From the NCBI RefSeq assembly GCF_000220175.1, contig NZ_AFPU01000001.1, positions 1,523,512-1,587,511 on the forward strand: a stretch of DNA of 64,000 bases, read 5' to 3'. Below the pieces are notes generated by a model. The model was not told the origin of the DNA. It ran no database searches and worked only from the letters and a program-made list of their open reading frames with translations. Origin of the DNA: Nitrosarchaeum koreense MY1. GTDB taxonomy: Archaea; Thermoproteota; Nitrososphaeria; Nitrososphaerales; Nitrosopumilaceae. This document shows positions 1-64,000 of the stretch, one piece after another. Each line of letters starts with the position of its first letter. Positions within the stretch are counted from its first letter, which is position 1. The position numbers and the translations under genes were made by a program.

Positions 1-654
1 CCAAAACCTATTGCAATGGATGCAGGTTCTGGAATGCATGTTAATGTTAGTTTATGGAAAGGAAAAGAGAATGTGTTTTATGATCCTGATGATGCTGATG
101 AATTAAGTCAAACTGCAAAATATTTTTGTGGTGGAATTATTAATCATGCAAAAGCATTATCTGCAATTTGTAATCCTACTACTAATTCATATCACAGACT
201 TGTCCCAGGTTATGAAGCACCAGCTTATATCGCATGGAGTGCAGGTAATAGATCTGCTATAGTTAGAGTACCACAACATCTTAAAGGTAAAAATTATGCT
301 AGCCTTAAGAGACTTGAATTTAGAGCTCCTGATCCTTCATCAAACCCATATCTGGTATTTGCTGCAGTAACTGCAGCTGGAATGGATGGAGTAAAAAAGA
401 AAATGGATCCAGGTGATCAAGTTCGTGATGATATTTTTAAAATGACAAAATCAGATAGAGCTAAAAGAGGAATAGGAGTTTTACCAAAAAGTTTAGGCGA
501 AGCAATAGATGAATTAGAAAGTGACAGAAAGTTCCTTCTTCCAATTTATACAAATGATGTCATTGATAAAATAATTGAGTTAGGAAAAAGAGATCAACGG
601 GAAATTGCAATAAGACCACATCCTCATGAATTTTATCTGTATTTTGATATCTAA
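1..654 (+). CDS. glnA: Glutamine synthetase, C-terminal part (cut by window start)
   Basis: Open from base 1 (frame 1), so the N-terminal half lies outside the window; 217 residues are visible. Glutamine synthetase joins ammonia to glutamate using ATP in the cytoplasm and is the main ammonia-assimilating step. Seen here are the catalytic-domain signature NPTTNSYHRLVPGYEAP (near residue 60), the EFRAPDPSSNPYL segment (near 110), and a C-terminus ending HPHEFYLYFDI. These fit the type I (dodecameric) family. The stop overlaps the 3' end of the convergent small membrane-protein gene by 4 bases. The PII/Amt genes near 30-32 kb belong to the same nitrogen economy. Confidence 0.95.
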   Translation, partial: PKPIAMDAGSGMHVNVSLWKGKENVFYDPDDADELSQTAKYFCGGIINHAKALSAICNPTTNSYHRLVPGYEAPAYIAWSAGNRSAIVRVPQHLKGKNYASLKRLEFRAPDPSSNPYLVFAAVTAAGMDGVKKKMDPGDQVRDDIFKMTKSDRAKRGIGVLPKSLGEAIDELESDRKFLLPIYTNDVIDKIIELGKRDQREIAIRPHPHEFYLYFDI

Positions 655-929
655 ACTCTTCCAGTAATTTGAAAAATATAAAATAATGAAATAAATATCA
701 AAGTAAAACCTATACCAAGAAATATTATTCTCTTTTTCTCTGAAACGGCTGCTTTGTAAAGCAAAATACTACCTGCTAAGCCAACAAATAACACAATAAC
801 TCCTATTACTACACTATCAAAACTTGTATGAGTAACTAATGGATGGAAAAATCCTGACAGTAATGCAAAAAATGCTATCAAATAAACATACTTGAATCCT
901 GTTAGCATTTTTGATCTAGTCTTATTCAA
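651..929 (-). CDS. Small membrane protein, three predicted TM helices
   Basis: A 92-residue protein with three hydrophobic stretches (about residues 13-32, 40-58 and 69-88), the last two separated by a basic loop (SEKKR). No family is recognised. The frame opens with TTG at 929; an internal ATG at 908 is an alternative start. It is convergent with glutamine synthetase, the two stop regions overlapping by 4 bases. Length, hydrophobic pattern and tight packing against glnA support a real gene, but there is no functional evidence. Confidence 0.6.
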   Translation of the reverse strand: MNKTRSKMLTGFKYVYLIAFFALLSGFFHPLVTHTSFDSVVIGVIVLFVGLAGSILLYKAAVSEKKRIIFLGIGFTLIFISLFYIFQITGRV

Positions 930-988
930 TATGGTTTGTAAATATGATAATCAAATAAACTTTTGAAAAATAATTTTTATTAAAAAAT

Positions 989-2692
989 TTACATCATTCC
1001 GCCCATATCAGGCATTCCACCCATACCGCCCATTCCAGGCATTCCACCCATACCGCCCATTCCAGGCATTCCACCTTCTGCTCCTGGTGGTGGTCCTGCA
1101 GATTTTTGTGTGGCAATGACATCATCAATTCTAAGAATCATACAGGCTGCTTCTGCTGCTGCTGAAACAATCTGAAGTTTAACTGCTAAAGGTTCAATTA
1201 TATCACTTGATTTCATATTTCCGATTTTGCCTTTCATAACATCAATTCCAGTCCATTTTTCTCCTTTCATTTGTCTAGAACGAAGAACTGTTAGTGTATC
1301 AATTGGATCCATTCCAGCATTTTCTGAAAGTGTTAATGGAATTGATTCTAAAGAATCAGCAAATTTTTCAGCAGCGAGTTGTTCTCTACCTTCTAATGAT
1401 TTTGCCCAACTTCTTATCTTAGTTGCAGCATAAGTTTCAGGGGCACCGCCTCCTGCAACAATTTCTGGTTTTTCAATTACATCTTTTACTACCATTAGTG
1501 AATCATGAACCGAACGTTCAACCTCATCAACAACTCTTTGAGAGCCGCCACGAAGAAGTAAAGTAACAGATTTTGGATGCTTGCAGCCTTCAATGAATAC
1601 CCATTTGTCTTCTTCAATTTTTCTTTCCTCTACAAGTTGAGCATCTCCTAGATCTTTTTCAAATATATCATCAAGATTGTTTACTATTCTAGCACCAGTT
1701 GCTTTTGCAAGTTTTGTAAGATCACTTTCTTTGATTCTTCGAACTGCAATGATTCCTGCTTTTGCTAGATAGTGTTGAGCCATGTCATCAATTCCTTTTT
1801 GACATAATACTACATTTGCTCCAGAGCCAATTACTTTATCGACCATATTCTTTAACATTCTATTTTCCTCATCAAGAAATGATTTCAATTGTTGTGGATT
1901 TGAAATGTTAATTTTAGCATCGGTTTCGGTTTTACTGATTTCTAATGCTTTGTTAATTAAGGCTATTTTTGCATCAGAAATTTTTCTTGGCATTCCCCCA
2001 TGAACAATTTCTTTATCAAGTACAATACCTTGGATAATAACAGAATCTTTAATCGAGCCACCGGCTTTCTTTTCTACTTTAATATCATCAATATCAACAT
2101 TAAACTTTTCACCTTCTTTTTCAACAACTGCTAGAACTGCTTTTACAATAATATCGGCTAATTGATCAGAATCTTTTCTTACCAATTTTGTTTGCATGGA
2201 TGTTTTTGCAATTTTATTTAGAATTGTTTTGTCATTTGCAGATACTGTCTCAGATATTTCTTGAAGGAATTGTTTTGCCTTTTTTGCAGCTTTTCTATAT
2301 CCATCTACAATAATTGTTGGGTGAACATTCTGATCTAAAAGTGATTCAGCGTTTTCCAAAAGTGCACCTGCTAAAATAACAGCAGATGTTGTACCATCAC
2401 CAACTTCATTATCTGTTGTTTTTGAAATTTCAACGAGCATTTTTGCTGCTGGATGTTGTACATCAATTTCTTTGAGAATTGTTGCACCATCATTTGTAAT
2501 TGTAACGTCTCCAAGTGAGTCAACAAGCATCTTATCCATACCTCTTGGACCAAGACTGGAATGTACAATTTCAGCAATAATCTTGGCTGCTGCTATATTG
2601 TTTTTTTGTGCGTCTCGTCCTTTGGTTTCAGAGCCTCCTTCTTTTAGTAAGACAACCGGCATAGTGCCTTTAGAAGTTGCTTGCATACCCAT
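989..2692 (-). CDS. thsA: Thermosome subunit (group II chaperonin)
   Basis: ATP-driven cytosolic chaperonin of the TCP-1/Hsp60 group II family, which folds proteins in a double-ring chamber. Seen: [18 protein letters not shown] and [12 protein letters not shown] near the N-terminus, [15 protein letters not shown] (ATP/Mg site), a GGGAPE motif around residue 400, and the Gly-Met-rich C-terminal tail (repeated GGMPGMGGM) typical of archaeal thermosomes. Length (567 aa) is normal. The frame extends upstream to a TTG at 2710, but a TATA box at 2716-2723 is 28 bases before the ATG at 2692, so a leaderless mRNA starting with that ATG is preferred; the ATG at 2686 is also possible. The alpha or beta subunit cannot be assigned from sequence alone. 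Transcribed divergently from glyA. Confidence 0.95.
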
Positions 2693-2715
2693 AGAAAGAA
2701 AAACGCCCAATTCCC

Positions 2716-2723
2716 CTTTTATA
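2716..2723 (-). promoter_or_regulatory. TATA box of the thermosome gene
   Basis: Minus-strand TATAAAAG, followed by GGGG, centred 28 bases before the ATG at 2692. This is the archaeal spacing for transcription that starts at or next to the start codon. It decides the start of the chaperonin gene. Confidence 0.65.
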
Positions 2724-2770
2724 CGTTGCAGATCAAAAAATCGTAAATAAAATAGTCAAAAATCGGTGTT

Positions 2771-2778
2771 TTTAAATT
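2771..2778 (+). promoter_or_regulatory. TATA-like box of glyA
   Basis: TTTAAATT centred about 26 bases before the ATG at 2800. It places transcription start at that codon and argues against the upstream in-frame TTG at 2791. Confidence 0.5.
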
Positions 2779-2799
2779 GGGAAATTTAATTTGCAAAAC

Positions 2800-4122
2800 A
2801 TGGCAAAATCGTCAAATAAAGAATCTTACAATAAAATTTTCTCAAATTTAAAAGAACATCATAAATGGTTTGAAAATTCTATTCCATTAATTGCAAGTGA
2901 GAACATACCTAGTCCTGCTGTTAGAGAGGCAATAACATCAGATTTTGGAAATAGATATGCCGAAGGTTGGCCAGGTGAGAGAGTCTATGCAGGATGTGTG
3001 TACATTGATGAGGTTGAGTTTGAATGTATGAAGCTTGCAAAGAAGTTGTATAAGGCAAAATTTGCAGATGTAAGACCTATCTCTGGTGTGGTTGCTAATC
3101 TTGCAGTATATTCTGCTTTTACAAACCCAGGCGATGTAATGCTAGCACCTTCAATTCCTGCGGGAGGTCATATTTCTCATGGTAAGAAAGAACATTCAGG
3201 AACTGCCGGATTAGTTCATGGTTTGGAAATTGAATTTTATCCATTTGATGCAGAAGAGATGACAATTGATGTTGAAAAGACAAAACAGAAAGTTGAGGAA
3301 TTAAAGAAAGCGGGTAATCTGCCAAAAATGGCAATGTTTGGCGGATCGTTGTTTTTGTTTCCACATCCTGTTAAAGAATTAGCAGATTTTCTAAAGAGTT
3401 TTGATATGCATATCAATTATGATGCTGCACATGTTGCTGGATTAATTGCTGGTGGAAGATTTCAGGATCCATTACGAGAAGGTGCAGACACTATGACAAT
3501 GAGTACTCATAAAACTTTGTTTGGGCCACAAGGAGGACTTGTTTTAGGTTCTGAGAAACATGAAGAACCGATCAAGAAAGCAACATTCCCAGGATTAACT
3601 AGTAGTCATCACATTCATCATATGGCAGGTAAAGCAGTAGCATTTGCAGAAGCATTAGAATTTGGAAAAGATTACGCTAACCAAGTTATTAAAAATGCCA
3701 AAGTGTTTGCAGAATCACTTAATGACGCAGGTTTTAAAGTTCTAGGTGAAAAGAGAGGGTTTACTGAATCACATCAAATTGCTGTTAATGTTTTAGATTA
3801 TTCTGATGGAGGAAAAGTTGAAGCAGATTTAGAAAAAGCTAACATCATTGTAAATAGACAACTTATTCCAGGTGACATCAAAGCTGGTCGTAATTATTTT
3901 CATCCTGGAGGAATTAGACTAGGAGTTTCTGAAATTACTAGACTAGGCATGAAACAAAACGAGATGAAAGAGATTGCATCATATATCAAAGAGGTAATAA
4001 TTGATAAAAAAGATCCCAAGAAAATTCTTACAAAAGTAAAATCTTTTAGAAAGAATTATCAAAAAGTTCATTATTGTTTTGATAAAAAACTTGGGGCTTA
4101 TGAATACGTAAAATTAAGATAA
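2800..4122 (+). CDS. glyA: Serine hydroxymethyltransferase
   Basis: PLP enzyme interconverting serine and glycine with transfer of a one-carbon unit to a pterin carrier. Seen: IPLIASEN near the N-terminus, NRYAEGWPGERVYAG, INYDAAHVAGLIAGG (PLP-binding Asp/His region), and the lysine motif TMSTHKTLFGPQGG around residue 230, where the Lys carries PLP. C-terminal features (FHPGGIRLGVSEITR) also fit the family. At 440 residues the length is normal. A TTG nine bases upstream is in frame, but the TATA spacing favours the ATG used here. It ends 4 bases before the stop of the convergent PolD large subunit gene. Confidence 0.95.
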   Translation: MAKSSNKESYNKIFSNLKEHHKWFENSIPLIASENIPSPAVREAITSDFGNRYAEGWPGERVYAGCVYIDEVEFECMKLAKKLYKAKFADVRPISGVVANLAVYSAFTNPGDVMLAPSIPAGGHISHGKKEHSGTAGLVHGLEIEFYPFDAEEMTIDVEKTKQKVEELKKAGNLPKMAMFGGSLFLFPHPVKELADFLKSFDMHINYDAAHVAGLIAGGRFQDPLREGADTMTMSTHKTLFGPQGGLVLGSEKHEEPIKKATFPGLTSSHHIHHMAGKAVAFAEALEFGKDYANQVIKNAKVFAESLNDAGFKVLGEKRGFTESHQIAVNVLDYSDGGKVEADLEKANIIVNRQLIPGDIKAGRNYFHPGGIRLGVSEITRLGMKQNEMKEIASYIKEVIIDKKDPKKILTKVKSFRKNYQKVHYCFDKKLGAYEYVKLR

Positions 4123-4126
4123 AATT

Positions 4127-7100
4127 CTAAGTATAATCACTTAAGAGTGATTGATCTCCTTTGTTCTTTCCAAAAACTAGATCAATTTCATCAGATAATG
4201 CATGAATTCGTCCTCTTTGATAAGCTCCAACATCATATTTATCGACTAACCTCTTTGCAAGTTTGAGATATTTTTCTACAGAGCCTCTTGTAATTGTGGG
4301 AATTAAATTATGACCACAAATGCAAGTTTGAATTAAAGGGATTCTGCGATATGATTTTCCACATCCTGTACATCTAAAATTTTGTCTAGCATAAGCACGT
4401 AGGTTTCCCATAATATCTGGAACTAGGTGAGTGGAAATTACATTTGAAACAATTTCAGATGTATTTACAGCATCTATAAGTTCAGCATTTTTAATTTGCA
4501 TATCAAATTTATCAAGCATTGAACCAAGTGTAGAATAAGCGCTACGTGATTTTGATGTTGTAAGTGAAGTTGTAGAATGTGTAAAATAATATCCAAAAAA
4601 CTGTCTCTCTGTTTCAAGACGTGATTTGATTATTTCTACACAAGCAACATCTGGAGCTTTATTTTGTTGAATTGTAGATTTAAAGAATTCAAGTGGTAAA
4701 AATTTAACAACTTCAAGATTGTGTGCTTGTGGTTGAGATTCATGTGGCAATACAAGTGGTTGAATCAATAATGGTGCATCCATTAAACCCCCAATTCTAT
4801 CAGAAAGAAATTGTCTTGAAAAATTTAGAAGACTATCCATCAATAACATAATAGAATCAGCATCACCATCAGCATCTCTTCTTTTTGCAGAATGCCAATT
4901 AGGAGTTGCAAAACAAACATGTGTTTCAGTATAACCAATTATTCTTCCAACAATACCTACAGATGTGTGTGGTGCTAATCCAATTATTAGATGACCAATT
5001 AAATCGTCTGTATTTTTAACATTATAGAAGATTGATTTTTCATAAAATTTTTCTAAAATAGTATCAATGTATTTACATATAGATACTAGATATTTTCCGC
5101 TTTCGTTTGGAATAATTACATCTTGCATCCGAAGTTCAACTGTTTGATTTGGATCAGTTAGTGGTTTTCCATCAATATCATGAGTATATCCTAATTCGTT
5201 TAGTTTTTCAATAGATGTGCCTATCCATGATGGTTGAAATTGAGTAAGAGGAGAATTTGTTGCATCAAAACGAACAGTTCCATCTTTGAATACTGTAAGA
5301 CCAAAATTTTGACGAACTAGTCCTTTTTCTAATGGTTCAGCTATTCTATCTTGATTGATTAGTTCTTTAACTCCTTTAAATGGCTCTTGTGCACGTAAGC
5401 CCATTTTTTCTTGTGCTAGCAATAATTTTGATTTTAATGGAAATGCCTGATGAGAATGAGATGATGCCTTTCGTTTACATTTTTCACAAAATGGATTATC
5501 AAGTATGTCTCGACAATTCCCACATCGATAAACTATTGTTGTTTTGATGCCACATTTAGAGCATTTAATGCCAATTGACGGCTCATTACATCCTTGACAA
5601 GATCTATTGAAAATATTTGTGAAAAAATTGTCTTGTCTTGATGCTTTTAAGAGATCTCTAGTTGGACCTCCTTTATCATTGATGGGAAATAAAACATGAG
5701 TTGGTGGTTTCATTTGTCGTGGTGCTGCTTTTTCAGGCCTTCCTATTCTAACTCCAATTGAAGTTGAAAATTTATTTTTAATTATAATTCCGGATGATTT
5801 TGAAATAATTTGTGGGATTGATAAATCGTTTATCTCTGGCTCATGTCTAAAAAGAAGATTATAAAAAATTCTAGCTTCTTCTTTTTCAAGAATTATTTGG
5901 GTATTATTCATTTTATGAGGAACTCCGAGTTTTTCAAGAATATTTTTTGTTTCTATAGAATATTCTATAGAGTTTTCATTAATCTTTACTGGATGTAATA
6001 TTTGTAAAAATTCTTCTGACGATATTTGATCCCAATAATACAAGTATTGTGGGTGTAATGGTATTTGAAAATCTATTGATAGTTTTAATGCTTCATCCAA
6101 AGTAGGAATTTTAGTTAGAAACTGAATTAAAAATTCATCATCGGGGGCATATTTTGCTAATTTTTCTTTTAACTCCTCAATCCAAAATTCTTCAACATAT
6201 CCTGAAGGTATGAGTTGTGCATTGTTTTCTAGAAAATCACCAAATGAAATTAAAATATCACCTAAATGGAGAATTTTTTCGATCTCTCCTTTAATTTCAA
6301 TTCCATGCTTAACATCTTTAATTTTTATAACATTACCATTTTTGAGTCGGACTATTGGAGTGTCAATAGAATCAACAAAAGCTACTGTTGCTCCTTTGCC
6401 TGGAATATCAGTTTTGACTTGAGTGCCAACAGCAATTGTATGATCTAAAATTTCTGCAATTACAGGATTAATTCCCACTGCTGCAAACCCTGTATTACAT
6501 GCTCTACCATATCTTAATCGAAAACCCCCAAGTTTGTTAGGCATAGATAGTACAGATCTTCCTGTAATAACTTCCCGCATTCTCTTTGCTGCAGCATCTT
6601 CTTGGTTATCTCCTGTTTGAACAGCCCCTTTTAGATCTCCTAACCACTCCCAACCATCCAGTTGATACATTTCGATTCTTTTGAGTAGTTTTTTAGATCT
6701 TCCGATTAACCCATCATTTAAAACTCGTAATGCTCCTCCCCTAACTCTATTTGTTGTGATACGAGTCATTCCTTTGTGATTTACAACTTCGAAAGGATCT
6801 GTATCTACACCGTTTAATTCTACAGGTAGATGTGAAATTACATGTTCTATGTCTTCATCTAGTATATGAAATTGAAAACTACTAGCTTCTCTTTCATAAA
6901 TTCGAAGTTCTTCAATAAATCTACCAGTCTCATCATCAAAACAATTTGCTTGATATTTTGATAAGCCAACTGCTTTTCTCACATGATCAGCAATTAAGAT
7001 TGTTACTGCAGACTCGGTTCCACCTGCTGAACGCATTGGTCCAGCAATAGATACGGAGAGATATTCGCTTCCATCTTTATTTTTCTTTATCTTTACTTCA

Positions 7101-7504
7101 CTAATTCCTTGAAGTGGAGCAATTGTAACTCCTTCTGTAACAATAGCTAACCCCACTCTAACCGCTAGATCTAATTTTTCTTCTAGAGTAGCATCATTTA
7201 ATGAATATTTTCCTAATGCAATTTCTTTTGATAAAATTAATGCTGATAGTTCTTTTCCATGGATTTGTAAAAGTACTCGTAAAGGTTCTGCAATATCAAT
7301 ATCGTGCATTTTTGAAACTCGATCTGCTAAATCAAATGCAATTTTAGGCTCAATTATTCCTGATGAATCAACCAAGGTTGATTTGGCCATAGCTGCATGT
7401 TCAAAAATAGCATAGGTGTCTTTTGAGAGGTTGGAATAATAATCAAGATAGTAATTTGGCATCTTAATACCACTTATACGAGAAATGGCATCGTTTTCAG
7501 ACAT
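4127..7504 (-). CDS. polC: DNA polymerase D large subunit (DP2), catalytic
   Basis: Catalytic subunit of the archaeal two-subunit family D replicative polymerase. Seen: a conserved N-terminal half (SIAGPMRSAGGTESAV; FRLRYGRACNTGF), a Cys-rich zinc region around residues 640-690 (CQGC, CSKC, CGNC, CEKC), the catalytic acidic loop DADGDADS near residue 878 that matches the (N/D)ADGDxDS motif of DP2, and a C-terminal zinc module (CTGC and CICG near 1045-1065). Length of 1125 aa is near the family norm. I see no intein between the catalytic motifs, unlike many euryarchaeal DP2 genes. The GGGP synthase gene lies just upstream on the same strand, so the two may be cotranscribed. The small subunit is at 11776-13230. 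Confidence 0.95.
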   Translation of the reverse strand: MSENDAISRISGIKMPNYYLDYYSNLSKDTYAIFEHAAMAKSTLVDSSGIIEPKIAFDLADRVSKMHDIDIAEPLRVLLQIHGKELSALILSKEIALGKYSLNDATLEEKLDLAVRVGLAIVTEGVTIAPLQGISEVKIKKNKDGSEYLSVSIAGPMRSAGGTESAVTILIADHVRKAVGLSKYQANCFDDETGRFIEELRIYEREASSFQFHILDEDIEHVISHLPVELNGVDTDPFEVVNHKGMTRITTNRVRGGALRVLNDGLIGRSKKLLKRIEMYQLDGWEWLGDLKGAVQTGDNQEDAAAKRMREVITGRSVLSMPNKLGGFRLRYGRACNTGFAAVGINPVIAEILDHTIAVGTQVKTDIPGKGATVAFVDSIDTPIVRLKNGNVIKIKDVKHGIEIKGEIEKILHLGDILISFGDFLENNAQLIPSGYVEEFWIEELKEKLAKYAPDDEFLIQFLTKIPTLDEALKLSIDFQIPLHPQYLYYWDQISSEEFLQILHPVKINENSIEYSIETKNILEKLGVPHKMNNTQIILEKEEARIFYNLLFRHEPEINDLSIPQIISKSSGIIIKNKFSTSIGVRIGRPEKAAPRQMKPPTHVLFPINDKGGPTRDLLKASRQDNFFTNIFNRSCQGCNEPSIGIKCSKCGIKTTIVYRCGNCRDILDNPFCEKCKRKASSHSHQAFPLKSKLLLAQEKMGLRAQEPFKGVKELINQDRIAEPLEKGLVRQNFGLTVFKDGTVRFDATNSPLTQFQPSWIGTSIEKLNELGYTHDIDGKPLTDPNQTVELRMQDVIIPNESGKYLVSICKYIDTILEKFYEKSIFYNVKNTDDLIGHLIIGLAPHTSVGIVGRIIGYTETHVCFATPNWHSAKRRDADGDADSIMLLMDSLLNFSRQFLSDRIGGLMDAPLLIQPLVLPHESQPQAHNLEVVKFLPLEFFKSTIQQNKAPDVACVEIIKSRLETERQFFGYYFTHSTTSLTTSKSRSAYSTLGSMLDKFDMQIKNAELIDAVNTSEIVSNVISTHLVPDIMGNLRAYARQNFRCTGCGKSYRRIPLIQTCICGHNLIPTITRGSVEKYLKLAKRLVDKYDVGAYQRGRIHALSDEIDLVFGKNKGDQSLLSDYT

Positions 7505-7516
7505 ATTATGGTCTAA

Positions 7517-8269
7517 TTACTTACTTCTTTGAATTGCTTTTGTTATTTCAGCTAGTTTCTTAATACTTCCACCTTTCTCTAGAAAGGTTCCAATAACAAG
7601 GGCATCGGCACCAGCTTTTACTAAATCTGAAGCAGTTTTAGTGTCCCTAATTCCACCGCCTACTATCAAAAATCCATTAAATGCTTTTCTTACTGTCTTA
7701 ACCATCTCTGGAGTAACACTAGATTTTGCTCCAGAACCTGCTTCCAAATAGACAAATCTCATTCCAAGAAATTGTGCAGCGAGGGCGTATGCTGCTGCAA
7801 TTTTTGGTTTTTCAAAAGGTATGCCTCTTGCTGAACCTACAAACCATGCTGAAGTTCCATCTCCAATAACCAAATATGCAGTAGGAAGTGGTTCCAATCC
7901 AAATTTAAGAACACTTGGTGCTCCTAATGCCTGTGCTTGAGTAATAAAATATGGATTTTCAGAATTCATAAGTGAACTAAAAAGGATAGCATCCGCATCA
8001 GGTACAACTCCTGTGATGTTTCCAGGGAAGAGTATGATTGGAATTTTAATGCCTTTTTTAATGCCTTTTACAACTTTAGCCATTTCAATTTGATCTGTTG
8101 CAGATGAGCCACCTACAAGAATTGCAGACGCGCCTATTTTTTCAACATCTTGAGCAAGTTTTTGTGAAGATTCTAACTTAGATTCTTCAGAATCAATTAA
8201 TACAAACAACAATGCATTTTTCTTTTCAAGTTCAGATTTTAGGAAGGATTCAACTTTATTTCCAGTCAT
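7517..8269 (-). CDS. Geranylgeranylglyceryl phosphate synthase
   Basis: Prenyltransferase with a TIM-barrel fold that forms the first ether bond of archaeal membrane lipids, from sn-glycerol-1-phosphate and GGPP. Seen: VGGSSATDQIEMAKVVKGIK (phosphate and substrate region), FPGNITGVVPDADAILF, YLEAGSGAKSSVTPEMV, and the C-terminal phosphate-binding GGGIRDTKTASDLVKAGAD. The 250-residue length matches the family. Start ATG at 8269. It lies 12 bases upstream of the PolD large-subunit gene on the same strand. The pathway connects with the AcnX-type mevalonate enzyme pair at 59.9-61.4 kb. Confidence 0.93.
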   Translation of the reverse strand: MTGNKVESFLKSELEKKNALLFVLIDSEESKLESSQKLAQDVEKIGASAILVGGSSATDQIEMAKVVKGIKKGIKIPIILFPGNITGVVPDADAILFSSLMNSENPYFITQAQALGAPSVLKFGLEPLPTAYLVIGDGTSAWFVGSARGIPFEKPKIAAAYALAAQFLGMRFVYLEAGSGAKSSVTPEMVKTVRKAFNGFLIVGGGIRDTKTASDLVKAGADALVIGTFLEKGGSIKKLAEITKAIQRSK

Positions 8270-8333
8270 AAAGGGGATTTGTAGATGACTCTTTAAAGTT
8301 TAATTGTAGTGTGGTATACAGAATTGTATAGCT

Positions 8334-8696
8334 ATGGCAGAGTTTGAAAAATCTAATTTTAATAATATTATTAAACAAATTATAAAAAAATCATTGTTTA
8401 CTGAACGACAAATTGAAATTATTTTAAATCAGAAAGATCTTCTAAACTCTAAATTCAGTATAAGTAAAGGTGCGTATTATAGGCAAGTTGGTCAATCTAG
8501 AGATAAATTAGTAGCATTATTCTATTCAATCATGCTTTTACGAGGTTTAGGCATACTTTTACCAGATGATATTGATGTGATATCAAAACTTTCTGAGCAG
8601 ATTCGTGTGATAAATGAGAGTGATATATTCCCAGAAAGAGAAGAAGAGGTCATCAATGTGATTGATAGATTAGTACGTCAGGCATGTAATGTGTGA
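8334..8696 (+). CDS. Conserved helical protein, function unknown
   Basis: A 120-residue, mostly helical soluble protein with alternating Lys/Ile-rich and acidic segments and a C-terminal stretch EREEEVINVIDRLVRQA. There are no TM segments or metal motifs. The YYRQVGQSRDKLVALFYSI region could be the recognition half of a small helix-turn-helix, but this is weak. It is divergent from GGGP synthase and precedes a membrane-anchored winged-helix protein on the same strand. Coding is supported by length and composition; no function is assigned. Confidence 0.7.
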   Translation: MAEFEKSNFNNIIKQIIKKSLFTERQIEIILNQKDLLNSKFSISKGAYYRQVGQSRDKLVALFYSIMLLRGLGILLPDDIDVISKLSEQIRVINESDIFPEREEEVINVIDRLVRQACNV

Positions 8697-8818
8697 TATT
8701 ATAGTTAAGTAGTGATAATTGAAGTGGTTTTTTTATGATGTGATATGTGTTAATGTTAATCTAAAGTGTGAAATAATGTTGCTCAATCACGATAAATCAC
8801 AACATATGATTAATTTTT

Positions 8819-9427
8819 GTGATGTTAATTGAAATTCCTGAACCAGATGTGATTTTAGCCGTGATTATTGCATTTGTTGTAGGTTTGGTTGGTTTGTATA
8901 GTTATTACAAAATACGTCCATTCATCAAAACTAAGAGTGAAATGATAGACTCATCACAGTTAGAGCGATTAGAATATTATGAAAGACAATTAATCGATAT
9001 GAAAATACGCCTAGATTCAATGGAAATACAAGGTGTTGAACAGAAAAAGGAGGATCCGACTCTAGAGATTAAACAATATTTAGAAAAATTAACTAAAAAT
9101 CAACAAGTAATAGAAAATCCAGGAATTTCACCTAAAAAAACAGAGGATATTAGTAAAGAGCCTAAAACGATTCAGCGCATGCCTAATTTGGATCATAATA
9201 ATGCTACAGATTATGTGTTGCATCTAATCACAAACAAAGCTATGACATCACGTGATATACAAATCACATTAAAACGAAGTAGGGAGCACACTTCAAGGTT
9301 AATGAAGAAGCTTTATGATGATGGATTTGTTCAAAGAAATACAAGTACAAAACCATATACTTATTCAATTACTGAAAAAGGAAAAGAAAAGATTAATGTT
9401 TTTGAATCTAATTCATTAATTGCATAA
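8819..9427 (+). CDS. Membrane-anchored winged-helix regulator (putative)
   Basis: A 202-residue protein with one N-terminal TM helix (about residues 10-30, VILAVIIAFVVGLVGLYSYY), a coiled-coil-like charged stretch (45-75), a polar linker, and a C-terminal winged helix-turn-helix (about 130-195: NKAMTSRDIQITLKRSREH, then LYDDGFVQRN and a wing ending YSITEKGKEKI). The design suggests a DNA-binding domain tethered to the inner face of the membrane. Start is GTG 8819 or the next codon, ATG 8822. Signal and target genes are not visible. A different membrane-anchored wHTH protein is at 41159-42187. Confidence 0.8.
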   Translation: MMLIEIPEPDVILAVIIAFVVGLVGLYSYYKIRPFIKTKSEMIDSSQLERLEYYERQLIDMKIRLDSMEIQGVEQKKEDPTLEIKQYLEKLTKNQQVIENPGISPKKTEDISKEPKTIQRMPNLDHNNATDYVLHLITNKAMTSRDIQITLKRSREHTSRLMKKLYDDGFVQRNTSTKPYTYSITEKGKEKINVFESNSLIA

Positions 9428-9530
9428 CCAATTTTGGTTTATTATTTGTATTAAATTTCATTAATTTAGTTAAAAATCAAATCAAATTCAGTATTTTTAT
9501 TATTTTTTATAATTATTATAATACATTAAA

Positions 9531-9540
9531 TTATATATAT
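9531..9540 (+). promoter_or_regulatory. TATA box before the AbrB-like gene
   Basis: TTATATATAT centred about 26 bases before the GTG at 9561, the expected distance for leaderless transcription of the small AbrB-like gene. Confidence 0.5.
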
Positions 9541-9560
9541 TATTAAATTATAATGAGAAT

Positions 9561-9722
9561 GTGTCTGTTCAAGAAAATGAGGTTTTAGTTAAAATTACAT
9601 CAGCCGGAACTATTTCTATTCCTAAACAATTTAGAAAATATATGGATATTCAAAAAGGGGAATATGTTAAAGTGATATTGGGAAAAGACAGACTTATAGT
9701 TAGAAAAATTACTATATCTTAG
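9561..9722 (+). CDS. Small AbrB/SpoVT-type DNA-binding protein
   Basis: A short gene of 53 residues starting at GTG. The protein has the swapped-hairpin AbrB pattern: VKITSAGTISIPKQFRKYM, then a turn with KGEYVKVILGKDRLIVRKI. Proteins of this family dimerise through this fold and bind DNA; many are antitoxins or global regulators. No toxin gene lies next to it: upstream is the membrane wHTH protein and downstream is a convergent gene 1 base away. It stands alone with its own TATA box, so a transcription regulator is more likely than an antitoxin. Confidence 0.75.
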   Translation: MSVQENEVLVKITSAGTISIPKQFRKYMDIQKGEYVKVILGKDRLIVRKITIS

Positions 9723-9723
9723 T

Positions 9724-10113
9724 TTATTGTTGTTTTTGGGTTAGTTTAATGGTTTGATATGTCCATTCACGGCCGGTTCTTGTTCTATCAATTTTGCCTT
9801 TTGTAGAAAATCTAGATAAATATGTGGAAATTATACTTAATTTCACTGGCTCGTTGTACTCATCTTCATATTTCTCAAGTATGTTTGTAGATGTAAATTT
9901 TCCCATAGGGAAGAATTTATCAACAATATGCCATATTTTTGAGCCTGTAGAGTCCATATTCGTGGTTTTTTGTTCATCCTCTTCAATATTCATCAAATCC
10001 ATCATTTCAAAGATTTTTAGAACTTTTTCTCTAGTAACATTTCCTTCTAATTTTATATCATACCGTGCTCCATCAGCATCTTCCATATCAATTCGAATCC
10101 GTTTTTTGGCCAT
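9724..10113 (-). CDS. Conserved origin-flanking protein with winged-helix-like C-terminus
   Basis: A 129-residue protein: a basic N-terminus (MAKKRIRIDMED), an acidic middle (residues 45-55) and a C-terminal half resembling a winged helix (GKFTSTNILEKYEDEYNE, helix LSIISTYLSRFSTKGKI, and a wing DRTRTGREWTYQTI). No named family is recognised. Its start faces the probable replication origin, with orc1/cdc6 on the other side transcribed away, so it could be a regulator or replication accessory protein. That is inference from position only. Confidence 0.75.
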   Translation of the reverse strand: MAKKRIRIDMEDADGARYDIKLEGNVTREKVLKIFEMMDLMNIEEDEQKTTNMDSTGSKIWHIVDKFFPMGKFTSTNILEKYEDEYNEPVKLSIISTYLSRFSTKGKIDRTRTGREWTYQTIKLTQKQQ

Positions 10114-10273
10114 CTTTTAGATCTATGAGGATCTAACATTAACAGTTCAATTGATCCCAGAATATTTGTTAACTAAGAGGTTTGTTAACATTGACTGCCT
10201 AGCCCACGCCTAGATTAATTTTTGTTATTAACATTAATAATTAAATTTCCTTATTCTAAATCACCTTTATCAT

Positions 10274-10298
10274 GCCTGGAGTGGAAATAAAGGGGTAA
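10274..10298 (+). repeat. Origin recognition box-like site 1
   Basis: Contains GCCTGGAGTGGAAATAAAGG and continues GGTAAG. It matches site 2 at all but a few positions and has the GTGGAAA core and trailing G-run of archaeal ORB elements bound by Orc1/Cdc6. Confidence 0.75.
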
Positions 10299-10335
10299 GT
10301 TTTAGGATATTCACAATGTTAACATCGAACTTAAC

Positions 10336-10360
10336 GCCTGGAATGGAAATTAAGGGGTAA
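10336..10360 (+). repeat. Origin recognition box-like site 2
   Basis: Contains GCCTGGAATGGAAATTAAGG and continues GGTAAA. Same orientation as site 1, 62 bases further on, about six helical turns. Confidence 0.75.
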
Positions 10361-10427
10361 AATAGACCTTTTTTTCGTTTATCCTAACACTAAATTAACA
10401 ATTTGTTAACAATTAAGATTAACTCAC

Positions 10428-10449
10428 ACACCTGTTTTTCCACTCTATT
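10428..10449 (-). repeat. Inverted, degenerate origin recognition box-like site 3
   Basis: Read on the plus strand, ACACCTGTTTTTCCACTCTA aligns with the reverse complement of site 1 at about 16 of 22 positions and keeps the TTTCCACTC core. It faces sites 1 and 2 across about 70 bases, at the edge of the AT-rich stretch. Confidence 0.5.
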
Positions 10450-10596
10450 CTTTTCTTTATTTTTTTTTTATTGAAAATCTAAAAACTAACTAAAAATAAT
10501 TAATTACAAACTAAATTAGAATAACTATTCCTATCTTTACTCTCTAATACTAGATATCATTATGTTACTAAAGAGTAGAAACATAGGTGTGTGAGT

Positions 10597-11799
10597 ATGT
10601 CCGATCCAATTGATAGATTACTTGATGCAGCTGAATCTGGAAAATCAATTATAAAAAATAGAGATATTCTTCATTTTACATATATCCCAAATACAATTCA
10701 ACATAGAAATTCTGAACAAGAACAAGTTACTCAATCACTACTACCAATTCTTAAACATTCAAGACCATCTAATCTATTAGTTTATGGTAAACCAGGTACT
10801 GGAAAGACACTTGTAGTTAAAAAAGTATTAAATAAAATTCAGGAGAGAGTAGAAAAATCAAAATTTCCAATAAAACTCATTTATGCTAACTCCAAAGAAG
10901 AAACCACACTTTATGGTTTGTTAGTAAGTTTCGGAAGGCAGTTAGGCATGAATGATAAAGAACTACCTGGAACTGGCCTAGCAATTAGTGAAGTTTTCAA
11001 AAGAATTCTAAATAATATTGATGAATCTAAAATAAATGCTATTTTTGTTATAGATGAAATTGACTATCTGGCCCAACTTGTCTCAAAAACAGGCAAAGAT
11101 ATCTTATATCAACTTACTAGAGCAAACGAACGTCTAAAACAAGGCTCTTTAACTTTGGTAGGAATTTCAAATGACCTTACATTTAAGGAAAAACTTGATC
11201 CTAGAGTAATCAGCAGTTTAGGTGAAGAAGAGGTAGTTTTTACAAACTACAATGTAGAACAAATTAAAAAAATATTAGAAGAACGTATTGACGAGGCGTT
11301 TATCCCTAATTCAGTAGAAGATCCAGCACTAAATCTTTGTGCAGCCTTGGCAGGTGGTGAACATGGAGATGCTAGAAGGGCAATTGATCTTATTCGTGTT
11401 GCAGGTGAAATCGCTGAAAGGCAACAATCAGAAAAAGTTTCCCAAGATCATGTTAGAGAGGCATCACTAAAAATTGAAGAAAATAAAGAGGAAACATCTC
11501 TAAAATCATACCCCCTCCATGAAAAACTTGTAATCCTAGCAATTATGAAGGCCGGAGGTTCATCAACTGGCGAGATTTATTCATCTTACAAAGGACTTTG
11601 TAAGATAGTAGGAAGAGACGAACTAACACAAAGGCGAATTACTCAAATGCTTAGTGAAATTGAATTATCCGGAATTATCTCAGGCAGACTAATTCATCAA
11701 GGAATACATGGAAGAACAAAAAAATACAAACTTACAATCTCGTCGGAAATGATTAAAAAAACCTTCAAAGATGATTTAACTTTGCAAGATATTATTTAG
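10597..11799 (+). CDS. cdc6: Orc1/Cdc6 replication initiator
   Basis: AAA+ initiator that binds origin recognition boxes and loads the MCM helicase. Seen: Walker A LVYGKPGTGKT near residue 60, Walker B FVIDEIDYL near 145, a sensor region (LTLVGISNDLTF), the AAA+ lid with GGEHGDARRAIDLIRVAGE, and a C-terminal winged helix from about residue 300 that binds origin DNA. Length about 400 aa is normal. The frame also opens at GTG 10591; ATG 10597 is used here. Its 3' end overlaps the convergent PolD small-subunit gene by 24 bases. The adjacent upstream region carries ORB-like sites. Confidence 0.95.
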   Translation: MSDPIDRLLDAAESGKSIIKNRDILHFTYIPNTIQHRNSEQEQVTQSLLPILKHSRPSNLLVYGKPGTGKTLVVKKVLNKIQERVEKSKFPIKLIYANSKEETTLYGLLVSFGRQLGMNDKELPGTGLAISEVFKRILNNIDESKINAIFVIDEIDYLAQLVSKTGKDILYQLTRANERLKQGSLTLVGISNDLTFKEKLDPRVISSLGEEEVVFTNYNVEQIKKILEERIDEAFIPNSVEDPALNLCAALAGGEHGDARRAIDLIRVAGEIAERQQSEKVSQDHVREASLKIEENKEETSLKSYPLHEKLVILAIMKAGGSSTGEIYSSYKGLCKIVGRDELTQRRITQMLSEIELSGIISGRLIHQGIHGRTKKYKLTISSEMIKKTFKDDLTLQDII

Positions 11800-13230
11800 A
11801 ATATTTGAATTATAATTTTCATGATAGACTTTGAAAGTCTTCAAATTTACCATAAGTGCAATTCCTGGATTTGGGGTCATTCCAACACTTGCTTGAAATG
11901 GTGTTTGTTTTTGCCAAGAACCAGAATTTAATAAAAGAATTCCTTTGTACATATCTAACTCGGCTCTATGCACATGTCCTACATGAAAGATATCTGGAAT
12001 ATCGTCAATTACCATCAAGTCTTCCATTTCTGGGGCTATCGGGGTTTGACTACCATAAATTGGACTTAGATGTCTTGCTCTTAGAAGATGCTTCATTACT
12101 TTAGTAGGTTTGTCATAACTTAGACCAGGCGTAGTTTTTACAATATCATCTATACTTTGACCGTGAAACATCATCACCTTTACTCCATTTAGAGAAACTA
12201 CAGCAGGATTTCCAACCATGAAGACATTCTCTCTTTCCCATAACCCTGAATTGTATTTTTTAGGAATTGCTGGTTGTGGTAATGCCCTACGACCAGGATC
12301 ATGATTTCCTGGCATAATGAATATTTTGATATAACTAGGAATTTTACTTATGAGTTCTTCAACTTTTTTTAACTGCTCTTCAATAGTCTGACAAACCAAT
12401 TCTTTATCTTGATTTGGATAAATCCCAACACCATCTACTAAATCTCCACCAATTAACACAAAACGAATTTTTCTTGCTACTGAATCTGGACTGGATAACC
12501 AAGATACAAACTCTGTAAATTCTTCTTCCATGAAGTACTTACTACCAATATGTAGATCTGAAAGAAAAACAGCATATGTTTCAGTTTCAGATCTGTTTGA
12601 GGTTTGGTCAGGAACATCAGGCGAAATCAAATCTTTTATGATAAAACCAGCATTTTTACCAAAACCTATTCGAGCCATAATAAATTGGTCATTAAGTAAC
12701 GAGCCTGCTGTTTTTTGTAATTCATTATCAAAAACTATTCCTTCAAACAAACCTGAAGGATCTTCTAAAACCAATTTTGTTATGTTTCTCTCTACACTTC
12801 TACTAGTGACAAGACCACAAACATACATGTCATCATCAGTTTTTGCAGTCTTTACTGAAGCAATTGATTTTAACATCCTTGATTCAGGCCTATCTGAGAT
12901 TATTCGTTTTAACTTGTTAAAACGGCTAGAAAACAACGCATTATACCCTTTTACTCCCTCTCCGGTAGTAATTCTTAATGTTGGATCAAAGAGTATCTTA
13001 TGATCATTTTGTAAAGTTTGATCGTCTTTAATTCCTAAATAAACTTCTAAATCATCTTGATTAATCTGATACGATTTTTGTTTTGTTTTTTCACGAACAA
13101 TCTCTTTAATTATTTTCTCTAATTTTTTTACATCTACATTTTCAAGAAACTTAAATGCATTTGGATGAATTTGAAACCCCTTATTCAAAGCATAATTCAA
13201 AGCAATTGATAGCTCTTTTTTCAATATCAA
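11776..13230 (-). CDS. polB: DNA polymerase D small subunit (DP1)
   Basis: Calcineurin-like phosphoesterase subunit of PolD carrying the 3'-5' proofreading exonuclease. Seen in order: helical N-terminal region (1-60), OB-fold region (about 110-200), then phosphodiesterase motifs FLSDLHIGSKYF (near 225), LIGGDLVDGVG (near 260), IMPGNHDPGRRALPQPA (near 310), MMFHGQSIDD (near 355) and FHVGHVHRAELD (near 415). All metal-ligand motifs are present. 484 residues is normal. The start appears to be TTG 13230 (or TTG 13224). Its 3' end overlaps cdc6 by 24 bases; upstream lies a divergent membrane-protein gene. Confidence 0.95.
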   Translation of the reverse strand: MILKKELSIALNYALNKGFQIHPNAFKFLENVDVKKLEKIIKEIVREKTKQKSYQINQDDLEVYLGIKDDQTLQNDHKILFDPTLRITTGEGVKGYNALFSSRFNKLKRIISDRPESRMLKSIASVKTAKTDDDMYVCGLVTSRSVERNITKLVLEDPSGLFEGIVFDNELQKTAGSLLNDQFIMARIGFGKNAGFIIKDLISPDVPDQTSNRSETETYAVFLSDLHIGSKYFMEEEFTEFVSWLSSPDSVARKIRFVLIGGDLVDGVGIYPNQDKELVCQTIEEQLKKVEELISKIPSYIKIFIMPGNHDPGRRALPQPAIPKKYNSGLWERENVFMVGNPAVVSLNGVKVMMFHGQSIDDIVKTTPGLSYDKPTKVMKHLLRARHLSPIYGSQTPIAPEMEDLMVIDDIPDIFHVGHVHRAELDMYKGILLLNSGSWQKQTPFQASVGMTPNPGIALMVNLKTFKVYHENYNSNILNNILQS

Positions 13231-13302
13231 AGAATGTTTTCTGGTTTAATTAAATCTGCGCCCATACCTAACCCTCAAATATCGTTTACAATAAAAAATT
13301 AC

Positions 13303-13839
13303 ATGTCTAAGATTAGAATAATCACATTTTTCATATTTATGGGATTATTTACAATTGCATATCAAATCGGTTCAATGTCTACAGTTAGTGAAGAAGAAGC
13401 TACTACATTTATGACTGAATTTGAAAAATTAGTTAAAGATATCGATGCAATGGGAATCTTCCTTCATAACTCTACAATTTCATTACCAATGTTCATTCCT
13501 GGATTTGGAGTGATATGGGGATTGTTTTCAGCTTGGTCAACTGGATTTGCTTTTTCAGCAATAGTTTCAATCTCTCCAGAATTAGCAAAAGTCCCACCAT
13601 TGGCAATTCTCTTTTTATCCCCATTTGGCATAATGGAACTTACTGCCTATTCTTTAGCTACCTCTAGAAGTTTCATATTGATTAAAGAAGTATATAGAAA
13701 ATCTAACCTAATTCCATTTCTGAAACCAACTATAATAGAAATAGGAATAGTGATAGGACTTCTATTAGCAGGTGGATATTTGGAGTATTATATGATTAAA
13801 TTAGTTCAAGATGAATCCATCACGCTTCCTGGATTTTAA
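13303..13839 (+). CDS. SpoIIM-like (DUF95) membrane protein
   Basis: About 178 residues from ATG 13303 with TM stretches near the N-terminus (IRIITFFIFMGLFTIAYQIG), in the middle, and at the C-terminus (GIVIGLLLAGGYLEYYMIKL). The pattern of an extracytoplasmic loop with HNSTISLPMFIPGFGVIWG, then SPFGIMELTAYSLATSRSF, resembles the SpoIIM/DUF95 family of archaeal and bacterial membrane proteins of uncertain role. The frame extends upstream to ATG 13234, only 3 bases from the divergent PolD small-subunit start; the internal ATG just before the first TM helix looks more natural. Confidence 0.7.
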   Translation: MSKIRIITFFIFMGLFTIAYQIGSMSTVSEEEATTFMTEFEKLVKDIDAMGIFLHNSTISLPMFIPGFGVIWGLFSAWSTGFAFSAIVSISPELAKVPPLAILFLSPFGIMELTAYSLATSRSFILIKEVYRKSNLIPFLKPTIIEIGIVIGLLLAGGYLEYYMIKLVQDESITLPGF

Positions 13840-13922
13840 TTTGAAAAAACCCACTGATTTATCTAATCAGCTTAAAATAATTTAGTAGCAAATTATAAAC
13901 CGAATTAGAAGAGAAATATAGT

Positions 13923-14849
13923 ATGAATACTACCGTTCTTGGATTTTTAGCGTTATTGGTTTTTTTTGGATTTACTTTTAGTGATTCATTTGCAATTTCA
14001 CCAAACAGTGCTTTTACTTTGGAAGGATCAGGATACGCTGTAACAGAAAATACGATTAAAACTTCTGAAATTGATTTAGCAATTTCAACCCAAAAACAAA
14101 CTGGAAGTAGTATTGCATCGTCAGTTGAAGATGGATTCATTACTTTAGATGATGAAGATTTTCTAATTACTGAATTAAAAGCAACAATGCTACGTGAAGG
14201 TAAATACATTAGAATTAACGGAGTTATTGATAGTGATATTGGTAATCAAGCATCGATTAGTTTTTTTGGAAAATTAATTGAAGAAAGTAAAAATGCTTCA
14301 ATCTATGGTTTTACTGGAAGAATAACAATTGATGATGATAATTATAAAATAATCTATACGGCAAAACTATCAAAACTCACAAAAATTAAACCTGCAACAG
14401 ATCCTAAAACAACAGAATCAAAAATAGATAAACAAATTACAATTTATATAACTAAAGGTTCATCGACTCAAGGTATAGGTACATACATTGATCTTGGAGG
14501 AACTAAACAACAAGCATCACAAACTCAAAGCTCAACCGATTCATTAAGATTAAGATATTTTTCTCAAGATAGAATTTCAGTTGAACCAGGAACAACAATT
14601 ACTATTGTAAATGACGATATAGTATCACATAGTATTCTAAGTGGAACAAAAAATAGTGATCGTTATGTTCAATTTACTGCTGACAACAGAATTTCAACAG
14701 GTGAAATATTACCAGGTGAATCAACTAACATTACACTAGATAAAGCTGGATTTTATAGATTATATGATCCAAAATATCAATGGATGGAACTTAATGCATA
14801 TGTATTTCCAACCATAGAAGGTAATGTTGTTCTTGGGCAAGGAAAATAA
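13923..14849 (+). CDS. Secreted protein with cupredoxin-like C-terminal domain lacking copper ligands
   Basis: 308 residues with an N-terminal signal peptide (hydrophobic to about residue 22, TVLGFLALLVFFGFTFSDS). The middle is beta-rich (about 60-150) and the C-terminal 100 residues follow a plastocyanin/cupredoxin-type pattern: ISVEPGTTITIVNDDIVSHS, a loop, then GEILPGESTNITLDKAGFYR. Copper cupredoxins have His...Cys...His ligands, but here only the first His (SHSIL) is kept and the Cys/second His loop reads RLYDPKYQWMELNAYVF, so copper binding is doubtful. Ammonia-oxidising archaea have many secreted cupredoxins; this looks like a redox-inactive relative. Confidence 0.75.
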   Translation: MNTTVLGFLALLVFFGFTFSDSFAISPNSAFTLEGSGYAVTENTIKTSEIDLAISTQKQTGSSIASSVEDGFITLDDEDFLITELKATMLREGKYIRINGVIDSDIGNQASISFFGKLIEESKNASIYGFTGRITIDDDNYKIIYTAKLSKLTKIKPATDPKTTESKIDKQITIYITKGSSTQGIGTYIDLGGTKQQASQTQSSTDSLRLRYFSQDRISVEPGTTITIVNDDIVSHSILSGTKNSDRYVQFTADNRISTGEILPGESTNITLDKAGFYRLYDPKYQWMELNAYVFPTIEGNVVLGQGK

Positions 14850-14853
14850 TAAA

Positions 14854-15570
14854 TTAATTTTTCCATTGCCATTTGTAATTCATATAGGAATCCAAAACAA
14901 ATTGATTGAAAACCATTACAGATAAATCTGAAAATTCTTTTCCTTCTAAATCCTTTACAGTTCCAACAAAACTAGTCTCATTTTCAGTAGTAAGCGCTTC
15001 AAAAACATGAACTTTCATATTTTCTGTATCAAACCCGTTATTTTTTAGATATTTTGCAATCTCTGATGGCATAAAGTGTTTGTCGGGTTGTTTAGGCCAT
15101 GGTCTAGGAACTAAAACCACATTATATCCATCAATTAATGCTTTTTGCAATTCAAGTTTCTTTTCTTCAATTGAAGTTGTTACATGCATTGTAATTACTT
15201 TGGATTTGTCTAATGGGACTTTAGCTTTTGATGCTGCAACTTGAATTGAACTAATACCCGGAATAATTTCTACATCACCAAAAATCTCAATTAGTCTATC
15301 TACAACCTCAGACTCTGAAAAATTGACATCACCTGTAAATGGAATAACCAACGAACGATTACCTAACACTGAATAAATTTTTTGATATGATTCTTCCTGA
15401 TTGTTCATAGTTATTTCATAAATCTCTTTATCAGCAATCAAATCTTCAATTGTTTTCAATGTGTATTTGTATCCAATAACTATGTCACAATTCTGTATGA
15501 TTTCTTTTACAACTTCCGTAACATATTTTGGCGAGCCTGGACCTACACCTACAGCATAAATTTTTCCCAA
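14854..15570 (-). CDS. cbiE: Cobalt-precorrin-7 C5-methyltransferase-like (CbiE)
   Basis: SAM-dependent tetrapyrrole methyltransferase of cobalamin synthesis. Seen: N-terminal IYAVGVGPGSPKYVT, VIGYKYTL, FTGDVNFSESEVVDRL, and VEIIPGISSIQVAASKAKVPLDKS, all typical of the CbiE branch, which handles C5 methylation. The frame runs upstream to ATG 15612 inside the preceding gene, but the TTG at 15570 lies one base after that gene's stop and directly precedes the conserved GKIYAVGVGPG, so translational coupling from this TTG is preferred. No CbiT-like decarboxylase domain is fused. No other cobalamin gene is in the window. Confidence 0.85.
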   Translation of the reverse strand: MGKIYAVGVGPGSPKYVTEVVKEIIQNCDIVIGYKYTLKTIEDLIADKEIYEITMNNQEESYQKIYSVLGNRSLVIPFTGDVNFSESEVVDRLIEIFGDVEIIPGISSIQVAASKAKVPLDKSKVITMHVTTSIEEKKLELQKALIDGYNVVLVPRPWPKQPDKHFMPSEIAKYLKNNGFDTENMKVHVFEALTTENETSFVGTVKDLEGKEFSDLSVMVFNQFVLDSYMNYKWQWKN

Positions 15571-15571
15571 T

Positions 15572-16063
15572 TTACTTTGTAAATTTCTGCCTGTCTTTAA
15601 TATATTGCACAAAAGGTTCCCAATCTACTTTCATATACTTTGTAGGCTCTTTAACTGGATATTTTACCCAATCCTGTGCAATTGAATATTGATATTTTTG
15701 CTGTTTTCCATCTTTTTTATATTCTAAAAGTAAGATACTTCCCCACTCCTTTTCTTCATGTGATATATTCAAAATATCATCAAAAGACATTTGAATATTT
15801 TTTTTATTTTTTATATCTTCCATTAAATTACTTTCATTATATCCATCATGACGAATCATTGTATTTTTCGATTTTAAAAAACTAATTACTTGTCTTTGTC
15901 TAATTGCTTGCCACCATCTCATCTTTGCCTCTGTTTTGTGAACAAACATCAGATGTTTATCAGTTAATACTAACATTCCTTCTTTTCCACCAATTGAAAA
16001 GAAATTTTTTGACTCTCTCCATACCGAAACTAAATGTGCTTGAATCTTTTCATCTGATTGCAA
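15572..16063 (-). CDS. Conserved protein, possible PH/GRAM-like domain
   Basis: 163 residues starting at TTG 16063. An early strand pattern (FSIGGKEGMLVLTDKHLMFVHK) looks like the start of a PH/GRAM-like or bacterial PH domain, followed by a helix with WWQAIRQRQV and beta strands (SILLLEYKKDGKQQKYQYSI). No catalytic motif is seen. It is directly upstream of cbiE on the same strand, with stop and next start one base apart, so the two are probably cotranslated, but no cobalamin role can be read from the sequence. Confidence 0.7.
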   Translation of the reverse strand: MQSDEKIQAHLVSVWRESKNFFSIGGKEGMLVLTDKHLMFVHKTEAKMRWWQAIRQRQVISFLKSKNTMIRHDGYNESNLMEDIKNKKNIQMSFDDILNISHEEKEWGSILLLEYKKDGKQQKYQYSIAQDWVKYPVKEPTKYMKVDWEPFVQYIKDRQKFTK

Positions 16064-16133
16064 TATGCTTAATTTATTAGACTTTGTTAAAAACTAATAC
16101 AATTAGCTTTTATGTAAGATATTTTGAAATGGC

Positions 16134-17675
16134 TTGTTGAAAAAAATTCTTATTATAATTTCATTATCATTACTTTTTATTAATTTTGGAAATCAATCAT
16201 TTGCACAATCAGATGATAAATTAGTAATTTTGCATACTAATCTTGGTAATATTGTAATTGAATTATTCCCAAACGATGCTCCTAATCATGTTCAGAATTT
16301 TATTAAATTAGCAGAAGATGGATTTTATGATGGTACTATTTTTCATAGAATAATTCCAGGATTTATGATTCAAGGCGGTGATCCAAACACAAAAGGTGGA
16401 GATCAAAGTACTTGGGGAACTGGAGGCCCAGGATATTCTGTAAATGCTGAATTTAATACAATTGAACATAATCGTGGAATTGTTTCTATGGCTAGAGCAC
16501 AAGATCCAAACAGTGCAGGTTCACAATTTTTTATTGTTCATAAAGATTCAAATTTTCTTGATCAACAATATACTGTCTTTGGAAGAATTGTAACTGAAGA
16601 AAGCTTTGCAACACTTGACAAGATTGCATCAGTAAAAACCGGAGAGAAAGATATTCCAGTAAACACCGAACAGGTAAAAATCACCAAAGCTGAAGTTGTA
16701 AATCGTTCTACTGTAACTAATTTACTTGAATTATCAGAACCTGAAAGAGTTACTACCCCAATTACAACTTCCGAATCAGGTTTTCAACGATATGAAGATA
16801 AAGCATTGGATATTGAATTTGATGCACCAGAAGGTTGGTTATTACAGCAACCAGAAAAAACAAATGAAAATTCCCCAGATGTAGTTGTTGTTGGACCTAG
16901 AATTGGCCCAATTAATCCAGTTATTTCTCTAACAATTTCAAATGTTGATGGAAAAACTTTAGATGATTTAATTCAAGAAAAAGCTAAATTGTTAGATGAT
17001 GCATTAAAAGCAGGTAATTTAGAAATTATTTCTCAAGAAAAATCCATAATAAATGAAAAGGAAGTATTCACCACTAATGCTAAAGGCATTTTTCAAAGTG
17101 GAGGAGAATCATATAATGTACAATTCAAAGAAATAATAATTTCAACTCCTAAAAAATTCTACATTTTTTCATATAGTAATGGAATAGATGAATTTAATGA
17201 TCAACTTTCTAAATTCGATGACTCTGTTAATTCTTTTAAAATAATATCAGAACCAATTAAAGAAATAAAATCTGCATCAGCTTCTGTAGAGACAGAAGAA
17301 AAGGGCGGTGGATGTCTAATTGCTACAGCAGCATATGGCTCAGAATTAACTCCTCAAATTCAACAACTAAGAGAAATAAGAGACAATACTATTCTTTCAA
17401 CTCAATCTGGAACTACATTTATGACTGGATTTAACCAATTTTACTATTCTTTCAGTCCTATTGTAGCAGATCTGGAAAGAGAAAATCCTGTATTCAAAGA
17501 GGCAGTTAAGTTAGCCATCACTCCAATGTTATCAACTCTTTCCATTATGACACTAGCTGAAGATGGTTCTGATGCGCAAGTGTTAGGATTAGGAATCTCT
17601 GTTATTGCTTTGAACTTGGGAATGTATATTGTAATACCTACAATTACAATTATTAAAATTAAAAATAAATTCTGA
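16134..17675 (+). CDS. Secreted cyclophilin-type peptidyl-prolyl isomerase with CFI-box C-terminus
   Basis: 513 residues with an N-terminal signal peptide (LLKKILIIISLSLLFINFG). Residues about 30-190 are a cyclophilin domain: FHRIIPGFMIQGGDP, FNTIEHNRGIVSMARA, NSAGSQFFIVHKDS, VFGRIVT. A middle domain (about 220-380) resembles PsbP-like or surface beta domains. Near residue 397 comes GGGCLIATAAYGSEL, a match to the CFI-box/CFIATAAYGS module common at the C-terminus of thaumarchaeal surface proteins, followed by a helical region and a final TM helix (VIALNLGMYIVIPTITIIKI). Likely a surface-anchored extracytoplasmic folding catalyst. Starts at TTG; no in-frame ATG is available near the signal. 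Confidence 0.88.
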   Translation: MLKKILIIISLSLLFINFGNQSFAQSDDKLVILHTNLGNIVIELFPNDAPNHVQNFIKLAEDGFYDGTIFHRIIPGFMIQGGDPNTKGGDQSTWGTGGPGYSVNAEFNTIEHNRGIVSMARAQDPNSAGSQFFIVHKDSNFLDQQYTVFGRIVTEESFATLDKIASVKTGEKDIPVNTEQVKITKAEVVNRSTVTNLLELSEPERVTTPITTSESGFQRYEDKALDIEFDAPEGWLLQQPEKTNENSPDVVVVGPRIGPINPVISLTISNVDGKTLDDLIQEKAKLLDDALKAGNLEIISQEKSIINEKEVFTTNAKGIFQSGGESYNVQFKEIIISTPKKFYIFSYSNGIDEFNDQLSKFDDSVNSFKIISEPIKEIKSASASVETEEKGGGCLIATAAYGSELTPQIQQLREIRDNTILSTQSGTTFMTGFNQFYYSFSPIVADLERENPVFKEAVKLAITPMLSTLSIMTLAEDGSDAQVLGLGISVIALNLGMYIVIPTITIIKIKNKF

Positions 17676-17715
17676 TTTTATAATTTAATTTGTATAAAAA
17701 TTTATAATTCTCTTT

Positions 17716-19074
17716 TTACCAAACATCGTCTACTTCATCAAGAACCTTGTATTCTTTTTCTGTTTCACGTTTCAAAAGTTTTAGTCTTGAAATATCTCTA
17801 TCATAAAACAAGTCTATTATCCAATCTAAAAAAATTCTGACTTTTTTATCAGGTGATGGAATTTTTGATAGATAGACATTTCTCCAAATAAGCCAAGCTA
17901 AAAATCCCGAAATATTCATGCCTAGAAATGTTGCAATTCCAGTTCTTTTTCCAATTATTGCCATTTGTCCCTTTGAATGATAAACAAATTTTTCCTTCTC
18001 TGAATTTTTAATTAAGGCATTTAGATTATGTGCAGCAATCTTAGCTTGTGCTTCGGCAATTTGTGCAGTAGGAGCAAATGGTCTATTTGTTTGTGGATCC
18101 ATAAATAATGCACAATCTCCAATTGCAAAAACTCCTGGAAATTCTGGAACTTCAAGAAAATCATTTACAATAATTTTTCCCTTATCTGTTTTGAACATTG
18201 ATCTTTTTATTGTATTTACAGGTGTTACACCTGCAGTCCAAATCAATGTTTTAGTTCTAATTCCATTAATTTTTGATTTGTCTATTGAGTCTTTTGGGTT
18301 TTCATCTAATGATTTTACAGAGACCTCAGTTCCATCAAAACTTGTTACTGCCATACGAAGTTTAATTTCAATTCCTCTTTGAATCATTTTTTCTTTTGCA
18401 AAATCTGCTAATTTTTCATTAAAGCCGGGAAGAATCATTGGAAGAGCTTCTAAAACTATAACACGAATATCGTCTTTGTGAATTGTAGGGTAATGTTTTC
18501 GTGCATCTAATAATAAATCTAATAATTCTCCAGCAGTTTCAATTCCAGCAAATCCTCCCCCCACAATTACAAATGTTAAAAGACTATCACGAAGAATAGT
18601 ATCCGTTTCATTATCAGCTTGTTCAAGCATATCTACGACTCTATTTCTTAAAACAACTGCATCGTTGAGTGTCTTCATTGTATAGGCATTTTTTTCAACA
18701 TCTGCCATTCCAAAAAAATTGGTTTCACTACCTAATGCAACTACTAGATAATCATAATAAATTGAAACACCACGTTTTTCACCCGTGCCCCACAATGTTA
18801 CCAGTTTTCCAAATGGATCTACATTTTTTATTCTACCTTCATAAAATTTAGTCTTTTTACAAATTGCTCTAATAGGCATTACGATATGTCTTGTTTCAAT
18901 AATACCTGATGCTACCTGAGGCAACATTGGAGTAAATAATAAGAAATTATCCTCACTCACCATTACTAATTCAACTTCGGAATTGTTTTTGAAAAAAGAC
19001 TCTAACTGTCTAGCACACTCTACTCCGGCAAACCCCCCTCCTAAAATTACTACTTTCTTCTTATTTTTAGCCAA
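17716..19074 (-). CDS. ndh: Type II NADH dehydrogenase-like flavoprotein
   Basis: 452 residues with two dinucleotide-binding motifs: FAD site VVILGGGFAGVECARQLE at the N-terminus and NAD(P)H site FVIVGGGFAGIETAGELLDL near residue 165, plus the FAD-closing motif GVFAIGDCALF near residue 315. A C-terminal hydrophobic segment (FLGMNISGFLAWLIWRNVYL) is the membrane-contact region typical of NDH-2, which passes electrons from NADH to quinone without pumping protons. Related sulfide:quinone reductases would show extra redox cysteines, which I do not see. Start TTG 19074. Single gene. Confidence 0.88.
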   Translation of the reverse strand: MAKNKKKVVILGGGFAGVECARQLESFFKNNSEVELVMVSEDNFLLFTPMLPQVASGIIETRHIVMPIRAICKKTKFYEGRIKNVDPFGKLVTLWGTGEKRGVSIYYDYLVVALGSETNFFGMADVEKNAYTMKTLNDAVVLRNRVVDMLEQADNETDTILRDSLLTFVIVGGGFAGIETAGELLDLLLDARKHYPTIHKDDIRVIVLEALPMILPGFNEKLADFAKEKMIQRGIEIKLRMAVTSFDGTEVSVKSLDENPKDSIDKSKINGIRTKTLIWTAGVTPVNTIKRSMFKTDKGKIIVNDFLEVPEFPGVFAIGDCALFMDPQTNRPFAPTAQIAEAQAKIAAHNLNALIKNSEKEKFVYHSKGQMAIIGKRTGIATFLGMNISGFLAWLIWRNVYLSKIPSPDKKVRIFLDWIIDLFYDRDISRLKLLKRETEKEYKVLDEVDDVW

Positions 19075-19150
19075 TTACCCTATACCAGAAAATTACTGAA
19101 TATATCCTATGAGATCAAATATTCTGATAATTTATTACTATTTTTTGAAT

Positions 19151-19819
19151 TTATGAAATTTTGACTATGTCTGAGTGAAGTATCTCATACGCCCTTGAGG
19201 CATCTTTTTCATTTAGAATTATAATTATACTCTCTTGACTGAAAAATGCATTTACAAGTTCTATTCCATTATCATGTAAGATCTCTGCAACATAAGATAC
19301 CACATCTGATTGATTTTGATTACTTGGAATTGAAATTCTAATCTTTGCAAGACCGGTACTAAACATACTTTCATTATTTGGTACGTTTTCAAAAATTTGC
19401 CTTATACTTTCTATATCCTCTGTAAGGAATCTAAATGAATCAGACATCCTAAAAAATTCATAATTATTAGTAATTTTTGAGAATTTATCTAAAATTGACA
19501 TTGTATCCATTTCAGCAAAATCTTTCATAGAAAATTTGATATCCATGATTCCATCTGTTAACGAAAGCCTTGCATTCTTCAAAACACTCTCATCCCTGAT
19601 ATTCTCTTTAATTTCAAACGAATCTGCATATCGTTTTATAGCAACTACAATAGTATTGAGATTTACAGTACTGCCCAAAATTCTTTCAATCTCGGGTTGA
19701 ATCTTCACAGCTAATGCTGTATAATTAATCAAATCCATTTTCATGCAATCATAAATTGAACGATTTCTAGTAATAATCTCCCTAACTAATTCAGGTATAG
19801 ACATACTTGAATTTCTCAT
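19151..19819 (-). CDS. Protein with C-terminal ACT-like domain, unknown function
   Basis: 222 residues. The N-terminus (SIPELVREIITRNRSIYDCM) is helical and resembles a helix-turn-helix. Two ACT-like beta-alpha-beta units follow (about 80-110 and 150-220: LAKIRISIPSNQ, VAEILHDNGIELVNAFFSQ, SIIIILNEKDASRAYEIL). The second unit looks like the ligand-binding ACT domain of aspartokinases, but no kinase domain is present, so a regulator sensing a small molecule (perhaps an amino acid) is the likeliest reading. It is divergent from hsp20 and shares its upstream region. Confidence 0.7.
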   Translation of the reverse strand: MRNSSMSIPELVREIITRNRSIYDCMKMDLINYTALAVKIQPEIERILGSTVNLNTIVVAIKRYADSFEIKENIRDESVLKNARLSLTDGIMDIKFSMKDFAEMDTMSILDKFSKITNNYEFFRMSDSFRFLTEDIESIRQIFENVPNNESMFSTGLAKIRISIPSNQNQSDVVSYVAEILHDNGIELVNAFFSQESIIIILNEKDASRAYEILHSDIVKIS

Positions 19820-19856
19820 CAGGCATAATTATACTATGTCAGATATAATAATATTA

Positions 19857-19870
19857 TGTAATATATTACA
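19857..19870. promoter_or_regulatory. Palindrome TGTAAT-AT-ATTACA upstream of hsp20
   Basis: Perfect inverted repeat in the region between the ACT-like gene and hsp20. The same half-sites recur at 19895-19910, on the other side of the TATA box, which suggests a pair of operators. Confidence 0.5.
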
Positions 19871-19886
19871 AAATAATACATAATAT

Positions 19887-19894
19887 TTATATAA
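19887..19894 (+). promoter_or_regulatory. TATA box of hsp20
   Basis: TTTATATA, 31-38 bases before the ATG at 19925. It sits between two TGTAAT/ATTACA palindromes. Confidence 0.55.
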
Positions 19895-19910
19895 TGTAAT
19901 GTATATTACA
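19895..19910. promoter_or_regulatory. Palindrome TGTAAT-GTAT-ATTACA at the hsp20 promoter
   Basis: Inverted repeat directly after the TATA box and just before the expected transcription start, a position where a bound repressor would block initiation. It shares half-sites with 19857-19870. Confidence 0.5.
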
Positions 19911-19924
19911 TATAGTAGATAAAT

Positions 19925-20422
19925 ATGACAATGTTTGATGATGAATTTGATAGAATCTTCAAGAGAATGTCAGGCTCATTTTTTGATATAGATGACATAT
20001 TTGAAGAATTCAAGAAAAGTGATTCCAATGCTGGCCCAATTTATTATGGTTATACAATGACCGTTGGTCCTAATGGAAAACCGGTTCTAAAAGAATATGG
20101 AAACGTAAAACCAGGATTACTTCCTACATCTGATAATAGAGAACCAATTGTAGATGTAATTGTCGATGAAAAAGAAAAACAAGTGAAACTTGTAGCAGAA
20201 ATGCCGGGAGTTGAAAAGACAGATGTTAAAATTTTGGTCCAAGACCAATTAGTAGATATTTCTGCAGAACATGGTGAAAAGAAATACCATACAAAAGTTC
20301 CAATCAACCATAAAGTTGATGAAAACTCTGCCAAAGCTTCATACAAAAATGGAATTCTTGAACTTGTCTTCAAATTGATTGAAGATACAAAACCAAAAGG
20401 CAAAAAAGTGGAGGTTGAATAA
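19925..20422 (+). CDS. hsp20: Hsp20/alpha-crystallin small heat shock protein
   Basis: 165 residues. The alpha-crystallin domain occupies the C-terminal half: REPIVDVIVDEKEKQVKLVA, EMPGVEKTDVKILVQDQLV, and the closing ASYKNGILELVFKL motif. The N-terminus carries an acidic stretch and a GYTMTVGPNGKP segment. Small heat shock proteins hold unfolding proteins for later refolding. It is followed by the Cdc48-type ATPase gene with a 7-bp hairpin spanning the stop codon, so the two form a protein quality-control operon. The promoter carries a pair of palindromes that may be heat-shock operators. Confidence 0.9.
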   Translation: MTMFDDEFDRIFKRMSGSFFDIDDIFEEFKKSDSNAGPIYYGYTMTVGPNGKPVLKEYGNVKPGLLPTSDNREPIVDVIVDEKEKQVKLVAEMPGVEKTDVKILVQDQLVDISAEHGEKKYHTKVPINHKVDENSAKASYKNGILELVFKLIEDTKPKGKKVEVE

Positions 20423-20428
20423 ACCTCC
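20410..20428 (+). other. Perfect hairpin spanning the hsp20 stop codon
   Basis: GGAGGTT, loop GAATA, AACCTCC: a 7-bp stem with a 5-base loop that contains the first two bases of the TAA stop. In the mRNA it lies between the two cistrons and ends 10 bases before the GGAG ribosome site of the next gene. It could stabilise the upstream message or tune expression of the ATPase. Confidence 0.55.
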
Positions 20429-20437
20429 CTAAATTTT

Positions 20438-20441
20438 GGAG
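20438..20441 (+). promoter_or_regulatory. Ribosome binding site (GGAG) of the Cdc48 gene
   Basis: GGAG six bases before ATG 20448. It selects this ATG over the in-frame TTG at 20436, which overlaps the site itself. Confidence 0.6.
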
Positions 20442-20447
20442 AAAAAC

Positions 20448-22592
20448 ATGGATGAAATTATTTTAAAAATTGTTGAAATTCCACAACAACATATTGGTAG
20501 AGGAAGAGCTATAGTTGATCCTAAAATTATTGAAGAAACTAAATGGAAACCAGGACAAATCTTAGAATTAACATATAATAAAAAAACACATGTAAAACTT
20601 TGGCCTGGTTCAACTGAAGAATATGGTACTGGTGTTATCAAAATTGATGGAATGACTAGACAAAATATTGGAGCTGGAATTGGTGATAAAATTTCTATAA
20701 AATCAGTAGAAGCTGCAGACGCAGAACAAATTACTTTATCTCCAACTGAAAAATTAGCTATTGATGAAGAACAATTACATGATGTTATGATTACAAATTT
20801 TCAAAATCATGTATTTACAGTTCATGATTCAATTCAACTTCCAACTCAAATGGGAGGAAAAATTCAATTTATTGTAACTAGTACAAAACCATCAAAACCA
20901 GTAATTGTAACAGAAAGTACAATATTCAAACTCGGTTCTATGACAAAAGCAGTTGACACTAATGTGCCAAGAATAACTTATGATGAATTAGGTGGTTTAA
21001 AAAACGAAGTTAGAAAAATTCGTGAAATGGTAGAACTACCAATGAGGCATCCTGAATTATTTGAAAAAATAGGCGTAGAAGCACCAAAAGGTGTATTGTT
21101 ATACGGTCCACCTGGAACAGGAAAGACTTTACTTGCAAAAGCCGTAGCTGGAGAAACAAACGCTCATTTCATTTCACTTAGTGGTCCAGAGATTATGGGA
21201 AAATATTATGGAGAAAGTGAAGAAAAAATTAGAGAAATTTTCTCACAGGCTGAGGAAAATGCACCTAGTATAATCTTCATAGATGAGATTGATTCTATTG
21301 CTCCAAAAAGAGATGAAGTGTCTGGTGAAGTAGAGAAAAGAATAGTTTCACAACTATTGACATTAATGGATGGAATGAAATCTAGAGGAAAAGTAGTAGT
21401 TATTGCAGCTACTAACAGACCAGATTCTATAGATCCAGCACTTAGAAGACCGGGCAGATTTGATAGAGAGATAGAAATTGGAATTCCAGATACTGAAGGT
21501 AGGTTTGACATTCTCTCAATTCATACACGTGGAATGCCAATTGATGAAAAAGTAGATCTTAAACAAATTTCAAAAATTACGCATGGATTTGTAGGAGCTG
21601 ATTTAGAAGTATTATCCAAAGAAGCTGCAATGAGATCTCTTCGAAGAATTCTTCCTGATATTGATCTTGATGAAGAAAAAATTTCATCTGAAATTCTTCA
21701 AAAAATAAAAATCACAAGTGAAGATTTCAGAGATGCATTAAAAGAAGTTAGGCCAAGTGCACTTAGAGAAGTACAAATCCAAATTCCAGATGTTAGTTGG
21801 GATGATGTTGGCGGTTTAGATAAACTAAAAGAAGAACTTTTAGAGGCTGTTGAATGGCCTATGAAATACAAAGAAGCGTTTGATTATGTTAATGTAGAAA
21901 GTCCAAAGGGAATTCTACTTCATGGTCCACCTGGAACAGGTAAAACTTTGATTGCAAAAGCACTTGCTAAAATGACAGAATCAAACTTTATCAGCATTAA
22001 AGGTCCTGAACTCCTTTCAAAATGGGTTGGTGAATCTGAAAAAGGAGTTAGAGAAATTTTCAGGAAAGCACGACAAGCAGCGCCATGTATTATCTTCTTA
22101 GATGAAGTTGATGCACTTGTACCACGAAGAGGAAGTGGAGATTCGAGCTCACATGTTACAGAAAATGTAGTCTCACAAATTTTAACTGAAATTGATGGGC
22201 TTGAAGAATTACACAATGTATTGATCATTGGTGCAACAAACCGATTAGATATCATAGACGAAGCATTACTAAGGCCTGGAAGATTTGATAGAATCATAGA
22301 AGTTCCAACCCCTGACTCAAAAGGAAGACAACATATCTTTGAGATTCACACTAAAAAGAAACCCCTTGCTAGTGATGTAAGTATTGCAAAACTAGTAGAA
22401 TTAACAGATGGTTTTAGTGGTGCAGAAATTGCAGCTGTAGCAAATAGAGCAGCAATTACTGCTTTAAAGAGATATGTGAGTGGAAAATCAAAGAATGTAA
22501 AAGAAATCAAGATATCACAAGAAGATCTACTCGATTCAATCAATAAGGTAAAGCCTGGAAGAGATGTTCCTATTCCACAATCCATAAAATAG
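20448..22592 (+). CDS. Cdc48/VCP/VAT-type AAA+ ATPase
   Basis: 714 residues. Seen: N-terminal double-psi-barrel and substrate domain (1-180), D1 ATPase with Walker [21 protein letters not shown] (near 216) and [15 protein letters not shown]2 ATPase with [20 protein letters not shown] (near 490) and [15 protein letters not shown]; arginine-finger segments [14 protein letters not shown] and [13 protein letters not shown] follow each. It unfolds proteins for degradation by the proteasome. The short C-terminus ([14 protein letters not shown]) lacks a clear HbYX motif. Downstream of hsp20 in the same transcription unit. Confidence 0.95.
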
Positions 22593-22622
22593 TCTAAATA
22601 CTAAGGGAGATCATACAAATCA

Positions 22623-22841
22623 ATGAAGCTATATCTTGACTTTAATCCATGCCAAGAATGTAATACAATGATGGCCGAATTAAGTAGTCCTGAAATGCTA
22701 TTTGCTGATGCAAAGAAAAGAGCTGACGAGTCTGCAAAATTTTTACGACACCTCACGTATAATCATAATGAGGTCGTACAAGCAGTTATGGAAGATCTAC
22801 CTAAACAAAAAAGAGATCAAGAGTTTGATTTCTTTAAATAA
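22623..22841 (+). CDS. Small conserved protein with CxxC
   Basis: 72 residues starting MKLYLDFNPCQECNTMM, with a single CxxC near residue 10 and a charged C-terminus ending QEFDFFK. No family is recognised. It follows the Cdc48 gene by 30 bases on the same strand and may be in its operon; a single CxxC is compatible with metal binding or redox activity, but no partner cysteines are seen. Confidence 0.65.
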   Translation: MKLYLDFNPCQECNTMMAELSSPEMLFADAKKRADESAKFLRHLTYNHNEVVQAVMEDLPKQKRDQEFDFFK

Positions 22842-22868
22842 ATAAATTTTTTAATTAATAGTCTATTT

Positions 22869-23789
22869 TTATTCCATTATTTTTAATGTTTTTTTAATTA
22901 AGACAACTCTATTTCTTATGGTAACATCACTTACTCCAGATGCCTCTGCAAATTTCTTCTGACTAATTTTCTCATTATTAATTATACATGAAATATACAG
23001 AGAAGCAGCTGCTTGTGCTACAGGATGTTTACCTGCAGTAATTTCTTTTATTTCACAACGTTTTAAGATATCAAACGCATCGCGTTTTGTTTTTTCTTTC
23101 AAATTCATATTATTTGAAATTTTAGAAATAAACGATGATGTATCATATTGATTTAGATTTAATCCTAGTTTTTTGATAATCGTTCTCAAATCTCTTGATA
23201 AGATTCTTCTCTCTGTATTTCCAGCAATTGCAATATCATCTAATGTTCTAGGAATGTTATTTTCTCTACATGCTGCATACAAAGACGCAGAAACTAATGA
23301 AGCCATAGTTCTACCCCTAGTTAGTTTGGCACTTGAAATTTTTCTATAAATATAAGCTGCATTTTCAACTACACTATCTGGTATTCCTAATTTTGTCTTC
23401 ATTCCATTTAATATAGTAAAAGCTTTGCTTAGTGAGACAGTTGATCTAGATTTGCTTCTTTGATCCCATGTACGAAGTCTCTTAAAGTCATATTTTGTTT
23501 TATTTGATAAGGTATTACCTGAAGAGTCTTTGTTTGCTCCAATTACACTTGATAATCCTCTGTCATACATAGTTAATGATGTTGCAGGACCAGTTCTTGA
23601 TAATTTTAAAAAATCTTCCTGGCCATACCCATTTCCTTCATTTGAAGTATCAGATATGTTTTGCACTAGAACAATACCGCATCCCCCACAAAACATTTCA
23701 CCTCTTTCTGAATCAGTAATTATGGGATAGGTTTTGCAAGTGTCTAGTTTACACTTGACATCATAATTATTTGAATAATCTTCTAACAC
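22869..23789 (-). CDS. tfb: Transcription initiation factor B (TFB), paralogue 1
   Basis: Archaeal TFIIB homologue that bridges TBP-bound promoters and RNA polymerase. Seen: an N-terminal zinc ribbon (VKCKLDTCKTYPIITDSERG, then MFCGGCGIVL), the B-reader/linker (LSRTGPATSLTMYDRGLSSV) and two cyclin-like repeats (about 120-205 and 215-305). The zinc ribbon's first pair is C-x4-C rather than the usual C-x2-C. The frame extends upstream to 23870, but the upstream part is hydrophobic and a TATA box at 23811-23820 is 26 bases before GTG 23789, which is used here. A second TFB is at 37853. Confidence 0.9.
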   Translation of the reverse strand: MLEDYSNNYDVKCKLDTCKTYPIITDSERGEMFCGGCGIVLVQNISDTSNEGNGYGQEDFLKLSRTGPATSLTMYDRGLSSVIGANKDSSGNTLSNKTKYDFKRLRTWDQRSKSRSTVSLSKAFTILNGMKTKLGIPDSVVENAAYIYRKISSAKLTRGRTMASLVSASLYAACRENNIPRTLDDIAIAGNTERRILSRDLRTIIKKLGLNLNQYDTSSFISKISNNMNLKEKTKRDAFDILKRCEIKEITAGKHPVAQAAASLYISCIINNEKISQKKFAEASGVSDVTIRNRVVLIKKTLKIME

Positions 23790-23810
23790 TGTTATGTATA
23801 ATATACATTC

Positions 23811-23820
23811 ATAAAATAAA
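23811..23820 (-). promoter_or_regulatory. TATA box of tfb paralogue 1
   Basis: Minus-strand TTTATTTTAT centred 26 bases before GTG 23789. It supports the shorter reading of the TFB gene and a leaderless mRNA. Confidence 0.5.
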
Positions 23821-23963
23821 AATAAATTGAAACAGGTAATTTTAATACAAAAAGACAATTTTAACTTCAAAAAATTCCTCTAATTTTGTTTAGAATAAAT
23901 TCTATTTGCTATAGAAAATACTTTTTAATAAATGTTAAAAATAAATTTTTTAAAAATTAGAGA

Positions 23964-24158
23964 CTATTCTTTTCGTATAGATTCTAAAGAGTGACCACGA
24001 TTAACAATCATTTGAGTGATTGCTTCAGTAGTATACTCGATACCATGTTCCTCTTCAAAATGTTGTCGTAGTTTTTCAAGGAGTGTGATGTTTTTCTCTC
24101 CATCCAAAACGAATTCACACTCAAATCCATAATCTTGACATCTTAGTTTCAGCGTCAT
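23964..24158 (-). CDS. DUF1059-family small protein
   Basis: 64 residues: MTLKLRCQDYGFECEFVLDG at the start (DUF1059 begins with a Cys-containing CxDxGxxC-type strand), then a helix LLEKLRQHFEEEHGIEYTTE and a C-terminal helix. DUF1059 proteins are small, of unknown role, and widespread in archaea and bacteria. Single gene, separated from the fluoride channel gene by a divergent 130-base spacer. Confidence 0.8.
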   Translation of the reverse strand: MTLKLRCQDYGFECEFVLDGEKNITLLEKLRQHFEEEHGIEYTTEAITQMIVNRGHSLESIRKE

Positions 24159-24289
24159 TCATTGTGCAAAAATTATCAAAGCTATAAAAATCCTCAGTTT
24201 AGCATTCAGAATAACAAATTACTGTCTTAATTGGATGAAAAATCAACTTTCACACTAATTATATCTAATAATCTAAAAATTAGAGGTAC

Positions 24290-24670
24290 ATGAAAGGTTT
24301 AGAATTTGTATTTTTAGCAGTCGGATCCGTGCTTGGAGCTTTTCTAAGATATAAAATAACAGAATCACCACTGCTGTTTAATTCATTACCTCTTAATGTT
24401 TTGATTGTTAATATTATTGGAGCATTTGTCTTAGGCATGTTTATCGTTATATCAGAACAGTGGAATCTTGATGGGAGATATTCACTACTAGCTGCAGTAG
24501 GTTTCTGTGGTTCACTTACTACAATGTCATCTTTTGCGTTAGATTCTAGTAATCTGTTTGATAATCATCATTATGGTACTTTAGCTATTAATCTTGTTGC
24601 AAATGTTGGTTTATCTATTGGTGCATTAGTTGGTGGAAGATCATTAATGTCTACTATAGTAAATGGTTAA
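24290..24670 (+). CDS. crcB: Fluoride channel, CrcB/Fluc
   Basis: 126 residues with four TM helices. Seen: N-terminal GSVLGAFLRYKIT (the GxxGAxxRY motif), NVLIVNIIGAFVLGMF (Asn-containing second helix), GFCGSLTTMSSFALDS (G-x2-G-x2-TTxSSF, the fluoride pore), and a last helix with NLVANVGLSIGALVGG. Fluc proteins form dual-topology dimers that export F-. A single-gene version implies a homodimer. No fluoride riboswitch is visible in front of it. It ends exactly against the convergent CBS gene, with no spacer. Confidence 0.93.
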   Translation: MKGLEFVFLAVGSVLGAFLRYKITESPLLFNSLPLNVLIVNIIGAFVLGMFIVISEQWNLDGRYSLLAAVGFCGSLTTMSSFALDSSNLFDNHHYGTLAINLVANVGLSIGALVGGRSLMSTIVNG

Positions 24671-25132
24671 TCAATTGTATGGGCTATATTGTTTGTAAAC
24701 TTTGATCACTGATTCATGATACATTTTTCTAATATCTTCATCTGTTGATATTGCAAGACGATTTACTAGATCTGTAGCAGTGATAATTCCTATAACTTTA
24801 TCATCTTCTATAATTGGTAGTTTACGAATACCTCTAGTATACATTAGATCAGCTACCATCCACACTGATTCATCAGGACCTATTGCAATTAGAGGAGTTG
24901 ACATAATCTGTTTTACTGGAGTCGTAATTTGATAAGCATGAGCTACAATCTTTACTGCAAAATCTCTATCTGTAATTATTCCTACAGGTGTATTATTTTC
25001 CATAACTATGATAGCTCCCACTTTTACATCTTCCATTAATTTTGCCGCTTCATTTACAGTAATTGTAGAATCTACTGCAATCACAGATTTTGTCATAATG
25101 TCTCTAACCGTAATTTTATCTGCATCAGTCAT
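24671..25132 (-). CDS. CBS-domain pair protein
   Basis: About 153 residues from ATG 25132, forming two CBS motifs (one Bateman module): VRDIMTKSVIAVDSTITVNE, AIIVMENNTPVGIITDRDFA, then VKQIMSTPLIAIGPDESVWM and GIITATDLVNRL. CBS pairs usually bind adenine nucleotides and act as energy sensors. The start at 25132 is supported by a TATA box (25158-25163) 28 bases away; the frame extends to 25183 but that part is not CBS-like. It lies divergent from the UspA gene at 25247, in an island of CBS and Usp proteins. Confidence 0.88.
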   Translation of the reverse strand: MTDADKITVRDIMTKSVIAVDSTITVNEAAKLMEDVKVGAIIVMENNTPVGIITDRDFAVKIVAHAYQITTPVKQIMSTPLIAIGPDESVWMVADLMYTRGIRKLPIIEDDKVIGIITATDLVNRLAISTDEDIRKMYHESVIKVYKQYSPYN

Positions 25133-25157
25133 TTTCAAATTATTATTGAATTTTCTG

Positions 25158-25163
25158 TATATA
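25158..25163 (-). promoter_or_regulatory. TATA box of the first CBS gene
   Basis: TATATA centred 28 bases before ATG 25132. It marks the start of a leaderless mRNA. Confidence 0.5.
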
Positions 25164-25246
25164 GTGGCTATGTACAATTTCATAGTTGAAAATCAAACTC
25201 GATAATGTTGTGATACTCTTAATTTCAGTTCTTTTATTAGTTAATT

Positions 25247-25669
25247 ATGAAAGATATTAAAAAAATACTTGTTCCTATTGATGGTTCTAAAAATTCTATG
25301 AGGGGATTGGATGAGGCAATTTATCTTGCAAGACAATGTCATGCAACAATTACAGGATTGTATGTAATTCCAATAGCAAAACCCTTAACAGATTCACAAA
25401 TTTCTTATCTGGAAAAATATTTACTGAATAACGCTTCAAAATTTATGTCAAAAGCGAAAATACGTTGTGGACAAAATGGCATTCTTTTTGATGATGATAT
25501 TGCTTATGGTGACGAAGGGCCAAAAATCATAAACTATGCAGAGAACAAAGCATATGATATTATTGTTATCGGATCTAGAGGAATGAGTTCTATTAAAGAG
25601 ACTTTTCTAGGAAGTACATCCAATTATGTTTTACACAAATCAAAAATTCCAGTGTTAATTGTAAAATAA
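25247..25669 (+). CDS. Universal stress protein (UspA), copy A
   Basis: 140 residues of the Usp fold: ILVPIDGSKNSMRGLDEAIY at the N-terminus and the ATP-binding signature IVIGSRGMSSIKETFLGSTS (G-x2-G-x9-GS type) near residue 105, ending VLHKSKIPVLIVK. Usp proteins of this class bind ATP and help survival under stress. The first 122 bases of the repeat (25254-25375), coding for residues 3 to 43, are identical to the inverted copy B at 26903-27325, while the rest differs. Same strand as the CBS gene at 25741. Confidence 0.92.
   Translation: MKDIKKILVPIDGSKNSMRGLDEAIYLARQCHATITGLYVIPIAKPLTDSQISYLEKYLLNNASKFMSKAKIRCGQNGILFDDDIAYGDEGPKIINYAENKAYDIIVIGSRGMSSIKETFLGSTSNYVLHKSKIPVLIVK
25254..25375 (+). 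repeat. 122-bp perfect inverted repeat, left copy
   Basis: Exactly identical, base for base, to the reverse complement of 27191-27312. It covers the N-terminal coding part of UspA copy A. The frame is the same in both copies, so recombination between them would make in-frame hybrids. Confidence 0.95.
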
Positions 25670-25740
25670 TCAATTATTCAGTTACTTTCTTGCATGAAAA
25701 TAAGGATCTTATTTATAAAAAGAAAATCATAGAAAATAAC

Positions 25741-26184
25741 ATGGCACATACATTTGTAAAAGATGTAATGATTAATGATTTAGCCACACTAGACGTGTCT
25801 ACTTCAATTAAAGATGCTGCAAAATTAATGGATGAAAAGAACATTGGTTGCATAATTGTAACTAAAAATCAGTTACCTGTAGGAATTTTAACCGAAAGAG
25901 ATTTCGTTAAACGCATAACTGCTAAAGAAAAACCACTATCTACAGTATTAGAAGAAGTAATGTCTTCACCGTTGATTGAAATAGACTCAAATGAAACAGT
26001 ATGGGAAGCTGCCCAAATTATGAAAATAAATAATATTCACAAATTACCTGTCAAAAAAGATAACCACATTATTGGAATTGTTACAACTACAGACTTAGTA
26101 AAAATTTGTAGTGTTGGTTCTGATTCAGAAATGAGGAGAATCTGTGATCAAATTATTACTAGAATGGAAAAAGAGAATTTTTGA
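25741..26184 (+). CDS. CBS-domain pair protein
   Basis: About 147 residues with two CBS motifs: VKDVMINDLATLDVSTSIKD, GCIIVTKNQLPVGILTERDF, VLEEVMSSPLIEIDSNETVW, HKLPVKKDNHIIGIVTTTDL. The frame opens at TTG 25690, but ATG 25741 (MAHTFVKDVM) directly precedes the first motif and is preferred. It lies downstream of UspA copy A on the same strand, inside the segment bounded by the 122-bp inverted repeat. Likely nucleotide sensing. Confidence 0.88.
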   Translation: MAHTFVKDVMINDLATLDVSTSIKDAAKLMDEKNIGCIIVTKNQLPVGILTERDFVKRITAKEKPLSTVLEEVMSSPLIEIDSNETVWEAAQIMKINNIHKLPVKKDNHIIGIVTTTDLVKICSVGSDSEMRRICDQIITRMEKENF

Positions 26185-26192
26185 GTTTAAAC

Positions 26193-26423
26193 ATGGTTTT
26201 TTCATATCATGTTATTAAATTTGAATCAATTTCGTTTTTACAAGGTACAAATTGGTCTCAATCAGTAGGAGATAAAGGAGTTTTATACAAATCACTTAAA
26301 GATCCTTATTCTAAATTGATAATTGAAACATCGGACAATTCAGAAAAATTATTTCATGTTCCTAAAGATAGAACAGTAATTGTTGTAAACAAAGTTGTTC
26401 ATTTTCTTGGAGAATTAGTCTAA
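26193..26423 (+). CDS. Small hypothetical protein
   Basis: About 76 residues from ATG 26193 (MVFSYHVIKFES), with mixed beta-strand character (VLYKSLKDPYSKLIIETSD, LFHVPKDRTVIVVNKVVHFL). No family is recognised. It is 8 bases after the CBS gene and convergent with the third Usp gene 3 bases away. Plausibly cotranscribed with the CBS gene. The frame can be read from TTG 26181, overlapping the CBS stop. Confidence 0.55.
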   Translation: MVFSYHVIKFESISFLQGTNWSQSVGDKGVLYKSLKDPYSKLIIETSDNSEKLFHVPKDRTVIVVNKVVHFLGELV

Positions 26424-26426
26424 GAA

Positions 26427-26903
26427 TTATCTAACTAATAATACTGGGCATTTAGCTAATTCTGAAACTTTTCTACTAGTACTTCCTAATGTTTTTAATT
26501 TACCAATTCCATGTAAACCATGACTACCAATTACTATTAATGAAATATTCTTTCTTTTTGCAAATTTCAAAATTTCATTTGTGACATTACCACATGTAAT
26601 ATGATATGATGCAGAAATCCCTTTCTCATTGCATCTTTTAATTGCTATTTTTAGCATTTTTTCTGAATATGCCATAACCGACTCTCTCCATTTTTTTATA
26701 GTCTCTTTTTCAGATTTTAGTTTAGTTAATCCTAACATTCCAGGTGGTGAAATATAATCTAGATAAATGACAGAAAATAGAAAAATCTCTGAATCAAGAT
26801 TATGTGCAAGCTCTATAACTCTAGTTAATGCTTTTATTGAATATTTAGAACCATCATATGGAACAAGGATTTTGGTTAGCATTTTTGAAAACATTATGAT
26901 CAC
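26427..26903 (-). CDS. Universal stress protein (UspA), copy C
   Basis: 158 residues: KILVPYDGSKYSIKALTRVI at the N-terminus and ATP-binding ISLIVIGSHGLHGIGKLKTL followed by GSTSRKVSELAKCPVLLV. An insertion (DYISPPGMLGLTKLKSEKET) follows the second strand. Start is GTG 26903, sharing one base with the stop of copy B (TAGTG), or an internal ATG (26894 or 26882). The two Usp genes are thus translationally linked. It differs from copies A and B in sequence and was not involved in the repeat. Confidence 0.9.
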   Translation of the reverse strand: MIIMFSKMLTKILVPYDGSKYSIKALTRVIELAHNLDSEIFLFSVIYLDYISPPGMLGLTKLKSEKETIKKWRESVMAYSEKMLKIAIKRCNEKGISASYHITCGNVTNEILKFAKRKNISLIVIGSHGLHGIGKLKTLGSTSRKVSELAKCPVLLVR

Positions 26904-27325
26904 TACTTTATGACTAATACCGGAATTTTTGATTTGTGTACCACAGCATTTGCAACACTACCTAAGAAAATTTCTTTTAATCCACTTTGACCTCTAGATC
27001 CGATAACAATAATATCAAATCCTTTTGCCATTTCATTAATTTCTATACTTGGACTTCCAAAAATTATTTTAGATTTAAACACAATTCCTTTTTCTGCACA
27101 TCTAGTCTTTGAAGATTGCATAAATTTTTTTGCTGATTTTGTAAGGTGCATCTGATATGGCATTATCGCATCACTAAAATTTCTTGGATATATTGGAATT
27201 ACATACAATCCTGTAATTGTTGCATGACATTGTCTTGCAAGATAAATTGCCTCATCCAATCCCCTCATAGAATTTTTAGAACCATCAATAGGAACAAGTA
27301 TTTTTTTAATATTTTTTCTAATCAT
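26903..27325 (-). CDS. Universal stress protein (UspA), copy B
   Basis: 140 residues, same class as copy A: ILVPIDGSKNSMRGLDEAIY and ATP-binding IIVIGSRGQSGLKEIFLGSV, ending VVHKSKIPVLVIK. The N-terminal coding part is identical in DNA to copy A for 122 bases (27191-27312), whereas the C-terminal two thirds are diverged. Exact identity at synonymous sites points to recent gene conversion or selection for recombination. It is first in a two-gene unit with copy C. Confidence 0.92.
   Translation of the reverse strand: MIRKNIKKILVPIDGSKNSMRGLDEAIYLARQCHATITGLYVIPIYPRNFSDAIMPYQMHLTKSAKKFMQSSKTRCAEKGIVFKSKIIFGSPSIEINEMAKGFDIIVIGSRGQSGLKEIFLGSVANAVVHKSKIPVLVIK
27191..27312 (-). repeat. 122-bp perfect inverted repeat, right copy
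   Basis: Reverse complement of 25254-25375 with no mismatch. It and the left copy bound a 1815-base segment holding a CBS gene, a small gene and the Usp copy C. Confidence 0.95.
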
Positions 27326-27389
27326 TGACTTTTAACCTATATTTTTATGATTTAACACCAAATCAAGATTATCAATCATAATAATCAAA

Positions 27390-28247
27390 CTAGGCTTGTG
27401 CAATAGCATTTACGATATCTGCTTTCGTGATAATTCCAACTAGTTTTGTTTTTTTAACAACTGGTAATCCGCTAATTCCATTTCTAATCATTAATAATAC
27501 AGCTACTCCAACATCCTCACCAGCTTCAATTGTAATTGGATTTGACGACATTATATCAACAGCTTTGAAATGAAGAAGATGATTCATTTGATTTACTTGA
27601 AACTCATTAGGATTATTCATTTTATAATTTTCAACTTCTTTTGGATCAGCTGATTGAGATAACCAATAGGGTAATTTTGCTGGAACAAAATCTCTGTATG
27701 TGATAATTCCAACAGGAATTCTATTTCGCTGAATTACAATTCTTGAAATTCTATTATGAATTAACAAACTTTCTACATACAATAATGAATCTCCAGGCAT
27801 AGCAGTGATCACATTTCTAGTCATGATCTTTGAAACTTTTAGAGGTGAAATTGCATGTGTCAAAAAGATAGATGCAAGATCTGTTTTTGTAATTAAACCC
27901 TCCAGAATACCATTATTGCCTAATACAATGATGGATCCTATACGATTTTTTTTCATTAATCTAGCACAATCATAAATTGAATCTGTTTTCTTTACTGTGA
28001 TTAATTTTTTAGACATAAAACCAGAGACTTTGACAGATTTAATTGGTTTGTCACCAAGAGCATAGATAGTTTTTGCAATATCTTTTTCTGTAATTATTCC
28101 GATAGGGCATTTTTTTGAATCTATTACCACAAGTCGTTTTAAGTTATGTCTAAGTAAAATTTCTCTTGCATCTAATATACTTGCATTTGGACTAATTGTA
28201 ATGGTTTTTTTAATTATTTTATTTAGATCTGTATTTTTTAGTCTCAT
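27390..28247 (-). CDS. Four-CBS-motif protein
   Basis: 285 residues with four CBS motifs, visible from the repeated GIIT(E/K/Y)xD ending of each: SKKCPIGIITEKDIA, ILEGLITKTDLA, RIPVGIITYRDFV and TKLVGIITKADIV. A linker (AKLPYWLSQSADPKEVENYK) separates motifs 3 and 4. Such tandem Bateman modules bind adenine nucleotides. No catalytic or DNA-binding domain is present. Divergent from the CBS-HPF-like gene at 28370. Confidence 0.88.
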   Translation of the reverse strand: MRLKNTDLNKIIKKTITISPNASILDAREILLRHNLKRLVVIDSKKCPIGIITEKDIAKTIYALGDKPIKSVKVSGFMSKKLITVKKTDSIYDCARLMKKNRIGSIIVLGNNGILEGLITKTDLASIFLTHAISPLKVSKIMTRNVITAMPGDSLLYVESLLIHNRISRIVIQRNRIPVGIITYRDFVPAKLPYWLSQSADPKEVENYKMNNPNEFQVNQMNHLLHFKAVDIMSSNPITIEAGEDVGVAVLLMIRNGISGLPVVKKTKLVGIITKADIVNAIAQA

Positions 28248-28369
28248 AATTTTGTATTAATATTATTAGTTAAATACACCAACTAAAAAATCATTTATGA
28301 ATATCAACGATGAAAATATAACAATACCTTTAATTTACTATTAAATTATTTTTACATAAGATTAACAAA

Positions 28370-29536
28370 ATGATTAGCGATACAATTCATGAACATATGA
28401 AAAACATTCAAATGATTAAAGTGAAATCCCTAATTTCAAAAGCAACAACTATAGATCCTACTGATACCATTTCAAATGTAATCAATAAAATTACCAAGAA
28501 TAATTGCTATGATGTTTTTTATCTTAAAGATAAAAATGTACTTTCTACAAATATTAGATCACTTCTAAATTCTAAAAATATTAATAAAATGAAAATTGAA
28601 TCCTTTCTTTATCCTATACCTCACGTTACACAAAATGAATCTATCCAGAAAGTAGCAAATATTATGTCACATTATAGAATAAAAGAAGTACCTGTAGTAG
28701 ATAAAAATCAAATAATCGGTGTTGTGACGTCTAAACAAATTATCAAATTACTATCATCAAAGGATAACAAATGGATTAAAGCTAACTTGATTTATACTAA
28801 AAATCCCATAATAATCTCTTCTAGTGAATCTATTAGCAACGCAAAACGAATCATGATTAATAAAAGAATAGATCATTTACCAGTTTTGAATCAGGGAAAA
28901 ATTAAACAAGTTCTTACATCCTACCATATACTTCAATCAATTATTCCATCTGAAAAACAAGGACGAAAATCCATGATCCCAAAAACTCTTCATGCATTAG
29001 AATCTAATATTGGTAATTTAGGAAGTACTAGAATTCCACAATGTTCTGCTAACGATGATTTAAATAAAATTATCAATTTAATGCTAAAAACAGATACCAC
29101 ATGCTGTCTAGTTAATCTCTGGGATAATCTTCAAGGTATTATCACTTATCGAGACATACTTGTTTTACTAGCATCTAAACTCGAAACTCAAATTCCGTTA
29201 TACATTGTTGGAATGCCTGATGATCAAGAAAATATAGAATTAATTAATTCAAAATTTGCAAAAATTCTAAAAAGATTACAGAATGTATACTCTGAAATAC
29301 ATGAAGCTAGAGTTACAATAAAACAACAAAGAACTGGAAATAAAAAAGAAGGAAAATTTGAAGTAACAGTAATGATTATAATTTTACATCATACTCCACT
29401 CATTTTCAAATCAATTGGGTTTGATTTGAGTGAAGTTTTAGAAGATTTGAGCCAAAAATTATTACGAACATTATCTAAACGAGCAAAAAATAGATCTAAA
29501 GATAGTATTCGAAAAATTGGATTACCTATATTCTAA
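28370..29536 (+). CDS. Multi-CBS protein with HPF/RaiA-like C-terminal domain
   Basis: 388 residues. CBS motifs fill residues 1-270 (for example VDKNQIIGVVTSKQIIKLL and NLWDNLQGIITYRDILVLLA). The C-terminal 110 residues show a beta-alpha-beta-beta-beta-alpha order: IPLYIVGMPDD, a helix LINSKFAKILKRLQNVYSEI, strands EARVTIKQQRTGNKKEG and KFEVTVMIIILHHTP, then a basic helix VLEDLSQKLLRTLSKRAKNR. This is the fold order of the bacterial hibernation factors HPF/RaiA (S30EA family). If right, an energy-sensing CBS module would control ribosome binding. This is structural inference; no single residue motif proves it. Confidence 0.8.
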   Translation: MISDTIHEHMKNIQMIKVKSLISKATTIDPTDTISNVINKITKNNCYDVFYLKDKNVLSTNIRSLLNSKNINKMKIESFLYPIPHVTQNESIQKVANIMSHYRIKEVPVVDKNQIIGVVTSKQIIKLLSSKDNKWIKANLIYTKNPIIISSSESISNAKRIMINKRIDHLPVLNQGKIKQVLTSYHILQSIIPSEKQGRKSMIPKTLHALESNIGNLGSTRIPQCSANDDLNKIINLMLKTDTTCCLVNLWDNLQGIITYRDILVLLASKLETQIPLYIVGMPDDQENIELINSKFAKILKRLQNVYSEIHEARVTIKQQRTGNKKEGKFEVTVMIIILHHTPLIFKSIGFDLSEVLEDLSQKLLRTLSKRAKNRSKDSIRKIGLPIF

Positions 29537-29620
29537 GTATAGAATATTTCTTAATTACTCTCTTAAATTTTGGATAATTACATAATTTTTTATCTTTACT
29601 AAATTAAGATTCTAAAATAA

Positions 29621-29893
29621 TTATTTGAAGAATTTATCTATTTGTTCCCTATACTTGAAAGTTAATCTTCCAAAATCTGCAAAATCTTCTGCTGATGGGT
29701 ACTTCATCCTCATTGCATATTGATTTACAAAGACAGATAATGCACTCCCTATAATTAGATTGTAAACACCATCTGCCAAATTTTGTGAATATGGAAATGC
29801 TATTTTAATAAAAGGAAGATAAGTTTCAGTCTGAGATATCATTAATTTGACATTTTTTTCTACATATTCTTGAACATCTTCTGGAATTGCCAT
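29621..29893 (-). CDS. Small conserved protein, unknown
   Basis: About 90 residues from ATG 29893 (MAIPEDVQEYVEKNVKLMIS), predicted helical, with a weakly hydrophobic segment (LADGVYNLIIGSALSVFVNQ) and a C-terminus ending REQIDKFFK. The frame extends to 29974, but a TATA box at 29915-29922 lies 25 bases before the ATG used. No family is recognised. Divergent from the PII-variant gene at 30094. Confidence 0.65.
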   Translation of the reverse strand: MAIPEDVQEYVEKNVKLMISQTETYLPFIKIAFPYSQNLADGVYNLIIGSALSVFVNQYAMRMKYPSAEDFADFGRLTFKYREQIDKFFK

Positions 29894-29914
29894 ATTGTTT
29901 ACTTGTAGTGATTT

Positions 29915-29922
29915 CTTATAAT
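29915..29922 (-). promoter_or_regulatory. TATA box of the small gene at 29621-29893
   Basis: Minus-strand ATTATAAG, 25 bases before ATG 29893. It fixes the start of this gene and implies a leaderless mRNA. Confidence 0.4.
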
Positions 29923-30093
29923 GTTTTATTAATTCAATCTGTAAATAAAGCCCTTTTTCTATTCCAATAAACAAATTTTATTCAGATTATTCAATTATTC
30001 TTGATGTTTTTAGTCACTCCATAGATAATAGTTTTGAAAATCATGAATAATAATTAAATAGATACATAAATAACCTATTTTCAAATTTTTTTT

Positions 30094-30672
30094 ATGAAAA
30101 AAATTGAAGCGATAATCAAGCGTTCAACATATCCTATAATTATTAGTGAACTAAGCAGTATGGGATATTCAATTATTGATAAACGAAATTTAGAAGATAA
30201 CAAAATTTTTGATAAACAATCAGGTGCAAAAGCTGGTTCAACTAATGTTAAAGCAATTCCACTTTCCAAAATAGAATTGGTTGTTTTAGAAAAAGATGCA
30301 AGACAAGTTATTAATTTAATTTCTAAGAAATCTGGTTTTTCTGAAAATCAAGGAGGAAAAATCTTCATTTCAGAAATGGAAGAAGTTGTAGATATGAATA
30401 CACTTAGTGCACAACATGATCTTGAATCTGATAAAATCTTTTTCTCTTCCAAAACAAAAACTAAGAGAAGCAGATTAGTTCCACTTCACAAGTTTACATT
30501 AATAAAACTTGAAAAAATATATGAAGATAATAAAGAAAAATTACAGTCAGATTATAGAATTAAATCATTTAGTGGTTTTGTTAATTATTGTATTATGGGA
30601 TATCTTCCAACTATTGAAAAACAGCTAAAACACACTACAATTATTTATGAAAATAATTTTCATGATTTTTAG
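30094..30672 (+). CDS. PII-like protein with an added C-terminal domain
   Basis: 192 residues. The N-terminal part (about 1-105) follows the PII (GlnB/GlnK) pattern: KKIEAIIKRSTYPIIISELS, a strand GYSIIDKRN, LSKIELVVLEKDARQVINLI and GGKIFISEMEEVVDMNT, matching the PII ending DGKIFVxxVEExxRIRTGE. The T-loop region is shortened and has no Tyr at the uridylylation position. The C-terminal 75 residues (FTLIKLEKIYEDNKEKLQ, then IKSFSGFVNYCIMGYL) resemble a ribbon-helix-helix, which is inference. It lies tail-to-tail with the PII gene and close to amt, so it is probably a nitrogen-status sensor coupled to DNA or protein binding. Confidence 0.7.
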   Translation: MKKIEAIIKRSTYPIIISELSSMGYSIIDKRNLEDNKIFDKQSGAKAGSTNVKAIPLSKIELVVLEKDARQVINLISKKSGFSENQGGKIFISEMEEVVDMNTLSAQHDLESDKIFFSSKTKTKRSRLVPLHKFTLIKLEKIYEDNKEKLQSDYRIKSFSGFVNYCIMGYLPTIEKQLKHTTIIYENNFHDF

Positions 30673-31002
30673 TTAAATTGTTTCTTCTCCTTCCTTTCCA
30701 GTTCCAATATCTATAGCACGTAATATTGGAGAAACAAAGATCTTTCCAACACTTCCTTTTGTTTTAATAATATTGATAACTTCCTCTTCCTTACTTTCTG
30801 GAATAATTACTACTATGACGTATTTTTCACTGAATTGAGGCTGAAATATGGCACTTCCTTTAGATGCATGAATTTCTGCAGGTGGATTTTTTCCTCTACC
30901 TCTGACTTTACCCACCGTTAAACCCCCAATCTCAATTTTTCTTAAAGCCTCACTTATCGCCATTACGTCATTATTTCCTAATAGTGCTTCAATTCTTAGC
31001 AT
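30673..31002 (-). CDS. glnK: PII nitrogen regulatory protein
   Basis: 109 residues of the PII family: MLRIEALLGNNDVMAISEAL at the N-terminus, a T-loop region GRGKNPPAEIHASKGSAIFQ that lacks the canonical uridylylated Tyr, and a B/C-loop with KGSVGKIFVSPILRAIDIGT followed by GKEGEETI. PII trimers bind ATP, ADP and 2-oxoglutarate and block Amt channels through the T-loop. It is divergent from the adjacent amt gene with a shared 117-base upstream region, and tail-to-tail with the PII variant (no gap). The unusual T-loop may mean a different effector interface. Confidence 0.9.
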   Translation of the reverse strand: MLRIEALLGNNDVMAISEALRKIEIGGLTVGKVRGRGKNPPAEIHASKGSAIFQPQFSEKYVIVVIIPESKEEEVINIIKTKGSVGKIFVSPILRAIDIGTGKEGEETI

Positions 31003-31046
31003 TTGATATTTCTAAAAGGTTTTTCACAAATAATAGTTTCAGATTT

Positions 31047-31067
31047 TGATAATCAAGTGATAATCAA
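31047..31067. promoter_or_regulatory. Two tandem TGATAATCAA repeats between glnK and amt
   Basis: TGATAATCAA occurs at 31047-31056 and 31058-31067, an 11-base period (one helical turn), in the spacer between divergent glnK and amt. This spacing is typical of a tandem operator bound on one DNA face. No regulator is identified; the RHH-type proteins nearby are candidates. Confidence 0.4.
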
Positions 31068-31119
31068 ATGGTTAGCTAATTTCGTTATTATTATTTAGTT
31101 TTAGAACTTGAAAATTAGC

Positions 31120-32433
31120 ATGCCAATAGATACAGGTGATACCGCATGGATGCTTGTAGCTGGAAGTTTAGTTCTTTTAATGATACCTGCCCTTGGACTT
31201 TTTGAATCAGGATTATTGAGAAAGAAAAATGCTGTATCTGTTTTTATGCAAATCTTCTTTGGATTAGCTTTACTTAGTGTAATGTGGTTTGTTTTTGGAT
31301 TTAGTTTATCATTTGGCCCTGATGAATCAGGCGGATTTATTGGAAATATGGATTGGGTATTTCTAAAAGGAGTTCCATGGGATGAAGCACTTGATTATGC
31401 ACCAACTATTCCAGGCGTATTGTTTGTAAAATTCCAATTGATGTTTGCTGCAATTACACCATTACTTCTAACTGGTACTATTGCAGAAAGAATGAAATTT
31501 AGCTCATTTATCATCTTCATAGCTTCTTGGTCTATTCTGATCTACTATCCACTTGTTCATTGGGTATGGGGAGGTGGTTGGTTAGCAGAACTTGGTGTTG
31601 TTGATTTTGCAGGCGGAATAGTTATTCATACAAGTGTTGGAATGGGTGCACTAGCTGCAGCTATAGTACTTGGTCGTAGAAGATTCTTTGGTCCTGCAAT
31701 TGAAATTCCTCATAGTATACCTTTGGCGGTAGTGGGCTCATCACTCCTTTGGTTAGGTTGGTTTGGATTTAATGCAGGTAGTGCATTAGCTTCTGGTTCT
31801 CTAGCAGGTAATACTGTTATTGTAACTCACATGGCATCTTCTGTATCTGCACTAATTTGGGTTGGATTATCGTGGATGAGAACAGGTAAACCTTCTGTTG
31901 TTGCAGCAGTTAATGGAGCTATTGCAGGTCTTGCAGGAATTACACCTGCATCAGGATTTGTAAGTGTAGAACATTCTTTCGTTATTGGTATAGCAATTGG
32001 TATTGCATCCTATTCTGGAATTATAATCTTCAAAGAGAAACTAAAGATAGATGATGCATTAGACGTTAGTTCAGTTCACGGTGTTGCAGGAATTATTGGT
32101 TCTCTTTCAATTGGACTCTTTGCTAGTAAATTAGTTAATCCAGCCGGACCAAATGGACTGCTATTTGGAAATCCTGATCAATTAGGAATTCAAGCAATAG
32201 GAGTTGGTGTAGCAGCAGTTCTTGGTTTTTGTGGAACATGGATAATTATGAAAATTTTGGATTTCTTAATAGGAGTTAGAGTATCGCCAGAAGTTGAAGA
32301 TGCTGGATTAGATATTAGTGAACATGCAGAACGGGCATATGCAGATGAGGAAGAATTCAAGTTAGATATGGATACATATGTAGATGATTTAGAAGACAAA
32401 AAAGAATTTTTCTTTAATAAAAAAAATAAATAA
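31120..32433 (+). CDS. amt: Ammonium transporter, Amt family
   Basis: About 437 residues from ATG 31120 (a TTG at 31108 is also in frame) with about 11 TM helices. Seen: MIPALGLFESGLLRKKNAVS, the pore signature DFAGGIVIHTSVGMGALAAA (first twin His), SSVHGVAGIIGSLSIGLFAS (second twin His), and a cytosolic C-terminal tail ending in an acidic/basic stretch (DDLEDKKEFFFNKKNK). Amt trimers bring ammonium into the cell and are gated by PII; both a PII and a PII-variant gene lie directly upstream. In an ammonia oxidiser it supports assimilation and possibly substrate supply. Confidence 0.95.
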   Translation: MPIDTGDTAWMLVAGSLVLLMIPALGLFESGLLRKKNAVSVFMQIFFGLALLSVMWFVFGFSLSFGPDESGGFIGNMDWVFLKGVPWDEALDYAPTIPGVLFVKFQLMFAAITPLLLTGTIAERMKFSSFIIFIASWSILIYYPLVHWVWGGGWLAELGVVDFAGGIVIHTSVGMGALAAAIVLGRRRFFGPAIEIPHSIPLAVVGSSLLWLGWFGFNAGSALASGSLAGNTVIVTHMASSVSALIWVGLSWMRTGKPSVVAAVNGAIAGLAGITPASGFVSVEHSFVIGIAIGIASYSGIIIFKEKLKIDDALDVSSVHGVAGIIGSLSIGLFASKLVNPAGPNGLLFGNPDQLGIQAIGVGVAAVLGFCGTWIIMKILDFLIGVRVSPEVEDAGLDISEHAERAYADEEEFKLDMDTYVDDLEDKKEFFFNKKNK

Positions 32434-32483
32434 AATGTAATATTTCAAATCTATCTTATATACTCATATTCAATTAAAACTAT

Positions 32484-33071
32484 ATGAAATCTATTCCATC
32501 AAAAAATAAATCTGATATTCAAAAAAAAGAAACAACTCGTAGTATTACTTATCGGCTACCATCTAATCTTGTTCATGAATTAGAAACAGAAGCAATGAAT
32601 AACAAAATTTCACAAAATGTTTTGGTAAAACAAATTCTTGAAAAATATGTAAACTGGGATCGATTTGGTAATAAAATTGGAATGATTCCAATTCCAAGAG
32701 CAATCTTAGATTCTCTTGGTGCTGAAATGAACGGAGATGATATTAACGAAATCATTAAATCAGTTTTACCAATTATCAAAGATTCTGTTCTTTTTATGAA
32801 AGGAAAGTATGATTTGAAGCGTTGTATTGAAACATTAGAAGACTACATGCGTGCATCTGGAATGAAATCAGATCATCGAATTGAAGGAGAATTACATCAT
32901 TTTATTATTCAACATGAATTAGGAATGAATTGGTCATTTTTCACCGAACAATTACTAAAAGAAATTTTTAATCAATTCATGCCTAACAAAAATATTAAAT
33001 TTCAAACTACAAAAAATACAGTAATTGCAACAATATCACTGGGTTCGGATTTTAATGAACACGATTATTGA
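32484..33071 (+). CDS. Ribbon-helix-helix-type protein with unknown C-terminal domain
   Basis: 195 residues. Residues about 18-55 follow an RHH (CopG/MetJ) pattern: SITYRLPSNLVHELETEAMN then KISQNVLVKQILEKYV. The C-terminal 120 residues (VLPIIKDSVLFMKGKYDLKR, EGELHHFIIQHELGMNWSF, TKNTVIATISLG) form a mixed alpha/beta domain I do not recognise. It follows amt by 50 bases and may regulate the nitrogen genes; the tandem TGATAATCAA repeats at 31047 are possible targets. Position-based inference only. Confidence 0.75.
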   Translation: MKSIPSKNKSDIQKKETTRSITYRLPSNLVHELETEAMNNKISQNVLVKQILEKYVNWDRFGNKIGMIPIPRAILDSLGAEMNGDDINEIIKSVLPIIKDSVLFMKGKYDLKRCIETLEDYMRASGMKSDHRIEGELHHFIIQHELGMNWSFFTEQLLKEIFNQFMPNKNIKFQTTKNTVIATISLGSDFNEHDY

Positions 33072-33264
33072 ACATCATTTATAGAATAAAAAACATTTCA
33101 CTTAATTTTTTAAATTTTAATGTAATTTTCAAATTTAGAAAAAATACTTTTTATTATGTTTTTATGCGATAATTATAATTAATAATTTCAAATTAGCCTT
33201 TAAAAAAACATTAATTCTACATAATTCCAAATTATTGTTATGATGTTAACTGGAGTTTTTACTT

Positions 33265-33561
33265 TTGACTGATTTAAATTTGAAAGTATTTGGAAAAATC
33301 ACTACAAAAGAAATCATAGGAGCATTTCCTCCTGCTATTGATACAAAAAAATTATTAGAAAATGAATATCAAAATTTGATTAACCAACTTGAATTTCAAA
33401 CTAAAAATGATTTAAAAAAATTATTAGAACAACAACAAAGTGCAAATAAACAAATCAATAGTAGACCTGGCGCTATGGCCTTAGCACACGACAAAATTCG
33501 ATTATTTACAGAATATAATCAAAAATACATACAAATCATCACTGAAAAATTATACTCTTAA
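33265..33561 (+). CDS. Small coiled-coil-like protein
   Basis: 98 residues from TTG 33265. Residues 30-75 (LENEYQNLINQLEFQTKNDL, LEQQQSANKQINSR) are Gln/Lys/Leu-rich and could form a coiled coil; the C-terminus is helical (KIRLFTEYNQKYIQIITEKL). No family. It is convergent with the secreted protein at 33558, overlapping by 4 bases. The 193-base spacer before it is AT-rich and shows no other feature. Confidence 0.55.
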   Translation: MTDLNLKVFGKITTKEIIGAFPPAIDTKKLLENEYQNLINQLEFQTKNDLKKLLEQQQSANKQINSRPGAMALAHDKIRLFTEYNQKYIQIITEKLYS

Positions 33562-34514
33562 TTTTGTTCTTTTTTCTTTTTCAATTTCTTTTTTGTAGAT
33601 TTTTGACTTTTTCGAATTAATAGTGAAATAATTGTTCCTGCTGGAATTCCAATTATTGTTCCAATGCTTACATATGGAGCTATAAAGAAATCACCAATCC
33701 ATATTCCTCCATCTGTTGTTAACTCCATAAATGTTCTAGGACGTAATATGATCGAAATAGCTTGAGATTCTATTTTTTCTTCGCCCACGTCATCAGTATA
33801 TCTAACTATGATGTTAAATGGTATTTTGTATTCTGTATTTACTTCTTCAATTGGAGAAATAATTCTTGAATTAATAATTATTGGTGAATTTTTTTGTATA
33901 TTTGAAAATGAATGCGATGTTTCTCCTCTAAATTGTATATCTCTTGGAGGAATTATCTCAATATTTACATTTGAAATTTCTATATCTTTTGAAGTAATCT
34001 CTACAACAAATGGAAATTCAGCATTTGTAAAAATTGCTTCTGGTGTAATTGTATGAATTATTACACTTGGTTCGTTCTTCACAACTATTGGTATTGCAAT
34101 ATCATAAATGATTGGTTCTTTTGGTTCTTTATTATTACTTACTAAAATCTGTGAATATTTTACATTAAGAAAATGTATTCCTGGATTAACATCTGATGAA
34201 ATCTTAAAATCTATATTTCCTCCAAATGAACTACCTTGAGATAATTTCTTTATTGTTATACTATTATCCAAAACTGGAATCATTGAATTATCTTGACTAG
34301 TAAAGATAAATGAAATATCTTGTTTGTCTTCCCAACCATTATTTTTTATTAATACTGAAATTGATGCTATTCTTCCAACTATTACTTCATCTGGATGTGT
34401 TATTTGAATATCCATACTTCCTTCCATACTCTGATTTATTGTATCTCCATATGCACTTGATACTAAAACAAAAAATCCTAAAAGAAGCAGAGGCATAACC
34501 TTGATGAATTTCAT
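33558..34514 (-). CDS. Secreted/surface beta-domain protein with C-terminal TM anchor
   Basis: About 318 residues from ATG 34514 with a signal peptide (KFIKVMPLLLLGFFVLVSSAYG). The body is made of beta-sandwich-like repeats of the COG1361/CARDB type (HPDEVIVGRIASISVLIKNN near residue 35; EPSVIIHTITPEAIFTNAEF further on). The end has one TM helix (FIAPYVSIGTIIGIPAGTII) and a basic tail KKLKKKKEQN inside. This is the architecture of archaeal surface proteins. GTG 34523 is also in frame. Confidence 0.8.
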   Translation of the reverse strand: MKFIKVMPLLLLGFFVLVSSAYGDTINQSMEGSMDIQITHPDEVIVGRIASISVLIKNNGWEDKQDISFIFTSQDNSMIPVLDNSITIKKLSQGSSFGGNIDFKISSDVNPGIHFLNVKYSQILVSNNKEPKEPIIYDIAIPIVVKNEPSVIIHTITPEAIFTNAEFPFVVEITSKDIEISNVNIEIIPPRDIQFRGETSHSFSNIQKNSPIIINSRIISPIEEVNTEYKIPFNIIVRYTDDVGEEKIESQAISIILRPRTFMELTTDGGIWIGDFFIAPYVSIGTIIGIPAGTIISLLIRKSQKSTKKKLKKKKEQN

Positions 34515-34658
34515 AATTTTCACCTGAAATTATTATTGTAACATTACTATTCTATGTTATTATAGGCTTCATGACAAAAATACATAAGAAATTATCTTGA
34601 ATAATACTATCAATTTCTAACGTAAACTCTTTAAGACCTATTTGAGAAAATTCTAATT

Positions 34659-35174
34659 ATGAAGCCTTTTGTTTTATGGATGACTGGTTTACCATGTTCT
34701 GGAAAGACTACTATTGTAAAAGAACTCCAAAAAGACATCCCAAATCTAGCTATGCTTGATGGAGATGAACTAAGAGAGTGGTTTTCCCCTAAAGATTTTT
34801 CCAAGGCAGGCAGAGATGAACACAACAAAAAAGTTGCACATCTAGCAAAATTATTGTTAAAACATGGGGTTCCCTCTGCAGTTTCTTTAGTTTCTCCATA
34901 CAAAGAAAATAGAGATAATGCACGAGAGATTATTAATTCAGGTGATCAATTTGCTGAATGTTACGTTAAATGTTCCCTTGAAAAATGTGAACAAAGAGAT
35001 GTCAAAGGAATGTATGCTAAAGCAAGAAAAGGAGAAATTAAGGGATTTACAGGAATTGATGATCCCTATGATGCTCCACAAAATCCGGATTTGCTAATAG
35101 ATACAGAACATGAACAATTGACTGATAGTACTAACAAAATAAAGGATTTTCTAAAGAAGAGAAATCTAATTTAG
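34659..35174 (+). CDS. cysC: Adenylylsulfate (APS) kinase
   Basis: 171 residues: Walker A WMTGLPCSGKTTIVKEL, LDGDELREWFSPKDFSKAGR (APS-binding DGDxxR motif), VSPYKENRDNAREII, and KGMYAKARKGEIKGFTGIDD typical of APS kinases. It makes PAPS from APS with ATP. It is convergent with the CysQ-like phosphatase gene, the stops overlapping by 9 bases, so PAPS synthesis and PAP breakdown lie side by side. Sulfate-activation genes continue at 53.1-55.0 kb. Confidence 0.93.
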   Translation: MKPFVLWMTGLPCSGKTTIVKELQKDIPNLAMLDGDELREWFSPKDFSKAGRDEHNKKVAHLAKLLLKHGVPSAVSLVSPYKENRDNAREIINSGDQFAECYVKCSLEKCEQRDVKGMYAKARKGEIKGFTGIDDPYDAPQNPDLLIDTEHEQLTDSTNKIKDFLKKRNLI

Positions 35175-35981
35175 TTTTTTAAATTCTTTAACAATTTGAT
35201 CATGAATTATTCCATTAGTTACTAAAATTCCATTTTTATGATTAACAATTTTGTTATTATATGTAATGTCATTTCCTGACATGTCAGTCATTTTTCCACC
35301 TGCTTCAGAAATTAAACAATAAGATGCAGCTGAATCCCATTCTTTCATTTTATCGGTTGTAGTTATGTATGCTTCAGCTTCTCCAGAACTAATTTTTCCT
35401 ACTTTTAACGAGCTTCCAATACTAGTGAAGTTTTTAATTCCTAATTTTTTGATAAACATTTTTTCTTTTTCTGAAAGATGATGTCTTGAACCAACTGCTT
35501 TGCATTTTGAGAGTTCTGATATTTTAGTAACTGATATTTCCTTCCACTTGCCTTCTGAAAATTTAAAAGCACCACATCCTTTTTGTGCTGCAAAAATTGT
35601 TTTTTCTGTTGGCCATCCTATAACGCCAATAATTGGTTTTTTATTTTTAATTAATGCAATCATAACTGTAAATTCTCCAGTTTTATCTATGAAATCAGAT
35701 GTACCATCAAGAGGATCAACTATCCAAATGATTTCTTCTGATAATCGTTTTTGATCATCTTTATCTTCCTCTGATAAAATTTTATGATTAGTTTTTGATA
35801 AAATAGTCTTAATGATCTCATTACTTTTTAAATCGGCTTCGGTAATCGGCGAGTCATCACTTTTTGTGAATGTTTCATATTTGCTTTTGTATATCTCTAA
35901 AATTGAATTTCCAGCTTCATATGCAGCTTCGATAGCCACATCTAATTCTGGCATTTTATCTAAAATTGGAATGTTTTTCAA
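35166..35981 (-). CDS. cysQ: CysQ-type 3'(2'),5'-bisphosphate nucleotidase / inositol monophosphatase family
   Basis: 271 residues with the Li+-sensitive phosphatase motifs: ILSEEDKDD (Glu metal ligand), IWIVDPLDGTSDFIDKTGEF (the DPxDGT metal motif), and C-terminal EWDSAASYCLISEAGGKMTD (the WDxAAxxxLxxEAGG motif). Such enzymes dephosphorylate PAP or related sugar phosphates. Location beside cysC favours PAP as the substrate. TTG 35981 is the likely start. Confidence 0.9.
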   Translation of the reverse strand: MKNIPILDKMPELDVAIEAAYEAGNSILEIYKSKYETFTKSDDSPITEADLKSNEIIKTILSKTNHKILSEEDKDDQKRLSEEIIWIVDPLDGTSDFIDKTGEFTVMIALIKNKKPIIGVIGWPTEKTIFAAQKGCGAFKFSEGKWKEISVTKISELSKCKAVGSRHHLSEKEKMFIKKLGIKNFTSIGSSLKVGKISSGEAEAYITTTDKMKEWDSAASYCLISEAGGKMTDMSGNDITYNNKIVNHKNGILVTNGIIHDQIVKEFKKLN

Positions 35982-35991
35982 TGGTTATTAC

Positions 35992-36207
35992 CTAGGTTGT
36001 TAATTCTGGTTTTAATGTCCAAACAACTCCTAGGACAATAAATGGAATTGACATTATTCCGATAATTCCAAGTATGATATTAAATTGAGATTCTGATACT
36101 TGTGGATTGTTTACAATCCAAGGTAATGGAAGTGTAATTACTACCCAAATTATTCCTAATAAAATAATTAATTTTGCTTTTTTCTTTCTATCTGACATCA
36201 TTTTCAT
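35992..36207 (-). CDS. Small membrane protein, two TM helices
   Basis: 71 residues with two hydrophobic helices (LIILLGIIWVVITLPLPWIV and IILGIIGIMSIPFIVLGVVW) between a basic N-terminus (KMMSDRKKKAK) and a short polar tail. No family. It lies 10 bases upstream of cysQ on the same strand, so cotranscription is plausible but no shared function is evident. Confidence 0.6.
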   Translation of the reverse strand: MKMMSDRKKKAKLIILLGIIWVVITLPLPWIVNNPQVSESQFNIILGIIGIMSIPFIVLGVVWTLKPELTT

Positions 36208-36240
36208 TACTCATTAAACAGTATTAAAGCCATGTGAATT

Positions 36241-36996
36241 TTATTTGATTGATTCTCCACCGTCAACTGCAAGAATTGCGCCTGTTGTCCATGCAGCATC
36301 ATCAGACGCAAAATATAAAATTGCTTTAGCTACTTCTTCTGGCTTACCTATTCTACCTATCGGGTGCTCGTTATCCATAAACTCTCTATCTTTTTGAGTT
36401 TTTAAAAATGGTTTTGTCATATCAGTATCTACAACACCAGGACAAATACAATTAACTCGAATTTTGTCTTTTGCATACTCTAATGCCCAACATTTTGTAA
36501 GAATAATTATTCCAGCTTTTGATGCTGAATATGCATCAGCATTAAATCCTTGGTAGGCTTTTAATCCTGCATCAGATGAAATATTAATTATTGATCCTGC
36601 TGTTTTTCGTAAATGAGGTATAGCTTCTTTTGTAAATCTAAACTGTCCTGTGAGATTCACATCTAATATTTCATTCCACTCTGATTCATTAATTTCATGC
36701 AACTGTTTTATTTTTGGGAATATTCCTGCATTATTTATCAAAATATCTAACTTGCCAAATTTTTTAATTGTTTGCTCTACAACTTTTTTGACATCATTTT
36801 CATTTCTAATATCTGCTACTATTCCTATTGTATTTGCAAGTTGACTAGTAGCTTTTTCTAATCGTTTTGAATCCTTTGCTGTTATCACTACTTTTGCACC
36901 ATTTTCCACAAAAATTTTTGCAGTAGCAAAACCAATACCTCTACTTCCGCCAGTAACAATAGCAACTTTTCCAGATAATTTCAATATTTTATTCAA
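36241..36996 (-). CDS. Short-chain dehydrogenase/reductase
   Basis: 251 residues, classical SDR: cofactor motif VAIVTGGSRGIGFATAKIF (TGxxxGIG) near residue 12, NNAG motif LINNAGIFPK near residue 87, catalytic Ser/Tyr/Lys in SIINISSDAGLKAYQGFNAD then AYSASKAG (YxxxK) near residue 158, and a C-terminal TTGAILAVDGGESIK. Similar to 3-ketoacyl-ACP reductases or glucose dehydrogenases; the substrate cannot be read from the sequence. Start TTG 36996. Confidence 0.9.
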   Translation of the reverse strand: MNKILKLSGKVAIVTGGSRGIGFATAKIFVENGAKVVITAKDSKRLEKATSQLANTIGIVADIRNENDVKKVVEQTIKKFGKLDILINNAGIFPKIKQLHEINESEWNEILDVNLTGQFRFTKEAIPHLRKTAGSIINISSDAGLKAYQGFNADAYSASKAGIIILTKCWALEYAKDKIRVNCICPGVVDTDMTKPFLKTQKDREFMDNEHPIGRIGKPEEVAKAILYFASDDAAWTTGAILAVDGGESIK

Positions 36997-37228
36997 TAAA
37001 TTTCATAATTTATAGCAGTATAAACTTTGAAAAAATTTTTTTTATAAATTTTAAAATTTGTTAATCATTAATCATACCAAATTTTATTTCAAGAGTTAAT
37101 TTGTCTTGTATTTTTTAAAATCTAAATGTTAAATTATTTTTTTTATATCTGAATTTCTAAAAAATCATTCTTATATAGATAAAAATCTTATAAAGTCTAT
37201 AAATTATTATAAATTTTTGTGTTAAATC
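36997..37228. other. AT-rich spacer without a gene
   Basis: About 230 bases of very AT-rich sequence between an SDR gene and a structured RNA candidate. No reading frame, tRNA or convincing repeat is seen; its 3' end holds the TATA-like promoter of the RNA. Confidence 0.5.
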
Positions 37229-37235
37229 TTAAATA
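37229..37235 (+). promoter_or_regulatory. TATA-like box before the structured RNA
   Basis: TTAAATA centred about 25 bases before the AATGCC element where the candidate RNA begins (37257). It supports plus-strand transcription of the RNA. Confidence 0.4.
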
Positions 37236-37256
37236 GTTAAAGTAACTATAAGAATT

Positions 37257-37390
37257 AATGCCGAAGGATATAATTCCTATCGACTAAAATTGCGTTGCCC
37301 CGCAGAACAGAAAAGGCATTCAGGCGTTTTAACGACCTGTCCACGAGAGGAAATCTCTCAGAGTTCTGCAGTAAAGGGGTAAACGCCTTT
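37257..37390 (+). ncRNA. Structured ncRNA candidate with pseudoknot potential
   Basis: Much more GC-rich than its surroundings and without a reading frame. Paired segments: GCGTTGCCCC (37292-37301) with GGGG and AACGC at 37376-37386; GCAGAAC (37302-37308) with GTTCTGC (37363-37369); CAGG with CCTG (37321, 37336); GAGAG with TCTCT around a GAAA loop (37345-37358); AGGA-TCCT hairpin near 37264. AATGCC (37257) can also pair with GGCATT (37315), which would cross the main stem as a pseudoknot. It overlaps the tail of the convergent gene by 2 bases. I could not match it to SRP, RNase P, H/ACA or a known riboswitch. Confidence 0.65.
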
Positions 37391-37817
37391 AATTTTCAAT
37401 AATATAGACTGATACCGAACCTAATTCATTCCCGTTTGGATTAATTTCAATTTGTATTTTTTGAGACGAAGAAATTGTAATTTCTTTTTGGCCATCATAA
37501 TCCCATGTATAATATTCAGATATTCCTGTTTGATGTAAAGTTCCATTTAACTTGAAATTTTCCGAAAAGTCATAATTTTCTCCTTTTAATAAAATATTTA
37601 GAGATTGAGGACTATCACCATTTGGAATAAATTTTAAAACATAATTTCCTTCATTTATTGTAAATGTATTAGAATAAATTCCATTTTTGTATAAACTAGG
37701 ATCCGCTAAAGTTACATGAAAAACTGTATTATTACTAATCTTATCAGAGGAATTAAAAGATAATCCTATAACAATTATGATAAAAATTATTGGAATTATA
37801 ATTAATATTTTATTCAT
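37389..37817 (-). CDS. Signal-anchored protein, unknown
   Basis: 142 residues with an N-terminal TM/signal segment (ILIIIPIIFIIIVIGLSF) and a beta-rich exported part (VFHVTLADPSLYKNGIYSN, NYVLKFIPNGDSPQ, KIQIEINPNGNELGSVSVYI). No Cys and no catalytic motif. Looks like an anchored surface protein. It lies 35 bases before TFB 2 on the same strand in the direction of transcription, so could be in its operon. Confidence 0.65.
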   Translation of the reverse strand: MNKILIIIPIIFIIIVIGLSFNSSDKISNNTVFHVTLADPSLYKNGIYSNTFTINEGNYVLKFIPNGDSPQSLNILLKGENYDFSENFKLNGTLHQTGISEYYTWDYDGQKEITISSSQKIQIEINPNGNELGSVSVYIIEN

Positions 37818-37852
37818 TTAATTTCAATAATCAAACCCATTATAAAAATAAA

Positions 37853-38764
37853 TTATAACTCCAACGCTTCTTTCAAACCTTTATATCTATTTCTGATTGT
37901 TACCTCTGTTACACCTGCAGAAACTGCAATATCTTTTTGAGTTTTATTTTCACCATTTATGACACAGGACAAATACAATGCAGCAGCAGCTAATCCCATC
38001 GGATCTTTTCCTGCAGAAAGTTCAATTTTTGCAGCTTGATCTAAAATTTCAACTGCTTTTCTTTTTGTTTTTTCAGACAAACCTGCAATGCTAGATATTC
38101 TTGATACACATTTAATAGGATTTACAACTGGCATTTTCAAATCTAATTCTCTTAGCAATAATCTATAACATCTTGCAATATCTTTTCTTTTGATATTAAT
38201 TCCGTTTGAAACATCAGTTAGTGTTCTAGGAGTTTCTGTATTTCTACATGCTGCATAAAGAGATGCTGCTATTAGACCTGGAATTGAACGTCCTCTAACT
38301 AGACCTTTGTCTAGAGCTTTTCTGTAAATATATGCAGTTTTTTCAATAACAGCATCAGATAATGCAAGTTTTGTTTTTAATCTATCTAATTCGCTAAATG
38401 CTTGTCTGAAATTTCTATCAGCTGGCTCATGAACCTGACTTCTATTATCCCATGTCCTAAGTCTTTCAATAGTACTCTTCATAGAAGCAGAAAGTGGTTT
38501 TCCTGTAGCATCTTTATTTACAGGATTAATGATTGTTGCAAGACCCATATCGTGCATAGCCAAAGAAGTAGGTGTACCTGTTCTAGTTCTGTTATCTCCT
38601 TCATCTTTGGAAAAAGCTCTCCATTCAGGTCCTTCTTGCTCAATTCTATCTGTAGCAACAAAGCCACATTTTGAGCAAAACATTTCACCTGTATTAGAAT
38701 CTGTTAAAAAAACTCCCTTGTTACAACGTTGACATCTGACTCCAGAACCAACACTTTTAGTCAT
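37853..38764 (-). CDS. tfb: Transcription initiation factor B (TFB), paralogue 2
   Basis: 303 residues: canonical zinc ribbon VRCQRCNKGVFLTDSNTGEM then FCSKCGFV (C-x2-C, C-x2-C), B-reader segment TRTGTPTSLAMHDMGLATII, and two cyclin repeats (about 115-200 and 210-300) with a C-terminal helix-turn-helix DIAVSAGVTEVTIRNRYKGL that contacts the BRE. Closer to the general TFB than paralogue 1. Thaumarchaea carry several TFBs, which may direct different promoter sets. Confidence 0.95.
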   Translation of the reverse strand: MTKSVGSGVRCQRCNKGVFLTDSNTGEMFCSKCGFVATDRIEQEGPEWRAFSKDEGDNRTRTGTPTSLAMHDMGLATIINPVNKDATGKPLSASMKSTIERLRTWDNRSQVHEPADRNFRQAFSELDRLKTKLALSDAVIEKTAYIYRKALDKGLVRGRSIPGLIAASLYAACRNTETPRTLTDVSNGINIKRKDIARCYRLLLRELDLKMPVVNPIKCVSRISSIAGLSEKTKRKAVEILDQAAKIELSAGKDPMGLAAAALYLSCVINGENKTQKDIAVSAGVTEVTIRNRYKGLKEALEL

Positions 38765-38847
38765 AAATTCAGAAATTCATCTTTATTCTATGCTTAAAAA
38801 GATTTGAAAAATTGGGTATTTTTTGTTAATTTAGCCGAAAAAAAATA

Positions 38848-38855
38848 TTTAAATA
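38848..38855 (+). promoter_or_regulatory. TATA box of the C2H2 mini-protein gene
   Basis: TTTAAATA, centred about 31 bases before ATG 38883, preceded by an A-rich element like a BRE. It implies a leader of only a few bases or none. Confidence 0.6.
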
Positions 38856-38882
38856 CAATTTTTTTATCCACACAAGCATATA

Positions 38883-38987
38883 ATGGTAAAATGTCCTCTA
38901 TGCGGAGAATCGCTAAACAGCAATTCTGTGATTCAAAATCACATACAAAAAATTCATCCACAAAGAGTATCTGTCCTAAATCTTTAG
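38883..38987 (+). CDS. 34-residue C2H2 zinc-finger protein
   Basis: A very short gene between TFB 2 and CdvB. The product begins MVKCPLCGESLNSNSVIQNH and continues IQKIHPQRVSVLNL. The spacing C-x2-C-x12-H-x4-H matches a single classical C2H2 finger and fills most of the protein. A TATA box at the right distance supports expression. Single C2H2 fingers in archaea bind DNA, RNA or protein partners; the target is unknown. Confidence 0.75.
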   Translation: MVKCPLCGESLNSNSVIQNHIQKIHPQRVSVLNL

Positions 38988-39075
38988 GTATGGCATACTC
39001 TTGTTAGTTATATTTTATTTACTGTTAAGCAATATTTACACCTGAAATTAAGTACAAACTATATGATCGAAACTA

Positions 39076-39714
39076 TTGTCAAACTTACAAAATAAATGGA
39101 ATAGGCAACAAAAACCTGGAATTACAGATAAAATTAGTGATGCCATTAATCCTAAAGGAGCTTTAAAACCAAAAATTCAAAACGGAATTAAAAAATTACA
39201 AGCACAAATTGCCAAACTTGATTCAATGCTTGTCAAATTAAATGAAAGAGATAGTAAACTTTTCAAAAGAATTGTTGAAGCAACTCAATCACATGATGTG
39301 AATACTAGTAGAGTTTTATCAAAAGAATTAGTTGAGGTAAGAAAAACTACAAAAATTCTAAGCAATGCCAGAATAGCATTAGAACAAATCGAATTAAGAT
39401 TAACAACTTATCATGATCTTGGCGACACAGTAGTTACTATCATGCCTACAATAGGTTTGATGAAAAATCTAAAATCTTCTCTTGTAAAATTCATGCCAAG
39501 TGCTGATAAAGAAATCACCCAGATGGCTCAAATGTTAGGTGGATTTATGACAGATAGTTTTTCAAGTGATGCTACATTTGGAATGGATGAAACAACTAGT
39601 TCTGAATCTGAAAAAATTCTACAAGAAGCTGCAGCAGTAGCTGAAAGTTCTGTTGGAACTAGATTGCCTTCAACACCTACAAATACTATGGCTTCAAAAA
39701 GTAATTTCTATTAA
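39076..39714 (+). CDS. cdvB: CdvB, ESCRT-III/Snf7-like cell-division protein
   Basis: 212 residues with the Snf7-type helical layout: basic first helices (GALKPKIQNGIKKLQAQIAK, LDSMLVKLNERDSKLFKRIV), helices 3-4 (VLSKELVEVRKTTKILSNAR, ALEQIELRLTTYHDLGDTVV) and an acidic C-terminal region (SESEKILQEAAAVAESSVGT). In archaea such proteins polymerise at the division site and are remodelled by CdvC. There is no CdvA or CdvC gene beside it. Start TTG 39076; no in-frame ATG is nearby. Convergent with a coiled-coil gene, overlapping 4 bases. Confidence 0.88.
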   Translation: MSNLQNKWNRQQKPGITDKISDAINPKGALKPKIQNGIKKLQAQIAKLDSMLVKLNERDSKLFKRIVEATQSHDVNTSRVLSKELVEVRKTTKILSNARIALEQIELRLTTYHDLGDTVVTIMPTIGLMKNLKSSLVKFMPSADKEITQMAQMLGGFMTDSFSSDATFGMDETTSSESEKILQEAAAVAESSVGTRLPSTPTNTMASKSNFY

Positions 39715-40184
39715 TTTTCTATAGATTCTCTGGATTCTTTAATTTTCTTAACTCTACTACCTTCATTATCAATTATCCTATCAATCCCTGCCAATCTATC
39801 TCTTAAATTATTGATAATTGAGCCTACTTCATCTGCTTCGTTTTCAACTTGTTGTCTTTTATGAGCTAATTCTTTAATTCCTTTATTTTCCTCTTCAATG
39901 TATTGACTTACTTTCTGTAATTTTTCCTTTAAATTTTTAATATCAACTGACTCTTCTTCAATATCTTTCTCTAAAACAGTTCGTTTATCCTTCAAATTTT
40001 TAATCATTAGACCTACATAATCAATAGCTTCTTCCAATTTGACACGCTTATCCATCAGTTCTACGATACCGATCTCTCCTACTGTTTCATTAGATGTACT
40101 CTCATTAGATTTCATACTTGTATGTTCTACAATTCTCTCTTCAGTAGATTCCCCGCCCTCATCTTTTTTAAATTTATCAAACAT
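39711..40184 (-). CDS. Coiled-coil protein of unknown function
   Basis: About 157 residues from ATG 40184 (MFDKFKKDEGGESTEE). Residues 40-157 are almost entirely heptad-like coiled coil (RVKLEEAIDYVGLMIKNLKD, KEKLQKVSQYIEEENKGIKE, IINNLRDRLAGIDRIIDNEG). No membrane segment. A TATA-like box (40209-40216) fits this start; the frame also opens at TTG 40202. Facing the CdvB gene tail to tail. It may be a cytoskeletal or division partner, but this is only positional inference. Confidence 0.7.
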   Translation of the reverse strand: MFDKFKKDEGGESTEERIVEHTSMKSNESTSNETVGEIGIVELMDKRVKLEEAIDYVGLMIKNLKDKRTVLEKDIEEESVDIKNLKEKLQKVSQYIEEENKGIKELAHKRQQVENEADEVGSIINNLRDRLAGIDRIIDNEGSRVKKIKESRESIEN

Positions 40185-40208
40185 TTTACCATCTATTTTC
40201 AAAATGGG

Positions 40209-40216
40209 AATAAAAA
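40209..40216 (-). promoter_or_regulatory. TATA-like box of the coiled-coil gene
   Basis: Minus-strand TTTTTATT centred about 28 bases before ATG 40184. It supports the shorter start. Confidence 0.4.
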
Positions 40217-40868
40217 GTTACTATGAATCTCAAAGCTGACCTAGTGAATGATTTTTTGTTCATTTAAAAAATTATGCTGATTCCATTAAAATCAAATTTC
40301 GATATTTACTTTATGTAATTTTTTAATAGAATAAGATACATGGTTTGAGAACTATATTGATACAAAGATCTGTAATTATTCGATAAATTGTATTTTCTAG
40401 ATATATCAAAGAAAGGTAGCTATTGCCTTATTATGGGTGATCTATCCTGATGACAGTCTGTTTTTGTTTAAAACATGAATTGATAAATACCCAATCTTTC
40501 ATTTTTTAATTGCATACATGTTTTTAATGAGTTTATCTTAAAAAACTCAATAATTCTTGTTATTGTGATTAATTTGTGCCAAAAACATGTTTCAGTACCC
40601 GTTCTTTATATATCAAAATTTGCCAAAAATCTCCAAAAACCCTAAAAATAATTGAAAACTATGGTAAAAAGAATTTTTTTTTGGAATTTTTAAAAAAATT
40701 AAATTTTTATATTAAATTATTAGGCATAAGAAAAATTGAAATTTTCACTGATTTTAGTAATTTTACCAAAAATTACTCATTTTATGGGATGAACTACCTG
40801 TTCCGCTTTGTGTTCCGCTTCAAAGTTTCAAAATGTTCCTCATTAACCAAGTAACTCTATACTAATCC
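40217..40868. other. 650-base intergenic region without a recognised gene
   Basis: AT-rich spacer between the coiled-coil gene and a winged-helix gene. One frame on the plus strand (40576-40854) stays open but its product is low-complexity (Lys/Phe/Asn-rich) and looks fortuitous. A short duplicated TTCCGCTT occurs near 40801-40822. Nothing else is recognised; a regulatory or untranslated RNA role cannot be excluded. Confidence 0.5.
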
Positions 40869-41156
40869 ATGTCAAAACAACAATACAGGTCCGAAATGGG
40901 CATAATGGGTGATATCCTTGACGTTACTGCCGATGGTGGTCGTTCTGGAGTCATTGTATCTGCAATATCTCGCAAAGCCAACCTATCTCACTACGCAGTA
41001 CTAGACAAATGTGAGAAACTGGTAGAAGCAGGCTTAGTCGAGTCAGTCAAAAACGACAGGAATAGAGTCTTCTTAATTACCGAAAAGGGACTTCAATTTT
41101 TCCAGGAATTCAAGAGATTCCAAGGACTTGTCGAAAGTATGAATTTGAGGTACTAG
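40869..41156 (+). CDS. Winged-helix transcription regulator
   Basis: 95 residues forming one winged HTH: GIMGDILDVTADGGRSGVIV, then ISRKANLSHYAVLDKCEKLV (recognition helix), GLVESVKNDRNRVFLITEKG (wing) and a C-terminal helix LQFFQEFKRFQGLVE that may dimerise. Similar small MarR/ArsR-type regulators are numerous in thaumarchaea. It is the first gene of a run with a membrane-bound wHTH protein and a secreted coiled-coil protein (2-base spacer, then 4-base overlap). Confidence 0.88.
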   Translation: MSKQQYRSEMGIMGDILDVTADGGRSGVIVSAISRKANLSHYAVLDKCEKLVEAGLVESVKNDRNRVFLITEKGLQFFQEFKRFQGLVESMNLRY

Positions 41157-41158
41157 CC

Positions 41159-42187
41159 ATGAACCCAGAATTGGAGCTGACTCCCATAGAAGAGTCTATT
41201 CGAGAAGATGGAATGCTTTTTGTAAGGACTGATAGTATCCTCGAAACAATGGTTAAGATGCCTTTGATAGTTGCTGGCTTAATTATTGCTATAATCGTGA
41301 TGCCTATTCAGACCTCATTCAGCTCTACTCGAACTCTTGAACTTATCATTTATTCAGATGGTTCTACACATATATCAAGACAAATAGATGTAGATCCATT
41401 AGAGCCTGACTTTGAGCTTGATCTATTTGGTCAATCAATAGATAATTTTGTTGCAATAGGTGATACTGGATTTTTACTATCCGAAGAAATAATCGGTAAT
41501 AAAGCAATCATAGACAAATTTGGATCTGCAAGTATAACAATTGATTATGATGTTCATGATTTAATTTCCAAAGAGGGTCGAGTTTGGACATTCTCATTTA
41601 ATTCCCCATCTGATTACACTTTACTAATGCCAAAAAATTCTGTTATAGTTGGAATGAGTGGTTTACCAACCAATATGGAAATAGTAGATGACCAACCAAA
41701 ACTTGAACTTTCTGCAGGATTATCAGAAATAAACTATATCTTTTCATCCGTAAATCCTACTCCAAATCCAACAATTCCAAATGAATCATCATTTAGTTCT
41801 TTTACAGCTGCAATTATTGCCGGTCCAATTATAGCAGCAATTACTGCCACAGTAATTATCCTAAAAAGAAAACAATCAAAATCTTCTACATTCATAACAC
41901 AATCAGAACCTATTCCTGAAAAACAATCAGAATCTACACTTGTTGATACAGAAACTATATTCAATTTTAGACCTGAAATGCGAGAAGATGATAAAGAAAT
42001 TATAAAATTCATTTCTGATAATGGAGGTCAGGCATTGGAAAGTGAATTAAGAAAGAAATTTCTTCAACCAAGAACTACTATGTGGAGAGCTGTAAAAAGA
42101 TTAGAACGATTAGGTGTCATTGAAATTGATAAAAAAGATTTACAAAATTTAGTAAAACTGAAAAAAGAATTGGAGGAAGAAAAATGA
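41159..42187 (+). CDS. Membrane protein with extracytoplasmic domain and cytoplasmic winged helix
   Basis: 342 residues. A TM helix at about 32-52 (VKMPLIVAGLIIAIIVMPIQ) is followed by an extracytoplasmic beta domain (about 60-215) and a second TM helix (AAIIAGPIIAAITATVIILK, about 220-240). A polar linker leads to a C-terminal winged HTH (EIIKFISDNGGQALESELRK then TTMWRAVKRLERLGVIEIDK). The topology suggests a transmembrane one-component regulator sensing outside and binding DNA inside. It overlaps the next gene by 4 bases (ATGA), implying coexpression with the secreted coiled-coil protein. Confidence 0.85.
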   Translation: MNPELELTPIEESIREDGMLFVRTDSILETMVKMPLIVAGLIIAIIVMPIQTSFSSTRTLELIIYSDGSTHISRQIDVDPLEPDFELDLFGQSIDNFVAIGDTGFLLSEEIIGNKAIIDKFGSASITIDYDVHDLISKEGRVWTFSFNSPSDYTLLMPKNSVIVGMSGLPTNMEIVDDQPKLELSAGLSEINYIFSSVNPTPNPTIPNESSFSSFTAAIIAGPIIAAITATVIILKRKQSKSSTFITQSEPIPEKQSESTLVDTETIFNFRPEMREDDKEIIKFISDNGGQALESELRKKFLQPRTTMWRAVKRLERLGVIEIDKKDLQNLVKLKKELEEEK

Positions 42188-43182
42188 ATAAAATAACCTC
42201 ATTTGCATTATTGATTTTAGTATCTAGTTTAGTTTTAGGTGGCGTAACTCATAATGTACAAGCAGAAACTGATCCATTAATTCTACTAAAAATTGCAAAG
42301 CAAGCACAAAGACAACTTGAAAATCAAATGAATAATGACGTATCTGATAAAACAAAACAACTATTCAAAGAAGGCACACAAGAAATTAAGAATTTAGAAG
42401 AATCTATTAAAAATAATGATGCAGATTCAGCCAAAAAACAATTTCTTTCTACTATGAGAATTTTCAAAGAAATCTCTCAACAACTATCAAACATTAAATC
42501 TGCACAACCCGAAATGGCTACTCTTAAAGTTCCAACTAAAGATCCTTCAGCTGATCTGAAAAGAATGCAAGATTATGCTAATAATCTCAAGATAATTGCT
42601 AAAAAATATAGTACGTCAATTGACTTTTCTGAATTAGACAATCTGTTTGTCTCTGCAAGAAAACAAATTTCTGATAAACAATTTGATGATGCAGTAGGAA
42701 CAATTGGTAAAATTAAACAAATTACTATAGATTTGAATAATAAAATCCGTGAATATGCTTCCCAACAAGAACAATCACGCGCTACAGCATACGCCCAAAC
42801 ATATCTAGAACAACTTGATAGATTGATTGAAAATGCAAAGAGTCAAGGATTATCTGAAAATATCATCGAAAAACTTGAAACCGCTAAAGAAAACCTCTCA
42901 TCAACAACAGATCCACAAGAAATAATCAAACAAATAAGAGAAATTATATCAATTAAAGAACAATTTGAATTAACAAAAAATGATCGATTGGAATCTCGAG
43001 TCATGCAAATCGAAAAAACATTACTAAAACTATCTAACTCTGATAAAATAAGCAAATCTGATATTGATGAAGCTAAAAAAACAATTCAAATAATTAAACG
43101 TAATTTAGCTAAAGGTGAATTTGAAAAAGCAAATGAATTACTTCGTTCATTAGCATCTTTACTTAATATGACTCAAAACTAA
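42184..43182 (+). CDS. Secreted coiled-coil protein
   Basis: 332 residues with a signal peptide (KITSFALLILVSSLVLGGVT, cleaved near ETD). The rest is predicted alpha-helical and strongly charged (TKQLFKEGTQEIKNLEESIK, LDRLIENAKSQGLSENIIEK, QIEKTLLKLSNSDKISKSDI), resembling a long helical bundle. No catalytic motif. It overlaps the membrane wHTH gene by 4 bases (ATGA), so it may be the output or partner of that sensor. Confidence 0.8.
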   Translation: MNKITSFALLILVSSLVLGGVTHNVQAETDPLILLKIAKQAQRQLENQMNNDVSDKTKQLFKEGTQEIKNLEESIKNNDADSAKKQFLSTMRIFKEISQQLSNIKSAQPEMATLKVPTKDPSADLKRMQDYANNLKIIAKKYSTSIDFSELDNLFVSARKQISDKQFDDAVGTIGKIKQITIDLNNKIREYASQQEQSRATAYAQTYLEQLDRLIENAKSQGLSENIIEKLETAKENLSSTTDPQEIIKQIREIISIKEQFELTKNDRLESRVMQIEKTLLKLSNSDKISKSDIDEAKKTIQIIKRNLAKGEFEKANELLRSLASLLNMTQN

Positions 43183-43229
43183 TCCATCTTATCATAAACT
43201 TCATATACATTTTGCAAACAGAAATTATC

Positions 43230-43424
43230 ATGGCTTCTAAAGCAATTACTGTTGGAGTAGGAATTCCAATGATCATAGTAGGAGCTTTGATGGCATGGTT
43301 ATGGGCTCCATTTCAAAGCGATATGCAAAACACAGTAGAATTTGTAGGAAGTCTAATAGGAATTTTAGGTGTAGTTTTCTTTATTTCTGGTTTATTTTAT
43401 ACAAAAGAACCAGTAATGCATTAA
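43230..43424 (+). CDS. Small membrane protein, two TM helices
   Basis: About 64 residues from ATG 43230 (MASKAITVGVGIPMIIVGAL), with TM segments near residues 5-24 and 35-55 (GSLIGILGVVFFISGLFYT). The frame can also open at TTG 43212. No family. Short intergenic distances suggest its own transcript. Confidence 0.6.
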   Translation: MASKAITVGVGIPMIIVGALMAWLWAPFQSDMQNTVEFVGSLIGILGVVFFISGLFYTKEPVMH

Positions 43425-43468
43425 TCAAAACTCATTGAATAAATAATGAAAAAATATACAATTATTAC

Positions 43469-44182
43469 TTGAAAGTTAGATTATTTGAAATATTTACGTC
43501 AGTTGAAGGAGAAGGAATTCTTTATGGTACAAAAACACTTTTTGTTCGATTAGCTGGTTGTCCATTTACTTGTTTTTATTGTGATACAAAAGAATCTCTT
43601 CCATTAGATTCAGGTAATGAATATTCAATTGAGGAAGCATGCAGATTAATTGATTCTAATCTTAAAAATCAAACATATAAAGTAAATTTTACAGGAGGTG
43701 ATCCATTAATTCAACATAATGCAGTAGCTGAACTTGCAAAATATATTCAAACTAAAAAAATCCCAACATATCTAGAATCATCATGTTTTGATTCTGATAG
43801 ATTTAACCATGTATTGCCGTTTTTTGACATTATTAAAATAGAATTTAAAACTAAAGATTCAGATTTTGTAGATTCTAAACACTATGAAAGATTAATTGAA
43901 AATGCAATGAAGTGTCTTAAATTATCTGTAGCATCTAAAAAAACTACATATATCAAAATAGTTGTAAGCTCTAAAACTAAATTAGATGATTTTAAAGATT
44001 TAGTTAATAAAATATTTCAAAATATTTCAAAACATGATGTTGATGGATTTATCATACAACCTACATATGGTATTGCAGAACCTTCTTTGGAATTATTACT
44101 AAACTTGTATGATGTAGTTTATCCATATTATATTGATGTAAAAGTTGTACCACAGCTTCACAAATTTATTGGAGCACCATAA
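43469..44182 (+). CDS. queE: 7-carboxy-7-deazaguanine synthase (radical SAM)
   Basis: 237 residues from TTG 43469. Seen: RLFEIFTSVEGEGILYGTKT, the radical-SAM cysteine motif GCPFTCFYCDT (C-x3-C-x2-C), VNFTGGDPLIQ, and a C-terminal IQPTYGIAEPS. QueE makes 7-carboxy-7-deazaguanine, the second last step towards preQ0, the archaeosine precursor in archaea. folE overlaps its reading region in the longer frame and follows after 64 bases. queC is at 45099-45773. Confidence 0.9.
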   Translation: MKVRLFEIFTSVEGEGILYGTKTLFVRLAGCPFTCFYCDTKESLPLDSGNEYSIEEACRLIDSNLKNQTYKVNFTGGDPLIQHNAVAELAKYIQTKKIPTYLESSCFDSDRFNHVLPFFDIIKIEFKTKDSDFVDSKHYERLIENAMKCLKLSVASKKTTYIKIVVSSKTKLDDFKDLVNKIFQNISKHDVDGFIIQPTYGIAEPSLELLLNLYDVVYPYYIDVKVVPQLHKFIGAP

Positions 44183-44246
44183 TCATAGCACCTGCCTAAA
44201 AACTAGATTAGGTTCAAATACTAGAAAAAATCATTCAAAATATCAG

Positions 44247-44804
44247 ATGGATAAAGAACGCGTAAAAAAACTTGTTCGGGAATTAATTATTGAAATTGGG
44301 GAGGATCCTACTCGTGAAGGTCTTAAGGATACTCCAGAAAGAATTGCAAATATGTATGAAGAAATTTTTGATGGATACGAATCTGATTCTGAATTATCAG
44401 TCCAATTCTCTGAAGATTCTGATGTAGTCGTTGCACGAAATATTCAGTTTTATTCAATGTGTGAGCACCATATGTTACCATTTTTTGGAAAGATTCACAT
44501 TGCCTATTCTCCTAATGGTAGAGTTTTTGGAATCTCAAAACTGGTACGTTTAGTTGAAAAATACTCAAAAAGATTACAAATTCAAGAACGATTAACCAAG
44601 AATATAGCTGATGAGCTATTTGCTCAAGGTGTAAAAGGAGTAGTAGTTTTAGCTGATGCAGAGCACTTTTGTATGAAAATGCGTGGTGTTAGAAATGATG
44701 CAACTCTAACATCATCTGCATATAGAGGAATTTATGAAAATAAGGAAGAAAAAGAGAGTATCATGGCTATGATTAGACGACGTACTCCTGAGACATCACT
44801 ATAG
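44247..44804 (+). CDS. folE: GTP cyclohydrolase I
   Basis: 186 residues from ATG 44247: IEIGEDPTREGLKDTPERIA, the zinc/active-site segment FYSMCEHHMLPFFGKIHIAY, VFGISKLVRLVEKYSKRLQI and VLADAEHFCMKMRGV. FolE converts GTP to dihydroneopterin triphosphate, the first step to preQ0 (and pterins). The frame extends upstream to 44145 inside queE with unrelated sequence; ATG 44247 matches the family N-terminus. No queD is seen in the window. Confidence 0.93.
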   Translation: MDKERVKKLVRELIIEIGEDPTREGLKDTPERIANMYEEIFDGYESDSELSVQFSEDSDVVVARNIQFYSMCEHHMLPFFGKIHIAYSPNGRVFGISKLVRLVEKYSKRLQIQERLTKNIADELFAQGVKGVVVLADAEHFCMKMRGVRNDATLTSSAYRGIYENKEEKESIMAMIRRRTPETSL

Positions 44805-44844
44805 ATTCTGAAAAATTAAATAATCAATCTTTTAGATAAAACTC

Positions 44845-45096
44845 ATGGGTGCACATCCTAACGTTCACATTCCAAAAGAATCATGGCCTAATTGGACATG
44901 GTATGCAATTGAGTTTGGAATTGTAATTGCAATTTCAATGCTAGTATCAAGAGAAATTACCAATTCTATAGAAGGATTAACTCCGGAAATCCAAAATTAT
45001 GTATTTATGGGAATTGTTGGTGGAATATTCTTTATTTGGTATATAATTATTAGAAATTTTGTTTTCAAAAAGAAAATTCTTGATAACAAATACTAG
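44845..45096 (+). CDS. Small membrane protein, two TM helices
   Basis: 83 residues with two TM helices (WYAIEFGIVIAISMLVSREI and YVFMGIVGGIFFIWYIIIRN) and a basic tail (FKKKILDNKY). Begins MGAHPNVHIPKESWPNWTW, Trp/Pro-rich. No family is recognised. Convergent with queC. Confidence 0.65.
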   Translation: MGAHPNVHIPKESWPNWTWYAIEFGIVIAISMLVSREITNSIEGLTPEIQNYVFMGIVGGIFFIWYIIIRNFVFKKKILDNKY

Positions 45097-45098
45097 GG

Positions 45099-45773
45099 CT
45101 ATTTTAGATATTTTGTTTTATCTATAATTCCCGCTTTTTGAAATGCTGTTTTTCTATTATTACAAGATTCACAAATACCACAGTGATTATTTTTACTAGA
45201 ATAACAACTCCATGTTTTAAAGATTGAATCTCCCAAAGTTTTCATGCCGTTTTGTATTAAATCACTTTTTGAAAGACCTTCTTTGTATGGTGACCATATT
45301 TTGATACTTTTTCGTAGTCCCAAGTTTATTCCATCAATTTCTCCTTGATTAAATGCAGACTCTAATTTTTTGGCAAATATTGGTCTGCAATCAGGATAAT
45401 GATTATCATCAATATGTGCACCGTATGCCACAAATGATGCATTTAGAGTAAACGCCCATGCAGAAGCTATTGAGAGAAAGACTGCATTTCTAATTGGAAC
45501 AACAATAGAATAATCAAACTTACTTGGAATTTTCCTTTTCGAACTAGTTAAAACATTAGAATCTCCATACAATTCTTTCATAAAACCAATATCAATAATT
45601 TTATGTTGTTTTAATCCAAATTTTTTAGCAAAAGTCCTTGCAGCATTAATCTCTCTATTAGCTTTTTGACCATATGAAAATGTAATTCCATAAAGTTCAT
45701 ACTTTGATTTTAAATAACTAGCTACACAAACTGAATCTACTCCACCACTAAATACAATAACAGCTTTTTTCAT
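45099..45773 (-). CDS. queC: 7-cyano-7-deazaguanine synthase
   Basis: 224 residues: PP-loop AVIVFSGGVDSVCVASYLKS at the N-terminus, and zinc-binding CYSSKNNHCGICESCNNRKT (CxxC pattern) near the C-terminus, closing TAFQKAGIID. QueC uses ATP and ammonia to make preQ0 from 7-carboxy-7-deazaguanine. Together with queE and folE it forms a preQ0 gene cluster feeding archaeosine in tRNA. It shares its strand with thrB and the GPN GTPase upstream. Confidence 0.92.
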   Translation of the reverse strand: MKKAVIVFSGGVDSVCVASYLKSKYELYGITFSYGQKANREINAARTFAKKFGLKQHKIIDIGFMKELYGDSNVLTSSKRKIPSKFDYSIVVPIRNAVFLSIASAWAFTLNASFVAYGAHIDDNHYPDCRPIFAKKLESAFNQGEIDGINLGLRKSIKIWSPYKEGLSKSDLIQNGMKTLGDSIFKTWSCYSSKNNHCGICESCNNRKTAFQKAGIIDKTKYLK

Positions 45774-45784
45774 AATTTTTCAGA

Positions 45785-46708
45785 TTATTTTTTTATTGCT
45801 ATTGCACCCTTACTTGGTTTACAAATTACAGTTTGACATTTTGTATTTGCAGATGCAAATCCTTTTGACATAGCTAGAGCAATTTTTTTTAAATCGGCAT
45901 TACTTTTTGAAAATGCAATCACTGAAGGGCCTGCTCCACTTATTGTTACACCAAGTGCTCCTGCTTTGAGTGCATTTTCTTTTACCTTGCTAAATCCTGG
46001 AATCATATGTTGTCTTGCAGGCTCTACAATTACATCTTTAATGGATTTACCTATCAGATCAGAATCTTTTTTCATAAATCCTGCAACAATTACTGCAGCA
46101 TTTGACAAATTTGCAATACTGTCACCTAATCTAACTTTCTTAGGTATTACACCTCGTGATACTTTTGTTTTCTTTTTTGGAACTTCTAATGTTGGAACTG
46201 CAATACACATTCTTAGATTCATTGGAGGTTCAATCTTTATTACGTCTAGAGGATTTGTCCTGACTATTACAAATCCTCCCAATACAGATGCTGCAACATT
46301 ATCATAATGAACAGAACCTGCACTAGCTTTTTCTCCAAACCCCGCAAATTCTACAAGTGCATTATCATCTAATTTTAATTCAAACATTTGATTAAATGCA
46401 ATTACTGCTGCTGCTGCTGAAGCTGCGCTACTTCCCATCCCAAATCCAGCTGGTACTCCTTTTTTGATTTTAATTTCTACACCGTCTTTAATTTTAAATT
46501 TTTTTAACATATTTTTAATTACTAACCCTGCAGTGTTATTATCAGGATTTGTTGGAATGTTGTCTTTGGTAACTATGGTAACGCCACTATTTTTTTTTGT
46601 TAATGTGATTTCGTCAAAAAAAGCATCAACAGCTAATCCAAATACATCAAAACCTGGTCCTAAATTTGCTGTAGATGATGGTGCTCTTACAGTTACCGTT
46701 GCTGCCAA
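45785..46708 (-). CDS. thrB: Homoserine kinase (GHMP family)
   Basis: 307 residues of the GHMP fold: VRAPSSTANLGPGFDVFGLA at the N-terminus, the ATP-binding motif KGVPAGFGMGSSAASAAAAV near residue 90, and C-terminal GALGVTISGAGPSVIAFSKS. ThrB phosphorylates homoserine on the way to threonine. ThrB homologues and other GHMP kinases are close, but PSSTANLGPGFD plus the GMGSSAA site is the homoserine kinase signature. Start TTG 46708 lies one base from the upstream GTPase stop. Confidence 0.92.
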   Translation of the reverse strand: MAATVTVRAPSSTANLGPGFDVFGLAVDAFFDEITLTKKNSGVTIVTKDNIPTNPDNNTAGLVIKNMLKKFKIKDGVEIKIKKGVPAGFGMGSSAASAAAAVIAFNQMFELKLDDNALVEFAGFGEKASAGSVHYDNVAASVLGGFVIVRTNPLDVIKIEPPMNLRMCIAVPTLEVPKKKTKVSRGVIPKKVRLGDSIANLSNAAVIVAGFMKKDSDLIGKSIKDVIVEPARQHMIPGFSKVKENALKAGALGVTISGAGPSVIAFSKSNADLKKIALAMSKGFASANTKCQTVICKPSKGAIAIKK

Positions 46709-47467
46709 CTAATCTTCTACCTCTTCGCCCAAGTTAAGAATTCTGCTTAATGCTCCCTCTAGATTTATCAATCCCTCTCCAGTGACATTAGAAAAAGGAA
46801 TTAATCCTTGGGCAAATCCCCCGAGATTTAGACCTCTAAGAATATTTGTAGTTAAACTATATGTCTCTCCATCTGCCTCTTTAGCAATAGCGTTTTCTAA
46901 TACTTTCAGATTACCTGACCATTCAAGAATATCTTTTAGTTTAGAGCCTATTAGATCTGTTTTTGTAATGATGTTAATTGTTGGCAAGTTTAATCGTAAT
47001 CTTATTGATGTTGCAAGAAGTGCAATTGATACAAAGTTTACTGGAGTGGTAATTAGTGCACCATCAAAAAGAAATATGTTCATTTTTTCTTCAGACAAGA
47101 TATTTTCTGTAACAAAGCGACCACTAGAACGATATGCAAACAACTCAATTTGACCTGGAGTATCTACAATTAGATAATCAGGATTTACTTTGCCAATCTG
47201 TTCTTGGATCTCATCAATTTTGGATGCAATCAGATCGTTTGCCATAACTACAGCACCATTTGGACCTAGCTCATATTGTTGCATTATGTCTATAATGTCG
47301 ACATAATCTCTAACATCAACATCACATGTATATGGTAAATCTCTCACACCTGGATCCAAATTCAATACAGAAGCAAATATGCCATTTTTCGTGTAATAAT
47401 CATATAGCTTTGATGTTAAAAGAGATTTTCCAGCTCCAGCTGTTCCCGTTACAAAAATTGTTTTCAA
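46709..47467 (-). CDS. GPN-loop GTPase
   Basis: 252 residues: P-loop FVTGTAGAGKSLLTSKLYD, VLNLDPGVRDLPY (switch I region), the Gly-Pro-Asn insertion QYELGPNGAVVMANDLI, DTPGQIELFAY and the TKxD base motif (NIITKTDLIGSKL). This is the Gpn1/PAB0955 family, whose eukaryotic members assemble RNA polymerase II; the archaeal role is probably similar. Directly before thrB and read together with it. Start TTG 47467. Confidence 0.9.
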   Translation of the reverse strand: MKTIFVTGTAGAGKSLLTSKLYDYYTKNGIFASVLNLDPGVRDLPYTCDVDVRDYVDIIDIMQQYELGPNGAVVMANDLIASKIDEIQEQIGKVNPDYLIVDTPGQIELFAYRSSGRFVTENILSEEKMNIFLFDGALITTPVNFVSIALLATSIRLRLNLPTINIITKTDLIGSKLKDILEWSGNLKVLENAIAKEADGETYSLTTNILRGLNLGGFAQGLIPFSNVTGEGLINLEGALSRILNLGEEVED

Positions 47468-47606
47468 TACTGACTAAACTATCTCACTTGGCTTATATTT
47501 CAAACTAGTTACTTTTCATTAAAATCCAACAATAAATGCCAGAATGGCAATTAATAATCAATTAAAATTCCACTTTAACTATAACCCAAAATAATGTACA
47601 AAATTT

Positions 47607-47762
47607 GTGAATAATACGTCAATTGATGAAAAAGAAGTATATCTAAAAGAATTAGTTATGAAATCATTAAAAGAAAAAAACTTTTCAGATCATGATCTTT
47701 TAGATACATTATTTGCTGAAGTTAAGCAGGAAATTCAACAAAATGCTAACAATTCCTGTTGA
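47607..47762 (+). CDS. 51-residue hypothetical protein
   Basis: A short frame beginning GTG (VNNTSIDEKEVYLKELVMKS) and ending in QQNANNSC. Composition is like a real helical protein with charged residues; it precedes the flippase-like gene on the same strand by 50 bases, a distance filled by two inverted repeats. No function. Coding status is moderate. Confidence 0.5.
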   Translation: MNNTSIDEKEVYLKELVMKSLKEKNFSDHDLLDTLFAEVKQEIQQNANNSC

Positions 47763-47786
47763 TATCTTATAGATTTTCAAAATCTG

Positions 47787-47802
47787 TGCCTAGAAATAGG
47801 CA
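47787..47802 (+). other. Hairpin with GAAA tetraloop before the flippase-like gene
   Basis: TGCCTA-GAAA-TAGGCA, a perfect 6-bp stem with a GNRA tetraloop, ending 10 bases before TTG 47812. A second inverted repeat (AGATTTT-C-AAAATCT) lies at 47771-47785. Together they could terminate the upstream small transcript or act in the leader of the next gene. Confidence 0.5.
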
Positions 47803-47811
47803 TTCAATCTT

Positions 47812-48876
47812 TTGAATGATATTGACTCAACTTTCATATTTGAATCTAAAAAAAAATTATCAATGAACTGGAGAATAATTGCCATTCCGGCTACTCTTAT
47901 TCCTATTTTCATCATAGCAATTCAATTTGATATTAAATTTGAGGATGTCTTGGCAATTGGAGTTATTCCTTTTGTATTAGCTGTAATTGCCATGATGATA
48001 AAACTAGGTCTTCAAGGAATAAAATTTGCATATATTTCACACAAGTATCTTGGAAAATTTGATTCATTTTGGAAGTTATGTGGTGTTAGAATAGGAAGTG
48101 AGTTTATCAAATTTACTACTCCGATGTTTGTTGGTGCAGAATTTATCGTAATTTATTATTTGCATAAAAAAGGAGTTGCACCTTCTAAATCAACTTGGAT
48201 TGCAATAATGGATATAGTTACTGAAGTTTTTGCAGGAGGTTTGTTGTCAATTATAGCAGGTATTATCGCATTGATGCACGGAGCATATGTTATAGGTGCT
48301 CTAATTTTGGGAATTAGTATCACTATAACTTCATTATGGATGATTTTATTCTTTTTATCATCGAGAAGAACTTTTCAAGTTCCAAAAATACTTGTTAGTT
48401 TAACAAAGCGATTTGGTAAAGAAAAAGGAGCAAAATACATTGATCAAACAAATTCATGGATGGAAGAAGTTTGTACAATGAGTAGAAAAAATCTTAGAAC
48501 AACAGAATCAAAAAAAGTTTTTACAATATCTTTCCTATTCTCACTTGCATCTTGGTCATTTTATGGAATCTCTTTTATGATAATTGCAATGGGAACAGGA
48601 TACATTGTTGGTATTTTTGATTCAATCATGGCTGTAATGGGTGCAAATGCAATTGCTAATTTGCCAATAACTGTAGGCGGTTCTGGATTGGCAGAGTTTG
48701 GAATTATTGCATATCTAAATAATTTGGATCCATTTAATCTTGTAATTCCTGAAGGAACTGTTGCATGGGATGCAGTAATCGGTTGGAGAATCGCTACATA
48801 TTATGTCCCAATTGCAATTACTTGGTTATTATTGGTAAAATTAGCCTTGAGTAAAATTCCAAAGACAGAAAAATAA
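47812..48876 (+). CDS. Flippase-like integral membrane protein (UPF0104/LPG synthase TM family)
   Basis: 354 residues with about eight TM helices, starting near residue 20 (MNWRIIAIPATLIPIFIIAI). The pattern of GVRIGSEFIKFTTPMFVGAE, MDIVTEVFAGGLLSIIAGI, IANLPITVGGSGLAEFGIIA and final helix VPIAITWLLLVKLALSK matches the DUF/UPF0104 family related to the lysylphosphatidylglycerol synthase TM domain, which moves lipids across membranes. No synthase domain is fused. Start is TTG 47812 or ATG 47863. A neighbour is an SDR gene in the same direction. Confidence 0.8.
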   Translation: MNDIDSTFIFESKKKLSMNWRIIAIPATLIPIFIIAIQFDIKFEDVLAIGVIPFVLAVIAMMIKLGLQGIKFAYISHKYLGKFDSFWKLCGVRIGSEFIKFTTPMFVGAEFIVIYYLHKKGVAPSKSTWIAIMDIVTEVFAGGLLSIIAGIIALMHGAYVIGALILGISITITSLWMILFFLSSRRTFQVPKILVSLTKRFGKEKGAKYIDQTNSWMEEVCTMSRKNLRTTESKKVFTISFLFSLASWSFYGISFMIIAMGTGYIVGIFDSIMAVMGANAIANLPITVGGSGLAEFGIIAYLNNLDPFNLVIPEGTVAWDAVIGWRIATYYVPIAITWLLLVKLALSKIPKTEK

Positions 48877-48913
48877 TAGAAAGCACTTTATCTTTTAATG
48901 AATTTTTTGATTT

Positions 48914-49711
48914 ATGGATTTCAAAGGTAAAGTTGTACTAATCACTGGTGCATCATCTGGAATAGGTAGGGAAACTGCTATTCGATTTGCTAAAAAAGGT
49001 TCTAATGTAATTTTGGTTGCAAGAAGAAAACAAAAACTAGATGAAATAGCAAACGATTTAAAAAAATTCAATATATCCACACTTGTTTGTGAATGTGATG
49101 TATCCGATAAATCACAAGTAGAAAAAACTGCAAAACTTGTTTTAGAAAAATATGGGTCTATTGACATTTTAATAAATAATGCAGGCTTTGCAATTTATGG
49201 TTCTGTTCCTGATTTAACAACTGAAGAAATTGAATCTCAAATGGCAACAAATTACTTTGGAATGATTTACTTTATCAAAAACTTTCTTCCGTCAATGCTC
49301 AAAAAAAAATCTGGGCATATTGTTAATGTAGCTTCTGTTGCAGCAAGTTTTGGTTTACCAGGAATTGCATCTTACTGTGCATCAAAGTTTGCTATGTTAG
49401 GTTTTTCGGAAGGCTTGAAACATGAATTGAAAGGAACCTGTGTTGGAATAACTGTTGTAAGTCCGATCATGGTTAGAACTAACTTTTTTGATCATCCATC
49501 TTTTCAACATATGCCAAAATATTCTCCAACATCTCTTAGTGACAAAACAGTTGCAAAAGCAATCTTAAGAGCTTCAAATTCACCACGACTAGAAATTATT
49601 GTTCCTTCAGTAGTTCGTGGTGTTGTATGGATGAAAAACACATTTCCCTATTTCATAAATCCAATTTTAGGCATGGCTTTTAGAAAACAATTAGATACTA
49701 AAAAACACTAG
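48914..49711 (+). CDS. Short-chain dehydrogenase/reductase
   Basis: 265 residues: VVLITGASSGIGRETAIRFA (TGxxxGIG), LINNAGFAIYG, catalytic AASFGLPGIASYCASKFAML with YxxxK, and FDHPSFQ in the substrate loop. A C-terminal hydrophobic stretch (VWMKNTFPYFINPILGMAFR) may lie on the membrane, as in lipid-active SDRs. Together with the flippase-like gene it may act on lipids, which is inference. Convergent with the gene at 49714. Confidence 0.88.
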   Translation: MDFKGKVVLITGASSGIGRETAIRFAKKGSNVILVARRKQKLDEIANDLKKFNISTLVCECDVSDKSQVEKTAKLVLEKYGSIDILINNAGFAIYGSVPDLTTEEIESQMATNYFGMIYFIKNFLPSMLKKKSGHIVNVASVAASFGLPGIASYCASKFAMLGFSEGLKHELKGTCVGITVVSPIMVRTNFFDHPSFQHMPKYSPTSLSDKTVAKAILRASNSPRLEIIVPSVVRGVVWMKNTFPYFINPILGMAFRKQLDTKKH

Positions 49712-49713
49712 TT

Positions 49714-50157
49714 TTATTCTTCTAAATCTTCGTCTGAAGATTCACTAGAGCCTACATCAAGTAATTCCATTGACTTTAAATCAAATTGATAAATGGCATT
49801 CATATCAATCTCTTTTTCCTTTTGAAGAAATTCAGATACTTTTTTACTTAATGGTGCTTTATGTTGATCAAAAATAAATTCATAAACTACTCCTTTTTCT
49901 AAATCTGAAGTCTTAATTTTTTTTGGTAAATCAAGTGTCACAATATGTCTTCCATCTTCAACTGGATCATACAATTGCACATCGATTTTATTGTCAGCAT
50001 CATAAATTTCTAGAATATATCCAGCTCTTTTCAGTTCTTCAGGTTTCTCAAACTTTGCATTTTGAATTTCATCTGTAACCCAATCTGGAATGTCATCGTT
50101 CTTAGATGATTTTTTTTCTTTTTTAGATGATTTTTCTTCGTCAGTCTTTTTAACCAT
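49714..50157 (-). CDS. Acidic conserved protein, unknown
   Basis: 147 residues: a Lys/Ser-rich low-complexity N-terminus (EEKSSKKEKKSSKNDDIPDW), a globular beta domain (VQLYDPVEDGRHIVTLDLPK, VVYEFIFDQHKAPLSKKVSE) and a very acidic C-terminus (SSESSDEDLEE). The layout of basic and acidic tails around an OB-like or beta domain suggests a nucleic-acid- or protein-binding factor, but no family is recognised. It follows a small zinc-ribbon gene on the same strand with 12 bases between them. Confidence 0.65.
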   Translation of the reverse strand: MVKKTDEEKSSKKEKKSSKNDDIPDWVTDEIQNAKFEKPEELKRAGYILEIYDADNKIDVQLYDPVEDGRHIVTLDLPKKIKTSDLEKGVVYEFIFDQHKAPLSKKVSEFLQKEKEIDMNAIYQFDLKSMELLDVGSSESSDEDLEE

Positions 50158-50169
50158 AGAACAACAACT

Positions 50170-50478
50170 CTAGATCAATTCTTTATCTTTCTTACTTTTC
50201 TGCCACCATTCAAGATAGTCATCCTGTTTATCTTCACGTGTCTTTTCTTTCTGATTTAATCTGTATTTGATGTCAGAAACTTGTTCTCGTGTAGCATATA
50301 ATCCACATCTCTTACAAATGAAATGTTTTGTAGCCGAGTCCAATTTCATAGGAATCTCTACTTCATCAAATAACTTGAATAAATCATCTCTACCCCTATT
50401 TTCTTCTGCAGTTTCAGCTTCATACTTTGCTTGAATTTTCTTTCTTTCTCTTGCAGTACATTCTGGACAGTTAGGCAC
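50170..50478 (-). CDS. Small Zn-ribbon-like protein
   Basis: 102 residues from GTG 50478. Two CxxC-type pairs: NCPEC near the N-terminus and FICKRCGLY near residue 55, separated by a charged helix (RERKKIQAKYEAETAEENRG); the C-terminal half is helical and basic (SDIKYRLNQKEKTRED). This is compatible with a zinc ribbon acting on nucleic acid or RNA polymerase. A TATA box at 50502-50509 on the minus strand fits the start. Confidence 0.7.
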   Translation of the reverse strand: MPNCPECTARERKKIQAKYEAETAEENRGRDDLFKLFDEVEIPMKLDSATKHFICKRCGLYATREQVSDIKYRLNQKEKTREDKQDDYLEWWQKSKKDKELI

Positions 50479-50501
50479 TAATGTTTTGGCTTAATTTTTT
50501 C

Positions 50502-50509
50502 CATAAAAG
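50502..50509 (-). promoter_or_regulatory. TATA box of the zinc-ribbon gene
   Basis: Minus-strand CTTTTATG centred 27 bases before GTG 50478. It separates the transcription unit of this gene from the structured RNA that ends before it. Confidence 0.45.
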
Positions 50510-50514
50510 CGTTC

Positions 50515-50615
50515 CCACGTTATTATCTGATCGACTCAAAATCTGACACGCGGATTTTATCGTCATCCCTTGCGGTCAGTTCGCCCATCGAACATCCCGC
50601 GTGCCAGATATCAAA
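50515..50615 (-). ncRNA. Structured ncRNA candidate with K-turn-like motif
   Basis: GC-rich island in AT-rich DNA without a reading frame. Minus-strand ATCTGGCACGCGG (50609-50597) pairs with CCGCGTGTCAGAT (50553-50541) over 13 pairs, all standard or G-U. On the plus strand the same stem has an A-C mismatch, which favours minus-strand transcription. Inside are a GTTCG-ATGGG-CGAAC hairpin and CTGACC-GCAA-GGGATGA, where CTGA and GATGA face each other across a short GNRA-capped stem as in an L7Ae-binding K-turn. The segment lies between two genes of the same strand. An H/ACA or other guide RNA is possible, but the usual box ACA is not seen. Confidence 0.6.
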
Positions 50616-50633
50616 CAAACCCAAAATAAAGTA

Positions 50634-51869
50634 TTATTTCTTTTCTTCTAGAATTTCAGCCGTTATTTTTGCTGTATTTTCAGCACCATTAGGAACGAAG
50701 TTTTTGGAAAAATCAGCTAAATTTTCTTCAAATTTATTATAATTATTTTTAATTTTTGAAATAGCCTCGATTACTTGCTTTGTTCTAACTGCTAATACTC
50801 CTAATTTTTTATCATCTGCCCATTTGATGTTGTTTGTATGCTCATCATAAACAGGAATACCGATGATCGGTTTTGCCTTTCCTCCAAGAATCTCACCCAT
50901 TACAGTATGAGAACCGTTTACAACAGCATATTTAGTTAAATTCAAAACCGTTTCTTTTTGTTGCTCGGTTAGAAAACCTATGTCTATTTGAATCCAATCA
51001 ATTTTTTTATCCAAAGCATCAGATACTGTATATTTTTTTCCATCCTTACCTAAAACATAATCAATACTTGGATCACTTCTTGCATGAGAGATTATCCTTT
51101 TCTCATTTTTCATTTCATTTTGATTAAATATCTGTTCATACCTTTTACCCGTACCATCATTAGTTGATTTATTTCCTGTTCGCATCCAATACCCAAATTC
51201 TGAACTTTCTATCAATTTCTCAAGATCAGATGTTATTCCTTTCTCGATATTTTTACCATTTGTGAAATGACCTACATATGATACTTTATCTTTAATTTCT
51301 TTTGTAAAATTTAGATTATATTCACACAAGGTATATGGAGGTGGAGAATCCGCAACAATAATTTTGGAAGCTTTGCCAATTTGTTTTGAAATATAATTTA
51401 CTGCTGGATAAAAATAAGATCTTGATTTATACAATTTTGGTCTAAATTGATTCGTAATAAATAAACTTGGAACATTACGATTTTTTGCAATGATGTTTGA
51501 ACCCATATCTCCATCATTAATTACAAGATCAAATTTTTCTTTATCGTACAATTTTCTTTCCTGTATCAAATAACTTGTAACTTGTTTTACAAGGGGAGGA
51601 TTTTTTGAAACAGGTAGTAAAAAATTTATCATTGATAATAAGATACTTGGTCCTAGCTTTCCATCAATTGGAGTTGGCATCAAAATCTCATGGATTTTTT
51701 CTTTTTGAGTTGGAAATTTTTCTAATAACTTTTGATAAACATGATCTTTACTTGAAAAGTGAACTTCAAATTCCTCTTTGATATGATCTCCTAATACATC
51801 ATTTAACCTCATCATTCGAGAATAATGGCCACTTCCCCAAGGATAGATAAATTGACCTATTTTTAACAC
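50634..51869 (-). CDS. Glycosyltransferase-like protein (GT-B fold)
   Basis: 411 residues from GTG 51869. The N-terminal motif LKIGQFIYPWGSGHYSRMMR fits the Gly-rich start of MurG/GT28-type enzymes; IKYAVVNGSHTVMGEILGG and KPIIGIPVYDEHTNNI are the typical C-terminal nucleotide-sugar-binding segments (the H..E-type contact). Two Rossmann-like halves are apparent (about 1-190 and 230-410). Likely a glycan or glycolipid glycosyltransferase; the donor and acceptor are unknown. It is followed 25 bases later by the structured RNA. Confidence 0.75.
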   Translation of the reverse strand: MLKIGQFIYPWGSGHYSRMMRLNDVLGDHIKEEFEVHFSSKDHVYQKLLEKFPTQKEKIHEILMPTPIDGKLGPSILLSMINFLLPVSKNPPLVKQVTSYLIQERKLYDKEKFDLVINDGDMGSNIIAKNRNVPSLFITNQFRPKLYKSRSYFYPAVNYISKQIGKASKIIVADSPPPYTLCEYNLNFTKEIKDKVSYVGHFTNGKNIEKGITSDLEKLIESSEFGYWMRTGNKSTNDGTGKRYEQIFNQNEMKNEKRIISHARSDPSIDYVLGKDGKKYTVSDALDKKIDWIQIDIGFLTEQQKETVLNLTKYAVVNGSHTVMGEILGGKAKPIIGIPVYDEHTNNIKWADDKKLGVLAVRTKQVIEAISKIKNNYNKFEENLADFSKNFVPNGAENTAKITAEILEEKK

Positions 51870-51909
51870 AAAAATTAATCCTCAAATGCCGTTTAAATTC
51901 CCAGTGCTT

Positions 51910-53022
51910 TTATTCTAATGAGTCAAGGATATCATGTATATTATTTGGTCCAATCTTGACTGTAACACTTTTCTTTGTTTTTATAGCAAAATCTACATCT
52001 TTGCTTGAAAACTTGGGTATCTCATCAGAATTAATCATAAATAATTTTTCCAATCTTGGAATCTGTTTTTCTAATCCAATCTCTTTAGCTTCTTCAAAAA
52101 GTTTTGAATCAACTCCACTTAATGGAATTATTGGAATCATATTATTTTGAAACACACGTTTTATTGAATAATCAATAAATTTTATAGAAAAAATTAGTGG
52201 AGATAGTGCAAGAGATACATGACTTAGCTTATTTGATTTTCCTTCATGAAGCATAATCTCTAAAGATGAATTAATAAAGATAAGATAATTTTTGATTCCA
52301 CTTTGATTTATCTTTAAATGAAAAAATTCTAACTGAATCTCTTGTTTTACAAGTCTTGGGATCAATTTATTGATCATCTTAACTAAATTCATCAATTCTG
52401 ATTTTTGTCTATAGCAAATAATTATTTTTGAATCATATCCCTGTTTTATTGTTTCAAAACAAGAGATTGCTGAAATCTCATCATATACACAACATATGGT
52501 ATTTTTATTTTGAGATGGTATACCACCTTGTCCATTATCTGAAAAAATACAGACATATGCATAATTTTTTGTTAGGTATGTGTAAAGTAATTTATCAAAA
52601 TTTTCATCTGTTCCAGGACGAGCGCCCATGTTTGATTTTTTTTCTATAATACTTGATGTTGCTGCAATTTCAATATCTTTTGGAAAAAATCCCTTGGTTG
52701 TTCCTTCAACTCTGACAAGAAATTTTTCACCTTTTAAGAGTAAATTTCCCCCCACCGTAGTAATTTCTGAGATTATACTTTGAAATTCATTTTTTATTTG
52801 TCTTGCAATTGCTATTTTTTTAATACCGAAAAGTAAGTTGATAGTAGATGAGGCAAATACCGGATCATTTGCATCTACTAAAATAATATCTCCGTCACGT
52901 TTTACTGATTTAAATTCCTGATTTTGAATTTTTAGAATTTTTTTAATATTTACAATTAACTGTGGAATTTTATTTTTTGAAAATATTGTTGGAAAAACTA
53001 CCACGTAAGAAACATCTTCCAT
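51910..53022 (-). CDS. ThiI-like protein without a working PP-loop
   Basis: 370 residues laid out like tRNA sulfurtransferase ThiI: an N-terminal ferredoxin-like part, THUMP-type domain (about 60-165: SSTINLLFGIKKIAIARQIK, FLVRVEGTTKGF), and a Rossmann-like half. Where ThiI has its ATP-binding SGGxDSP motif this protein has CCVYDEISAISCFETIKQGY, and the C-terminal catalytic Cys region is also missing (RLEKLFMINSDEIPKFSSKD). So tRNA binding may persist without sulfur transfer. The gene is upstream of the glycosyltransferase on the same strand. Confidence 0.65.
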   Translation of the reverse strand: MEDVSYVVVFPTIFSKNKIPQLIVNIKKILKIQNQEFKSVKRDGDIILVDANDPVFASSTINLLFGIKKIAIARQIKNEFQSIISEITTVGGNLLLKGEKFLVRVEGTTKGFFPKDIEIAATSSIIEKKSNMGARPGTDENFDKLLYTYLTKNYAYVCIFSDNGQGGIPSQNKNTICCVYDEISAISCFETIKQGYDSKIIICYRQKSELMNLVKMINKLIPRLVKQEIQLEFFHLKINQSGIKNYLIFINSSLEIMLHEGKSNKLSHVSLALSPLIFSIKFIDYSIKRVFQNNMIPIIPLSGVDSKLFEEAKEIGLEKQIPRLEKLFMINSDEIPKFSSKDVDFAIKTKKSVTVKIGPNNIHDILDSLE

Positions 53023-53108
53023 ATTTTCATTTTAGTTATGTACCTGTTTATAATTTAGGATAAGATATCTGGGTAATCAATATAAAACAAAACAATTCAT
53101 GTGTATTT

Positions 53109-53825
53109 GTGAAAAAATTTACTCAAGAACAAGTAGATGAACTCAACTCTAAAATAAAAACAACAGAAGAAGCACTTCGATGGGTTTCTGATAACTTACA
53201 TCCACGAGTTGCTAAAGCATCTAGTTTTGGAGCTGAAGATGCAGTAATTATGGATATCATGCACAAGATTAATCCAAAATTTAGATTCTTTACGTTAGAT
53301 ACTGGGAGATTACCTCAAGAAACCTATGACATTATGGATATTGTGCGAAAAAAATACAACATTACAATCGAGGTTTTGTTTCCTGATACTAAAGAAGTTG
53401 AAGACATGGTTAAAGAAAAAGGGATAAATCTTTTCTATGAAAGTGTGGAAAATAGGAAATTATGTTGTGAAATCCGTAAAGTACATCCAATTAACAGAAT
53501 ACTCTCTACATTGGATGGTTGGATTACTGGATTAAGACGTGATCAAACTGAAGTAAGAAAAGATGTTAATATTTTTCAAATTGATCATGGGCATGGTGGA
53601 ATATTAAAAATTAATCCAATTATAGACTGGACTTGGGAACAAATTCAAGATTATATTAAAAAAAATAATTTACCGTACAATAAACTTCTTGACAAGGGCT
53701 ATCCAAGTATTGGGTGTGAGCCATGTACCAGAGCAATCAAACCTGGAGAAGACTTGAGAGCAGGGCGTTGGTGGTGGGAACAAGGCGAGCACAAAGAGTG
53801 TGGCCTTCATATAGACCATAAATAG
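53109..53825 (+). CDS. cysH: APS reductase (phosphoadenylyl-sulfate reductase family)
   Basis: 238 residues from GTG 53109. Seen: [18 protein letters not shown] (PP-loop variant SFGAED), [53 protein letters not shown] and ECGLHIDHK near the end. The CC...CxxC pattern is that of iron-sulfur APS reductases, which reduce APS to sulfite with a catalytic Cys in ECGLH. Immediately upstream of sat, so it lies in a sulfate-assimilation operon. Confidence 0.93.
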
Positions 53826-53836
53826 GCAATTTAGTA

Positions 53837-54973
53837 ATGTCTGATTCAATTAAACCACATGGTGGAAAATTGGTAAATAGAATTACCAAATCTGATCCAT
53901 CTGGATTATACTCTATACAAATTTCTGAAGATCTTGCAAATGATGTTGAAAACATTGCAGATGGAATTTTTAGCCCTTTAGAGGGATTTTTAGAGAAAAA
54001 AGACTTTGAACATGTCATATCAAAAGGTAGACTTGCAAACGGTTTGGCTTGGACAATTCCAATAGTTTTAGATGTTGATGAATCAACGGCTGCAAAAATG
54101 AAAAAAGCTGGTAAAGTCTTACTACAAAACCATCAAGGATTAGGGATTGCAATCTTACATGTTAAGGATACTTTTACTTTTGATAAAGAAAAAACTGCAA
54201 AGGGAGTATATGGAACAACCGACTCTTCTCATCCAGGTGTTGCAAAGACAATGTCTATGCAAGACTATCTAGTTGGTGGAAAAATAGATTGCATTGCAAG
54301 ACCTGAAGAAACTGAAATCAGAAAATATCGATTAACTCCTCTTCAAACCAGAGAAGCATTTGCAAAAGCAGGATGGAAGACAATTGTGGCTTTTCAAACC
54401 AGAAATCCACCGCATGTAGCTCATGAGATGCTTCAAAAAACATCAATTACAACAAGAGATGGTGTATTTGTAAATCCTGTGATTGGTAAGAAAAAGTCTG
54501 GCGACTTTGTAGATGAAGTGATTGTAAAATGCTATGAAGTAATGATTAAACATTATTATCCAGAAAACAGATGCAAACTTGGAACACTGCATACTGAAAT
54601 GAAGTATGCTGGACCAAAAGAAGCAATACACCATGCCATTATGAGACAAAACTATGGATGCACACACATCATAATTGGCAGAGATCATGCTGGAGTAGGA
54701 ACATTTTATGATCCATTTGCAGCCCAAAAAATCTTTGAAGATTATCCTGAATTAGAAATAACTCCAGTATTTTTCCCAGCATTTTTCTATTGTAGAAAAT
54801 GTTTGACATACACAAATCCAAAGGCTTGTCCACATGGTGATGATGCAAAAGAGCAAATCAGTGGAACTAAACTGCGACAAATGATTGATGAAGGAAAATC
54901 TCCATCTGAGTTTATCTTAAGACCTGAAGTCTCAAAGGTAATTCTAGATTATCCACATCCATTTGTTGATTAG
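53837..54973 (+). CDS. sat: ATP sulfurylase
   Basis: 378 residues: [20 protein letters not shown] at the N-terminus, [20 protein letters not shown] (the QxRNPxH active-site motif), [20 protein letters not shown] (GRDH), [20 protein letters not shown] (zinc-binding Cys) and the end [15 protein letters not shown]. Activates sulfate with ATP to APS. It lies 11 bases after cysH; APS kinase is at 34.7 kb and CysQ at 35.2 kb. Confidence 0.95.
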
Positions 54974-54974
54974 G

Positions 54975-54980
54975 TATTTA
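54975..54980 (+). promoter_or_regulatory. TATA-like box before the protein at 55004
   Basis: TATTTA centred about 26 bases before GTG 55004, right after the sat stop. It suggests a separate leaderless transcript for the following gene. Confidence 0.4.
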
Positions 54981-55003
54981 TTCACTAAAACTAGATTTAG
55001 CTT

Positions 55004-55672
55004 GTGAAGTATCTTTTTGTATTAATTTTATTTTCTGGATTAATCATAACGCCAGTTTTTGCCCAAGAACCAAAGAATCCATCATTAATTATAGATACAA
55101 TTGAGGTTCCATCATACGAATTTAATAAAATTCTTAGAGATGCAGATATTATTCAAATGGAAGAGACACATGGAGTAAGCTGGCAAGTTACAATTGACAA
55201 CAATCTTTTGTATGCAAATCCAAACGGAAATGCAGTTTTGAGAATTTATGATAAAGATAATCCTGAAAAATTAGTTGAAATAGGAATGGGTGCAAAACCT
55301 AATGAAAAATTTTGGATTGCAGTAAATACTCCTAAAGAGGGATACGTTGTTGTGCATAGTGACTTGGAGAGGGGATGGTCTTCATCATCAAAATCAATAG
55401 TGTCATACACAGAAAGAGCGGGATTAACAGTTAACAATGGTGCAAGAATAGTTGTATCTAATCTTGATATTGGAGTTTTTAAAATCGGTTCATATTCTGT
55501 TTATGGAATGGAGAGTTCTACAGATCCACCGGCAATAAATTCTGGAAGTATGGTTCTTGAATTCATATCAGGAGATCCTGCAAAAAATCCGATTGCATTT
55601 TTTCCATTTTACATAGCTGCAGCTGTTGGCATTCTAGTTGGAATTCTCTATTTAACAAAGAAGCGATCTTAA
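55004..55672 (+). CDS. Secreted protein with C-terminal TM anchor
   Basis: 222 residues from GTG 55004: signal peptide KYLFVLILFSGLIITPVFAQ, a beta-rich exported body (NNLLYANPNGNAVLRIYDKD, FWIAVNTPKEGYVVVHSDLE) and a C-terminal TM helix (FPFYIAAAVGILVGILYL) with a KKRS tail. No family. It ends before a hairpin at 55687-55709 that may be its terminator. Confidence 0.75.
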   Translation: MKYLFVLILFSGLIITPVFAQEPKNPSLIIDTIEVPSYEFNKILRDADIIQMEETHGVSWQVTIDNNLLYANPNGNAVLRIYDKDNPEKLVEIGMGAKPNEKFWIAVNTPKEGYVVVHSDLERGWSSSSKSIVSYTERAGLTVNNGARIVVSNLDIGVFKIGSYSVYGMESSTDPPAINSGSMVLEFISGDPAKNPIAFFPFYIAAAVGILVGILYLTKKRS

Positions 55673-55686
55673 AATTGATAAAAAAT

Positions 55687-55709
55687 CACTTTAGTTTATG
55701 CCTAAAGTG
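55687..55709 (+). terminator. Hairpin, possible terminator or mRNA 3' end
   Basis: CACTTTAG, 7-base loop TTTATGC, CTAAAGTG: a perfect 8-bp stem 14 bases after the stop of the anchored protein gene and followed by TCGTTATATTTT. Archaeal terminators are usually poly-T alone, so a stem may instead mark an mRNA end or processing site. Confidence 0.4.
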
Positions 55710-55771
55710 TCGTTATATTTTCTGACATACAAAATTTTCTATTTTCCAATAATGGGAAATTCATGTTAGGG

Positions 55772-55777
55772 TTATAT
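55772..55777 (+). promoter_or_regulatory. TATA box of the giant surface protein gene
   Basis: TTATAT centred about 26 bases before GTG 55800, supporting this start over the in-frame TTG at 55794. Confidence 0.45.
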
Positions 55778-55799
55778 GTAAAAAATTGATAATTTGTGT

Positions 55800-58700
55800 G
55801 TGATTAATAGAAATATTGGATTTGTTTTATCTACACTTTTGCTTGTTAGTTCTATGTTTTTCCCTTCTCTTCAAAATGTATATGCCGATGATACGATTAC
55901 AATTTCTACAGATACTGTTTATGCTACTGATCAAGTTTTAACTAACACTAAAATAATTATTCAAAATAATGCAAAACTGGAAATTGCATTTGGAACTACA
56001 ATTACATTGCAAAGATCTAGTATAGAGATTAAACCTGGTAGTGAACTCATAATTGATGGAACACTTTTGTTTACTACACCATTTCATAGTAAACAATATT
56101 TGTTAAATACAGGTACACTAAATTTACGATGTGGACTTTATCCAGCTCCCACAAGTGCATTTAGTTATACAAATTTTGGAATAGGAACTGTGATAGATTC
56201 AGCATGTCCGGGTAATGTAGATAAAATAATTATTGATGGTAATGATGTTAGCATACAAATTGGAGAAAATGCAACAATCCCTGTTGGTAGAGATGCAATT
56301 ATACTGCATACACTTTATGTAGCTGGATTAATTGATAATTTTGGTTCTGTCTCAAATCAAGGATTAGTAACTTTGGATAATGGTAAAGTTGTAAATTCTG
56401 GAACATGGACTAATGTATGCGATAATTTTGATTCTAGAGGTATTGTATCGTTAAATGGTGGAGTTTTTCAAGGAAATCCTGCAAAAAAAACTACTTGTGC
56501 ATTACCAATAGCTTTACCAGATAATTATTCTGTAGATGAAGATGGAATTCTTTTAGTCTCTACACTAAATGGAGTCCTAAAAAATGATAGTGATGCAGAT
56601 AGTCCAACTCTTTTAGTTACCTTGGATACTATTTTACCGAAATTCGGCATTGTTAATCTTAATTCAGATGGAAGTTTTGAATATGTTCCACAAACTGACT
56701 TTTTTGGAACTGATAAATTTTCATATAAAGTAGATGATGGAACTGATGGATTTGCTACAGCACTTGTTACAATTAATGTAATTCCTTCAAATGATCCACC
56801 AGTTGCAAATAATGATAGCATAACTGTGAATGAAGATTCATTGGCAACAAACATCAAAACTATCGTATTAAGTAATGATACAGATCCTGATGGCGATGTT
56901 TTAACAATAACTAGTGCAGGACTAACAACAATTCCTAAGGGACTTGTATCTGTTATAAATGGTCAATTAACTTATAACTCAAATTCACAATTTGAGTATC
57001 TTAAATCAGGACAAACAGGTACTGATTCATTTGAGTATACTGTTTCAGATGGACAATTGACTTCAACTGCTATAGTTACAGTGACAATAACTGGTCAAAA
57101 TGATAAGCCTGTAGCTTTACCAGATAATTATTCACTTAATCAAAATAGTGTATTATCTATCAGTGCTCCTGGATTGTTAGCTAACGATAGTGATATTGAT
57201 GGCAATACTCTCACTGCACTTTTTTATCTCCAACCACAATCAGGATCTGTTATAATTAATTCCGATGGTAGTTTTACTTATACTCCAAACATTGGTTTCT
57301 TTGGAACAGACACCATGTCGTATATTGTTTCTGATGGTATAATTAATCAATATGGAATAGGTGTTGTTACTTTTACAGTTATAGACGTAATTCCTCCTAT
57401 CATTATAGTAATTCCAATATCTGCTAACATTGAACTTGGTTCATCTCCACCCAGTCTCTTAAGCGGTGTAACCACAAACGATGGATCACCTATAACTGTC
57501 ACTGGTTCTGTAGATACTAACACAATAGGTGATTATGTAATCTATTATGATTCAACTGATATCAATGGTAATGCTGCAATTCAACAAAGTAGAACATATC
57601 ATGTTGTAGACACTGTTGCACCTAATGTGCCAGTAATTACATCTCCTGATGACGGTACATCCACATCTGATCCATCCCAAACAATTACAGGCACTTCTGA
57701 ACCAAACTCTACAATTGAAGTGTTTGTTAATGGTGCATCAACAGGTACAACAACAGCTAATTCTGCTGGAAACTGGTCCACTCAAATATCATTATCTGAA
57801 GGAACAAACATAGTTACTACAACTGCATTTGACGGTTTTAACACATCATCACCAAGTGAGCCAATTCATATCGTACTTGACACTGTTGCACCTATCATTA
57901 TAGTAATTCCAATATCTGCTAACATTGAACTTGGTTCATCTCCACCCAGTCTCTTAAGCGGTGTAACCACAAACGATGGATCACCTATAACTGTCACTGG
58001 TTCTGTAGATACTAACACAATAGGTGATTATGTAATCTATTATGATTCAACTGATATCAATGGTAATGCTGCAATTCAACAAAGTAGAACATATCATGTT
58101 GTAGACACTGTTGCACCTAATGTGCCAGTAATTACATCTCCTGATGACGGTACATCCACATCTGATCCATCCCAAACAATTACAGGCACTTCTGAACCAA
58201 ACTCTACAATTGAAGTGTTTGTTAATGGTGCATCAACAGGTACAACAACAGCTAATTCTGCTGGAAACTGGTCCACTCAAATATCATTATCTGAAGGAAC
58301 AAACATAGTTACTACAACTGCATTTGACGGTTTTAACACATCATCACCAAGTGAGCCAATTCATATCGTACTTGACACTGTTGCACCTATCATTATAGTA
58401 ATTCCAATATCTGCTAACATTGAACTTGGTTCATCTCCACCCAGTCTCTTAAGCGGTGTAACCACAAACGATGGATCACCTATAACTGTCACTGGTTCTG
58501 TAGATACTAACACAATAGGTGATTATGTAATCTATTATGATTCAACTGATATCAATGGTAATGCTGCAATTCAACAAAGTAGAACATATCATGTTGTAGA
58601 CACTGTTGCACCTAATGTGCCAGTAATTACATCTCCTGATGACGGTACATCCACATCTGATCCATCCCAAACAATTACAGGCACTTCTGAACCAAACTCT

Positions 58701-59792
58701 ACAATTGAAGTGTTTGTTAATGGTGCATCAACAGGTACAACAACAGCTAATTCTGCTGGAAACTGGTCCACTCAAATATCATTATCTGAAGGAACAAACA
58801 TAGTTACTACAACTGCATTTGACGGTTTTAACACATCATCACCAAGTGAGCCAATTCATATCGTACTTGACACTGTTGCACCTAATGTGCCAGTAATTAC
58901 ATCTCCTGATGACGGTACATCCACATCTGATCCATCCCAAACAATTACAGGCACTTCTGAACCAAACTCTACAATTGAAGTGTTTGTTAATGGTGCATCA
59001 ACAGGTACAACAACAGCTAATTCTGCTGGAAACTGGTCCACTCAAATATCATTATCTGAAGGAACAAACATAGTTACTACAACTGCATTTGACGGTTTTA
59101 ACACATCATCACCAAGTGAACCAATTCATATTACACTAACAGTTGTAAACTCACTTCTTCAACAAAAACTAGCCTTAATTGAACAATTAGAAAATTTGAT
59201 TAATTCAGCTCAAGATGATAAAACCAAAAAAGAACTTAAAAAAACAATTAAAGAACTTAGAAAAGGAGCTGATTCAAAACTTTATTCTCAAGATGGAAAC
59301 AGCTTTTTAGATAAAAAGAATGCAATAAAGGCTCTCAAATATGACAAACAAGGAATTAAACATCTAGTAAATATTTACCATAAAGGACACGAATCTAATT
59401 CATTCAAATCTGAATTAGCAGAAATTACTATTGAACTACTAAGAATTGACAAACAGCTAATCATCAACACTTACATTGGTACTCATAACTTACGTGAAGG
59501 AACTCTAGAAAACTTCATAAGTTCATTACGATATGTTGATGCCGAAACTAATTCTGAATTTGATGATGATCTTTCAGAATATGATGACAATATGATTGAA
59601 AACTTTGGTCAATCATGGAATAAAATAATACATGATAAAGACGCCAAAAAATTAGTTAAAGAAAAAATGTCATGGAAAGAATTTGTTGATAAATTAAAAT
59701 CTGAAGGAAAATGGGATAAGGCAGAAGAAAAAGCAGAAAAGAAGGCACAAAAGGCAGAAGAAAAAGCAGAAAAGAAAACACCTAAGAAATAA
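55800..59792 (+). CDS. Large modular surface protein (cadherin-like, DUF5011/Ig-like repeats)
   Basis: About 1330 residues from GTG 55800. Order: signal peptide (FVLSTLLLVSSMFFPSLQNV), a beta region to about 235, three cadherin-like/VCBS repeats (ALPDNYSVDEDGILLVSTLN; PPVANNDSITVNEDSLATNI; ALPDNYSLNQNSVLSISAPG), then three identical 165-residue units, each a DUF5011-like domain (ending GSVDTNTIGDYVIYYDSTD) and a bacterial Ig-like domain (SDPSQTITGTSEPNSTIEVF), plus a fourth Ig-like copy. The C-terminal 220 residues are helical and end in a Lys/Glu/Ala tract (EEKAEKKAQKAEEKAEKK). No sorting motif or TM helix is obvious. Role likely adhesion or S-layer-associated. The identical repeats could be collapsed or expanded in assembly. 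Confidence 0.88.
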   Translation: MINRNIGFVLSTLLLVSSMFFPSLQNVYADDTITISTDTVYATDQVLTNTKIIIQNNAKLEIAFGTTITLQRSSIEIKPGSELIIDGTLLFTTPFHSKQYLLNTGTLNLRCGLYPAPTSAFSYTNFGIGTVIDSACPGNVDKIIIDGNDVSIQIGENATIPVGRDAIILHTLYVAGLIDNFGSVSNQGLVTLDNGKVVNSGTWTNVCDNFDSRGIVSLNGGVFQGNPAKKTTCALPIALPDNYSVDEDGILLVSTLNGVLKNDSDADSPTLLVTLDTILPKFGIVNLNSDGSFEYVPQTDFFGTDKFSYKVDDGTDGFATALVTINVIPSNDPPVANNDSITVNEDSLATNIKTIVLSNDTDPDGDVLTITSAGLTTIPKGLVSVINGQLTYNSNSQFEYLKSGQTGTDSFEYTVSDGQLTSTAIVTVTITGQNDKPVALPDNYSLNQNSVLSISAPGLLANDSDIDGNTLTALFYLQPQSGSVIINSDGSFTYTPNIGFFGTDTMSYIVSDGIINQYGIGVVTFTVIDVIPPIIIVIPISANIELGSSPPSLLSGVTTNDGSPITVTGSVDTNTIGDYVIYYDSTDINGNAAIQQSRTYHVVDTVAPNVPVITSPDDGTSTSDPSQTITGTSEPNSTIEVFVNGASTGTTTANSAGNWSTQISLSEGTNIVTTTAFDGFNTSSPSEPIHIVLDTVAPIIIVIPISANIELGSSPPSLLSGVTTNDGSPITVTGSVDTNTIGDYVIYYDSTDINGNAAIQQSRTYHVVDTVAPNVPVITSPDDGTSTSDPSQTITGTSEPNSTIEVFVNGASTGTTTANSAGNWSTQISLSEGTNIVTTTAFDGFNTSSPSEPIHIVLDTVAPIIIVIPISANIELGSSPPSLLSGVTTNDGSPITVTGSVDTNTIGDYVIYYDSTDINGNAAIQQSRTYHVVDTVAPNVPVITSPDDGTSTSDPSQTITGTSEPNSTIEVFVNGASTGTTTANSAGNWSTQISLSEGTNIVTTTAFDGFNTSSPSEPIHIVLDTVAPNVPVITSPDDGTSTSDPSQTITGTSEPNSTIEVFVNGASTGTTTANSAGNWSTQISLSEGTNIVTTTAFDGFNTSSPSEPIHITLTVVNSLLQQKLALIEQLENLINSAQDDKTKKELKKTIKELRKGADSKLYSQDGNSFLDKKNAIKALKYDKQGIKHLVNIYHKGHESNSFKSELAEITIELLRIDKQLIINTYIGTHNLREGTLENFISSLRYVDAETNSEFDDDLSEYDDNMIENFGQSWNKIIHDKDAKKLVKEKMSWKEFVDKLKSEGKWDKAEEKAEKKAQKAEEKAEKKTPKK
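57396..57890 (+). repeat. 495-bp tandem repeat unit 1
   Basis: One unit: a 225-base A part (DUF5011-like, 57396-57620) and a 270-base B part (Ig-like, 57621-57890). Bases appear identical to units 2 and 3 by eye. Confidence 0.9.
57891..58385 (+). repeat. 495-bp tandem repeat unit 2
   Basis: Second copy, same length and phase as unit 1. The identity includes synonymous positions, which indicates very recent duplication or ongoing homogenisation. Confidence 0.9.
58386..58880 (+). repeat. 495-bp tandem repeat unit 3
   Basis: Third copy. It is followed at 58881 by a B part alone, so the array is A-B, A-B, A-B, B. Confidence 0.9.
58881..59133 (+). repeat. Terminal partial repeat (B part only)
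   Basis: Fourth copy of the Ig-like B part, identical up to the final bases (AGTGAACC instead of AGTGAGCC), where it diverges into the unique helical C-terminus. Confidence 0.85.
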
Positions 59793-59900
59793 TCCAAACA
59801 ATCACTGAACAACTAACACCAGAAAAATCTTGTTAATCATCAAAGAAATTTTTATTTGAAAATATTCATAAAAATTTACAAATAAAACCATTATTTTTTA

Positions 59901-60290
59901 TTATTGAATAATTGATATTGGATTTTTAGATTCTGTATCTAAAGAAATTCTTTGGCCGTTTTGAAATGATGCAAACTCTTCATCAGAAACTATCACAAGT
60001 GGAATATTTGATAATGCACAACCACTTGCAACTGTAAGATCAGCTTTCTGACAAATCATTGCAGAAGGTGCTGTATTGTTGGTTTTTATTGAATAGATTG
60101 TATATGCACCTACACTACTACCTACTCCTGATGGAAATACTAGCATTGAATTTTTAATAGATTTATTAAATAATTCATGATTTTTATCACTAATAATTCC
60201 TGTATTCTTGTCTACTGTTCCTAAAAAATTAATTGGCATATTTGATTTTAATATGATTCCTTCTACTTTACCTTTAACAAGAATTTTCAA
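59901..60290 (-). CDS. Phosphomevalonate dehydratase, small subunit (AcnX type)
   Basis: 129 residues resembling the DUF126/AcnX small subunit: VKGKVEGIILKSNMPINFLG, DKNTGIISDKNHELF, MLVFPSGVGSSVGAYTIYSI (phosphate-binding GxGSSVG-like loop). It overlaps the large-subunit gene by 4 bases (TTGA), so they are translated together. In the archaeal mevalonate route this pair dehydrates mevalonate 5-phosphate to trans-anhydromevalonate 5-phosphate. Confidence 0.85.
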   Translation of the reverse strand: MKILVKGKVEGIILKSNMPINFLGTVDKNTGIISDKNHELFNKSIKNSMLVFPSGVGSSVGAYTIYSIKTNNTAPSAMICQKADLTVASGCALSNIPLVIVSDEEFASFQNGQRISLDTESKNPISIIQ

Positions 60291-61441
60291 TTCGTTTCAT
60301 CTTCAATTATTTGTGACAGTGATTTTAGATTTACATCTACACCATTTGAATTTTTTAGATAAAATGCTCCCTTGATACTATTTGTAGTTACAGCATCTAC
60401 ATCATTTTTGGTAATAAGTGGAGTTAAACATGTACAACAATCAGAAAGAATTTCACACCCTGCACGCTCTAATTCATTTATGTATCCTATCTTCCTTGCT
60501 TGCTCCTTGACAGTTCTTGGACAGAAAATCATGCATCTTTTTGTAAATGATCTACCTTTTAACTTACCAACAAGATCAGATATTTCTTCTAAACCTAATT
60601 GAGGACTACCAAGTGTAATTAAATCACCTTTTTCAGATGTGTTTAACTCGTCATGAATATTTTGCATTTCCTTTTCATCAAAATCAACTTTTTCACAATT
60701 AGCATCTCCATCTCCAAAAAGAAACTTGGCGCAAGTTCCAGAAGTTCCCATTCCTCCACACATTGCTTTACACTGTCTTTTGTCCATATCTTCAAGACCT
60801 GAAATATTTACAGAAGTATCACCAACCTTTCCAGCAAAAAATCCAAGCATACCATATGTTAACTCGTTTGGATTTTTCACTTTCATTCTTATAGTGATAT
60901 TTGGAGAATCATCTTTTCGTAATGAAGAGTATGGACTTTTTCCTGTAATTGCACTCGCAAGTGCACTAAACGCACTTTCTTTGTTTGTCTTAAGATTGTC
61001 ATACGAGTTTGCATGAATTGCAGCATTACTTTCTGCAAACGCTACTTGAGTTCCTTCTTTTGGAATATCAAAAATCTCGTAAGGAATACATGAAAAGGAA
61101 GGAGTAACACCCATTGTTTCATAAGAATTTTTAATTGATAATTGTTTTGAAATGAAATTTTTATCTAAATTGTAATTTTCAACATTGTCAATATCAAACC
61201 CCATAGGGTTTAGAGTTGTTCTTACTTTAACTCTGGCATTCTTACTTATATTTGAGAGAAATTCCTCACCTGCATCTCCAATCGTATTGTAGTTGACTCC
61301 TGATAGATGTGCCCACTCTATTGGTACTAGTTTTTCTGCATCAACTGCTTCACCTGTAGCTACCAAAATTCTATATGCCATCTGCATTATTTCACCTTGT
61401 TCGCCTTTTAGAGCAGATTCTTCCTCTCTAGTTAATTCCAC
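60287..61441 (-). CDS. Phosphomevalonate dehydratase, large subunit (AcnX type)
   Basis: 384 residues from GTG 61441, DUF521/AcnX family: AYRILVATGEAVDAEKLVPI, WAHLSGVNYNTIGDAGEEFL at the N-terminus, FSCIPYEIFDIPKEGTQVAF, AIHANSYDNLKTNKESAFSA, and Cys-containing FCPRTVKEQARKIGYINELE then DCCTCLTPLITKNDV near the end; these Cys could hold the 4Fe-4S cluster. An insertion with several Cys (CKAMCGGMGTSGTCAKFLFG, near residue 235) is unusual and may bind another metal. The alternative is an aconitase-X acting on hydroxyproline derivatives, but archaeal context favours lipids. Confidence 0.87.
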   Translation of the reverse strand: MELTREEESALKGEQGEIMQMAYRILVATGEAVDAEKLVPIEWAHLSGVNYNTIGDAGEEFLSNISKNARVKVRTTLNPMGFDIDNVENYNLDKNFISKQLSIKNSYETMGVTPSFSCIPYEIFDIPKEGTQVAFAESNAAIHANSYDNLKTNKESAFSALASAITGKSPYSSLRKDDSPNITIRMKVKNPNELTYGMLGFFAGKVGDTSVNISGLEDMDKRQCKAMCGGMGTSGTCAKFLFGDGDANCEKVDFDEKEMQNIHDELNTSEKGDLITLGSPQLGLEEISDLVGKLKGRSFTKRCMIFCPRTVKEQARKIGYINELERAGCEILSDCCTCLTPLITKNDVDAVTTNSIKGAFYLKNSNGVDVNLKSLSQIIEDETN

Positions 61442-61463
61442 ACGACATATTGATTATTACAGA

Positions 61464-61470
61464 TATAATA
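61464..61470 (+). promoter_or_regulatory. TATA box of nth
   Basis: TATAATA centred about 23-26 bases before the ATG at 61490, supporting that start over the TTG at 61472. Confidence 0.45.
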
Positions 61471-61489
61471 CTTGTACGTAGAATATTAC

Positions 61490-62143
61490 ATGAACATGGA
61501 AAAAATTATTCATGGAATGATGTCTACTATGAATTCTGTAAAACCACCAAGAATGACTGCTTTGCGAGAATTACATGAGGCCGAAACAGGAAATTTTAGT
61601 ATTTTAATTGGAACAATATTATCTGCACGAACAAAGGACGAAACTACCACTAAAGCAGTAAAGATGCTATTTTCAAAGTACAAAACTCCAAAGGAGCTAG
61701 CTAATGCCAAAGTAAAAGATATTGAAAAAATAATTAGATCCATCGGATTTTATCATGTAAAATCCAGAAGAATCATCGAAGTCTCAAAAATTATAGATTC
61801 AAAGTATAGTGGAATAGTTCCTGATACACTTGATGAATTAATCCAACTTCCTGGAGTAGGAAGAAAAACAGCAAACTGTGTATTAGTATACGCATTTGAT
61901 AAGCCTGCAATTCCTGTTGACATTCATGTACATAGAATATCTAATAGATTGGGATTAGTAAATACAAAATCTCCTGAGGAAACTGAACTAGTATTAATGA
62001 AAAAAATTCCAAAAAAATACTGGATTAAAATTAATGATACTTTTGTAATGTATGGACAAAATATCTGCAAACCTATTAATCCAATGTGTAATGTTTGTAA
62101 AATTAAAAAAAATTGCAAGTATTATATAGAAAATAATATTTAA
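61490..62143 (+). CDS. nth: Endonuclease III (DNA glycosylase/AP lyase)
   Basis: About 217 residues from ATG 61490. Seen: helix-hairpin-helix LPGVGRKTANCVLVYAF with catalytic Lys in the GRK element, catalytic Asp in IPVDIHVHRISNRLG, and iron-sulfur cysteines C-x6-C-x2-C-x5-C in ICKPINPMCNVCKIKKNCKY. The enzyme removes oxidised pyrimidines. The frame opens upstream at TTG 61472; ATG 61496 is also possible. Convergent with a secreted-protein gene. Confidence 0.93.
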   Translation: MNMEKIIHGMMSTMNSVKPPRMTALRELHEAETGNFSILIGTILSARTKDETTTKAVKMLFSKYKTPKELANAKVKDIEKIIRSIGFYHVKSRRIIEVSKIIDSKYSGIVPDTLDELIQLPGVGRKTANCVLVYAFDKPAIPVDIHVHRISNRLGLVNTKSPEETELVLMKKIPKKYWIKINDTFVMYGQNICKPINPMCNVCKIKKNCKYYIENNI

Positions 62144-62180
62144 AAATAAAAGAAAAAGATTGGGTTTTAAAAATTCAATC

Positions 62181-62879
62181 TTATCCTACAGTAATTGTCC
62201 ATTTTACAGACAAGCTATCACCACTTGATACAGTAATTCCTGTGTCAGTGTTTAGATCTTGTACTGAAAACATGCTAGCTGTTCCTAGTGATGTACATTG
62301 TCCATTTCCGTCTTTTGCTGCATTATCTCCGTTAAAGATACCTGATTGCATAATTGGACCTGTTGCATTACTAGCACCAAAATTAAATGGCGCACTAGTT
62401 GTGTCCAAGACTACAATTGTTCCTGTTCCAGTAACTGCTGGTGTAAAACTAGGTACTACTTGTTTTCTTGCCATTTCACCATCAACTGTAGAAGATGCAC
62501 AACCTGAACCTCCAGTTAATTCTAGAGCAGATAATGTATTAACTGGTGTTCCAGCGGAAGTATAGTTTCCAATAGCAATGTATTGGAATTCATTATTTCC
62601 TCCTGGACATACAGTACCGGTAGAGTTTTCAAATACATGACGAGCAACACAATCTTTACCTCCAATTACTACGATATTATCGCCTTGAAGATACTGTTTG
62701 ATTGCGCCTGAATCATCTAGTACTTTATACTCAACATGACCTAACATGTCAAATCCTGCTTGTGTTTGTGGAGCAGCTGAAACCATCATTGAGGTTGCAG
62801 ATACGCCACTTAGACTAATTGTTCCCAGGCCTATTCCGAATATGCCTGCAAACAACACGATCGTTTTTAATCTATTCAT
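62181..62879 (-). CDS. Secreted protein with four cysteines, unknown
   Basis: 232 residues with a signal peptide (LKTIVLFAGIFGIGLGTISL). The mature part is beta-rich and Gly/Ser/Thr-rich with two likely disulfides among four Cys (KDCVAR, TVCPGG, SGCASS, GQCTSL). C-terminal strand pattern SVKWTITVG. No family recognised; could be a cell-surface or pilus-like protein. Starts at ATG 62879 next to a divergent small membrane-protein gene region. Confidence 0.75.
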   Translation of the reverse strand: MNRLKTIVLFAGIFGIGLGTISLSGVSATSMMVSAAPQTQAGFDMLGHVEYKVLDDSGAIKQYLQGDNIVVIGGKDCVARHVFENSTGTVCPGGNNEFQYIAIGNYTSAGTPVNTLSALELTGGSGCASSTVDGEMARKQVVPSFTPAVTGTGTIVVLDTTSAPFNFGASNATGPIMQSGIFNGDNAAKDGNGQCTSLGTASMFSVQDLNTDTGITVSSGDSLSVKWTITVG

Positions 62880-62954
62880 TAAGGTACCATGTGTTTAACT
62901 ATATTATTAGTTGCTTGGCAAAAAATGCTCACTAGATGATCCAATTTGGTATAT

Positions 62955-63152
62955 TTACGGTGTTTTGAGACCAATAGATTCCGATAGCTCTATTGTGATA
63001 TTTTTGCCAGTTTGAGGCACTTCAATAGGTTCTATCTCAATTTCTGAAATTTGCCCATTATTGTTTGTTGATGATAACGATATTGTGATCCCAATACCAA
63101 TTATGACAATTCCAACAATAATTCCAATGATGACAGATTTATTCACAAACAC
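62955..63152 (-). CDS. Small membrane-anchored protein
   Basis: 65 residues from GTG 63152: an N-terminal TM helix (KSVIIGIIVGIVIIGIGITI) and a short polar exported tail (NNNGQISEIEIEPIEVPQTG). No family. An alternative start is GTG 63146. It is transcribed divergently from the partial secreted-protein gene at 63229. Confidence 0.55.
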   Translation of the reverse strand: MFVNKSVIIGIIVGIVIIGIGITISLSSTNNNGQISEIEIEPIEVPQTGKNITIELSESIGLKTP

Positions 63153-63228
63153 ATTATTTCACACATGTCTATAAACATGCCTAAAAATATAGCTTGATTT
63201 TTTATATTTCTTCGTAATTAATTCAGCA

Positions 63229-64000
63229 ATGAAGTTTAACAAATTTTTTTATTTTTTGATTACATCATTGATGGCTTTACCAATTCTTCCAATCTATGCA
63301 TCTACTGATCCCATACTGATCACATATTCTTCAAACATACAAAATGTAGTCTTTGATGGTAAATGGACAAACCAAATAGAGTGGAAGGCATCAAGTGATA
63401 ACATGTTTTCATATGATAATAATGAAACAGTAATACATTTACGAACTGCTCATCATGAAAATTTTATCTATGTATTTGTTGATCCAATTACTGATCATAC
63501 TTTAGATTATAACATGGATAAATCTATGATTTGTTTTGATGGAAAAAATAATAAAAATATGATTCCGGATAAAGATGATTATTGTTTTTCAGTTCTACTT
63601 GGAGAAAAACAAGGAACAATTCAACAAGGTCTTGATAATTCAAAGTATCAATTTACAAATAACTCCGAATTTATTGCAGTCAGCTCTATTTCAGACGAGA
63701 ATGATCGATATACAAAGATTCCACATCCAAGCTATGAATTTAAAATTCCAATTGAATTACTAAATCGTTCTGATAACTATGGATTCTATCTTTCAGTTTA
63801 TGATGCAAGTTTGAATAAATATTATTCATGGCCTAAAAATTCTACACAACAAAATTCATCAGATGTTCCACTTCCATCGCAATGGGGCGATATTGTCTCC
63901 CCTGACAAATCGCTTCCAGAATTGAATCTACCAATTCTGATATTTACCATATCGATTTTTACAATTATTCTAATACAATTAAAAATCAAGACTAGAATTT
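63229..64000 (+). CDS. Secreted protein with CBM9/DOMON-like domain, cut by window end
   Basis: Open from ATG 63229 through the last base without a stop: 257 residues visible. A signal peptide (KFNKFFYFLITSLMALPILP) precedes a beta domain whose start (VVFDGKWTNQIEWKASS) resembles the DGxW...EW start of CBM9-type domains, with two Cys (MICFDG, DYCFSV). A final TM helix (PILIFTISIFTIILIQLKIK) is beginning as the window ends. The real stop is probably close. Looks like a surface-anchored ligand-binding protein. Confidence 0.75.
   Translation, partial: MKFNKFFYFLITSLMALPILPIYASTDPILITYSSNIQNVVFDGKWTNQIEWKASSDNMFSYDNNETVIHLRTAHHENFIYVFVDPITDHTLDYNMDKSMICFDGKNNKNMIPDKDDYCFSVLLGEKQGTIQQGLDNSKYQFTNNSEFIAVSSISDENDRYTKIPHPSYEFKIPIELLNRSDNYGFYLSVYDASLNKYYSWPKNSTQQNSSDVPLPSQWGDIVSPDKSLPELNLPILIFTISIFTIILIQLKIKTRI

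Follow-up and report, generated by a model that had tools for sequence, protein, structure and literature searches.

Apparent long-lived gene conversion, rather than an invertible switch, at an inverted repeat shared by two archaeal universal stress protein genes

Two convergent Usp genes carry the arms of an inverted repeat

The window (the whole 64,000-nt stretch of DNA that was analysed) belongs to a genome assembled as a single contig of 1.6 Mb and contains two convergent genes for universal stress proteins (Usp), UspA and UspB, whose 5' ends carry the arms of an inverted repeat. The Usp domain (PF00582) spans the full length of both proteins, and the three Usp genes of the locus and the surrounding CBS-domain genes are ordinary members of their Pfam families. 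The features of the locus are as follows (positions in the window):

24671..25183, minus strand: CBS1 (PF00571), flank on the UspA side and orientation linkage marker; adjoins UspA where the flank is covered in a relative
25247..25669, plus strand: UspA, open reading frame for a universal stress protein of 140 aa (PF00582, 105.6 bits), its 5' part forming one arm
25254..25375, plus strand: putative converted tract in UspA, an exact 122-nt arm, predicted to encode beta1-alpha1-beta2 (residues 8-43 of the UspB model)
25547..25668, plus strand: second, weakly similar stretch in UspA, nucleotide-binding loop (repeat search, 75%; identical runs; codon profile)
25741..26184, plus strand: CBS2, CBS-domain gene between the arms, after UspA (PF00571, 94 bits), its place kept in relatives
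26193..26423, plus strand: open reading frame of 76 aa without a Pfam family, between the arms and between CBS2 and UspC (ORF list, Pfam search)
26427..26894, minus strand: UspC, between the arms, after UspB (PF00582, 100.4 bits), seen in relatives
26903..27325, minus strand: UspB, open reading frame for a universal stress protein of 140 aa (PF00582, 104 bits), its 5' part forming the other arm
26904..27025, minus strand: counterpart of the second stretch in UspB (repeat search, 75%; identical runs; codon profile)
27191..27312, minus strand: putative converted tract in UspB, an exact 122-nt arm in inverted orientation (repeat search, identical-run analysis)
27390..28247, minus strand: CBS4 (PF00571), flank on the UspB side and orientation linkage marker; located beside UspB in almost every relative with this flank covered

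A preliminary description of this DNA had reported a perfect 122-bp inverted repeat with 1815 bp between its arms, and we recovered exactly this arrangement; with their edges, the arms reach 132 nt at 98% in the repeat search (25244-25375, plus; 27191-27322, minus). Open reading frames and alignment likewise uphold its statement that the repeat lies in the same frame in both genes. The further claim that identity in the repeat includes synonymous sites while the rest of the genes diverges is also sound, as all 38 codons for the same residue in UspA and UspB agree inside the tract, compared with 25 of 43 outside it, where nucleotide identity falls to 55%. The identical run is not due to chance, given that none of 2000 codon shuffles of the UspA/UspB alignment produced a run of 122 nt. 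The loops GSRGMSSIKETFLGS and GSRGQSGLKEIFLGS of UspA and UspB follow the pattern G-2x-G-9x-G-S, suggestive of the nucleotide-binding type, with a match to 1mjh. In the predicted fold of UspB (mean pLDDT 78), the main tract would form the beta1-alpha1-beta2 unit, residues 8-43.

The 5' parts are homogenised within genomes and the rest is not

The UspA/UspB pair recurs, together with the CBS and UspC genes and the flanks, in about 23 species-level Nitrosarchaeum-like genomes, three of them single-contig. Relatives that carry a name consist mainly of MAGs from Nitrosarchaeum and other Nitrosopumilaceae, which places the window in an ammonia-oxidising member of the Nitrosarchaeum group. The position of the 76-aa open reading frame is kept in most, not all, relatives (50-97% identity). 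Within a genome, the 5' parts of UspA and UspB are 91-100% identical at the nucleotide level in 21 of 22 scorable pairs, or 94-100% once the deep branch G036 is set aside, compared with 52-61% for the rest of the two genes. In the tract core, same-residue positions use the same codon in 676 of 684 cases within genomes (excluding G029) as against 65% between genomes, and the corresponding values for the C part are 54% and 50%; for the 5' part, paralogs within a species are closer to each other than orthologs are between species, silent sites included. Differences between G000 and its nearest relative, G001, are few in the 5' part, and each new base is present in both copies of its species.

The excess of codon identity begins at the Ile codon before KKILVP and stops at GLYV(IPI), delimiting a tract of 105-126 bp whose borders are alike in all species according to sequence alignment, identical runs and the codon profile. 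The deeper branch G029 has retained both genes with 5' parts that are only 69% identical (46% at third positions), like its C part, and has either lost or never had the 5' homogenisation. The spacing between the two genes has grown to about 7 kb in G011 (L039 4233-11166) and to over 5 kb in G017 (L043), with 5' parts still 98-99% identical; because the identity persists in these widely spaced pairs, short spacing is not necessary for conversion. We also observed two irregularities. In G006 (L097, G006:C2:9500-10200), a 43-nt deletion shifts the frame of UspB precisely where the tract ends on its 3' side, reflecting either a mistake in assembly or a gene damaged by faulty repair. In G009 (L044, around position 3950), the run of A with which UspA begins seems to lack one base, so that the start codon is no longer in frame; a sequencing error in the homopolymer is a possible cause.

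Trees of the two gene parts conflict

Phylogenies of the converted and unconverted parts were in conflict. In the tree of the 5' part, built on 117 tract columns, each UspA groups with the UspB of its own species, giving 22 of 22 possible label changes, at least 14 of which are required by strongly supported branches alone; forcing all UspA sequences together was 315 log units worse and was rejected (p-AU 1.4e-4). The tree of the C part splits all UspA from all UspB sequences at 100/100, with 1 label change as compared with 22. Based on this split, the duplication predates the species, and the 5' part was homogenised separately in the lineages. Both copies also keep their synteny across species, as befits such an early duplication. 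UspA and UspB are ancient, distinct paralogs whose convergent layout has been conserved.

Orientation of the segment and alternative explanations

Invertible DNA switches consist of inverted repeats around a segment, and the preliminary description had proposed that the Usp locus is one, with recombination between the arms inverting the 1815 bp that separate them, so that the C-terminal parts would trade places in frame and CBS2 and UspC would exchange promoters. The geometry permits this, as perfect inverted arms in the same frame surround the segment and an in-frame exchange is possible; moreover, the short-read assembly of G017 breaks within the repeat, and MAGs could hide minor forms. However, the order UspA(+) CBS2(+) ... 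UspC(-) UspB(-) was found in every genome with both genes on one contig, and in G005 and G017, where the genes are divided among contigs, the pieces fit the same layout. CBS1(-) lies on the UspA side and CBS4(-) on the UspB side wherever the flanks are covered (CBS4 was not seen in G029), and in every scorable genome an A-type C part is preceded by an A-type start context, just as a B-type C part is preceded by a B-type start (mostly MI(R/K)K..). A crossover between the arms would join the flank and start of UspA to the C part of UspB; this linkage is unchanged, although some species would be expected in the other state if the segment were switched. No alternative orientation was present among the assemblies of relatives, and genome searches placed the nearest tyrosine recombinase match (PF00589) about 360 kb away and returned no serine recombinase or invertase (PF00239), so that the locus differs from invertible switches both in having no recombinase nearby and in having no second orientation among relatives. 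We therefore regard the switch as very improbable and do not retain it, although inversion may occur at low frequency within a population. The preliminary description had set against the switch a single orientation in all reads and all related genomes, which we find in the assemblies, together with gradual decay of the repeat identity in relatives, which we do not find; every species instead shows refreshed 5' identity, an indication of conversion.

The main alternative to self-sustaining conversion is selection that keeps the two N-terminal beta1-alpha1-beta2 pieces identical as a common module with separate C parts, with non-crossover repair between the arms as the means. That the tract coincides with beta1-alpha1-beta2 and a second patch with the nucleotide-binding loop, and that the effect is confined to one of the Usp pairs examined, speaks for such selection; even so, we consider it unlikely, as selection at the protein level alone cannot hold silent sites identical in 676 of 684 codons, and the retention of both genes in G029 at 69% 5' identity indicates that identity is not indispensable. 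Purifying selection acting directly at the nucleotide level, such as on a regulatory or RNA element within the 5' coding region, might be suspected from the location of the tract at the start of both genes and its close similarity in the two, but is refuted by silent sites that diverge between species in the tract as they do in the rest of the gene (65% versus 63-65% same codons between orthologs); the tract sequence is thus free to change, but both copies change together. An assembly artefact or recent independent duplication is just as remote. Repeats of about 120 bp can disturb short-read assembly, the G017 contigs break there and the deletion in UspB of G006 lies at the border, but about 23 separately assembled genomes share the place, borders and synteny although the sequence itself differs from one to the next, which refutes this explanation for the overall pattern.

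Probable recurrent gene conversion limited to a subgenic tract

Taken together, the comparisons make it very probable that the pair undergoes subgenic concerted evolution by recurrent gene conversion, limited to the beta1-alpha1-beta2 unit (105-126 bp), and the locus appears not to be an invertible switch but a site of long-lived conversion that has operated independently in no fewer than 20 related species. The preliminary description had offered recent gene conversion as its second reading, of which conversion stands and mere recency does not, given this recurrence. We suggest that the first ~105-126 bp of UspA and UspB are repeatedly homogenised by non-reciprocal conversion without crossover, probably through synthesis-dependent repair that relies on RadA or through template switching during replication, an enzymatic route that we infer. 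The inverted arms would remain only just long and similar enough for pairing. Sequence flanking the tract is too diverged to pair, so the tract would not spread, and conversion restores the identity that conversion needs, so it would not decay; the island thus seems to sustain itself instead of owing its identity to selection. In seven genomes, the UspA codon at the 3' border is the B-type Ile (IPI), and the others, deeper branches included, have Leu, a pattern suggesting that copying here ran from UspB to UspA.

Crossover outcomes, in which the segment would be inverted and the promoters and C parts swapped, have not gone to fixation in any of the lineages sampled. As about 20 lineages are homogenised and none has a fixed inversion, inversions make up at most a small share of fixed outcomes. 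A possible reason is that crossing over between inverted copies, when these lie on sister chromosomes, would yield unresolvable products. No homogenised pair was found among the other Usp pairs examined, sister genera included, and a purely passive model leaves unexplained why one pair alone is homogenised among them. As a conversion partner, a third copy (G000:C1:1017044-1017120) was considered and rejected; it is 83% identical over 77 nt, but only 51% at third positions over the whole 5' part.

A second, weaker patch over the nucleotide-binding loop appears to be converted now and then in relatives. It covers codons 99-113 (YDIIVIGSRG), with same-codon rates of 0.80 vs 0.61 and 0.65 vs 0.45 between genomes, and contains identical runs between UspA and UspB of 57 nt in G013 and 70 nt in L076. 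On the UspB model, the patch is predicted, at low confidence, to be a strand and loop (residues 105-123).

Comparison with known cases of concerted evolution

Domain-limited, long-lasting gene conversion has been described for mtrA-1/mtrA-2 of methanogens (Wang et al. 2015, PMC4632066). Like the Usp pair, these are archaeal paralogs with conserved synteny in which one domain has been homogenised per species over the long term and the other part differs, and for which a tree placing orthologs together is rejected. In mtrA, however, the whole MtrA domain is converted between copies in one operon, whereas the Usp tract covers only ~105-126 bp within a single domain, and the genes that bear it converge, lie 1-7 kb from each other and carry it in inverted orientation. 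Long-lasting recurrent concerted evolution has also been reported for 26 prokaryotic genes, of which many belong to key pathways (Wang and Chen 2018, PMC6053082), with the same features of same-species paralogs closer than orthologs, many species and conserved synteny; the main text of that study names neither Usp nor Thaumarchaeota. In yeast, the arms of inverted repeats are homogenised by template switching (Abraham and Hazkani-Covo 2021, PMC8604942), and there, as at the Usp locus, the arms are made identical mostly without inversion of the spacer, although the yeast arms measure 7-16 bp with spacers of up to 70 bp, compared with arms of ~120 bp and 1.3-7 kb for Usp. A search of the open-access literature yielded no account of conversion between Usp genes in these archaea. 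Long-term, domain-limited conversion in archaea is therefore already known, and what is new is the Usp case, with its very short tract, inverted layout and wide sampling.

The Usp locus provides a clean natural record, from an archaeal group with little genetics, of how homology of only ~105-126 bp can keep paralogs converting one another while a genus radiates. It also allows conversion and crossover to be compared at one inverted repeat over many lineages, with many conversions and no fixed inversion, and it serves as a warning that whole-gene Usp trees and short-read assemblies across such repeats can mislead.

Elsewhere in the window (55794-59792, plus strand), a secreted-looking repeat protein of 1332 aa is encoded, whose repeats (57391-59131) comprise three tandem 495-nt (165-aa) units with 99-100% DNA identity and a shorter fourth copy of 263 nt; the 495-nt units represent a very recent in-frame expansion or homogenisation.
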